This document shows, piece after piece, positions 1 to 25,940 of a stretch of 25,940 nucleotides of DNA (positions are counted from its first letter, which is position 1; every line of letters starts with the position of its first letter). Source of the DNA: a virus. The stretch lies in the IMG/VR virus record IMGVR_UViG_3300044679_000153, positions 1 through 25,940 of that record; one strand, written 5' to 3'. Made by a program: the position numbers and the translations under genes. The notes under the pieces are model-generated. The model had not been told where the DNA came from. It made no database searches and saw only the letters and a list, made by a program, of their open reading frames with translations.

Positions 1-825
1 CCTCCACGTTACACTGGAAGGCTTGCGGAATGCATCGAGGTTGATAGATTTGAGCTCTGGGATCTTTGAGTAATCCACCGTCCCTCGTCGCTCAACGCGG
101 GTTAGAGCCACCCCGTTTCCAACGACGCTGTTGTCCTCGGCGAGGTAGATCATGGACTCTCGGCATATAGCTTCGAGCTCTTGAGCCTCCTCGAGCTTTT
201 CTCTCGCCTTCTTCCACGCTTCCGCGGCATCGTACCATTCATTGTCGTACCTCTCGATTATGGGGACTGGGAATTCGATACTTCCATTTATGCAATCGAT
301 CATCCACTTACCTTTAATCGCGATCTGCTCGAAAGCTGAGGCATCGGACGCTATAGTTCCCGAAACCTGCTTCTCAGGAGAAAAGTAGAGGAGGTAAGCG
401 TGATACCCACCGCAGACCATCATCTGAGCCTGAACTTGCCACCAGAATTTCTTATAATCCTTGTGATCCTCGATCCTGTCAGGGATATTCATTAAGCACT
501 TAACTTCTAACACCTCATTATTATTTTCGTTGTATCCATCAAAGCTCGCCATCAACCAATCGTATTTACTGGAAAGGGAAGTGTGCTTGGGGAAATCCTT
601 ACCGCTTGCGATCTCGAAATAAGAGATGGCGGATGGTTCTAGGTCGTGCCCTCGTTGCATCGCTGCGGTTACGAATGGTTTTTTCCACCCCTTTTTCTCG
701 AGGTAGAGAGAATAAACCTCTTGCTCGTTCCCAGTCATGAGGCGGGCAATGTCGCTCGCCCCCATCTTAGTTTTTCTATACTCTTCCCACTCAGGGGTAT
801 TCTGTTTTAGATCCAGGTATATCAT
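1..825 (-). CDS. YqaJ-like viral recombinase / lambda-type exonuclease, 3' end cut by window edge
   Basis: This gene reads leftward off the window, so 275 residues are visible and the C-terminus is missing. It shows the YqaJ/lambda exonuclease fold signature: GASDI at residues 22-26, RGHDLEP with Glu63, ASFDGY with Asp96, EVK at 107-109 (the E-x-K of PD-(D/E)XK nucleases), and a WWQVQAQM helix with Gln130 and Gln132. In this family the enzyme resects double-stranded ends 5' to 3' to leave single strands for an annealing protein. Its ATG overlaps the TGA of the upstream ERF gene (ATGA), so the exonuclease and annealase are probably translationally coupled, as in other phage two-component recombination systems. 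Family assignment is confident. The specific role in this phage (recombination, repair or concatemer formation) is inferred. Confidence 0.9.
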   Translation of the reverse strand, partial: MIYLDLKQNTPEWEEYRKTKMGASDIARLMTGNEQEVYSLYLEKKGWKKPFVTAAMQRGHDLEPSAISYFEIASGKDFPKHTSLSSKYDWLMASFDGYNENNNEVLEVKCLMNIPDRIEDHKDYKKFWWQVQAQMMVCGGYHAYLLYFSPEKQVSGTIASDASAFEQIAIKGKWMIDCINGSIEFPVPIIERYDNEWYDAAEAWKKAREKLEEAQELEAICRESMIYLAEDNSVVGNGVALTRVERRGTVDYSKIPELKSINLDAFRKPSSVTWR

Positions 826-1397
826 GCTTCAACCCTCTTCAATGTCTTCACACCATTTAGAACTAATGGGAAAATTTCTGTGTTTAGATCTGCAAGAGTC
901 TTAACTTTATATCTCTCCAAGATTCTGTCAGTTATCTCTTTATCCCCATTTATGTAGGATTTTAGCTCATCGTGTTGCTTAGGAGAAATCCTACCCTTCT
1001 CTTCTTTTTTATCTTTGGCGATAGAGGCCGCGTTTCCATCATCGTCGTCATCTCCTGCTAGCGAAAGAAGGTTGCACACTCCTTGTCTCTTGGCGTAAGT
1101 GTTCGCGCTCGCCACTCCCTGGGACGTTGGCTTTTCTATGATCATCGGGAACTCACTTTCTATGCTCTCCCCTGAAATATGTAACAGGCGCGTAACAAGA
1201 ACCGTTACCCCCCCTTCCATCTTAGTGTTGTGAGAGATAGCGATACCCTCTTCAGCTAGAGGTATGCGGACCGCCTGCATAATTGCGTCGTAGGTAGCGT
1301 ACTTGTTCTTAAATACTGGGTTGATCCCGTCTTTCACGGGAGCCTTGATCTTGAGTTGCGCTTTAACCAATGCCGCGATAATCTGTTTCTGTTCCAT
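822..1397 (-). CDS. erf: ERF-family single-strand annealing protein
   Basis: This 191-residue protein has the ERF family pattern: NPVFKNKYATYDAIM (26-40), PLAEEGIAI (46-54), a central LLHISGE turn (71-77), and the diagnostic SANTYAKRQGVCNLLSLAGDDDDDGN-type block at about 97-122, ending in an acidic run. ERF proteins form rings on single-stranded DNA and anneal complementary strands. The C-terminal third is charged and ends in a small helical segment, as in other phage ERF proteins. It sits between a small acidic gene and the YqaJ exonuclease and overlaps the latter by four bases. The ATG is preceded by GGGAGG (TGGGAGGTAAGAA on the minus strand), which supports this start. Confidence 0.92.
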   Translation of the reverse strand: MEQKQIIAALVKAQLKIKAPVKDGINPVFKNKYATYDAIMQAVRIPLAEEGIAISHNTKMEGGVTVLVTRLLHISGESIESEFPMIIEKPTSQGVASANTYAKRQGVCNLLSLAGDDDDDGNAASIAKDKKEEKGRISPKQHDELKSYINGDKEITDRILERYKVKTLADLNTEIFPLVLNGVKTLKRVEA

Positions 1398-1400
1398 TTC

Positions 1401-1589
1401 TTACCTCCCATGGAATAGTTTGTTCTCTATGTGCGCCTGTGCCAAATCATAGGCGCACATTTCATCGTATTCTTGAAACATGTCTTCTAGATATTCAGAG
1501 GGATCATAAGATTCTACCTCTTCGAAGACCTCGTCTAATTCATTGCGAGCGTTGTACTTCTCCTCCGCCGCGCTCATCACACAGTACAT
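1401..1589 (-). CDS. small acidic hypothetical protein
   Basis: This is a 62-residue acidic protein, rich in Glu and Asp and predicted mostly helical, with no motif I recognise. AAGGAG lies about nine bases upstream of the ATG on the minus strand, a good ribosome binding site. It is the first gene of the leftward recombination operon and ends three bases before the ERF start, so it is co-transcribed with erf and the exonuclease. An accessory role in recombination is possible from position only. Confidence 0.65.
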   Translation of the reverse strand: MYCVMSAAEEKYNARNELDEVFEEVESYDPSEYLEDMFQEYDEMCAYDLAQAHIENKLFHGR

Positions 1590-1601
1590 TTACTCTTCTC
1601 C

Positions 1602-1631
1602 TTGAACATTTCACATCATTTATGCTACCAT
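1602..1631 (+). promoter_or_regulatory. candidate promoter for the rightward early genes, in a divergent intergenic region
   Basis: TTGAAC (1602-1607) and TACCAT (1626-1631) are 18 bases apart, a loose match to a sigma-70 promoter, and lie 39 bases before the HTH gene. The 80-base gap between the leftward recombination operon and this gene must hold promoters for both directions, and the small HTH protein is an obvious candidate to act here. The match is weak. Confidence 0.3.
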
Positions 1632-1669
1632 ACTAGCAAAAGTAGAAGAATTAGCACAAGAGGAAAGAA

Positions 1670-1879
1670 ATGGAAAACCAGCACAGCTGTCCAAAGTTCA
1701 AGGAATTTGTCGATGAACATTGCAAAAATCTTCATGACTTTGCCGTGAAAAAAAATTTACCGTACGGATCGCTCTATAGATTGTACAAAGGAAATCGCAA
1801 ACCACTTCGCCCACTATCTAAAAGGATATGTATGATGTCGGACGGTAGGCTCACCCTAAAGGATTTTGGGTTTGATTAA
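1670..1879 (+). CDS. small helix-turn-helix DNA-binding protein (Cro/YdaS-like)
   Basis: This 69-residue basic protein has the layout of a small phage regulator. A helix (FKEFVDEHCKNLHDFAVKKN) is followed by a tight turn and a recognition-helix-like segment (LPYGSLYRLYKGNRKPLRP), then a short C-terminal tail ending in LKDFGFD. This matches Cro-like or YdaS-like single-domain HTH proteins that bind operators as dimers. AGAGGAAAG precedes the ATG. It heads the rightward gene string and faces the leftward recombination operon, which fits control of the divergent promoter region. The family is inferred from fold pattern, not from a diagnostic motif. Confidence 0.6.
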   Translation: MENQHSCPKFKEFVDEHCKNLHDFAVKKNLPYGSLYRLYKGNRKPLRPLSKRICMMSDGRLTLKDFGFD

Positions 1880-1906
1880 AAACAAAAGTTGTCATAATCA
1901 TGAGGA

Positions 1907-2299
1907 ATGCAACATACGATTAGAATAGAAGGGGTTCCGGTCTCTTGGAAGGCGCACGGAGGGTACGGAAGGACAAGTTTCAACCCCAGGCATAAAGAGA
2001 GAGAAAGGTACCAATCGATTATAAGAGATCAATGGTGCTGGGAACCTTTGATGACTCCCTGCTCGATATCGTATGAATTCTTCATGAAGATCCCTTCCTC
2101 TTCTTCACAGAAAGAAAGAGATAAAATATTGCAAAATAGGGTGGTGCATGTGAAGCGCCCAGATCTCACAAATTTGCAAAAGTTCTTAGAAGATTGTTTG
2201 AAGGGGATTGTTATACATGATGATTCCCAAGTCTATCATCACGAAGCAACTAAGCATTACGGTGAAACCCCGTGCTCTATTGTTAATATCTTTATGTAA
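1907..2299 (+). CDS. rusA: RusA-like Holliday junction resolvase
   Basis: This 130-residue protein carries the RusA signature KRPDLTNLQKFLEDCLKGIVIHDD at residues 83-106. The acidic residues that bind metal in the family are Asp86, Asp96, Asp105 and Asp106. RusA dimers cut four-way junctions made during recombination and help clear branched DNA before packaging. The length is normal. The GAGG before the ATG is only one base away, which is unusually close, but no other start in this frame is better. It follows the HTH gene by 27 bases and complements the ERF and YqaJ genes on the other strand. Confidence 0.9.
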   Translation: MQHTIRIEGVPVSWKAHGGYGRTSFNPRHKERERYQSIIRDQWCWEPLMTPCSISYEFFMKIPSSSSQKERDKILQNRVVHVKRPDLTNLQKFLEDCLKGIVIHDDSQVYHHEATKHYGETPCSIVNIFM

Positions 2300-2341
2300 A
2301 TCTTAGCAACACTTACAATAGAACGCTTAAAGAGAGGTATC

Positions 2342-2587
2342 ATGAAACTAAAGAAGCGAAAGGAAGAAGAACACCCACCCGAACAGATGGAGATTTGGCC
2401 AGCGGATCAGCTCCCAACCAACTTCCTTGAATTGAGATATCAGCTATATAAACTTAAAGAAGAACTAAATAGAACTAGAGCTTCAATGTATGCCAAGATA
2501 GGGGTTCTGGAAAAAGAAAATCAAAAACTGAATCAAGAGATTCAGGGGTTACATCACCTGGTTCCTCTCGCCGAACCTTATGAGTGA
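2342..2587 (+). CDS. small coiled-coil protein, unknown function
   Basis: This 81-residue protein has a basic and proline-containing N-terminus followed by one long helix (about residues 28-72) with heptad-like spacing of Leu and Ile (ELRYQLYKLKEEL, IGVLEKENQKLNQEI), so it is probably a dimeric coiled coil. AGAGAGG lies seven bases before the ATG. It follows RusA in the same direction. I do not recognise the family. Confidence 0.6.
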   Translation: MKLKKRKEEEHPPEQMEIWPADQLPTNFLELRYQLYKLKEELNRTRASMYAKIGVLEKENQKLNQEIQGLHHLVPLAEPYE

Positions 2588-2833
2588 AAGCAGGTGTACT
2601 TTGTGCGCTGTCCTCGCTGGAGCCGTGTAATTCCAGATCCAATTAGAGCTATCTTTTCTCAGCCCTCCCATCTCACGAACTACTGATTCAATTCTCTTCC
2701 AATACATCGTTGACCTTTTAATAAAAAAATAGTTTAAGAAACTTGATTTCACCTTCTCTTTTCATAGGGAACGTAAGGTTAAAAAGAAAGAAATTATTTT
2801 AAATGCAAACAAACAATTAAGAGGGCATGAAGA

Positions 2834-2986
2834 ATGAAAAAACATAAATTGAGCCATGCAGATGAAGTGAAAGGCGGGAAGGATTCTCATAAGCACGAAC
2901 ACCACATGAAAATGCATGAGCATCATAAAGAAAAAGCCAAGCATCACAAAGAGATGGCAAAGAAACATAAGCACAAAGGTGAGTGA
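2834..2986 (+). CDS. 50-residue histidine/lysine-rich protein
   Basis: This reading frame is preceded by AAGAGGG. It encodes 50 residues of which 13 are His and a similar number Lys, arranged as repeated H-K and H-H-K pairs (for example HKHEHHMKMHEHHKEK). The composition suggests metal binding or nucleic acid binding, but no family is recognised. Its TGA overlaps the next ATG by one base, and the three following genes are also small and very basic, so it belongs to one translation unit. Base use is purine-rich (GAAA and CATAAA runs), so the frame could be partly compositional. The start signal and the tight coupling argue that it is a gene. Confidence 0.6.
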   Translation: MKKHKLSHADEVKGGKDSHKHEHHMKMHEHHKEKAKHHKEMAKKHKHKGE

Positions 2987-3171
2987 TGGCTAAGAAATGG
3001 ATTCAGGAAGCTATAAAGCACAAAGGGGCGTTACATAAAGAAATGGGAGTTCCAGCAGGCAAAAAGATCCCTGCGGGTAAATTAGAGAAAGCGGCTCATG
3101 CCAAGGGAAAGCTTGGAAAGCGCGCTCGTTTAGCTGAAACTCTAAGAGGATTGCACCATAAGGGGAAATAA
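2986..3171 (+). CDS. small basic phage protein of the KKWIQEAIKHKGALHK type
   Basis: This 61-residue basic protein has the layout WIQ-AI--KGALHKEMGVPAGKKIPAGKL, then a Lys-rich linker, then GKRARLAETLRGL. I recall similar short proteins in many phage genomes near packaging and head genes, without a known function. I take the ATG at 2986, which overlaps the preceding stop by one base, rather than the GTG one codon upstream. Its own TAA overlaps the next ATG (TAATG). Confidence 0.72.
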   Translation: MAKKWIQEAIKHKGALHKEMGVPAGKKIPAGKLEKAAHAKGKLGKRARLAETLRGLHHKGK

Positions 3172-3338
3172 TGGATGAAAAAATGCGTAAGCAGGTTGGC
3201 AGACCTCTTAAGAAAGCTGAGAAACTGGTTAAGAAGGCTGAACGATCTAATGCTCGTCTGGCTGATTATGATGAGCGTGTACGCGATCCTATGCTGGCTA
3301 AATGCAAAGCAATGGGAAAAAGAAAAGGAAGGAAATAG
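3171..3338 (+). CDS. small basic protein, 55 residues
   Basis: Reading frame MDEKMRKQVGRPLKKAEK...GKRKGRK begins on the TAATG overlap with the previous gene. The protein is strongly basic and helical, with an AEKLVKKAERSNARLADYDERV amphipathic segment and a Lys/Arg-rich tail. The overlapping longer frame at 3175-3471 on the same strand is out of step with this coupling and encodes low-complexity sequence, so I treat it as a shadow. Function unknown; direct nucleic acid contact is plausible from charge. Confidence 0.65.
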   Translation: MDEKMRKQVGRPLKKAEKLVKKAERSNARLADYDERVRDPMLAKCKAMGKRKGRK

Positions 3339-3346
3339 GGAGGAAA

Positions 3347-3529
3347 ATGGGGAAGAAACACGAATCTGCGAGGAAAAATCTCGTGAAGAAGGAAAAGGTG
3401 AGGAAAGTGATCCACGAATTCGAGCATGGAGATCTTCACAGTGGTTCCAAGAAGGGTTATACGGTTACTAATCCCAAGCAAGCGATAGCGATTGCCTTAT
3501 CAGAGGCGAGAAGAGGGAAGAAGAAGTAG
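3347..3529 (+). CDS. DUF6496-like small basic protein
   Basis: This 60-residue protein has EFEHGDLHSGSKKGYTVTNPKQ followed by AIAIALSEARRGKKK. The stretch H-G-x-L-x-S-G-S-x-K-x-x-x-V-T-N-P-K-Q-A-I-A-I-A-L-S-E-A-R is the hallmark of the DUF6496 family, found in many phages and bacteria, function unknown. The frame is open further upstream, but GGGAGG at 3338-3343 and the family length favour the ATG at 3347. It ends the run of four small basic genes, with 52 bases to the next gene. Confidence 0.78.
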   Translation: MGKKHESARKNLVKKEKVRKVIHEFEHGDLHSGSKKGYTVTNPKQAIAIALSEARRGKKK

Positions 3530-3581
3530 AGATCTTTCCTTTATTTTCGCTCTTTGATACGCGACTCTTAAAGGAGAGGGC

Positions 3582-4034
3582 ATGAAACCTAGCGGAGGCC
3601 AAAAAGGAAATCAAAACGCATCTAAGCGAGAGAAGCTTAAAAATCTCAATCTAGAGCAAGAAGCATTCGATTCTTATTGTGATCATCTATCCTTAGGCTA
3701 TGCGTCACAAGCATGGCACTTCTCAAAAGGAGACTTCCATTTAAGTTGGCAAACAATGGAAAAATACATCGAGCAATTTCCCCTTGTTTTCCAGCCTCGT
3801 AAGAAAGAAGATGCTAAAGCTAAGGCTTATAAGTACTGGATGAACGTATTATTTGGAGCGGCAATTGGTGAAAATACCAAGTGCAATATCGCCGCTATCC
3901 AGATGATTATGAGAAACTTATTCGGTTGGGATAAGAGAGAATGGAAAGATGAGCAGTTCGACGCTCGAAAGCTCCAACCGCTTATCGAACTCTTCAGAGA
4001 GATCAAACCTCTGCACGTGGTGAAGGAAGAGTAG
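3582..4034 (+). CDS. putative terminase small subunit
   Basis: This 150-residue protein starts with a GGQKGNQNASK basic arm, typical of phage packaging and DNA-binding proteins. A helical region follows, with SKGDFHLSWQTMEKYIEQFP as a possible HTH, and it ends with NIAAIQMIMRNLFGWDKREW. An I-x-x-I-M-R-N-x-x-G-W-D-K-R-E block of this kind occurs in small terminase and terminase-like packaging proteins. AAAGGAGAGG is an excellent ribosome binding site. It lies before the large terminase but is separated from it by about 1.1 kb containing minus-strand genes. The role (recognising phage DNA and loading TerL) is inferred from family pattern and position. Confidence 0.68.
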   Translation: MKPSGGQKGNQNASKREKLKNLNLEQEAFDSYCDHLSLGYASQAWHFSKGDFHLSWQTMEKYIEQFPLVFQPRKKEDAKAKAYKYWMNVLFGAAIGENTKCNIAAIQMIMRNLFGWDKREWKDEQFDARKLQPLIELFREIKPLHVVKEE

Positions 4035-4038
4035 GTTG

Positions 4039-4079
4039 GCTAACATAGCTTGCCACGCTAGCTAACATAGCTTGCCACG
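4039..4079 (+). repeat. 19-nt tandem repeat, two copies, 22-nt period
   Basis: GCTAACATAGCTTGCCACG occurs at 4039-4057 and again, identical, at 4061-4079. Each copy contains GCTA-ACA-TAGC, a short inverted repeat. The copies lie directly after the stop of the putative small terminase gene. The 22-nt period is about two helical turns, so two bound dimers would face the same side. Possible operator; no protein can be assigned. From 4080 to 4253 I see no gene, only one copy of the AAAACCGTGTGCA motif. Confidence 0.7.
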
Positions 4080-4253
4080 TTTTGGTACACTATCATGAAA
4101 CGCTCGTTTTTTGCTTCTCACTATAAATCAAAGACTTAAGTATACATTCTGGTTCTGCTAAAGGAGAGATGGTCTTTAGACATCAATTTCACTAAAACCG
4201 TGTGCACGGCGCCTCAGACTACGTGAATATCGTGTGCAAAATGCATCACACTG

Positions 4254-4541
4254 CTAGCGGCTCGACTTTTCTCGCATTCTTTGATATCGAGCTAAAAAGG
4301 AAGAGGCGATCAGGGGTTCTAAAGGCACTTCTACAATGTTTTTTGCTTTCTTTATGGATTCATCTGGGAATGCTGCAAAATCTTTTGAATCTTCAGGTTC
4401 TGACACATAAAGATTAAGTGCATCTTGCATATTTGTGTTAAGCTCTTCAATAGAATCACCCTCAGTAATGCACCCTTTAAGCTCTAGACACTCTGCCCAG
4501 AAGCCCTTCCCTTCCTTATGGACTTTAAAGTGGTATTTCAT
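4254..4541 (-). CDS. HicB-like protein without a HicA partner
   Basis: This 95-residue protein begins MKYHFKVHKEGKGFWAECLE and continues LKGCITEGDSIEELNTNMQDALNLYV. That is the HicB antitoxin core: a partial RNase H-like fold with F-W-A-x-C-x-x-L-x-G-C and G-x-S-x-E-E-L. HicB normally neutralises the HicA mRNA interferase and represses its own operon through a C-terminal DNA-binding segment. Here the C-terminus (VEVPLEPLIASSFLARYQRMREKSSR) is short, and I find no 60-80-residue HicA frame on either side. It may be an orphan regulator or an anti-toxin defence protein acting on a host HicA. A GGGGG tract stands about eight bases before the ATG. Palindromic repeats lie upstream. Confidence 0.75.
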   Translation of the reverse strand: MKYHFKVHKEGKGFWAECLELKGCITEGDSIEELNTNMQDALNLYVSEPEDSKDFAAFPDESIKKAKNIVEVPLEPLIASSFLARYQRMREKSSR

Positions 4542-4641
4542 TTGATGACCCCCCTTGTGCTAAACCAGAACCCCAAATCTGGTGGCTTAAGTTTAGTTCT
4601 CTCCCGCCCTGTTTTTGTCTATGGGCGCACTGCCAAGTATG

Positions 4642-4692
4642 ACGGTAAAACCGTGTGCAACCCGCCAATAAGTACGGTAAAACCGTGTGCAA
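4642..4692 (+). promoter_or_regulatory. operator-like palindromic repeats upstream of the HicB-like gene
   Basis: ACGGTAAAACCGTGTGCAA is repeated exactly at 4642-4660 and 4674-4692 (period 32). Each copy holds the perfect inverted repeat ACGGT-AAA-ACCGT. A partial copy (AAAACCGTGTGCA) lies at about 4194-4206, beyond the other end of the HicB-like gene, and CGTGTGCAAAA recurs near 4230. HicB proteins bind inverted repeats near their own genes, so autoregulation is a reasonable inference. The repeats start about 100 bases upstream of the HicB start. Confidence 0.55.
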
Positions 4693-4718
4693 GGGTTAAT
4701 AGAATCTTAATAAATGAT

Positions 4719-4756
4719 AAACCCCTCGGTGGCGGCTAACCATCCGAGGGGTTTAG
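4719..4756. terminator. strong hairpin, possible bidirectional terminator
   Basis: TAAACCCCTCGG (4719-4730) pairs with CCGAGGGGTTTA (4745-4756), a perfect 12-bp stem with a 14-nt loop. There is no long T tract on the plus side. The A/T-rich flanks could serve weakly in both directions. It lies between the HicB-like gene and the small gene at 4935. Confidence 0.6.
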
Positions 4757-4830
4757 ATAGCGTGAAGCAAACGAATATACCTTCACGATATCCCATATCA
4801 GATTTTTGGTAAAGTCTATCGAAGGTATAA

Positions 4831-4862
4831 AAAGAAAAACCCCCGCTTGCTTAAGGCGGGGG
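4831..4862 (-). terminator. rho-independent terminator for the small minus-strand gene at 4935-5108
   Basis: CCCCCGC (4840-4846) pairs with GCGGGGG (4856-4862), extended by TT/AA with one bulged G around a GCTT loop. Read on the minus strand, the GC-rich stem is followed by TTTTTCTTTTT (complement of 4829-4839), a textbook intrinsic terminator. It lies about 70 bases past the stop of the small minus-strand gene. Confidence 0.8.
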
Positions 4863-4934
4863 AAACTGGATTCTACTGGGATGCAATCATCCGACTACTT
4901 ACGCCTCAAGATTATATAAATTATTTCATTTTCG

Positions 4935-5108
4935 TCAACGATCGCCGATAAGAGCGAGAAACCAAGACGCGATCATACAAAGATCCCTGTTCGTCGCGGG
5001 CGCGTCCTTGGCGTGATCCGGCAGTCTTTCTACATATCTTATGAACGATTCTGCCTGCGTATAGACATCGTCCAATCTCTCTTCTATTGATCTCTTATTT
5101 TGATTCAT
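4935..5108 (-). CDS. 57-residue hypothetical protein
   Basis: Frame MNQNKRSIEERLDDVYTQAE...ASWFLALIGDR. It encodes a small, mostly helical protein with a conserved-looking ending (ATNRDLCMIASWFLALIGDR). GGGGA lies five bases before the ATG on the minus strand, and a strong terminator follows, which supports a real single-gene transcript. It is divergent from the large terminase gene, with 33 bases between the starts. Function unknown. Confidence 0.6.
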   Translation of the reverse strand: MNQNKRSIEERLDDVYTQAESFIRYVERLPDHAKDAPATNRDLCMIASWFLALIGDR

Positions 5109-5141
5109 TTAGATCCCCAATAAAGAGAGGAGAAGAAAGAT

Positions 5142-6431
5142 ATGCTAAATCTAGACGATGTAAAACCGGTATGTTTTAGTCCTAAGCAAATAGAATTCAT
5201 TTGTAATGCCAATGCAAAATATAATCTAGCTCACGGGTCAGTAAGATGCGGAAAGACAATCTGCACACTCTTTAGATTCATGAAAGCTGTCGTGGAATGT
5301 CCAGGCGATTCGATTGCAATCATTGGATATTCCCAGAGCACGATATTCAAAAACGTGATCTCGCTTCTTCTTAACTCTCCCGAACTTAATTACTTTGCTG
5401 ATTATTGTACATATGGAAAGAGAGATAACCGCGCCCAACTACACTTCGCGGGGAAAACTATTTTCTGCATTGGTGCTGCCGATGAGGGGTCCGCGAAAGC
5501 AATCCAGGGTCTCACACTCGATCTGTGTTATTGTGACGAAATGACGCTCTATCCTGATGTCGTAATCGATATGATTAAGACACGTCTTTCCAGGGATCAT
5601 TCCCAGCTCTTCGCTTCCATGAACCCCAGTCATCCCGCACACAAACTCAAGATGTGGATCGATCTTGCTGAGGGAGGGGATAGTAATTATTACTCTCTTC
5701 ATTTCACTCTCGATGACAATCCATTCGTATCCCAATCCTATAAGGAGGATCTAAGGAAAACATTGTCTGGAGTTTTCTACAAGAGAAATTACCTGGGATT
5801 GTGGTGTCTTGCCGAGGGCTCGATCTTCGATTTCTTCGATAAAGATCTACATGTAGTCGCTCGTCCTCCTCGAGCCGCTGAATATTGGTTGGCCGGAATA
5901 GATTATGGAACGATCAATCCATTCGTGTGCCTCCTCATAGGCGTGTCCACAGGGAAATATGAGAATGGAGGGCATAGATGGTGGATAGAGAAAGAATATT
6001 ATTGGGATCCTAAGGTTAAGGGAAGGCAGAAGACCAATTCGGAATTCGCCGACGATGTACAAAAATTTCTTGACCCATACTACATACGGGGCATATACAT
6101 CGATCCTAGCGCGGCTGCGTTCAAGGAAGAGCTTAGGAGGAGAAAGATGAAACCAATCGATGCCAATAATGATGTTGAGCAAGGTATTCAAACCCTAAGT
6201 AGAGAGTTGTCCAATGGGAATCTTGTGATCCTTCAAGAGTGTATCAATACCATTAGAGAGGCAGAAGGGTATGTGTGGAATAGCAAGAAGAATGAGATTG
6301 GAAAAGAAGAGCCTCTGAAGAAAAACGATCACTCCGTGGACGCTGCCCGATATGTCGTTCACACTCATAGGATTACTAAAGATTTCGCCGCAGATGATTC
6401 GAGCATCGGTGGGTTTAGAAGGATGTTTTAG
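5142..6431 (+). CDS. terL: terminase large subunit
   Basis: This 429-residue protein has both TerL domains. The ATPase half shows Walker A GSVRCGKT (32-39), Walker B with CDE (131-133, catalytic Glu133) and the coupling motif SMNPS (159-163). The nuclease half shows AGIDYGT (Asp254), YIDPSAA (Asp321) and NDHSVDAARY (Asp396/Asp400), the acidic cluster of the RNase H-like terminase nuclease. TerL drives DNA into the prohead through the portal and cuts it at the start and end of packaging. AGAGGAGAAG precedes the ATG. The next gene starts immediately after its TAG. The type resembles PBSX/P22-like terminases. The protein looks complete and normal in length. Confidence 0.96.
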   Translation: MLNLDDVKPVCFSPKQIEFICNANAKYNLAHGSVRCGKTICTLFRFMKAVVECPGDSIAIIGYSQSTIFKNVISLLLNSPELNYFADYCTYGKRDNRAQLHFAGKTIFCIGAADEGSAKAIQGLTLDLCYCDEMTLYPDVVIDMIKTRLSRDHSQLFASMNPSHPAHKLKMWIDLAEGGDSNYYSLHFTLDDNPFVSQSYKEDLRKTLSGVFYKRNYLGLWCLAEGSIFDFFDKDLHVVARPPRAAEYWLAGIDYGTINPFVCLLIGVSTGKYENGGHRWWIEKEYYWDPKVKGRQKTNSEFADDVQKFLDPYYIRGIYIDPSAAAFKEELRRRKMKPIDANNDVEQGIQTLSRELSNGNLVILQECINTIREAEGYVWNSKKNEIGKEEPLKKNDHSVDAARYVVHTHRITKDFAADDSSIGGFRRMF

Positions 6432-6689
6432 ATGGAAATCGATAACACATTTTCAGAAGACAAGGCCGATCGATATTTATCTGCTATACTTTCCTACTCC
6501 CAAGGGCGTCCCGATGATTGGTACGAGCTTAGCGGGGCCTTCTTCGTGGCATCTTACCAGCTCAGATTGGAAAACGGACATAGTTGTGAAGAGGTCGCTA
6601 GTGATTTAGAATTCTTTGCCCAGCGTATCAGAATTATATATAAAACTCTTGAGGGCATGAAAAAATGTAAGGAGGATTATGAGAAGTAA
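6432..6689 (+). CDS. small helical protein after TerL
   Basis: This 85-residue protein begins at the ATG that directly abuts the TerL stop (TAGATG). It has a helical core, FFVASYQLRLENGHSCEEVASDLEFFAQRI, with the pattern of hydrophobic helix, short loop with Gly-x-Ser, then a second helix. The same pattern appears in the proteins at 6932 and 7140. It overlaps the next gene by 11 bases. No known family is recognised. A regulatory or TerL-associated role is only suggested by position. Confidence 0.65.
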   Translation: MEIDNTFSEDKADRYLSAILSYSQGRPDDWYELSGAFFVASYQLRLENGHSCEEVASDLEFFAQRIRIIYKTLEGMKKCKEDYEK

Positions 6690-6930
6690 GGTTAGCGAAA
6701 GAACTGTAGTGAACTTAGAACTAGAAACCAACGAGATACGAAATCTATTCAAGGGAAGCGCCTGTTTTCTAGATTTGGTGATGAGAGAGTATAATGAATA
6801 TGGAAGCGAGAACGGTGTTGCCCACCAATGTCAGATAGTTGTTAAGTTCACCAAGGAAGCTTTAAGCGAACTGCAATTCATAGCCGCCTACTGGAATGCT
6901 AAGGAAAAAAATATTGGAGTCCCTGTTTGA
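6679..6930 (+). CDS. hypothetical protein, 83 residues
   Basis: TAAGGAGG lies just before the ATG, and the frame overlaps the end of the previous gene. The protein has a mixed layout with GSACFLDLVMREYNEYGSENG and a C-terminal helix ELQFIAAYWNAKEKN. I do not recognise it. It is one of four plus-strand genes packed end to end after TerL and is probably co-transcribed with it. Confidence 0.6.
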   Translation: MRSKVSERTVVNLELETNEIRNLFKGSACFLDLVMREYNEYGSENGVAHQCQIVVKFTKEALSELQFIAAYWNAKEKNIGVPV

Positions 6931-6931
6931 A

Positions 6932-7150
6932 ATGCATAAAGAAGATCGTGATGAGATTATCCAACTGTTCTACGCCATAATGGAGGATTTCGATCGAAAG
7001 GGTATCGACTTTACCGTCTATTCTACCGCTTTAATAGCCGCCGGATGCCAGATCAGGGCTATTAATGGTGTGAGTACACAAGAGATAGCCGATGCTCTAC
7101 GCGGTTATGCTGATGCAGCCCTAGCAAAGAGTACGGAGCATGGGATTTAA
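6932..7150 (+). CDS. small helical protein, 72 residues
   Basis: The frame is open from an ATG at 6896, but that start has no ribosome binding site. The ATG at 6932, one base after the previous stop and 12 bases after GGAG, is my choice. The protein contains YSTALIAAGCQIRAINGVSTQEIADALRGYADAAL, the same hydrophobic helix, Gly-x-Ser loop and amphipathic helix seen in the neighbours at 6432 and 7140. It overlaps the next gene by 11 bases. Function unknown. Confidence 0.6.
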   Translation: MHKEDRDEIIQLFYAIMEDFDRKGIDFTVYSTALIAAGCQIRAINGVSTQEIADALRGYADAALAKSTEHGI

Positions 7151-7559
7151 TCAGATTAACCCTATTCCAGACCCGAAGATGTGTCGGTTGATTCAGCTCT
7201 GTTCGGAGCAAGAGTTGTCGTGCATCTCTCTTGAGGATGGATCACTTTGCACAGCGCGCGTCTTTAACGTTTATGAATGCGTCGATCAAGCTATAATCGC
7301 GTTGGAAAACAATAAGGAAAAAGAGAAAGAATATATATATTCCGCCGAGAGCGTAGAGACTACACAAGACATGCTCGATCTCTATGAAACAGTTCTGGAG
7401 GATATCACACACTTAGATTTCCCCAAGCCCTGCGCCGTTATTTGGGCCGTTGTCGCGCATCTATCCAAAGATGGTATGAGCGATGCTAGCATAAAATATT
7501 TCATCAACGACATGGTCGGATCATTTCTTGATCTATGGAATAAGAAGAAAGAAGGTTAG
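7140..7559 (+). CDS. hypothetical protein, 139 residues
   Basis: This mostly acidic 139-residue protein ends in a helical unit CAVIWAVVAHLSKDGMSDASIKYFINDMVGSFLDLW, which looks like a divergent copy of the unit in the genes at 6432 and 6932. The N-terminal half (SEQELSCISLEDGSLCTARVFNVYECVDQAI) has no recognisable motif. It ends the terL operon and overlaps the convergent minus gene by four bases. Confidence 0.6.
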   Translation: MGFNQINPIPDPKMCRLIQLCSEQELSCISLEDGSLCTARVFNVYECVDQAIIALENNKEKEKEYIYSAESVETTQDMLDLYETVLEDITHLDFPKPCAVIWAVVAHLSKDGMSDASIKYFINDMVGSFLDLWNKKKEG

Positions 7560-7828
7560 ACCGGTTTACATTCTTGTAGATTCCTCAAAAGAGCAGCGGC
7601 TAACTGCATACATGCCTGTTCTTGATGTTGGTCAGCGACTAGTTCTTTCACGATTATCGTCATCACCCAGCTCATTGCTCCCATAGCCACATTCAATTCA
7701 TTCGAATTGGTGCATCTAGGGATAATTACCTTTAGGATTTCTTCGCTCAGAGCATTTACCTGTTCTAACTTGTGATCGGGTACATCAGCTCTATCAAATT
7801 GCTCTACTTTTATTATTGGTTTGTTCAT
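7556..7828 (-). CDS. small helical protein, minus strand
   Basis: This 90-residue protein has the helical unit VAMGAMSWVMTIIVKELVADQHQEQACMQLAAALLRNLQEC, resembling the pattern in the plus-strand neighbours but on the other strand. Its ATG overlaps the TGA of the upstream minus gene (ATGA), so the pair is translationally coupled. Function unknown. Confidence 0.6.
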   Translation of the reverse strand: MNKPIIKVEQFDRADVPDHKLEQVNALSEEILKVIIPRCTNSNELNVAMGAMSWVMTIIVKELVADQHQEQACMQLAAALLRNLQECKPV

Positions 7829-7977
7829 TTATCATTCCTAAGCTTTTCCAAAATAGAATCTATCTTTTCTAAATCATCATTTGCGCCGACGGGAACATTC
7901 AAAGATGAAAGAGTCTTTGCCCTCCTACAAAATCTTTCTATAAACTCACGTTCCTCGTCTGTAATTTCCACAATCAT
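7825..7977 (-). CDS. 50-residue hypothetical protein
   Basis: Frame MIVEITDEEREFIERF...DSILEKLRNDK. It is a charged helical protein with the start-codon overlap ATGA to the next gene. AGAGGG lies about 12 bases before the ATG. It is the first gene of a two-gene leftward unit between the terminase and portal genes. Confidence 0.6.
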   Translation of the reverse strand: MIVEITDEEREFIERFCRRAKTLSSLNVPVGANDDLEKIDSILEKLRNDK

Positions 7978-8032
7978 TTCAAATTAAATCCCTCTTTGCT
8001 AATGGGAACTTATACAGTAGCATAGGTGTCCC

Positions 8033-10141
8033 ATTTCATTCTACTATCCCCCGTGGAACAACAACTTAGAGCCAAATCAAGGGAATGTTCGACAGTGGTT
8101 GGACAATCTCTACAGCAAGTTTCAGCCAATCGAGATGGCTCGCTGGAACCAATCGAACATAGATACTTTATTCTATGCCGGCTCCCAGACGTTCATAAAC
8201 CGCTACTTCAATTTTACTCCTAGTTTCAGCTATCAGAATTTCTATTTCAATTTGATTCAGCAACCGATAAATATGGTTACTGGTTATCAAAGGCAGCATA
8301 GAAAGAACATCGTCTACCTTCCAACCGAAGGCGCTGACTCAAACACCACAGATCAATATACATCTCTTATCACCCACATTTGCAACTCAGAGGGAATCAA
8401 TGAACAGTTTTCTAAGGCGTGTGAACTTGCAGCCGTCTCCGGCATGGTTCTTTTACAGCCCTACCTTGATTTTATGGGAGATGATCCGGCTCAAGGGAAT
8501 TTAAAATTAAAGGTTTGGGAATACAACTCCTTCCTCGTCGATCCATATTTCCGGTCCCCCGATATGTCCGATGCGCAATTCGTTTGGACTCAAGAGTATA
8601 TCTCCAAGCAACAGGCCGAGGACCGCTTTCCTGAGCAGAAAGATAAGATCGTTCCGATGGCTGGTACTCCTCAGCGTTATGGATCATTCTATTTTCTTCC
8701 AGAAAATTATAATATGGCGAGGAATGATTTACTTGTCCTTTCTTATGTTTGGTATAAATGGAAGAGAAAGAAAAAGAGACTGTATTCACAAAAAAGAAAT
8801 CAGTTCTTTGATTTCGCTGGAGGCCAAGAACAGTTAGATCAAATTCTATATGCAATTGATGATTTAGAAGTTGTTGAAGTAGAAACGCCAACTTGGAAAT
8901 TAGCGGTAGTATTAAATGATCAGTTAATGTGGCAGGGAGACAATCCCTTAGGTTTTGATGAATGCCCATTCGTCAGTGTATTCTGGAACTATGAACCTCA
9001 CATTAACTATTATGATTTGCGCGTACGTAGTTTAGTTAAAACTATGCGCGATCCACAATTCTTATTAAATCGAAGAATTATTATTAACCACGATATTAGC
9101 GAAGCTACTATCAACGCTGGTTGGAAAAGAAAGAGTGGTGCGGTTGCTAACGAAGATAATTTAAAGAAAAGCGGACAGGGCTGGGATATTGTTATTAACG
9201 AAGGGTACGAGCTTGGTGACTGCGAAAAGATCGTCCCTAGCGCCGTCCCTGCATCCGACATGGAATTGGCCAATCAGTTAACGGAACTTATCTTCTCCGT
9301 TTCTGGTGTGAACATGGAGAGCTGGACAGGGGACGACAATAAGCAGATGTCGGGGCTGACGCTCATGCTCAAGCAAGCCGCCAACCTTCTCGTTCTTCAA
9401 AAATACTTTGATCAGTGGGATTACGCTCTAAAGCTTATGGGGGATCGTTTACTGAAAATCGTTTTGAACAATTGGAATGCTGCGAAAGTTGGACTGCTCA
9501 TTGGAGAAGAACCATCCCCCTACTTCTATTCTCGAATCTTCGCCAAATATCAAGTTCTTGTAGAAGAGGGATTGAATACCCCAACGCAAAAGAACATGCA
9601 GGCTCAGCAGTTATTAGAGATCAACCAGATGTATGGTAGGGAAGTGTTCCCGCCAAGCTTCGTGATTAAAGATATGAATCTCTTTGGGCGCCAGGAAGCG
9701 TTGCAGTACCTCCAGCAGCAAGAGCAGCAGGCGCAGGCTATGCAGGCTCATGGCATGGAGCTCCAGCAGGCGTTGGAAGATGCGAAGCTTAAAGAGTTGT
9801 ATGCAAAAGCAGCTAATCAGATCGCCATGGCGAGGGAGAGACACGGACGCTCCGAAGCCGATATTGGGTTGTTTGAAGAGAGATTGTCCGAAATTACGCA
9901 TAACAGGGCCAAGGCTAAAGAATCCGAGATGAACGCTGTCAAGACCCTCATCGAGGCCGTCAACCTCATTGGAGAGCCTCTGGCGCAGGAGAAAGTTCAG
10001 GAAGTGCAATCTATGGGTGCAAGGCAAGAGATGGCGGAGGACAGGGAGAAGGCCGATGCCAAGCGCACTTCGTTGTCTAACGATTTCGTGCGACAAATTA
10101 TGAATAGCCTGCCAACACAAATGGGACAAGAAGCCGTATGA
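8033..10141 (+). CDS. portal protein (P22-like)
   Basis: This is a large portal protein of about 700 residues. Marker stretches are FNLIQQPINMVTGYQRQHRK, a DPYFRSPDMSDAQFVWTQEY wing/stem region, MRDPQFLLNRRI and SGVNMESWTGDDNKQMSG, all typical of the P22/N4-like portal families. The C-terminus is a long Gln/Ala/Glu-rich coiled coil (about residues 540-660) that would form the barrel or crown. The portal dodecamer sits at the capsid vertex and takes DNA from TerL. The start is uncertain: coding-like sequence YYPPWNNNLEPNQGNVRQW continues upstream of the first TTG (8099) to a TAG at 8018, with no ATG, GTG or TTG. ATT at 8033, four bases after AGGTG, is the best candidate. A frame lesion near 8036-8041 is the alternative. 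Confidence 0.93.
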   Translation: MSFYYPPWNNNLEPNQGNVRQWLDNLYSKFQPIEMARWNQSNIDTLFYAGSQTFINRYFNFTPSFSYQNFYFNLIQQPINMVTGYQRQHRKNIVYLPTEGADSNTTDQYTSLITHICNSEGINEQFSKACELAAVSGMVLLQPYLDFMGDDPAQGNLKLKVWEYNSFLVDPYFRSPDMSDAQFVWTQEYISKQQAEDRFPEQKDKIVPMAGTPQRYGSFYFLPENYNMARNDLLVLSYVWYKWKRKKKRLYSQKRNQFFDFAGGQEQLDQILYAIDDLEVVEVETPTWKLAVVLNDQLMWQGDNPLGFDECPFVSVFWNYEPHINYYDLRVRSLVKTMRDPQFLLNRRIIINHDISEATINAGWKRKSGAVANEDNLKKSGQGWDIVINEGYELGDCEKIVPSAVPASDMELANQLTELIFSVSGVNMESWTGDDNKQMSGLTLMLKQAANLLVLQKYFDQWDYALKLMGDRLLKIVLNNWNAAKVGLLIGEEPSPYFYSRIFAKYQVLVEEGLNTPTQKNMQAQQLLEINQMYGREVFPPSFVIKDMNLFGRQEALQYLQQQEQQAQAMQAHGMELQQALEDAKLKELYAKAANQIAMARERHGRSEADIGLFEERLSEITHNRAKAKESEMNAVKTLIEAVNLIGEPLAQEKVQEVQSMGARQEMAEDREKADAKRTSLSNDFVRQIMNSLPTQMGQEAV

Positions 10142-10275
10142 AGTATTTTTTATTCGCAATTTCCTTACTAGCCGGATGTTCACATAAAGAGTTTGAGCTT
10201 GAGCAGATTGGGGAAGATGTTCTCAAGGCCAAGCAAGGTTTGGAGATCGATATTAAACCGATCCCCAAGAGTTAA
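10138..10275 (+). CDS. 45-residue lipoprotein directly after the portal gene
   Basis: The ATG overlaps the portal stop (ATGA). The product starts MKYFLFAISLLAGC: two basic or polar residues, a hydrophobic core and the lipobox L-L-A-G-C with Cys14, so signal peptidase II processing to an outer or inner membrane lipoprotein is expected in a Gram-negative host. The mature part is about 32 residues, ending GLEIDIKPIPKS. I recall similar short lipoproteins in podovirus-like genomes, with no established role. Superinfection exclusion or a lysis (spanin-like) role is possible, but neither is shown. Confidence 0.75.
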   Translation: MKYFLFAISLLAGCSHKEFELEQIGEDVLKAKQGLEIDIKPIPKS

Positions 10276-10614
10276 TCACCATCTCGCGAATCTATCGCCC
10301 GCGAAGTATCCCAACTCCTCAATTGAGATCTTGGGTTTAGGGGAAAGATCCTTCACCCATTTTCTTTGCGTCCCTCTTCTCAACCACTTTTGATTAGCCT
10401 TGGCGATATGATATTTCCTCACGCTTTCCTCATACCACAACCTATCGTAATATGCCTTTCTTTCTGGATTGATAGGATTTTTATTTACCTTCTTCAACTC
10501 TCTATATCGCTTTCTCCTCCACGCTAAAACCTTCTCTCTGTTGTTTAGATAGTATTTTCTACATCTCTCAACATTTCTAATCTTCTTTTCTTCTTCACTC
10601 AGCAATATTCTCAT
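10276..10614 (-). CDS. basic hypothetical protein, possible truncated endonuclease-like accessory protein
   Basis: This 112-residue very basic protein has RKYYLNNREKVLAWRRKRYRELK, similar to the N-terminal helical arm seen before the catalytic part of some phage HNH homing endonucleases, and a repeat-like ERKAYYDRLWYEESVRKYHIAKANQKWLRR. No HNH or zinc residues follow, so it is not a complete endonuclease. AGGTGG lies five bases before the ATG on the minus strand. Its stop abuts the lipoprotein stop (convergent). It breaks the plus-strand order of the head genes, as mobile or accessory genes often do. Confidence 0.6.
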   Translation of the reverse strand: MRILLSEEEKKIRNVERCRKYYLNNREKVLAWRRKRYRELKKVNKNPINPERKAYYDRLWYEESVRKYHIAKANQKWLRRGTQRKWVKDLSPKPKISIEELGYFAGDRFARW

Positions 10615-10703
10615 ATTCCCACCTCATTCTATGGTGAATAAATATTTGCATGAATAAATGCAATCTAATAAGGGGAAGATAGTTTACAAACTATAGGTTT
10701 AAG

Positions 10704-10922
10704 ATGAGTAATCGTCGCATAGATGATCATGCGTTTTGGGCAGGCGGGAAAAGTAAAGGTTCCGTATTCCCAGAAGGTGCAAAAACGAAAGAAGAAAAAA
10801 GTGCTGATGGCGCCGGTGGTGTAATGGATTACCCTGATACTACCGAAGACATCAAACGTGATCAGGATCAAGGGGAAGGAAAGATCCGAGCTCACAAGAC
10901 GAAAACCGGATATCGCTACTAA
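10704..10922 (+). CDS. small conserved phage protein (MSNRRIDDHAFWAGG type)
   Basis: This 72-residue hydrophilic protein starts MSNRRIDDHAFWAGGKSKGS and contains SADGAGGVMDYPDTTEDIKRDQDQGEGKI. I recall short proteins of this layout next to portal and capsid genes in N4-gp56-type phages, with no assigned role. It is low in hydrophobic residues and may be disordered or a minor virion protein. A weak AGG precedes the ATG. Confidence 0.62.
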   Translation: MSNRRIDDHAFWAGGKSKGSVFPEGAKTKEEKSADGAGGVMDYPDTTEDIKRDQDQGEGKIRAHKTKTGYRY

Positions 10923-10959
10923 TTATAATTGGTAAGATTATCCCTGTAGACATGGTCTA

Positions 10960-11131
10960 TAGAACCCCGCTTCTTGATAGTTGCGGGCTTTGATTGAGTG
11001 GGCAAGTGGTTGGGATTTATCCGACCAACTCAAAGGAGATTGAGGGTTGATCCTTAAGCCCGACCCAGGCAAACCCCAAATTTAATTAAGGATCCCTCCA
11101 GTACAAAATGTATGAATTTGGTGGGGTTCTA
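10960..11131 (+). ncRNA. structured intergenic RNA, about 172 nt, unknown class
   Basis: The 238-base gap between two genes has no frame but rich complementarity. TAGAACCCC (10960-10968) pairs with GGGGTTCTA (11123-11131) to close the region. GATCCTTAA (11049-11057) pairs with TTAAGGATC (11086-11094), extended by GAGG/CCTC. GGTTGG (11008-11013) pairs with CCGACC (11021-11026), and TTGAGT can pair with ACTCAA around it. CGGGCTT (10984-10990) can also pair with AAGCCCG (11056-11062), competing with the second stem. No tRNA or group I blocks are seen. It could be a noncoding RNA or a long structured leader for the gene at 11161. Class unknown. Confidence 0.5.
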
Positions 11132-11160
11132 AAAACGATTTCTAGTAACTGAGGTAAGTG

Positions 11161-11439
11161 GTGAGCAAAGTTCTAAAAGATAGGTTGGATCCTAAGAAGA
11201 GAGAGAATGGGAAGAATGAATGGTCGTTTCGTGCTCCATCTTACGATAATCGAACTAGTTGCAGCATATCTGCTGGCAATGATTACGGTATCGGGGTAAC
11301 TCAACCTATTGGAAGCAAGAAGGTTACATCTATTAAGGAAGGCCCTATTCAGATGAGCCCCGAATCGTTTTCTCCACATGAGATTTTCGGGAAATATACC
11401 GGAAAAGTAATAACAGATAAGGTCGACAAGAAGGGATAA
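11161..11439 (+). CDS. small hydrophilic phage protein with an SAGNDYGIGVTQPIGSKK motif
   Basis: This 92-residue protein starts at GTG 11161, six bases after GAGG; another GTG lies one codon upstream. It contains RAPSYDNRTSCSISAGNDYG followed by IGVTQPIGSKKV, a polar region with repeated small residues found near head genes of related phages as I recall. The following gene has a similar motif. The stop overlaps the next ATG (TAATG). Function unknown; a minor structural protein is possible. Confidence 0.62.
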   Translation: MSKVLKDRLDPKKRENGKNEWSFRAPSYDNRTSCSISAGNDYGIGVTQPIGSKKVTSIKEGPIQMSPESFSPHEIFGKYTGKVITDKVDKKG

Positions 11440-11642
11440 TGTTTCCTCTCAAGCCAAAGCATTCCGTTCAGGATAAGGGAAAGGCGAGGTATCACGAGTC
11501 TAAGACCGCAGGCTCTCGCTTTGGGAGCGGGGACTTCTATGGTACTGGGGTTAGAAATCCATTGGGAAAGGATAGAGGAAGCACGCGAAGCTCTCTTCCC
11601 AAGAATTCGAAGCGAGGAAATTCCCCTCGATCTCTCGGTTAG
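11439..11642 (+). CDS. small basic protein, probable paralogue of the preceding gene
   Basis: This 67-residue basic protein contains RFGSGDFYGTGVRNPLGKDRG, which lines up with SISAGNDYGIGVTQPIGSKKV of the previous product (shared G-x-x-Y-G-x-G-V-x-x-P-x-G). Its ATG overlaps the previous stop by one base, and its TAG overlaps the stop of the convergent minus gene by four bases. It probably arose by tandem duplication. Function unknown. Confidence 0.6.
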   Translation: MFPLKPKHSVQDKGKARYHESKTAGSRFGSGDFYGTGVRNPLGKDRGSTRSSLPKNSKRGNSPRSLG

Positions 11643-11716
11643 CCATTCTTACTACAGGATATCACAGCGCTTGCGATAACTCCCAGCGCGAACCCAATAA
11701 AGATCCCTGAGATCAT
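11639..11716 (-). CDS. 25-residue single-span membrane peptide
   Basis: Frame MISGIFIGFALGVIASAVISCSKNG starts at the ATG that overlaps the TGA of the previous minus gene (ATGA). A start three codons upstream (11725, MVWM...) is also possible. Almost the whole peptide is one hydrophobic segment with small residues (Gly, Ala, Ser), ending in Cys-Ser-Lys-Asn-Gly. Such peptides can be holin-like or accessory lysis proteins, but this is not established. Small size lowers the confidence. Confidence 0.45.
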   Translation of the reverse strand: MISGIFIGFALGVIASAVISCSKNG

Positions 11717-11853
11717 CCAAACCATAGAGGGAGGCCGCTCTCAGTTCCTAGCAGTGCGGATATTCCTAGAAGCACTACGAAAGGTAGTGCCCCTAATAGA
11801 GAAATCGTCACCGCCATTCCTAGCATTTCGAAAACATCTATTACAATTCTCAT
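11713..11853 (-). CDS. 46-residue membrane protein
   Basis: The product from ATG 11853 is MRIVIDVFEMLGMAVTISLL, then GALPFVVLLGISALLGTESGLPLWFG, with one long or two short hydrophobic segments (about residues 8-37). An upstream in-frame ATG exists at 11895 but overlaps the preceding gene without a ribosome binding site. It lies in a run of four minus-strand genes coding for hydrophobic or Gly/Ala-rich small proteins. Possible holin-like role; no lysis enzyme is visible nearby. Confidence 0.55.
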   Translation of the reverse strand: MRIVIDVFEMLGMAVTISLLGALPFVVLLGISALLGTESGLPLWFG

Positions 11854-11854
11854 G

Positions 11855-12136
11855 TTAAACCATATCGTTAGATGGGTTGTATGTGGTGTGGACAACTGGA
11901 TGTGGGGTTATCAGGTGCTCTAGGGGGATTGGAATGGTGGTTGCCATTGCATCTCCGTGTGTCACCGATCTCCCAAAATTGTCACCGCAATCCGTTTTCA
12001 TTCTTTGGGTTGCAGCAATAGCATGCTGAGCTTCGTGGGAAGGCGTTAAATCCACCCCTGCTAGCTCTGCAATAGACTCGCTTCCTCCCATATAACCCGA
12101 TGCCACTCCTGAAAAGAAACTGCTAATAAAACTCAT
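11855..12136 (-). CDS. hypothetical protein, 93 residues, hydrophobic N-terminus
   Basis: AAGGAGG four bases before ATG 12136 fixes the start; the frame is open further upstream. The product begins MSFISSFFSGVASGYMGGSE, a short hydrophobic Gly/Ser-rich segment, followed by a polar His-rich part (PSHEAQHAIAATQRMK, LITPHPVVHTTYNPS). It ends one base before the membrane peptide gene at 11853. No family recognised. Confidence 0.6.
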   Translation of the reverse strand: MSFISSFFSGVASGYMGGSESIAELAGVDLTPSHEAQHAIAATQRMKTDCGDNFGRSVTHGDAMATTIPIPLEHLITPHPVVHTTYNPSNDMV

Positions 12137-12174
12137 ATGTCCTCCTTGACTTAAGTTGTAAGTAAAATAATTGA

Positions 12175-12477
12175 TCACAATATCGTACATGTGTGTCGTC
12201 TATCCGGTACGTGGTCGTGCATGTATGTCTCAACAGCTTCTACGAATGCGGCCGTTCCGACCACAGTCCCTACAGCCAGCGCCGCTCCAGGATGCGCGGT
12301 TACTATGGCTACAGCAGCTACTCCTGCAGCCTTACCAGCCGTTACCGCTAATGTTGCTGCTGTACCAGTGACCGCTCTCGTGGCTGCTACGATCTCGACA
12401 CCATGAGCTTGGGCGATCAGCGACCCTGTTGCTGCTCCAAGTCCGAATCCAAACCCCTTTTTTGTTGCATCTATCAT
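12175..12477 (-). CDS. Ala/Gly-rich hydrophobic protein, probable membrane protein
   Basis: Starting at ATG 12477, with GGAG six bases before it, this 100-residue protein has GFGFGLGAATGSLIAQAHG, then a long Ala/Val/Thr/Gly stretch (about residues 25-85) that could form two or more membrane segments, and a polar tail DHVPDRRHTCTIL. Gly-zipper-like spacing (GxxxG, GAATG, GTVVG) is typical of pore-forming or tightly packed membrane helices. Roles such as holin or tape-like injection protein are guesses. Confidence 0.55.
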   Translation of the reverse strand: MIDATKKGFGFGLGAATGSLIAQAHGVEIVAATRAVTGTAATLAVTAGKAAGVAAVAIVTAHPGAALAVGTVVGTAAFVEAVETYMHDHVPDRRHTCTIL

Positions 12478-12559
12478 ATTCTTCTCCATGAAAAATAGAT
12501 AGTCTACTTATCGCTTTGTTTTTGTAAATAGAAGTATTTCAAGGATTTAGTTTACAATT

Positions 12560-13156
12560 TTAGAAACAAGTCCACACATGTGTGTGGATTGGTTTTTCAT
12601 TTTCTTCGATTGAAAATTTGTTCTCTTCGATCAATTGCAGAGAATCGATGACCTCGCAATTCCAAATGCATCCGCTAGCGCAATCCCACCCGCAATACCA
12701 GTAAGTTGGTGGGTTCAGCAGTCTACAGCTCCATTGATAAGGAAATATAAAGATACCATCATATTCTTGCATAACATCTTTCCATTTTATGAAAAATACC
12801 GGTGTCTTTCTTATATATCCAATAAGACCATCCATATATTTATTATGAACATCTCCGAGAGAGTTATCTATGTATTTAAGGCTGAACTCTTCTAATTGCT
12901 CAACCGTGTTAATAATTAGAATATTATTTTTATCCTTAATTTTTATTAAATATTTGTATTTCAAATTTTGGAGTTCGAATTTTTCAGCCTCACACCATGT
13001 TTTCCAGGTTTGATCGTCCTCAAAGTCTTCTATACTGACCCACAATCCAATAGGTTTCATATCAGGTTTCGGAGTCTCTAATTCTTGATAGGGAATTGAT
13101 TCCAGTTTCTCAATGATTTGTCCAGAATAGTGGTATATTTTTCTTGGTAAATTCAC
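12560..13156 (-). CDS. YHYS...WDCASGCIWN protein, possible ADP-ribosyltransferase-like fold
   Basis: This 198-residue protein begins KIYHYSGQIIEKLES and contains KPIGLWVSIEDFEDDQTWKTW, MQEYDGIFIFPYQW and WYCGWDCASGCIWNCEVID. I recall a family of phage and bacterial proteins with the same order of blocks (H-Y-S near the N-terminus, G-L-W-x-S, an E-Y-D-G-I block and a W-D-C-A-S-G-C-I-W ending). The H-Y-S / G-L-W-x-S / acidic-block order resembles small ADP-ribosyltransferase-fold enzymes, but I cannot confirm catalytic residues, so function is unassigned. It lies 9 bases after a small helical gene in the minus-strand accessory operon. Confidence 0.55.
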   Translation of the reverse strand: MNLPRKIYHYSGQIIEKLESIPYQELETPKPDMKPIGLWVSIEDFEDDQTWKTWCEAEKFELQNLKYKYLIKIKDKNNILIINTVEQLEEFSLKYIDNSLGDVHNKYMDGLIGYIRKTPVFFIKWKDVMQEYDGIFIFPYQWSCRLLNPPTYWYCGWDCASGCIWNCEVIDSLQLIEENKFSIEENEKPIHTHVWTCF

Positions 13157-13165
13157 AAAATAACT

Positions 13166-13351
13166 CTAATTGGTTTCTTCCTCGGTCTTTCTGCGTTCTA
13201 ATTCGCGATAATAATCTTGCAACAAAAAGTCTGCCATTTCATGCAAAAGTAAATGTTGTCGTTTAAAGAACTCTATTGGATCGCAAACCTTTATGGAGCT
13301 TTGAAAAATTTGATCAAGTTTTTTTGCTCTCTCGAATTCTAATTCGTTCAT
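13166..13351 (-). CDS. small helical hypothetical protein
   Basis: This 61-residue charged protein is entirely helical in appearance (FERAKKLDQIFQSSIKV, HLLLHEMADFLLQDYYRELERRKTEEE). The ATG overlaps the TGA of the phosphoesterase gene (ATGA), which supports co-translation. No known family. Confidence 0.62.
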   Translation of the reverse strand: MNELEFERAKKLDQIFQSSIKVCDPIEFFKRQHLLLHEMADFLLQDYYRELERRKTEEETN

Positions 13352-14010
13352 AAAATCACCCTTATTGGTTTATTCACTGGATCGTAGTATTCATCCATAT
13401 GAGATGCGTTAACCATGATGCATTGTTTTTTTCTTACTGTGGGATCAATCCCATAGCATTGGTGAATATGGCCCCACACCCAGAGTTTGGGAGGATTGTC
13501 CATCTTACCAACCTTATTGGCTAAACTTTTAGATCCAGTGCGAAGCGATCTTATTCCCTCCGGCGTAACTCTGGTAACCATGTCCATGATTCCCCAGGGA
13601 GGGCAATGGGTTATAAGTATATCGGTATCTTCGGGGATCATCGCCCATTTCTGCGCTAACTTCTTATCAGTATCGACGGTAAACGCCATACACCTTGGAT
13701 TCATGCCATCGAACGTCTTCGTCCATGGGCTTCCCCAGATCTTAAGTCCCTCGAATTCAGTTCCTGAGTCGAAGAGATATACAAAGTCTATAGGAATTTC
13801 ATCAAATGGGTTAAGTTCTTGAAGATGATTGTCGTGATTACCAGAGATAACAATTTTCTTTTTGTAATCTTGCGCTCTCATCCATTGGCAAAAGTCATAT
13901 AGCTCTCTAAATCTATCGCTAGCCGTCAAATCCCCTGCCACGATAAGAAGATCTCCGCCTTCAAGTTGGGGATAATGGCCATGAAGATCCGAGATACAAT
14001 CAACAATCAT
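13348..14010 (-). CDS. calcineurin-like metallophosphoesterase
   Basis: This 220-residue protein has all motifs of the binuclear metallophosphoesterase superfamily in order: D-x-H (Asp8, His10), G-D (Asp27), G-N-H-D (Asn58-Asp60), ITHCPPWG (His135) and G-H-x-H (His181, His183). It is complete and should bind two metal ions and hydrolyse a phosphomonoester or phosphodiester. The substrate is unknown. Phage members have been linked to polynucleotide end processing or nucleotide signals in other systems. It overlaps both neighbours in the minus-strand accessory operon. Confidence 0.9.
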   Translation of the reverse strand: MIVDCISDLHGHYPQLEGGDLLIVAGDLTASDRFRELYDFCQWMRAQDYKKKIVISGNHDNHLQELNPFDEIPIDFVYLFDSGTEFEGLKIWGSPWTKTFDGMNPRCMAFTVDTDKKLAQKWAMIPEDTDILITHCPPWGIMDMVTRVTPEGIRSLRTGSKSLANKVGKMDNPPKLWVWGHIHQCYGIDPTVRKKQCIMVNASHMDEYYDPVNKPIRVIL

Positions 14011-14236
14011 CTTTGGACTCCTGGATTATACAGAGCATCTCACATATTGCGTCTTCTAAATATTCTCTTCCGTAGAGTAATTTACGTAGTTCTTTATCCA
14101 TATCATCCGCGTTTAGAGATGGGATAATATTAAGCAAATCCTTTACCCTTCTATGATCATCAAAAAAATCCATTTCTCTCAAACTACGTAACTTTTCGTA
14201 GATAATTCCTAGTTTGAATCCGGTATCTTCACTCAT
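14000..14236 (-). CDS. hypothetical protein, 78 residues
   Basis: This small, mainly helical protein (LGIIYEKLRSLREMDFFDDHRRVKDLLNIIPSL, LYGREYLEDAICEMLCII) overlaps the previous stop by four bases and the phosphoesterase start by 11. It is unrelated to any family I recognise, though the tight packing shows it belongs to the accessory operon. Confidence 0.6.
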   Translation of the reverse strand: MSEDTGFKLGIIYEKLRSLREMDFFDDHRRVKDLLNIIPSLNADDMDKELRKLLYGREYLEDAICEMLCIIQESKDDC

Positions 14237-14457
14237 TTCCTATATCCTCTAGGATCATCCCACCATTGTCTACCATCATCGGGCCATGCCCATCGGCATT
14301 CGAACCTTTTATACTCCGCCCCACTATTTAATTCCTCACTTTGATTAAAGAATCTACGGAATCGACGGTTAGCCTCTCTCTTGGCTTTCCTCATCGCGTT
14401 CCCTTTCCCGCAGCATGCAATCGGGATGATCGGTTTTTTCTTACGAGACCTGCTCAT
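14233..14457 (-). CDS. small basic protein (MSRSRKKKPI type)
   Basis: This 74-residue Arg-rich protein begins MSRSRKKKPIIPIACCGKG and continues with REANRRFRRFF, then an acidic and Trp-rich ending WAWPDDGRQWWDDPRGYRK. I recall short MSRSRKKxPI proteins as common in phage and bacterial genomes, function unknown. It overlaps both neighbours. Confidence 0.65.
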   Translation of the reverse strand: MSRSRKKKPIIPIACCGKGNAMRKAKREANRRFRRFFNQSEELNSGAEYKRFECRWAWPDDGRQWWDDPRGYRK

Positions 14458-14911
14458 TCTTCTTTTTAGAGTTAATGCTCATCTCTTCGTATATCTTATT
14501 TATATGTTCATCGGAAAGATCGTCATCTTCTTTCGCCTCTAGTTTATCACGGTTATTGGTAAAATCGTGAATGCTTTCCATAACTACCTGAGACTGAGTT
14601 AGATTCCCTTTCTTATAGGTATCCCACATCTCTCTCGCTGGAATCATCCATATCACCTTAATAATATCCGTCCCTGGGTATCCCTTGAAGAGCATAGAAT
14701 TTGTCTGCGCCGCTGGTTTGGTCAATCTAGGCTGCCATATCAATCTCTTTGTCACCCCATCATCATCTGTCCTGGCGTGCACGAATATATAGAATGGGTA
14801 ATCGCCAAACGGGCGTTTGTTAATTAAGTCTTGGCAACATTCTGCAATATCCCATCCCTGTTTATTAAAATGCTTTAACCTATCGTGCGCATCTAACCTA
14901 TTGATTTTCAT
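14441..14911 (-). CDS. hypothetical protein, 156 residues, first gene of the accessory operon
   Basis: GGGAGG five bases before ATG 14911 marks the start, 14 codons inside the longest frame. The protein contains DRLKHFNKQGWDIAECCQDL, RPFGDYPFYIFVHARTDDDG, RLIWQPRLTKPA and IKVIWMIPAREMWDTYKKGN, a mixed alpha/beta layout. I recall related hypothetical phage proteins but no function. It is transcribed leftward from the region facing the scaffold gene, which must contain divergent promoters. Confidence 0.65.
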   Translation of the reverse strand: MKINRLDAHDRLKHFNKQGWDIAECCQDLINKRPFGDYPFYIFVHARTDDDGVTKRLIWQPRLTKPAAQTNSMLFKGYPGTDIIKVIWMIPAREMWDTYKKGNLTQSQVVMESIHDFTNNRDKLEAKEDDDLSDEHINKIYEEMSINSKKKNEQVS

Positions 14912-14926
14912 ACTTGCCTCCCTATT

Positions 14927-14970
14927 CGTTTTGTTATTTAAGCGACTTAACACCTCAATTAAACAAAACG
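14927..14970. promoter_or_regulatory. divergent regulatory region with an inverted repeat
   Basis: CGTTTTGT (14927-14934) and ACAAAACG (14963-14970) are perfect 8-base complements 28 bases apart, placed between the start of the leftward accessory operon (14911) and the rightward scaffold gene (15000). This is a plausible operator or a stem in the leader. The A/T-rich region between holds TTAAGC and TTAACA, but no convincing promoter hexamers. Confidence 0.35.
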
Positions 14971-14999
14971 CTGGCCGGCGTCAAGGCAAAGGATGAGAA

Positions 15000-15674
15000 T
15001 TGAGCGCAGAATCAAATCAGAATCAAGAACAACAACCTGAAGTTAAACAAACTGATACGCGAGAATATAATTTTGCTCAAATAAGGAAGCAATTAGAAGC
15101 CGAGCGTGCAGAAAAACAAAAGATGTCGGAGAGATTATCCGAACTTGAAAAACATGCTAATAGTAATCGAAATGCTGACAGCGATGAAGATGAGGTTTCG
15201 GACGAACCTTATGTTGACGAACGCAGGCTGAATAAGAAGTTAGCAAAGTTCGAGCAGAGGTTTGAAAAGAAAGTTCAAGATACCGCTGAGCAGAGAGCCC
15301 GCGCGCTTCTAGAACAGGAACGGCAGAATATATTCCTGAAACAGAATCCAGATTTTGGGAATGTTCTTACACCCGACATAGTACAAAAGTTTGCTGATAA
15401 GTATCCCGACATAGCCGAACCAATGTTGGAGCTCCCTGATAACTTTGCTAGGCAAAAACTTCTTTACCAAAACATTAAAGCCTTGGGATTACATAAAAAA
15501 GAAGAAGAAAGGCAGCCAATACAGCAAAAGGTAGAACAAAATAGGAGAAGTCCATACTATCACCCAACAGGTATATCTACCCCTCCTCATAGCGCAACAG
15601 GTGATTTTAGCCAAACTGGGCAAAAGAATGCGTATGACAAGATGAAGGAATTGCAACGGAATCTACGTATCTAA
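15000..15674 (+). CDS. capsid scaffolding protein
   Basis: This 224-residue acidic protein is almost all helix. It has a Gln/Glu-rich start, a coiled coil at about residues 25-110 (IRKQLEAERAEKQKMSERLSELEKH), a helical domain with NPDFGNVLTPDIVQKFADKYPDI, and a short basic Arg/Lys C-terminus (KMKELQRNLRI) of the kind that binds coat protein. It lies between portal and MCP genes, the usual position of a scaffold. The start is TTG, the first possible codon in the frame, with AAGGA upstream. A scaffold assembles the prohead and then leaves. Assignment rests on composition and position. Confidence 0.75.
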   Translation: MSAESNQNQEQQPEVKQTDTREYNFAQIRKQLEAERAEKQKMSERLSELEKHANSNRNADSDEDEVSDEPYVDERRLNKKLAKFEQRFEKKVQDTAEQRARALLEQERQNIFLKQNPDFGNVLTPDIVQKFADKYPDIAEPMLELPDNFARQKLLYQNIKALGLHKKEEERQPIQQKVEQNRRSPYYHPTGISTPPHSATGDFSQTGQKNAYDKMKELQRNLRI

Positions 15675-15679
15675 TCTGT

Positions 15680-15809
15680 GAAGGGTGAAAGCTGTTGGGT
15701 AACAGACGGAAAAGCAAAGTCGCTGTGGGAGAGACGTAATCTTTCCTCAACCGTCCAATAAGTCTATCCGGTGGGTCGACACACGGGGGTTCGAGTCCTC
15801 ACACCCTTC
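15680..15809 (+). ncRNA. tRNA-like RNA with an enlarged middle domain
   Basis: GAAGGGTG (15680-15687) pairs with CACCCTTC (15802-15809) as an 8-bp acceptor-like stem. Before the 3' strand lies GGGGG-TTCGAGT-CCTCA (15785-15801), a normal T-loop with a mostly paired stem. CTGT-TGGGTA-ACAG (15692-15705) looks like a D-arm with the GG of the D-loop. The part between D-arm and T-arm is 79 nt, far more than an anticodon arm plus variable loop. It contains GACGG/CCGTC (15705-15709 with 15751-15755) and GGAGAG/CTTTCC stems, and I find no convincing anticodon loop. No CCA is encoded. It could be an interrupted or decayed tRNA, or a tRNA-mimic RNA. Confidence 0.5.
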
Positions 15810-15828
15810 TTTTCAAGGTAGAATGTAA

Positions 15829-16008
15829 ATGATTGATTACGGTGATTGTAGTGGAGGTTGCAAGCCTGGAAAGATCAGGTGGATAGAGTTAGTTGGAAAT
15901 GAGATCCACAAGATCACGTTATCTATGTGTTTGAGGTGCCACGAGGTCTCTAATCGAGAGGTAAAGATCACAAAGAGGAAGGTTCAGCGCCCACTTTTGG
16001 ATGATTGA
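15829..16008 (+). CDS. small zinc-ribbon-like protein
   Basis: The 59-residue product has Cys7 and Cys11 (C-S-G-G-C) and C-L-R-C (34-37), four cysteines placed as in a small zinc ribbon. AAGGT lies 9 bases before the ATG. It follows the tRNA-like RNA by 19 bases. The 3' end overlaps the convergent gene by 25 bases. Likely a nucleic acid-binding or structural zinc protein. Confidence 0.6.
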   Translation: MIDYGDCSGGCKPGKIRWIELVGNEIHKITLSMCLRCHEVSNREVKITKRKVQRPLLDD

Positions 16009-16232
16009 CCCATTTTGAATAAGAAAGATGAATCACTTCTCTTCTCAGGGAAAATACTACTCAATCTCTTTTTCTCTGTCTTATTTCTCTTCTCCTTAGC
16101 ACACTCTTTGCACATGGGATTTGTATTCTTCAGCGTTCCAAAAATAAATTCGTGCCAAGGTTTGGTCGAAGAGCATCGTTTACAAGTCTTGTGCAACACA
16201 TTATCTTTTAATGTAGGGGCGTCTTGCATCAA
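15984..16232 (-). CDS. small zinc-binding protein with two C-x2-C pairs
   Basis: This 82-residue protein has CKRCSSTKPWHEFIFG then MCKECAKEKRNK, the two-knuckle zinc domain often seen at the start of phage HNH endonucleases and of recombination endonuclease VII-type proteins. The catalytic part is absent, so it is either a standalone zinc protein or a truncated endonuclease. The start overlaps the previous stop (ATGA). Confidence 0.62.
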   Translation of the reverse strand: MMQDAPTLKDNVLHKTCKRCSSTKPWHEFIFGTLKNTNPMCKECAKEKRNKTEKKRLSSIFPEKRSDSSFLFKMGQSSKSGR

Positions 16233-16474
16233 TCCCTCTCTTTTCGCGTGTATTCTTTTCCATTGAGAATCACTATTTTTACTTGATCAAGGTTTAATCC
16301 AAGGTGTTTAAATTGCTGATCGACTTCATCTATACCTCTGAAAGCCAATTCAGCTACATCTTCTGGGTTCATCGTTTCACATAGCGGTTCTAGAAGCTCA
16401 AATCGCATTTTCCCATTGTGATAACACACACAATCTGTGCAGTGCTCACCGCATCCATCACATTCTCCGCTCAT
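16229..16474 (-). CDS. cysteine-rich hypothetical protein
   Basis: The 81-residue protein has an N-terminal cluster C-D-G-C-G-E-H-C-T-D-C-V-C (residues 5-17) likely to bind a metal, followed by an alpha/beta part (LEPLCETMNPEDVAELAFRGI). Its ATG lies two bases from a perfect 8-bp hairpin that contains the AAAGG ribosome binding site, so translation may be controlled by RNA structure. Confidence 0.6.
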   Translation of the reverse strand: MSGECDGCGEHCTDCVCYHNGKMRFELLEPLCETMNPEDVAELAFRGIDEVDQQFKHLGLNLDQVKIVILNGKEYTRKERD

Positions 16475-16476
16475 TG

Positions 16477-16495
16477 CAAATAAAACCTTTATTTG
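16477..16495 (-). promoter_or_regulatory. hairpin covering the ribosome binding site of the minus-strand gene at 16474
   Basis: CAAATAAA (16477-16484) pairs with TTTATTTG (16488-16495) around a 3-nt loop. On the minus strand the loop and stem edge read AAAGGTTT, so the Shine-Dalgarno sequence is partly buried. It is also a perfect inverted repeat and could instead be a protein operator between the divergent gene and the MCP. The rest of 16496-16646 holds no gene. The MCP start has only an A/T-rich leader. Confidence 0.4.
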
Positions 16496-16646
16496 ATACG
16501 GGAAGCTTACGCACCCAGCGTCAAGGGATTATAGCGTAGCGCCCATCGCAAAGGCAAGAAAAATGGCTTGTCATGGGAATTGACGTAGAAAAAGTGCCGT
16601 CAGCTTTACCAGGCGAGTCGCAAACTCATTAACATAAAGTAAAATA

Positions 16647-19600
16647 ATGAGTGTTACAACCACTGGAAATTTGGGGCCAATGATTCTCCAAAGCCTTGCA
16701 CCTGCAATGCTTTACGTCCCAACTCCAACAATGAATTATATTTTGGTATGCGACAAAGTGTCCATGCCAGTAAATGGAGGGACAACATGTCGCTTTATGC
16801 GGCCTCGCGCCCTACAACCACCAACTGTACAGTTGGGTAATAGCGGGATCGATGAAACTAGGTGCGTCGATGTAAAATCTGCTCTAATTGACTTGGAACT
16901 CCCTCTGGGACAACAAGGCGCAAGCCGAATGGCAGCGTGAACGACTTAACGAGTGGACTCGAAAGAGATGCGAAAGTCTGATCTCATAGGTAACTATGAG
17001 AAGGGGATCCGAAGAGGTTCCCTCGCCTTACAAGCTGCGGGTCAAAAAAGTAACAGATTGCCACCCGCCCAAGTGCCTCAACGCGACATCATCGATTTAG
17101 GCGCAAATGGCGTTCTTCGGTACGGGCTGTATCATAAATGAACAAGTGATATTGCAAGACCAAGAGGGTTATAGTTTTATAGCAGCTTAACAAGTATTTG
17201 TGCATAAATAGTACACCATGGTAGAATTTCAGTCAAAAGGAGTTCGCCATGAAGGAAGAAATAGATATGGCATATGCAGCGGGGATTTTAGATGGAGATG
17301 GAAGTTTTTCTTTACTTCTTCATAGAAGTGTAACTAAAAGTTCCTGGAGATCTTTTTATCATCCCTGTATTCAATTATCTAATGCATTTAAGGGGATGTC
17401 GGAATGGTTGCATGAAAAGTTTGACGGGTCTTTGAGGATTAAAAAACCACAACAACCTCATCATAAAACTCTTTATGTTTGGTCATTACGATCCAAAGAA
17501 AAGTGCAGTAATTTGATTGAAAGAATTTACCCATATCTTAAATTGAAAGGCGCTCAAGCAAAGTTAATGTTAGATTTTATCAAATCCGATCATTTCGATA
17601 TGGTGGCCGGGGAAAGATTTAATTTGAAAATGAAAGATTGTAATAAAGAAATATTGTTTAACCCAAAAGGGTATAATACACAATCTCTCGTTGATAGTAA
17701 AGATCCTATTTTTTGGTCTTACTTTGCTGGAATCATGGACACGGAAGGTTCTTTTTCATTTAAAAAAGAAAAAGCACATTCTGGGAGTGTATCTAAAAGA
17801 TATAATCCAATGATACAACTCACGATGATATCTTCTTCATGCATAAATTATATAAGAGAAAATTATTCTGGAGGCAGTTTTTGCGTTCCAAAAGCAAAAT
17901 CCGTTGGAAAGGGATATGCCTACAAAATGAATTTATGTGGTAGAAATGCTTGCCTGACATTTGTAAAGCACATTCTTCCCTATTTAAAATATAAGAAAGA
18001 TCAAGCTTCCTTGATTTTGAAATTTTGTGAGGAAAATAAGACTGTGAGAGATTGCAGAAATGGAATCCCTCCTGAAATATTGAAATTTAGGGAAGATTTG
18101 TATCAACAAATGAGACTGCTAAACAAATAACACGCCCTCTTAGCTTGGTGTGAATGGTGTTAGCATGGGTATCCGAAAGGTTAGCCGTGGCAATGCGCCA
18201 AGCCGAGGATTAAAATAAGTCCTCGATAAACCGACTCTAATCGACTTGGAAGCCCGGTGGGGTGACAAGGGCGAAGGTGTAAACCGCGCTGAACGACTAA
18301 ACGAGTTGGCCCGCAAGGGATGCGATAGTCTGAACCGCAACTATACATGAAATTGCGGAGGCCGATCCGAAGAGGTCGGCCCGCCTAGCAATAGGTCACA
18401 AAAGTAACAGAATGCTTATTTTACGAGACTATATTGTCTCCGCAGCTAGCGAGATTAACGCTGGTGGTGGGGCCAACGGTAGAAATGTTGCCGTTGTAAA
18501 ATCTTCTCTAATTGACTTGGAGTTCCTAGCAGCTTAGGCTGAAGGATAACAAGGGGCAAGATGAATATGAAAGATTGTGAAGATAAAAATTCGGAGAATT
18601 ACTTCATGTGCCATATGACACAAGAAGAGTTTGAAGAAAGAAGCCGTGGAAAAGAGATGTCTCCCCATGATTTCAATATGATTCAGCCTGACAGCAGTAA
18701 GCGAGAAGACTTTTATCAAAAATTAGCTAAAGAATATTTGGATGATAGAGAATATTGGGAACTAGGCCCATCGGAAAGAATATCCATTGAATGCTTTGCT
18801 AGTTGGTTAGATAGAAGATGCGGTACTCGGACCCCATGAGTAATCATGGGAGGCGCGTGCAATAGGCGCGCTCGCCAGTTGTGCCAAAAATGGGTACGGT
18901 TGGTCTGTAGGAATGGAAAGTTATGAAGGGACACAACGTCAGGATCGTTGTGAGTGCGTCAGGATCGCACGATTCCCTTCTTTTTGGTAAGTAAGGAAAC
19001 ATGATAATTATCCTTATCATAACAAGTGAGTGAAAATGGGTTTTTACTGTTGTTGCGATGCTAAAATCTCTGCTGGGGAAGGATGCTCATGTAATTGGGA
19101 AGGATGGACAAAAATCCACGGTCCCGATGATCGGCCTAAGATCTCCGGAACGTATTTAGTGAGAGTTTGCGACAATAGCGCTGATAAATGGGAACAGGAG
19201 ATGGAATATTCGGTTAAACCATATAGAATGGATAAACCTTATTATGGGCCTCCGTTTCCTATACATTGGAAAGATACTTCATGGGATGGCAATGTCGTCT
19301 ATGCATGGAAACCTGTTAACCAACAAACCATTCCGAAAGTAACAGAATAGGACAACCCGACTAACCTCGGGGTCTCAGATTTTAGTCTCGTAGCGGCAAC
19401 GTTGGATACCAACAATGCCTATAAATTCATGTCCGGTATTGAGGGCATGGACAGGTTTAACGAACCAGACCTGGATAAATCTTGGGTAATTGACTTGGAG
19501 TTCCTAGCAGCTTAAGCTGAAGGATAACAAGGGGCAAGCGACGAAAGTTTGCAGCCTGAACGACTTAACCCTGAGACCTCGAAAGAGGATGCGAAAGTCT

Positions 19601-20173
19601 GAACTCGTGGGTAACTACGAGAGAGCGATCCGAAGAGGTTGCTCCGCCAGTAGGTGAAAAATTGTAACCCACTGGTCAATATGACGAAATCTTGCGTCAA
19701 CATAATTGTGACGTAAAATTGCGTCAGAAGTAACAGAGAGTGGTACCGGCCCTGTGCGTTCAGCATACTTCATGCTGTCTAGCACCGAGCTGCAACCAGA
19801 TTTCGACGCTCTCACTGGTAGTGGGTTCCTATCTCAATGGAACTATCCTACCAATAGTTCCGCGCTGCCTTCAGAATACGGGTCTGTTTACAACATCCGT
19901 ATCCTGACAAGCTCGGAAGCGCCTGTAGCTCGTGGTGCTAGTGCTAACGACCGCGATGTTTACTACAACACTGTTGTTGGTAAGCAAGCGATCACGCACA
20001 TCAACCAGGACGGGTATTCAATGAACTTGATATACCGCGATCCCTACTATTCTGGAATGCTCGCGCAAAATGCTACCCTGGCGGTTAAATTCGCTCAGGC
20101 TCAAGCTATTACGCAAGATACAGCCATCAGAAACCTTCTGTGCACCCGCGCAGGTAACCAACAATACTTGTGA
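16647..20173 (+). CDS. major capsid protein, split into six exons by five intervening sequences
   Basis: Exons: 16647-16853, 17061-17169 (containing TTAG at 17097-17100 that must be skipped), 18157-18210, 18415-18480, 19351-19457 and 19741-20173. Joined without TTAG they give 972 nt, 323 residues and a stop. Landmarks follow the N4-gp56-like capsid family across every junction: LGNSGID/PPAQVPQRDIID/AQMAFFGTGCIINEQVILQDQEG, then VLAWVSERLAVAMRQAED, then LILRDYIVSAASEINAGGGANG, then DNPTNLGVSDFS, then IEGMDRF/GTGPVRSAYF, ending in a long C-terminal domain (STELQPDFDAL, DGYSMNLIYRDPYYSGMLA). The protein builds the icosahedral shell with the scaffold. No Shine-Dalgarno is seen before the ATG. Exon joins are inferred from P1/P10 pairing and the remembered family pattern, not from RNA data. 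Confidence 0.85.
16854..17060 (+). ncRNA. group I intron 1 of the capsid gene, 207 nt, no ORF
   Basis: The 5' exon ends ATCGAT (16848-16853) and pairs with guide GTCGAT (16866-16871), with the required U.G at the splice site. Core blocks shared with introns 3 and 5 are TAATTGACTTGG (16885-16896), P7 strands ACGACTT (16941-16947) and AAGTCT (16973-16978), a GTAA-capped P9 hairpin (CTCATAG/CTATGAG), GATCCGAAGAGG and AGTAACAG near the end. The intron ends at G17060, giving frame-correct GID/PPA. P10 pairing to this exon has a mismatch at the first base and then four pairs. Confidence 0.85.
17097..17100 (+). other. frame-breaking TTAG in capsid exon 2, candidate 4-nt excised segment
   Basis: Codons for RDIID end at 17096 and AQMAFFGT starts at 17101 in another frame; only loss of TTAG (or of one base) joins them. 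TTAG follows ATCGAT, the same hexamer as the 5' splice site of intron 1, and ends in G as group I introns do. The intron 1 guide GTGCGTCGAT (16862-16871) pairs with all ten bases of ATCGAT+GCGC. It may be a segment removed by the intron 1 ribozyme, or a mutation or sequencing error. Confidence 0.5.
17170..18156 (+). mobile_element. intervening sequence 2 with LAGLIDADG gene and guide but no own ribozyme core
   Basis: The 5' exon ends AAGAGGGT (17162-17169) and the 3' exon starts GTGTTA (18157). A 14-nt guide TAACACGCCCTCTT (18128-18141) matches the ligated exons over all 14 pairs, including the U.G at the splice site, so the boundaries are firm. The endonuclease gene fills the P1 loop and its TAA is part of the guide. 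After the guide only 15 nt remain. None of the core blocks of the other introns is found inside the element. A P2-like stem (18143-18152 with 18194-18203) reaches across exon 3 to the core of intron 3. Confidence 0.75.
17249..18130 (+). CDS. LAGLIDADG homing endonuclease, two-motif
   Basis: This 293-residue monomeric LAGLIDADG enzyme has motif 1 AYAAGILDGDG (8-18, catalytic Asp17) and motif 2 SYFAGIMDTEG (157-167, catalytic Glu166), each followed by a beta-rich DNA-contact half-domain (FYHPCIQLSN, RYNPMIQLTM). Such enzymes cut an intron-less allele at a long site and leave 4-nt 3' overhangs, which spreads the intron; some also help RNA splicing (maturase). AAGGAG six bases before the ATG indicates its own translation start. 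It lies within the P1 loop of intervening sequence 2 and its stop codon TAA is part of the splice guide. Confidence 0.93.
   Translation: MKEEIDMAYAAGILDGDGSFSLLLHRSVTKSSWRSFYHPCIQLSNAFKGMSEWLHEKFDGSLRIKKPQQPHHKTLYVWSLRSKEKCSNLIERIYPYLKLKGAQAKLMLDFIKSDHFDMVAGERFNLKMKDCNKEILFNPKGYNTQSLVDSKDPIFWSYFAGIMDTEGSFSFKKEKAHSGSVSKRYNPMIQLTMISSSCINYIRENYSGGSFCVPKAKSVGKGYAYKMNLCGRNACLTFVKHILPYLKYKKDQASLILKFCEENKTVRDCRNGIPPEILKFREDLYQQMRLLNK
18211..18414 (+). ncRNA. group I intron 3 of the capsid gene, 204 nt, no ORF
   Basis: The 5' exon CGAGGAT (18204-18210) pairs with guide GTCCTCG (18219-18225), seven pairs ending in U.G. Core blocks are TAATCGACTTGG (18238-18249), P7 strands GACTA (18295-18299) and TAGTC (18326-18330), a P9 hairpin CCGCAA.../...TTGCGG, GATCCGAAGAGG and AGTAACAG. 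It ends at G18414, so AED joins LILRDY. P10 is formed by TTATTTT of the exon and AAAATAA of the guide with the first exon base bulged. It may also serve intervening sequence 2. Confidence 0.85.
18561..18839 (+). CDS. 92-residue intron-encoded protein of unknown function, overlapping the ribozyme core
   Basis: The start ATG follows AAGGGG within the P5/P6 part of the intron. The protein is acidic and hydrophilic (EFEERSRGKEMSPHDF, EYLDDREYWELGPSERI) and resembles no homing endonuclease family I know. Its codons include both strands of the intron P7 helix, so the ORF is threaded through the catalytic core: the 5' P7 strand falls near residues 45-49 and the 3' strand in the last codons (RCGTRTP). 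Either the ORF is a lucky open frame or both functions are kept. Moderate confidence. Confidence 0.45.
   Translation: MNMKDCEDKNSENYFMCHMTQEEFEERSRGKEMSPHDFNMIQPDSSKREDFYQKLAKEYLDDREYWELGPSERISIECFASWLDRRCGTRTP
18925..18980 (+). ncRNA. three-way-junction RNA with two identical 7-nt loops inside intron 4
   Basis: GAAGGGA (18925-18931) pairs with TCCCTTC (18974-18980) and encloses two hairpins: CACAACG-TCAGGAT-CGTTGTG (18932-18952) and GTGCG-TCAGGAT-CGCAC (18954-18970). Every stem base is paired and both loops are TCAGGAT. TTTTT follows. It lies between the intron core and the second ORF. It may be a peripheral domain of the ribozyme, a terminator-like element or a protein-binding site. Confidence 0.7.
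19030..19350 (+). CDS. intron-encoded small protein with Cys-rich start and DUF551-like part
   Basis: The start may be GTG 19030 or ATG 19036; no strong ribosome binding site is visible. The protein (104-106 residues) begins with a cysteine cluster (FYCCCDAKISAGEGCSC) and continues WTKIHGPDDRPKISGTYLVRVCDN ending VVYAWKPV. The W-x-x-I...P-x-x-x-G-x-Y-L-V...W-x-P layout resembles DUF551-type phage proteins of unknown function. It is not a recognised endonuclease. The last codons GTA ACA GAA TAG lie in the conserved intron end, and the TAG stop is exactly the last three intron bases. Confidence 0.6.
   Translation: MKMGFYCCCDAKISAGEGCSCNWEGWTKIHGPDDRPKISGTYLVRVCDNSADKWEQEMEYSVKPYRMDKPYYGPPFPIHWKDTSWDGNVVYAWKPVNQQTIPKVTE
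19458..19740 (+). ncRNA. group I intron 5 of the capsid gene, 283 nt, no ORF
   Basis: The 5' exon CAGGTT (19452-19457) pairs with guide GACCTG (19468-19473), six pairs ending in U.G, and P10 is TGGT with ACCA. Core blocks are TAATTGACTTGG (19487-19498), P7 strands GACTT (19562-19566) and AAGTC (19595-19599), P9 CTCGTGG-GTAA-CTACGAG and GATCCGAAGAGG. Unlike introns 1 and 3 it carries an extra 3' extension with two tandem hairpins. It ends at G19740 and splits a Phe codon (TT/T), so it is a phase-2 intron. Confidence 0.85.
19682..19726 (+). repeat. two tandem 18-nt hairpin repeats in intron 5
   Basis: TGACG-(8 nt)-CGTCA occurs at 19682-19699 and 19709-19726, with similar loops (AAATCTTG and TAAAATTG). 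They form two small stems just before the conserved intron 3' end. The same inverted pair TGACG...CGTCA, with a 12-nt spacer, occurs upstream of the capsid gene at 16581-16602. Confidence 0.65.
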
Positions 20174-20181
20174 GGTGAACT

Positions 20182-21291
20182 ATGGCTGAATATTCTAGAA
20201 TAGCTCGTGGTTCATTTACCACAGCTGCAAGTCCGATAACACAGATAGTCAACCTTCCCTTTCAACCGCAAAGGGTAAAGTTGCTTAACTACACAGCCTA
20301 TTCTTCTCCTGCTCAATATTCCGTTACGTCAGCGCAATGGGATATCGCGATGGGACAAGGAGTGGCCGCATTCGAGTATATCGAAGCAGCATCGTTAGAC
20401 TGGATACTAGCTGCTGACCACACTACTTCCGGGATTAGCACGTTTTCAGCGGGCTTATCTTTGCAGTATGGTGCAAGGCAACAGATTGTTACCTCTACGA
20501 AAGGGGCGACAACATCTTTCCAAGTAACAGGCCACGGTTATCAAACTGGGGATATTGTTATCTTCGAAGGACTGTATCAGTCTTCTTCAACTGGTATGCC
20601 ACAGATGAGTGGTATCCCATTTGTGATCACGAGAACTGATGCTAACAATTTTACGGTAAACTTTAACTCGAACAACGCTGCATATACCAACCTATCCGGT
20701 TCGCCAACAGGTGCATATGTGCAGAAAGTGTTGTACCCGTTCCTCTACGCTCCAGGAGTATCGTTCGTAACAGCGATCACAACTGGGACGACGACTACGG
20801 TTACAACCAGTGCTCCTAACAACTTCGTAGTTGGCCAGGAAATCGCGTTTAGGATTCCTTCAGCTTGGGGAACAACCCAGTTGAACTCGCTTCCTGATGT
20901 GGCGATCCCTGGATCTCCAATCTATGGATATGTGACAAGCATTAGCAGTAGCACACAGTTTGTATGCAACATCAACTCAACAGGATACACTGCGTTCACA
21001 ACGAACATCCCAGTGGCTAACGTTCCAGGGTTGACGCCTCCACAAGTTCTTGCGGTTGGCGATGTTAATACAGGCGGGGTAGCGTATAGTGGTGGGGCAT
21101 TGTATCCTTCACCAGTCGTTAATGGTGCAAGCACTATCAACGGCCCTGCTATCAGCGGAGCTTTCGTAAACAACACTTCTCAAGGGTTTTTGGTGCAGAA
21201 CGGGGTTGGAGCGGCACAGTCCTCTACATCTCTCTTAACTGCTTCATCGCTCTACATATGGGAAGCTTTTCTTTACGACTATTCTGTGTAA
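20182..21291 (+). CDS. putative capsid decoration / head structural protein
   Basis: This 369-residue Ser/Thr/Gly-rich, beta-rich protein follows the MCP stop by eight bases with GAGGTGA as ribosome binding site. It starts with a conserved-looking domain (IVNLPFQPQRVKLLNYTAYSS), then two similar beta modules: FQVTGHGYQTGDIVIFEG with FVITRTDANNFTVNFN (about 113-165), and FVVGQEIAFRIPSAWGTTQLNS with GYVTSISSSTQFVCNINSTG (about 215-275). The C-terminus contains TPPQVLAVGDVNTGG. Position and composition suggest a shell-surface protein. The second module recurs in the gene at 21540 and the first in the protein at 24305. Confidence 0.6.
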   Translation: MAEYSRIARGSFTTAASPITQIVNLPFQPQRVKLLNYTAYSSPAQYSVTSAQWDIAMGQGVAAFEYIEAASLDWILAADHTTSGISTFSAGLSLQYGARQQIVTSTKGATTSFQVTGHGYQTGDIVIFEGLYQSSSTGMPQMSGIPFVITRTDANNFTVNFNSNNAAYTNLSGSPTGAYVQKVLYPFLYAPGVSFVTAITTGTTTTVTTSAPNNFVVGQEIAFRIPSAWGTTQLNSLPDVAIPGSPIYGYVTSISSSTQFVCNINSTGYTAFTTNIPVANVPGLTPPQVLAVGDVNTGGVAYSGGALYPSPVVNGASTINGPAISGAFVNNTSQGFLVQNGVGAAQSSTSLLTASSLYIWEAFLYDYSV

Positions 21292-21301
21292 CCGTTACAC
21301 G

Positions 21302-21323
21302 GGCTGGGGAGAGATCTCCAGCC
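21302..21323 (+). terminator. hairpin terminator after the decoration gene
   Basis: GGCTGGGGA (21302-21310) pairs with TCTCCAGCC (21315-21323), one G.T pair, around a GAGA tetraloop. The T-rich TTCCTTCCTTC follows. It would end or reduce the capsid transcript ten bases past the stop codon. Confidence 0.7.
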
Positions 21324-21332
21324 TTCCTTCCT

Positions 21333-21473
21333 TCAGTACTCACAGTTGTGGATTGATGCCTTTACCAGTTCCAATTCATGTTCCTTAAGAAATTCGGATA
21401 ATTTTTCCAAAGCGTGAAACACTGCTTTAGCATCCCCACTCATTTGTAATTCAATTTCTATTGAATGAATCAT
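21333..21473 (-). CDS. 46-residue hypothetical protein, minus strand
   Basis: Frame MIHSIEIELQMSGDAKAVFHALEKLSEFLKEHELELVKA...NCEY. It is a small helical protein with GGTGA five bases before the ATG. It fills most of the gap between two plus-strand structural genes. Function unknown. Confidence 0.5.
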   Translation of the reverse strand: MIHSIEIELQMSGDAKAVFHALEKLSEFLKEHELELVKASIHNCEY

Positions 21474-21539
21474 TGCATCACCATTTCTTTCATAACAATT
21501 CAATTAATGCTAAGGGGAAGAAAATATAGAGATGGGTGA

Positions 21540-21965
21540 ATGGGACAATACTTTGGGCCTCCGACTCCGGCTTATAATAATCCCCCAATCGAAGCTCAAT
21601 ACTTTCAACCATCGCGTTTCGTAATCTCTGACATTTCTATTGGTAGTACAACATTAGTTACAACCTCTACCAATCACAATTACGTTATCGGTCAGCTAGT
21701 ACGAACGCTTGTCCCTCCAAATTATGGAACTCGTCAACTCAATGAGCAGCAAGGGTATGTGATCTCCATCCCCGCTCTAGACGAGGTAGAGATCGATATA
21801 AATTCATCCGGGTTTGATGCCTTCGTCCCATCTCCGAGTTTCGCTCCGAACCCTCCTCAGATACTGGGAATCGGAGACATCAATACCCCGAATGCAAACG
21901 CCTTTGGAAGGTCGAACCTTGCTACGACCATACCTGGGGCCTTTCAGAACATTTCACCACAGTGA
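21540..21965 (+). CDS. partial paralogue of the decoration protein
   Basis: The 141-residue product has YVIGQLVRTLVPPNYGTRQLNE, QGYVISIPALDEVEIDINSSGF and PPQILGIGDINTPNANAF, which parallel FVVGQEIAFRIPSAWGTTQLNS, GYVTSISSSTQFVCNINSTGY and PPQVLAVGDVNTGG of the 20182 protein in the same order. It therefore copies the second module and C-terminal part without the N-terminal half. No good ribosome binding site is seen before the ATG. It probably arose by duplication and truncation, and may be a second minor surface protein. Confidence 0.6.
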   Translation: MGQYFGPPTPAYNNPPIEAQYFQPSRFVISDISIGSTTLVTTSTNHNYVIGQLVRTLVPPNYGTRQLNEQQGYVISIPALDEVEIDINSSGFDAFVPSPSFAPNPPQILGIGDINTPNANAFGRSNLATTIPGAFQNISPQ

Positions 21966-21972
21966 GGAATTA

Positions 21973-22563
21973 ATGGGAAGACCTAGAAAAAAACAGATAG
22001 AACAGGCTGAGGAAGATTTAAAAGAGTTTAAAGATTCCGTTACCAATATAACAATGGACGAGTGCTCATCAGCACCTCTCGAAGAGATCGAGCCCCAGAC
22101 AAAACTGTCTAAGGATCAGATACGTAAGTCCAACGATGTCTATCTTAAACCAAAGAGGACGCTCTATCCTTCTGCCAACCCCAAGACGGGAAAGCAAGAA
22201 GAGTTCAACGAAAAGTACAGAGAGAGCTGGGAATACGACAGACAACTTGTGAAGTTCATCGCTGAAAACAATGAGATCATCGGTGAGAGCATCGATTTAT
22301 GGACTAAACCCTATCAGGGTGTTCCGGCCGAAGAGTGGGATGTGCCTGTCAATAAACCTGTGTGGGGTCCTCGCTATCTAGCGAATCAGATTAAGAGAAA
22401 GTGCTACACGCGCTTCATCATGGAAGATCGCCCCATCTCCCAGGACGGGAAGGGGACGTATTTCGGAACGATGGCTGTGGAATCCAAGAGACAGCGATTG
22501 GATGCGCATAGAGCTAGTGATGAAATCCAAATTTCCTTTAATAAGAAAGTGAGCGCATTTTGA
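21973..22563 (+). CDS. hypothetical protein between capsid and adaptor genes
   Basis: This 196-residue protein starts at ATG 21973, five bases after GAGG. The longer frame upstream is a shadow of the previous gene. The start MGRPRKKQIEQAEEDLKEFK is basic then acidic. The middle contains KSNDVYLKPKRTLYPS and SWEYDRQLVKFIAENNEIIGES, and the end has WDVPVNKPVWGPRYLANQIKRKCYTRFIMEDRP. I recall similar proteins upstream of head-tail adaptor genes in related phages, but no function. Its TGA overlaps the TTG of the next gene. Confidence 0.6.
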   Translation: MGRPRKKQIEQAEEDLKEFKDSVTNITMDECSSAPLEEIEPQTKLSKDQIRKSNDVYLKPKRTLYPSANPKTGKQEEFNEKYRESWEYDRQLVKFIAENNEIIGESIDLWTKPYQGVPAEEWDVPVNKPVWGPRYLANQIKRKCYTRFIMEDRPISQDGKGTYFGTMAVESKRQRLDAHRASDEIQISFNKKVSAF

Positions 22564-23723
22564 ATTTCCTCAATGATGTGATCACTTACGTACGAAGGAT
22601 TGTTAAGACTCCATCCAACGCGTCACTCTCCGACAACCTCATCATCGATTATATCAATCGATTCTATCTCATGGATGTCGACGCTAGGATGCAACTTTTC
22701 GATCTCAAGACGAAGTACGTATTTACATGTGTCCCTGGGGTGACTAAGTACAACATGCCGTTGTACAAGACCTATCCCTACCCTTCTCCTAACGAGCCTG
22801 GAGGGCAAGAGATTTCATACTACCCTGTGTATCAGGGATTCTTCATGCCTACGTTTGTGAATGGTATACAGATGCCCTTCTACACGCAGCGCGAAGCATT
22901 TTACAATCTCTGGCCCCTCTACCTTCAAACTCTTGTGGCTTCGGGGACGGGAGATGGGATGACTACATCATTCACTCTCTCCCTTCCATTCTTCCCTGCC
23001 ATCCCGGGACATGTAGATATAACGGGGATCATATCTTCTGGATCTCTAATTGATCCGATTGTGGGGGCAACATTGAACGATCCCGCTGTAGTTGATGCAC
23101 CTGTTCCGATCACAAGCCTAATCCCAGGGGTCTTTATAACCGCCTTAGGTAATGACAATCAGACAATGGTGATCACTGATAGCGGGCAGTTCTCAAGCGC
23201 TAACCAGCAGGTAGGGTTTCTACAATATTCAGGAAGTTCTCCTCCATATACTCCAGTGCAGGCTGGTACTGTCAACTATTCCGATGGGACGATATCTGTT
23301 ACGTTCCCATCTCCTCCAGCAGCCCAGGCGCAAATCAACACGCAATGTTACTTCTTTCAGGCGGGGATACCTCGCGCAATTCTTTTCTACAATAACGTGC
23401 TGGAGATTTTGCCTCCTCCCAACGTCCCATACGTTATAGAGCTTGGCGCGTACTTATCGCCCGCCGCTTTCATCTCCTCAAGCGCGGCCCTACCATTCGC
23501 TTATATGGCGGAGTATTTGGCGAGGGGAGCGGCTAGGAAGATTTTGAGTGATACCGAAGATGTAGAGCAATTTACTTTCTACGAACCATTGTTTAAAGAA
23601 CAAGAGATGCTGGTTTGGAAACGCAGCCAGAGGATTTTCACCGCCACTAGGACAGGGACTATCTTCAGCGATCTACAGGCCCAGAGTGGTTACAATAATA
23701 TAGGTCAGGGAGCCGCAACATAA
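22560..23723 (+). CDS. head-tail adaptor / neck protein (P22 gp4-like position)
   Basis: This 387-residue protein starts at TTG 22560, overlapping the previous stop. The N-terminus FLNDVITYVRRIVKTPSNAS followed by LSDNLIIDYINRFYLMDVDARMQLFDL is the helical bundle of adaptor proteins that bind below the portal. The middle is a beta module (TTSFTLSLPFF...PGHVDITGI, AGTVNYSDGTISVTFP) inserted before a C-terminal helical part (MAEYLARGAARKILSDTEDVEQF) that completes the adaptor fold. The adaptor closes the portal and connects the tail. The module also appears in the 24305 protein. Confidence 0.7.
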   Translation: MNFLNDVITYVRRIVKTPSNASLSDNLIIDYINRFYLMDVDARMQLFDLKTKYVFTCVPGVTKYNMPLYKTYPYPSPNEPGGQEISYYPVYQGFFMPTFVNGIQMPFYTQREAFYNLWPLYLQTLVASGTGDGMTTSFTLSLPFFPAIPGHVDITGIISSGSLIDPIVGATLNDPAVVDAPVPITSLIPGVFITALGNDNQTMVITDSGQFSSANQQVGFLQYSGSSPPYTPVQAGTVNYSDGTISVTFPSPPAAQAQINTQCYFFQAGIPRAILFYNNVLEILPPPNVPYVIELGAYLSPAAFISSSAALPFAYMAEYLARGAARKILSDTEDVEQFTFYEPLFKEQEMLVWKRSQRIFTATRTGTIFSDLQAQSGYNNIGQGAAT

Positions 23724-24304
23724 TGCCAACATTTACTTACACACTTGGAAGACCTGCCGGAAATCTCACTCCTGCCTCACAGCGCGCTTCGATGCAGACC
23801 AACAACGATTCCGCCGCTGGATTGGTTAACACCGATCTATATGGTTTTAATGATACAAATGGTGGATGGCACCAACAATCTACTTATGTAGTGCAGGGCA
23901 GTGATGCTCCGAGTGTTAGTGGACAGATCGTCGAGTATGCAAAAACCGTCAGTTCCTTTTCAGAATTGTTTGTCATAAGAGATGGTGGGGCAACACCAAT
24001 CCAGATGACATCGGGGCTCGCTAATCAAGGGGCGAGCGCAAGTTTCGGACAATCTTTCATTCCTGGCGCTTTTCAGATTAAGTGGGGAACGGAAGTGATG
24101 TCTGGTTCAGGGACAATGAACATCGATTATACCAATGTCGCAAGGGGACTGAATAATTTTCCAAATAATACCGTCGCAGTCCTCCTCACAGCCCAAGCGA
24201 ACACCAGGACATTCAATTGGTCATCTCCCGCAAATACTGGGTTTACCGTTACTGCTTCTACGACTGGAGGGGGATTCTTCTCTTGGCTGGCCATAGGATA
24301 TTAG
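23723..24304 (+). CDS. tail fibre-like protein with gp53-like C-terminal domain
   Basis: This 193-residue protein starts on the one-base overlap TAATG. The N-terminal part (LTPASQRASMQTNNDSAAGLVNTDLYGFND) is a short conserved-looking region. The C-terminal domain GAFQIKWGTEVMSGSG through RTFNWSSPANTGFTVTAST and ending GGFFSWLAIGY matches the receptor-tip domain of many tail fibres (final aromatic-x-W-x-A-I-G-Y). It is short for a fibre, so it may be a tail needle or small tip protein. The next gene starts right after its TAG. Confidence 0.7.
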   Translation: MPTFTYTLGRPAGNLTPASQRASMQTNNDSAAGLVNTDLYGFNDTNGGWHQQSTYVVQGSDAPSVSGQIVEYAKTVSSFSELFVIRDGGATPIQMTSGLANQGASASFGQSFIPGAFQIKWGTEVMSGSGTMNIDYTNVARGLNNFPNNTVAVLLTAQANTRTFNWSSPANTGFTVTASTTGGGFFSWLAIGY

Positions 24305-25940
24305 ATGGGGAAAATAGCTGTAGTCCCTATCAACAAAGGTTTAAGGAATGATGTAACCGCATTCAATGTTGACAACGATTCTTTCCCTGTCCTGCAGAAT
24401 GCTTATCAGTGGAGAGGGAGGATAAAGAGGAAGAGGGGAACACGGTTACTAGGGCGGTTGCAGCGGTATTTCGATTCTTCCAGCACTGCTTACGGGACTA
24501 CCACTTCCTTTAACTTGGTCGGAGGAGCCGGAAATCTGATCACTGGGTTTAATATAGCATCTTTCGGCAGCATTGTTCCTGGCACGGTCCAATTCACGGA
24601 TTCCACGACAGTGGATGTATATACAGACTTAAATGAAGATGGAACGTTACAGGGAACTCCAGCAGGCTCTGGCACGATTAATTATTCTACGGGTGATATA
24701 ACAATTGTTGCTGGAGCAACGGACACTATCACCGCTGCTACATTCATTTATTATCCCGATCTTCCAGTGATGGGACTACGCGATTTCCAGCCTCCCGCAG
24801 ATCAATTCCCTGGGACATTAGGTTTTGACACAACTTATAGTTACAACATCAGTCCTACCTATCCTTATGCAATATACGATATAAGCTTCTATAAGAATCC
24901 GGCTACTCCTACTTATCCTGGTTATAGCCAGAAGGGTATATGGACTCCTTTACATTGGAATGGACAAAACTACCAACAGTTTTGGACAACAAATTATGAA
25001 GGAGCGCTTTGGGCAACAAATGGGATAACTGTCCCATTCGATATTACCAATATTGGGATGCAATATAAACCAATTGTATCTGTCACAGTCGTATCTGGTG
25101 GCCCTCCAGCTACTGCCACATTGCAAATTACAGGTCACAAATTAGTAGTCGGAGATTTTGTTTTTGTAAATGAAGTGGCGACGACGACTGGTATAAATTT
25201 TCAGACTGGATACGTTATCACCGTTACTGACGCAAATAACGTGGTCGTTGAATTTCCATTAGCTACTATTGCGACAAATGGAACTGGAGGGATAGCTCAG
25301 TATTTAACAAATAATGCCGATGCAACTAAAGATTGCATCCGTTTCTACGATGGCCCTCCTACATCTTCTGCCATCCCACCGGCTTTCATGACCAACGCTG
25401 GATGGGTAAATTTCTCACCCCCACTCATCTCTGGCCCAAACACCACCTTTTCCGTAGCTGATCTCCCTCCGGCACAATATTACCTTGTTGGAGCGAGGAT
25501 GATCGTTCCTTTCAAAGATCGTCTTCTCTTTCTAGGCCCGGTAGTTCAAACCTCATCTGCCGGAAGTCAAATCTATTTGCAAGATACTATCATCTACTCT
25601 CAAGATGGAACTCCTTATTACACAGCATCTTTTGCTTATGATACGGTCACCCCTACAGCAGATGTCCTAGTTACAGCAACTTACGAAGCGATTCTGACTC
25701 CAACAAATCAATCGGCCATCCCGTCTGCTTACTTCGAAGATATCCCTGGATATGGAGGTTACATCACTGCCGGATATGGACAGGCGCTGGTCACATCTTC
25801 ACCGAACCAAGATGTTCTAATCCTTGGATTCCAGAATCGGAAGGCGAAGCTTGTATTCACGGGAAATGATGTTATCCCATTCAATTTCTATGTAATCAAC
25901 TCTGAGTATGGATCGGAAAGTACATTCTCTGCGCTCACCT
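24305..25940 (+). CDS. tail stabilisation protein (P22 gp10-like), 3' end cut by window edge
   Basis: About 545 residues are visible and the frame stays open to the window end. The start MGKIAVVPINKGLRNDVTAFNVDNDSFPVLQNAYQW and RGRIKRKRGTRLLGRLQ match the conserved N-terminus of P22 gp10-like tail stabilisation proteins, which close the portal-adaptor channel. Then comes a beta module (TTTSFNLVGG...PGTVQFTD, SGTINYSTGDITIVAG) resembling that of the adaptor, and a module LQITGHKLVVGDFVFVNE with GYVITVTDANNVVVEF resembling the decoration protein. MIVPFKDRLLFLGPVVQ is a further family-like stretch. This gene supports a podovirus-like tail. Confidence 0.75.
   Translation, partial: MGKIAVVPINKGLRNDVTAFNVDNDSFPVLQNAYQWRGRIKRKRGTRLLGRLQRYFDSSSTAYGTTTSFNLVGGAGNLITGFNIASFGSIVPGTVQFTDSTTVDVYTDLNEDGTLQGTPAGSGTINYSTGDITIVAGATDTITAATFIYYPDLPVMGLRDFQPPADQFPGTLGFDTTYSYNISPTYPYAIYDISFYKNPATPTYPGYSQKGIWTPLHWNGQNYQQFWTTNYEGALWATNGITVPFDITNIGMQYKPIVSVTVVSGGPPATATLQITGHKLVVGDFVFVNEVATTTGINFQTGYVITVTDANNVVVEFPLATIATNGTGGIAQYLTNNADATKDCIRFYDGPPTSSAIPPAFMTNAGWVNFSPPLISGPNTTFSVADLPPAQYYLVGARMIVPFKDRLLFLGPVVQTSSAGSQIYLQDTIIYSQDGTPYYTASFAYDTVTPTADVLVTATYEAILTPTNQSAIPSAYFEDIPGYGGYITAGYGQALVTSSPNQDVLILGFQNRKAKLVFTGNDVIPFNFYVINSEYGSESTFSALT

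What the first reader, a model, noticed from the sequence alone, without database searches (positions are those of the whole stretch)
17162..18414. One group I ribozyme core may splice two introns across a 54-nt exon
Intervening sequence 2 (17170-18156) has exact splice guides but no core. Its guide TAACACGCCCTCTT (18128-18141) pairs with AAGAGGGT+GTGTTA over all 14 positions, with U.G at the 5' splice site. After the guide a 10-bp P2-like stem (18143-18152 with 18194-18203) spans the 3' splice site and most of exon 3, then comes the P1 of intron 3 and the only core in reach (18238-18414). The order guide 2 - P2 - guide 3 - core suggests the same core first uses guide 2, then guide 3. The 3' splice site of the first reaction would lie upstream of the core, unlike a normal group I intron, where it is downstream. 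I know of no described natural case. The exon between encodes VLAWVSERLAVAMRQAED, which fits the capsid family.
Basis: partly seen in the sequence, partly recalled or inferred. Interest (0 to 1): 0.92.

Follow-up and report, generated by a model that had tools for sequence, protein, structure and literature searches.

The report
Coreless introns sharing one ribozyme core
In a family of uncultured phages the capsid gene carries tiny introns (down to 30 bases) that have guide sequences but no ribozyme, and comparative evidence says each is cut out by the ribozyme of the next intron downstream, an arrangement known so far only from engineered RNAs.

Summary
Intron 2 (17170-18156) has an exact 14-nt guide but no group I core: a covariance model finds introns 1, 3 and 5 at E~1e-20 and gives intron 2 only background. 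It is not an oddity of one assembly. In 128 related capsid genes, 50 introns at four sites (30-987 nt) lack a core; all 118 others have one. All 50 have U.G at the 5' splice site, end in G, carry a guide complementary to the spliced junction, and lie 21-102 nt upstream of a core-bearing intron. P10 covaries at codon wobble positions. The "P2-like" stem abuts the downstream intron's P1 wherever that intron sits. A pre-declared hold-out (21 contigs, 6 new coreless introns) agreed 6/6 on guide, missing core and downstream core intron. The shared-core model is therefore well supported, but there are no RNA data, and cis action by the downstream core is inferred. The reaction resembles in vitro trans-excision splicing. 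Two further patterns: in-frame read-through into the introns ends in SsrA-like "AA-stop" (100/168; 0/336 in other frames), and a 1- or 4-nt insert accompanying intron 1 may be a "nano-intron".

The parts
16647..16853 (+). capsid exon 1
   Evidence: spliced-protein alignment with relatives
16854..17060 (+). intron 1 (group I, with core 16887-16984)
   Evidence: CM E=3.3e-20; HMM
17061..17096 (+). exon 2, first part (PPAQVPQRDIID)
17097..17100 (+). TTAG insert breaking the frame; candidate 4-nt nano-intron using intron 1's guide
   Evidence: 5/5 genes with the aa-69 intron have such an insert, 0/114 others; also L178
17101..17169 (+). exon 2, second part (AQMAFFGTGCIINEQVILQDQEG), ending in P1 strand AAGAGGGT 17162-17169
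17170..18156 (+). intron 2, guide-only (coreless) intron
   Evidence: no core by HMM or CM; same architecture in relatives
17170..17190 (+). in-frame read-through tail YSFIAA-stop
17249..18130 (+). LAGLIDADG homing endonuclease gene in the P1 loop of intron 2
   Evidence: Pfam PF00961 E=2.4e-8
18128..18133 (+). guide 2, P10 strand TAACAC (pairs with 18157-18162)
18134..18141 (+). guide 2, P1 strand GCCCTCTT (pairs with 17162-17169)
18143..18152 (+). P2 stem, 5' strand
18157..18210 (+). exon 3 (54 nt, VLAWVSERLAVAMRQAED)
   Evidence: conserved coding exon
18194..18203 (+). P2 stem, 3' strand, inside exon 3
18205..18210 (+). P1 strand of intron 3 (GAGGAT), one base after the P2 stem
18211..18414 (+). 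intron 3 (group I, full core); guide 3 P1 strand GTCCTC 18219-18224
   Evidence: HMM 4e-44
18240..18336 (+). P3-P7 core proposed to serve introns 2 and 3
   Evidence: CM E=3.8e-20
18415..18480 (+). exon 4
18481..19350 (+). intron 4 (group I core interrupted by ORFs)
   Evidence: CM E=5e-4; HMM halves
19351..19457 (+). exon 5
19458..19740 (+). intron 5 (group I, with core 19489-19605)
   Evidence: CM E=3.6e-19
19741..20173 (+). exon 6

Best explanation
Introns 2 and 3 form one splicing module with a single group I catalytic core. Intron 2 is a non-autonomous, guide-only group I intron. Its guide (18128-18141) pairs with the end of exon 2 (P1, U.G) and the start of exon 3 (P10). Directly after the guide, a P2 stem pairs the intron's last stretch with the part of exon 3 immediately 5' of intron 3's P1, so guide 2 is held against intron 3's P1 and core whatever the exon length. 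Proposed order: (1) guide-2 P1 docks in the intron 3 core, guanosine attacks 17169/17170, and exon 2 attacks 18156/18157 with G18156 in the G site, removing intron 2 although its 3' splice site lies upstream of the core; (2) the P2 5' strand leaves with intron 2, and intron 3 uses its own guide and splices conventionally. If intron 3 left first, intron 2 would be stranded; ribosomes reading into it end in an AA-stop tail that may mark the truncated capsid for degradation. Shown by sequence comparison: no core, guides, P10 and P2 covariation, dependence on a downstream core, linker re-targeting, coding exon. Inferred: splicing itself, cis action, order, degron function.
For: Core hit in 118/118 other introns and 0/50 coreless-site introns; only CM background in 17170-18156. 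50/50 coreless introns with U.G, terminal G, P1 6-8 bp plus P10. P10 wobble covariation with all four Watson-Crick types at site 88 (+3: U-A 12, A-U 4, C-G 2, G-C 1); within-site permutations 0/5000 for sites 88 and 104. P2 helix score 19.1 vs 11.0+-0.3 for shuffled linkers, and 18.9 vs 12.4+-0.4 when linkers are swapped between phages with the same coreless site but another core position; 45/50 best helices end 7-14 nt before the downstream 5' splice site for exons of 21-102 nt; the five exceptions have a second 6-7 bp helix there. MFE folds contain P2 in 50/50 (shuffled linkers 22, range 11-29), with the downstream P1 in 49/50. The count of structure pairs: 14 double-change cells vs 3.6 (A2) and 10 vs 2.3 (A3), 0/500 shuffles reach. 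45/45 genes with coreless introns have the downstream core. Hold-out 6/6. Exon 3 is coding and conserved.
Against: No RNA evidence. The sequences are related, so p-values overstate independence. P2's exon strand is protein-coding, so its conservation alone proves nothing; only the intron side and the covariation count. The downstream P1 (GAGGAT/GTCCTC) is invariant in the 104-122 class and uninformative. Intron boundaries have 2-3 protein-equivalent placements and my aligner broke ties toward U|...G|, so the 50/50 figure is partly assisted. How guide 2 and guide 3 exchange in one core is not modelled.
Confidence: 0.85

Rival explanations
1. Intron 2 is excised in trans: an excised or neighbouring core (intron 1, 3, 4 or 5, on the same or another transcript) acts on guide 2 like an engineered trans-excision ribozyme.
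For: Engineered trans-excision splicing and spliceozymes work in vitro and in E. coli (PMC4094466, PMC6155759). Many of these genes hold several related cores.
Against: The P2 stem abuts the P1 of the immediately downstream intron and is re-targeted when that intron sits elsewhere (site 88 with cores at 96, 98, 101, 120 or 122; site 104 with 116, 120, 122). No coreless intron occurs without a core just downstream, even where other cores are in the gene.
Confidence: 0.08
2. Exon skipping: guide 2 is used with the 3' splice site of intron 3, so 17170-18414 is removed as one intron and exon 3 is not in the protein.
For: Exon skipping between tandem group I introns is known in phage Twort orf142 and Coxiella 23S rRNA (PMC10136302).
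Against: P10 of guide 2 fits exon 3 exactly and covaries with it. Exon 3 is under strong purifying selection and present in the 65 intronless relatives.
Confidence: 0.03
3. Translational bypassing, as in T4 gene 60 or mitochondrial byp elements: the short inserts stay in the mRNA and ribosomes hop over them.
For: Sizes of 30-50 nt resemble known bypassed elements (own knowledge).
Against: Take-off and landing triplets match in 0/50. The same site also carries 946-987 nt inserts. Guides pair with both flanks with group I features, and a group I core is always downstream.
Confidence: 0.01
4. Assembly artefact or decayed gene: the core of intron 2 was lost in assembly, or the gene is dead.
For: Related introns repeat in the gene; metagenomic contig; the 4-nt insert at 17097-17100 breaks the frame.
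Against: The same coreless architecture is found in dozens of independent metagenome contigs with diverged sequence (endonuclease only 55% identical in L082), and the exons are under purifying selection.
Confidence: 0.02

Closest known systems
Group I introns of phages (here intron 3 and the other core introns)
   Same: P1 with U.G, terminal G, P10, a P3-P8 core with the GACUAA...AUAGUC P7 signature, homing endonuclease genes in loops
   Different: Intron 2 and its relatives have only guide, P2 and terminal G; the 3' splice site is upstream of the core that would serve it. Rfam detects none of these introns.
Trans-excision splicing (TES) ribozymes (Bell, Johnson, Testa and others, as described in PMC4094466 and PMC6155759)
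   Same: One guide pairs with the 5' exon (P1) and the 3' exon (P10); an internal segment is cut out by a core that is not part of it
   Different: TES is engineered and in trans, with segments up to 28 nt in vitro and single nucleotides in E. coli; here natural, probably in cis, 30-987 nt, with the guide inside the excised segment and a P2 anchor to the core
Spliceozymes (engineered Tetrahymena ribozymes, PMC4094466)
   Same: A group I core removes a separate, coreless intron of about 100 nt
   Different: Engineered, in trans; 3' site recognised by P9.2 and not by a guide within the intron
Exon skipping in Twort orf142 and Coxiella 23S rRNA (via PMC10136302, PMC11878797)
   Same: Two closely spaced group I introns with a short exon (23-34 nt) interact
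   Different: There both introns have cores and the exon is lost; here one core should serve both and the exon is kept
Split (trans-splicing) group I introns of organelles (own knowledge)
   Same: Group I parts separated along the sequence
   Different: There one intron's core is divided between transcripts; here the core is whole but belongs to the neighbouring intron

Membership tests
[quoted passage not shown]
   8-bp P1; 50/50 relatives at all coreless sites
Group I intron (intron 2) | terminal G and P10 with the 3' exon | tested here: met
   50/50 end in G; P10 covaries; tie-break caveat
Group I intron (intron 2) | catalytic core P3-P8 with the P7 G-binding site inside the intron | tested here: not met
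   CM background, nhmmer 0/50; most members are 30-93 nt
Group I intron (intron 3) | P1, core with P7, terminal G | tested here: met
   CM E=3.8e-20, near-full-length HMM match, guide found
Group I intron (introns 2 and 3) | splicing with a guanosine cofactor | not testable with these tools
   no RNA or bench data
Trans-excision splicing | excised segment ends in G; P1 and P10 formed with one guide; core outside the segment | tested here: met
Trans-excision splicing | core on another RNA molecule | tested here: inconclusive
   sequence evidence favours the core downstream on the same transcript (P2 targeted next to it), but trans action cannot be excluded without RNA work
Translational bypass element | matching take-off and landing codons | tested here: not met
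   0/50
Mobile intron (homing) | homing endonuclease gene in the intron | tested here: met
   LAGLIDADG_1 in intron 2 and similar ORFs in six further coreless introns; activity not tested

The most novel reading that the evidence does not exclude
A group I core serves several introns: itself, an upstream guide-only intron anchored by P2, and, for intron 1, a downstream nano-intron of 1 or 4 nt (G, UUAG, UAAG) after a second AUCGAU, excised with the same guide. That would be natural trans-excision splicing down to a single nucleotide. In addition the introns encode in-frame SsrA-like AA-stop tails that mark capsid fragments from unspliced messages for proteolysis.
Probability: 0.35. Interest if true: 0.97.

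Novelty: new variant of a known kind. Interest (0 to 1): 0.93.

Why it matters
If true, group I introns have a non-autonomous form, guide-only introns as short as 30 nt, that live off a neighbour's ribozyme: a parallel to non-autonomous transposons and a step in the direction of a shared splicing machine acting on coreless introns. It shows that a group I core can accept a 3' splice site upstream of itself in nature, and gives natural counterparts of trans-excision splicing. It also means that intron searches based on the core miss such introns and leave phage genes looking broken. The family offers 56 natural variants ready for testing.

Tried and rejected
Rfam at gathering and relaxed thresholds: no group I hit in any intron, so useless as a negative test; replaced by a family HMM and CM. 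DNA similarity and tblastn of the capsid against GenBank phages: nothing. Endonuclease against phages: only distant, partial hits. Host assignment: genome-contig hits fall in MAG bins of several phyla, so the host stays unknown. Idea that the core of intron 2 lies in the P1 loop: excluded by the 30-93 nt versions. Misassembly: excluded by independent contigs. Translational bypass: rejected. Programmed ribosomal frameshift for the TTAG/TAAG/G insert: not excluded, but the inserts share no slippery motif while all follow U and end in G. The large 'introns' L231_7.0 and L240_311.2 in the hold-out are aligner artefacts. L048 is a divergent gene with ordinary core introns and was left out of the counts. 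P10 covariation at sites 91 and 114 was not significant by permutation: too little variation.

Full report
THE OBSERVATION. The capsid gene of this IMG/VR phage contig (25,940 nt) is split into six exons. Spliced in silico, they give a protein matching the capsids of 127 relatives, about half of which (65 genes) have no intron, apart from a 4-nt insert discussed below. Introns 1, 3 and 5 carry a compact group I core. A covariance model built from 26 family cores scores them at E~1e-20, intron 4 (interrupted by ORFs) at 5e-4, and nothing in 17170-18156 above background (7.8 bits, E=1.9). Rfam misses all of them, so an Rfam search alone would have misled. The 14-nt guide, the U.G at the splice site, the 10-bp stem and the 54-nt coding exon are exactly as described.

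NOT A FREAK. A phage with an only 55% identical endonuclease (L082, the same contig as L064) has the same coreless intron at the same site, with the P10 guide changed in step with the exon (TAACAC/GTGTTA to TAATAC/GTATTA). A spliced-protein alignment of 128 distinct capsid genes (one further divergent gene, L048, set aside) gave 168 introns. At aa sites 88, 91, 104 and 114 there are 50 introns without a core; at all other sites 118 of 118 have a core hit by profile HMM. Most coreless introns are 30-93 nt. At site 104 seven carry a LAGLIDADG-type gene (946-987 nt), one carries another ORF (325 nt), and nine are 30-93 nt, so the endonuclease is an optional passenger in the P1 loop.

GUIDES. Every coreless intron contains a guide complementary to its own spliced junction, with U.G at the 5' site and a terminal G. 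At exon position +3 of site 88, a threonine wobble base, the exon-guide pairs are U-A 12, A-U 4, C-G 2, G-C 1: all four Watson-Crick types, 19 of 19 paired. At +3 of site 104 they are G-C 9, A-U 7, C-G 1. Shuffling exons among phages of the same site never reaches the observed P10 pairing for these two sites (0/5000); sites 91 and 114 vary too little to test. Boundaries have 2-3 protein-equivalent placements and my aligner preferred U|...G|, which helps the 50/50 figure but not the covariation.

DEPENDENCE AND THE P2 STEM. All 45 genes with a coreless intron have a core-bearing intron downstream, 21-102 nt of exon away; five genes have such a core intron alone; none has a coreless intron alone (Fisher 2.6e-29, or 8e-10 among intron-bearing genes; relatedness ignored). 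The linker after the guide pairs with exon sequence that ends next to the downstream P1. The mean helix score is 19.1 against 11.0+-0.3 for shuffled linkers. The strongest control uses phages with the same coreless site but the core at another place: swapped linkers score 12.4+-0.4 against 18.9 for the true ones. At site 88 the linker reads GTTGATGAT when the core is at aa 96, AATGACTTGT at 101, CTCATC at 120 and CTTGTCTCA at 122, each pairing just upstream of that core's P1. The stem covaries (for example GGCTAGA/TCTAGCC in L045 and GGCGAGA/TCTCGCC in L056). Formal counts on two alignments give 14 and 10 cells with changes on both sides against 3.6 and 2.3 in shuffles, 0/500 reaching. Energy-based folds contain the stem in 50/50, with the downstream P1 beside it in 49/50; shuffled linkers give the stem in 22 on average.

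HOLD-OUT. After writing down the predictions I fetched 21 unseen contigs. Six new coreless introns appeared (L177 twice, L178, L192, L231, L274): all with guide, U.G, terminal G, no core and a core intron 24-54 nt downstream. A stem next to the downstream P1 was the best helix in three (L177 site 114, L178, L274). L177 site 88 (ATTGATGAT/ATCATCAAT) and L231 (AATAACT/AGTTATT) have one there by inspection; in L192 the best helix ends 17 nt upstream.

MECHANISM. Intron 2 should go first, because once intron 3 leaves, its core is gone. The chemistry needed, a core excising a separate segment defined by P1 and P10, is established in vitro and in E. coli as trans-excision splicing, and for 100-nt introns by engineered spliceozymes (PMC4094466, PMC6155759). 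Natural interplay of neighbouring group I introns was known to me only as exon skipping (Twort, Coxiella; PMC10136302, PMC11878797). My searches of the held library found no natural coreless intron of this kind; subscription papers are largely missing from it. The main uncertainty is cis versus trans and the absence of RNA data.

RELATED PATTERN 1, AA-STOP TAILS. Translating from each upstream exon into the intron, the first stop is preceded by Ala-Ala in 43/50 coreless and 57/118 core introns, and in 0/336 reads of the other two frames. In some mini-introns the read runs through and ends just beyond the 3' splice site. Tails include EQYALAA, EYALLAAA, ELALAA, DLEFLAA and FRLAA, close to the SsrA tag ending YALAA (own knowledge). 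Window: intron 1 GASRMAA, intron 2 YSFIAA, introns 4 and 5 DLEFLAA. The likely role is to send capsid fragments from unspliced messages to ClpXP-type proteolysis (inference). No paper on this was found.

RELATED PATTERN 2, NANO-INSERTS. All five genes with the aa-69 core intron (and L178 in the hold-out) have an extra G, TTAG or TAAG after IID (ATCGAT|), a frame break absent in 114 others. The hexamer equals the 5' splice site of that intron, each insert ends in G, and the following GCGC or GCAC can pair with the same guide (GTGC, GCGT or GTGT). This looks like excision of 1- or 4-nt segments guided by intron 1. Against it, L039, L045, L056 and L178 also miss one base at aa 94, which I cannot explain.

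Noticed in passing
window introns 1, 2 (17170-17190), 4, 5; introns of the related loci: In-frame read-through from the exon into the intron ends in Ala-Ala-stop in 100 of 168 introns and in 0 of 336 reads of the other frames; several tails resemble the SsrA tag (EQYALAA, EYALLAAA). Possible intron-encoded degrons for unspliced products.
   Followed up: partly
window 17097-17100; L028, L039, L045, L056, L178: Insert of G, TTAG or TAAG after ATCGAT only in genes with the aa-69 intron; candidate 1- or 4-nt nano-intron excised with intron 1's guide.
   Followed up: partly
L039, L045/L163, L056, L178, aa 94 (ATCAAT-AGCAG or -AACAG): One base missing shortly after the +G insert in all four genes carrying the single-G insert; unexplained second frame change.
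   Followed up: no
window 18481-19350: Intron 4: group I core interrupted by ORF 18561-18839 of unknown family; a second ORF 19030-19350 fills its 3' part.
   Followed up: no
L016:1-81: CM hit to the same kind of core at the edge of the locus, several kb from the capsid gene.
   Followed up: no
L067 and L205 (aa 123), L192 and L278 (aa 90), L239 (aa 98): Core-bearing introns of about 1.15-1.27 kb whose core sits at the 3' end with an ORF-sized stretch before it, i.e. the same layout as intron 2 but with a core.
   Followed up: no
L082 2662-3159 (-): ORF that by eye resembles a U-box/RING-type domain (CPIGQDQIKTAMIDECGHTFE...), unusual for a phage and a possible hint at an intracellular bacterial host.
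   Followed up: no
all introns of the window: Rfam 15 detects none of these group I introns even at a relaxed threshold; surveys based on Rfam will miss the family.
   Followed up: yes

Follow-up and report, generated by a model that had tools for sequence, protein, structure and literature searches.

Candidate natural trans-excision-splicing of one- to four-nucleotide inserts by a group I intron in phage capsid genes

Introduction

How can a phage make its capsid protein from a gene whose reading frame is broken by four extra nucleotides? The question is raised by a 25,940-base IMG/VR record, analyzed over its whole length and referred to here as the window, which represents a P22-like podophage with a portal protein (PF16510), a large terminase and a major head protein (phrog_1357). 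Its major capsid protein (MCP) gene is interrupted and spans positions 16647–20173. A sequence-only reading had claimed that TTAG at 17097–17100 breaks the MCP frame between RDIID and AQMAFF, that the preceding ATCGAT repeats the 5' splice-site hexamer of intron 1, and that removal of TTAG yields a coding length of 972 nt. The strings and coordinates all proved correct: the hexamer occurs at 16848–16853 and 17091–17096, and with all six inserts out, the coding sequence is 972 nt long with a single terminal stop. The same reading proposed that intron 1 itself removes TTAG.

Group I introns are known as self-contained elements, and to our knowledge excision of the kind proposed is known only from laboratory ribozymes. 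Such trans-excision-splicing (TES) ribozymes were reportedly described by Bell in 2002 and by Baum and Testa in 2005. They require a terminal G in the excised segment.

Results

Organization of the capsid gene

The MCP inserts were placed by codon-level spliced alignment to 24 uninterrupted relatives, and their boundaries were refined under the requirement that the spliced protein stays unchanged. This yielded six inserts in the window, all on the plus strand: 207 nt (codon 69.0), 4 nt (81.0), 987 nt (103.67), 204 nt (122.0), 870 nt (143.67) and 283 nt (179.67). Exon 1 (16647–16853, codons 1–69) ends in ATCGAT and is followed by intron 1 (16854–17060), the proposed ribozyme. The putative micro-intron TTAG divides exon 2 into exon 2a (17061–17096, codons 70–81, PPAQVPQRDIID), which ends in the second ATCGAT, and exon 2b (17101–17169, codons 82–104). 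The 987-nt insert, here called 'intron 2' (17170–18156), is preceded by U, ends in G and holds a LAGLIDADG homing endonuclease ORF (17249–18130; PF00961, 2.4e-8; phrog_5046, 3.8e-33). Exon 3 (18157–18210), intron 3 (18211–18414), exon 4 (18415–18480), intron 4 with internal ORFs (18481–19350), exon 5 (19351–19457) and intron 5 (19458–19740) lead to exon 6 (19741–20173), which carries the stop and matches phrog_1357. No relative of this last exon was found in cultured phage genomes at 1e-5; the phages carrying these capsid genes are uncultured.

Ahead of the gene, at 15678–15810, the window contains a tRNA-like outline that extends over about 130 nt and includes an internal stretch (GAAGGGTG ... 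GGGGGTTCGAGTCCTC ... CACCCTTC), where ARAGORN reports no tRNA.

Group I features of intron 1

Since an Rfam scan of the whole window gave no match at E ≤ 1, we built a covariance model, R1, from the family of intron 1. Twenty-one short introns of this family align to the standard group I fold and share P1, P3, P4, P5, P6, P7 with its bulge, and P8. In the alignment, 97% of 676 pair cells are paired, the covariation score is 0.628 versus 0.188 for shuffled sequences, and compensatory changes are seen in 24 of the 33 pairs, including a P7 pair (116/157) that covaries between A-U and G-C around the bulge. Rfam model RF00028 scores intron 1 at 15 bits, below its gathering score. In the window, R1 locates cores at 16872–16982 (intron 1, 105.6 bits), 18225–18334 (intron 3, 114.8 bits) and 19474–19603 (intron 5, 89.8 bits), and weakly at 18496–18596 (intron 4, 28.6 bits, E 0.004); overall, its matches are confined to the capsid gene and its surroundings (39 loci). 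Intron 1 also follows the group I end rule, with the 5' exon U opposite a guide G and G as the last intron base, and its 3' end at 17060, GTAACAGATTG, is normal for the family. Its predicted fold and covariation identify intron 1 as a genuine member of group I.

Recurrence of the micro-insert

Spliced alignment of the window to intronless relatives puts the 4-nt insert exactly between codons 81 and 82, where all intronless relatives read through an unbroken LGNSGIDPPAQVPQRDIIDAQMAFFGTGCIINEQV. Scanning IMG/VR with the last MCP exon gave 80 relatives, and among the loci aligned, an insert at the same bond was found in L027, L038, L044 and L055, as well as in L056 and L057, which are near-identical copies of L055. 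A second scan, which required 1–25 nt between ATCGAT and GCNCARATG and did not require the intron, added four lineages (L087, L088, L091 and L092). The nine lineages, the window included, carry inserts of 4, 4, 2, 2, 2, 1, 1, 1 and 1 nt that read TTAG, TAAG, AG, TG, AG or G, and all nine inserts are preceded by U and have G as their last base, the ends seen in 130 of the 132 inserts of the MCP gene. The 1-nt form also occurs in a MAG contig from a different collection (L178). On this comparison, a fresh mutation or an error is excluded as the source of TTAG.

Guide pairing and association with the codon-69 intron

The guide of intron 1, GTGCGTCGAT at 16862–16871 (GTGC.GTCGAT), was confirmed to match all ten bases of the junction ATCGAT+GCGC; it can form P1 with both ATCGAT sites and P10 with the GCGC that follows TTAG. 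The claimed P10 mismatch at the first base of the intron's own 3' exon is likewise present, although the next four bases pair. With P1 extended, the pairing between guide and junction in the window becomes 7+4. An equal fit was reached by 5 of 2000 dinucleotide shuffles of intron 1, and no other insert of the window pairs comparably with the TTAG junction. The guide pairs all ten junction bases in each of the nine lineages (1–20 of 2000 shuffles do equally well), reading GTGC, GCGT or GTGT and then GTCGAT, and the geometry described for the window, with P1 on the 5' side, P10 on the 3' side and an excised segment ending in G, recurs in all of them. Where the exon has GCAC instead of GCGC (L055 and L092), the guide is a matching GUGU with U at the facing base. 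Covariation of P10 with the micro-site is modest because the guide bases also serve the 3' exon of intron 1 itself.

The insert and the intron also occur together. In all nine micro-insert lineages, codon 69 carries a group I intron (intron 69; intron 1 in the window), which always lies 36 nt upstream of the insert and has the same ATCGAT 5' splice site. Conversely, the micro-insert is present in all five distinct intron-69 loci of the unbiased set and in none of the aligned loci that lack intron 69 (Fisher p 4e-8, uncorrected for kinship). The four loci new from the intron-blind scan each carry both, and the two coincide in L178 as well. Mapped onto a tree built from the last MCP exon, the pair requires five changes, so that intron and micro-insert seem to move together; for a test by independent pairs, the tree offers too few well-supported branches. 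Given the kinship among the nine lineages and the apparent horizontal movement of intron and micro-insert, these counts are not independent.

Taken as a whole, the comparison supports removal of TTAG by intron 1, with nearly all predictions that could be tested borne out, and we consider natural trans-excision-splicing by intron 1 to be the best explanation of the insert and a highly probable one.

Coreless inserts upstream of core-bearing introns

R1 detects no catalytic core in 'intron 2' (17170–18156), which nevertheless has a perfect guide of its own at 18128–18141, composed of taacac (P10) and GCCCTCTT (P1) and forming 14 pairs. Such coreless inserts were seen in about 40 relatives. Mini-inserts of 30–75 nt lie at codons 87.67, 91.67, 103.67 and 113.67, and codon 103.67 also holds long ones of 325–987 nt. 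Some of the coreless inserts contain a LAGLIDADG ORF, as the 987-nt insert of the window does. None of the 28 mini-inserts and six long inserts contains an R1 core, whereas every one has its own contiguous P1+P10 guide of 11–15 pairs with U.G at the cut. The guides change with the exons (GTATTA/TAATAC; GTGTTA with TAACAC or TAACAT; GTACTT/GAGTAC), and the guide GCTGCGT is found in the coreless inserts of L181 and L182. By a core of their own, neither TTAG nor the coreless inserts can be assigned to group I, and the micro-inserts (1–4 nt) and mini-inserts (30–75 nt) are too short to hold one.

Each coreless insert is directly followed by a core-bearing group I intron (13 site combinations), and the distance between the two is within about 100 nt of exon. 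A coreless insert lies upstream in 35 of the 37 loci with a core intron at codons 94–123 and in 0 of the 44 loci without one. Scans for mini-inserts only gave the same pairing with a core intron wherever the contig was long enough, MAG contigs included, and where the contig covers the region, no coreless insert lacks a downstream core. The loci L060 and L076 are about 98% identical over several kb (93–99% by segment) except at codons 76–124, where L060 carries three inserts and divergent exon sequence (L060 4056–6378 versus L076 3031–3987). By this comparison, L060 records a recent homing event, its co-conversion tract apparently having brought core and coreless inserts together. We read the coreless inserts as non-autonomous group I introns that would be spliced by the core of a neighbour, and TTAG is the apparent extreme of this series.

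Inspected by eye, mini-inserts at codon 87.67 show apparent pairing between their tails and the exon sequence immediately behind them (ATTATGC/GCATAAT, GATTACG/CGTAATC, GTTGATG/CATCAAC; L078 5316–5400, L005, L046, L020, L043, L016, L019 and L033), an arrangement in which the loop of a hairpin would hold the 3' splice site.

Read-through endings of the inserts

When read in frame from the upstream exon, many inserts end in two alanines and a stop. In the window, read-through of intron 1 ends in SRMAA-stop (16854–16940) and that of 'intron 2' in SFIAA-stop (17170–17192), and intron 4 (18481–18537) and intron 5 (19458–19515) both end in LEFLAA-stop. Of 28 mini-inserts, 25 have such an in-frame AA-stop ending; all six long inserts have one, as do 41 of the 91 core introns. 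The commonest forms are LAA, MAA, IAA and CAA. In the other frames of the mini, long and core inserts there were none among 250 readings, and over all stops in six frames of 80 loci the AA-stop share is 0.3%.

Beyond codon 60, core introns directly behind a coreless insert lack an AA-stop ending of their own in 32 of 34 cases, while those with no coreless insert upstream have one in 35 of 37 (p 2e-15 for the complementarity, uncorrected for kinship). We take the AA-stop ending to be an ssrA-like degron, on the model of ssrA tags. On the simplest reading, truncated capsid protein translated from unspliced RNA would thereby be marked for ClpXP-type proteolysis, and an intron without the tag could have it provided by the coreless insert in front of it. 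A shared tag makes sense only if both inserts are removed together, and the complementarity therefore lends independent support to a functional tie between them.

Reading frame around the micro-insert

Across the nine lineages, codons 70–94 contain 22 variable sites in 75 nt and encode one identical peptide, PPAQVPQRDIIDAQMAFFGTGCIIN, whereas in the other two frames the sequence varies and stops are present. Changes are exclusively synonymous in codons 82–94 and mostly so in codons 186–310. In every one of the nine lineages, it is the ancestral frame that leads into the AA-stop ending of the next downstream insert, which indicates that translation reaches codon 104 in that frame. A shifted 3' end of intron 1 was considered as a source of frame compensation and rejected: in the window it runs directly into a stop codon (ATT TAG), and the synonymous changes in codons 70–81 would become nonsynonymous.

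The 1-nt lineages (L038, L044, L055 and L091) lack one base at codon 95, where AAT-GAR-CAG has become AAT-AR-CAG (L038 5104–5112, L044 4582–4590, L055 4584–4592), so that removing the G alone would leave codons 95–104 out of frame. With the G retained, reading runs to a stop, and the +1 insert and the −1 loss cancel in length. A search among excisions preceded by U and ending in G gave no consistent or convincing guide for a second repair at codon 95. The 5' sides of the micro-site and the codon 95 site are nearly alike (ATCATCGAT and ATCATCAAT), which makes re-insertion of the excised G conceivable; that it is put back at codon 95 in these lineages is speculation on our part. The five 2-nt and 4-nt lineages, among them the window, are free of the codon 95 loss.

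Discussion

Proposed mechanism

For TTAG, which is without a guide or core of its own, we infer that excision acts on the RNA, in the order and by the mechanism set out below. The intron 1 guide, 5'-GUGC.GUCGAU-3', would pair with the AUCGAU before the insert to form P1, with U.G at the cut, and with the GCGC behind TTAG to form P10, while the terminal G of TTAG would substitute for omega-G. The RNA would be cut behind AUCGAU, the resulting 3' end would attack behind the G, and ligation would join RDIID to AQMAFF. The agent could be the intron still in the transcript, acting in cis, or the freed intron acting in trans, of which we judge the freed form more likely. The coreless inserts (30–987 nt) would bring P1 and P10 themselves and borrow the core of the adjoining downstream intron; for 'intron 2', catalysis would come from intron 3. 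The wider picture is one of two-tier natural splicing, in which catalytic group I introns excise guide-only inserts of 30–987 nt and guideless inserts of 1–4 nt, with AA-stop endings serving as degrons that keep truncated capsid protein from accumulating, and we regard it as probable.

Laboratory TES ribozymes work through contacts at P1, P10 and P9.0, and their removal of single nucleotides is documented both in vitro and in E. coli (PMC6155759). They are inefficient in cells (PMC6155759), and set against the high protein demand on a capsid gene, this counts against trans-excision-splicing here.

Alternative explanations

A 4-nt frame break in one contig would normally be read as a sequencing or assembly error, or as the mark of a dead gene. 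We consider this extremely improbable here, given that the same-bond insert is found in ten IMG/VR contigs besides the window and in one MAG contig, and that the codons behind it show the synonymous changes described above, in codons 82–94 exclusively and in codons 186–310 for the most part. It is conceivable that the insert stays in the mRNA and that the ribosome frameshifts over it or bypasses it, as programmed frameshifts occur in phage structural genes and a +1 step after UUA in the window would yield IIDLAQM. Against this, 4-nt and 2-nt inserts call for different shifts, so that no single shift rule fits, and L027 meets an immediate stop (GAT TAA). For a bypass, the take-off codon GAU finds no match, the triplets before GCG being TAG, AAG, TTG and ATG. 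A ribosome would, moreover, need neither intron nor guide, yet the insert is tied to both, and the adjoining coreless inserts run to 987 nt with stops and an ORF. We therefore think decoding by the ribosome quite unlikely.

The guide itself could be taken to argue for a longer intron 1 that ends at the G of TTAG, since the ATCGAT before the intron and the GCGC after TTAG are its best joint fit and the product is in frame; PPAQVPQRDIID would then be skipped in the protein. The skipped codons 70–81, however, vary only synonymously, encode an identical peptide in the nine lineages and are present in all intronless relatives, and the family-normal 3' end GTAACAGATTG is already reached at 17060, which makes such an intron very unlikely. 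Finally, something other than the adjacent intron might remove the micro-inserts and coreless inserts from the RNA, such as an enzyme of the phage or its host, or a core located in another part of the genome or the cell: which core acts is assigned by sequence comparison, and the window represents only 25.9 kb of its genome. This we hold to be very unlikely, because no micro-insert is seen away from intron 69, which has the fitting guide, because every coreless insert lies upstream of a core intron and within about 100 nt of exon, and because the R1 cores lie in and around the capsid gene.

Relation to known systems

Degenerate introns of groups II and III rely on a core supplied in trans. They resemble the inserts described here in being reduced and in drawing catalysis from elsewhere but differ in ribozyme class, and we know of no natural group I counterpart. 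The T4 gene 60 bypass and the mitochondrial byp elements remain part of the mRNA and work only with matched codons for take-off and landing; they, too, are short non-coding inserts in genes that do not stop protein synthesis, but the matched codons are absent at the micro-insert site. Nor do we know of a coreless partner or a micro-insert in the group I introns of T4-type phages.

Phage group I introns with HEGs, in T4 and relatives (PMC2988022), share with the present ones the kind of host gene, the HEGs, the U and G ends, P1 and P10, and the core fold. The TES ribozymes of the Testa laboratory (PMC6155759) place P1 and P10 around a short segment ending in G, as proposed here, and act on segments down to 1 nt, one-nucleotide excision having been reported in E. 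coli; they are engineered, whereas here a natural substrate and its candidate ribozyme would lie in one gene, with a guide that also serves the intron itself. Spliceozymes (Amini et al. 2014, PMC4094466) use a group I core to cut roughly 100 nt of inserted sequence out of a separate RNA, which is what we propose for the coreless inserts, but these constructs are engineered and define the 3' site via P9.2, while in our case the insert itself carries the P1+P10 guide. In trans-spliced group I introns (Isoetes, Trichoplax and Helicosporidium cox1; PMC2813288), separate pieces are likewise at work; there, one core is split, whereas the present case pairs a core-bearing insert with a coreless one, with excision proposed for both.

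In the open-access literature, outside which most subscription journals fall, we found neither natural trans-excision-splicing nor coreless group I introns nor intron-encoded degrons described. If our interpretation is correct, this would be the first natural trans-excision-splicing known to us, and no intron known to us would be smaller than the micro-inserts. The system would then offer a group I model for introns that give up catalysis and rely on a shared ribozyme, a parallel to the step, frequently invoked in accounts of how the spliceosome arose, from self-splicing introns to a shared catalyst. Where translation is coupled to transcription, the conserved AA-stop endings suggest, introns evolve degrons directed against the protein products of unspliced RNA.

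Members of the same phage family were also found in MAGs (L178–L184), under labels of which some are probably binning errors: Chlamydiia, Simkania, Patescibacteria, Peregrinibacteria, Bacteroidales, Pseudomonadota and Nitrospiraceae.
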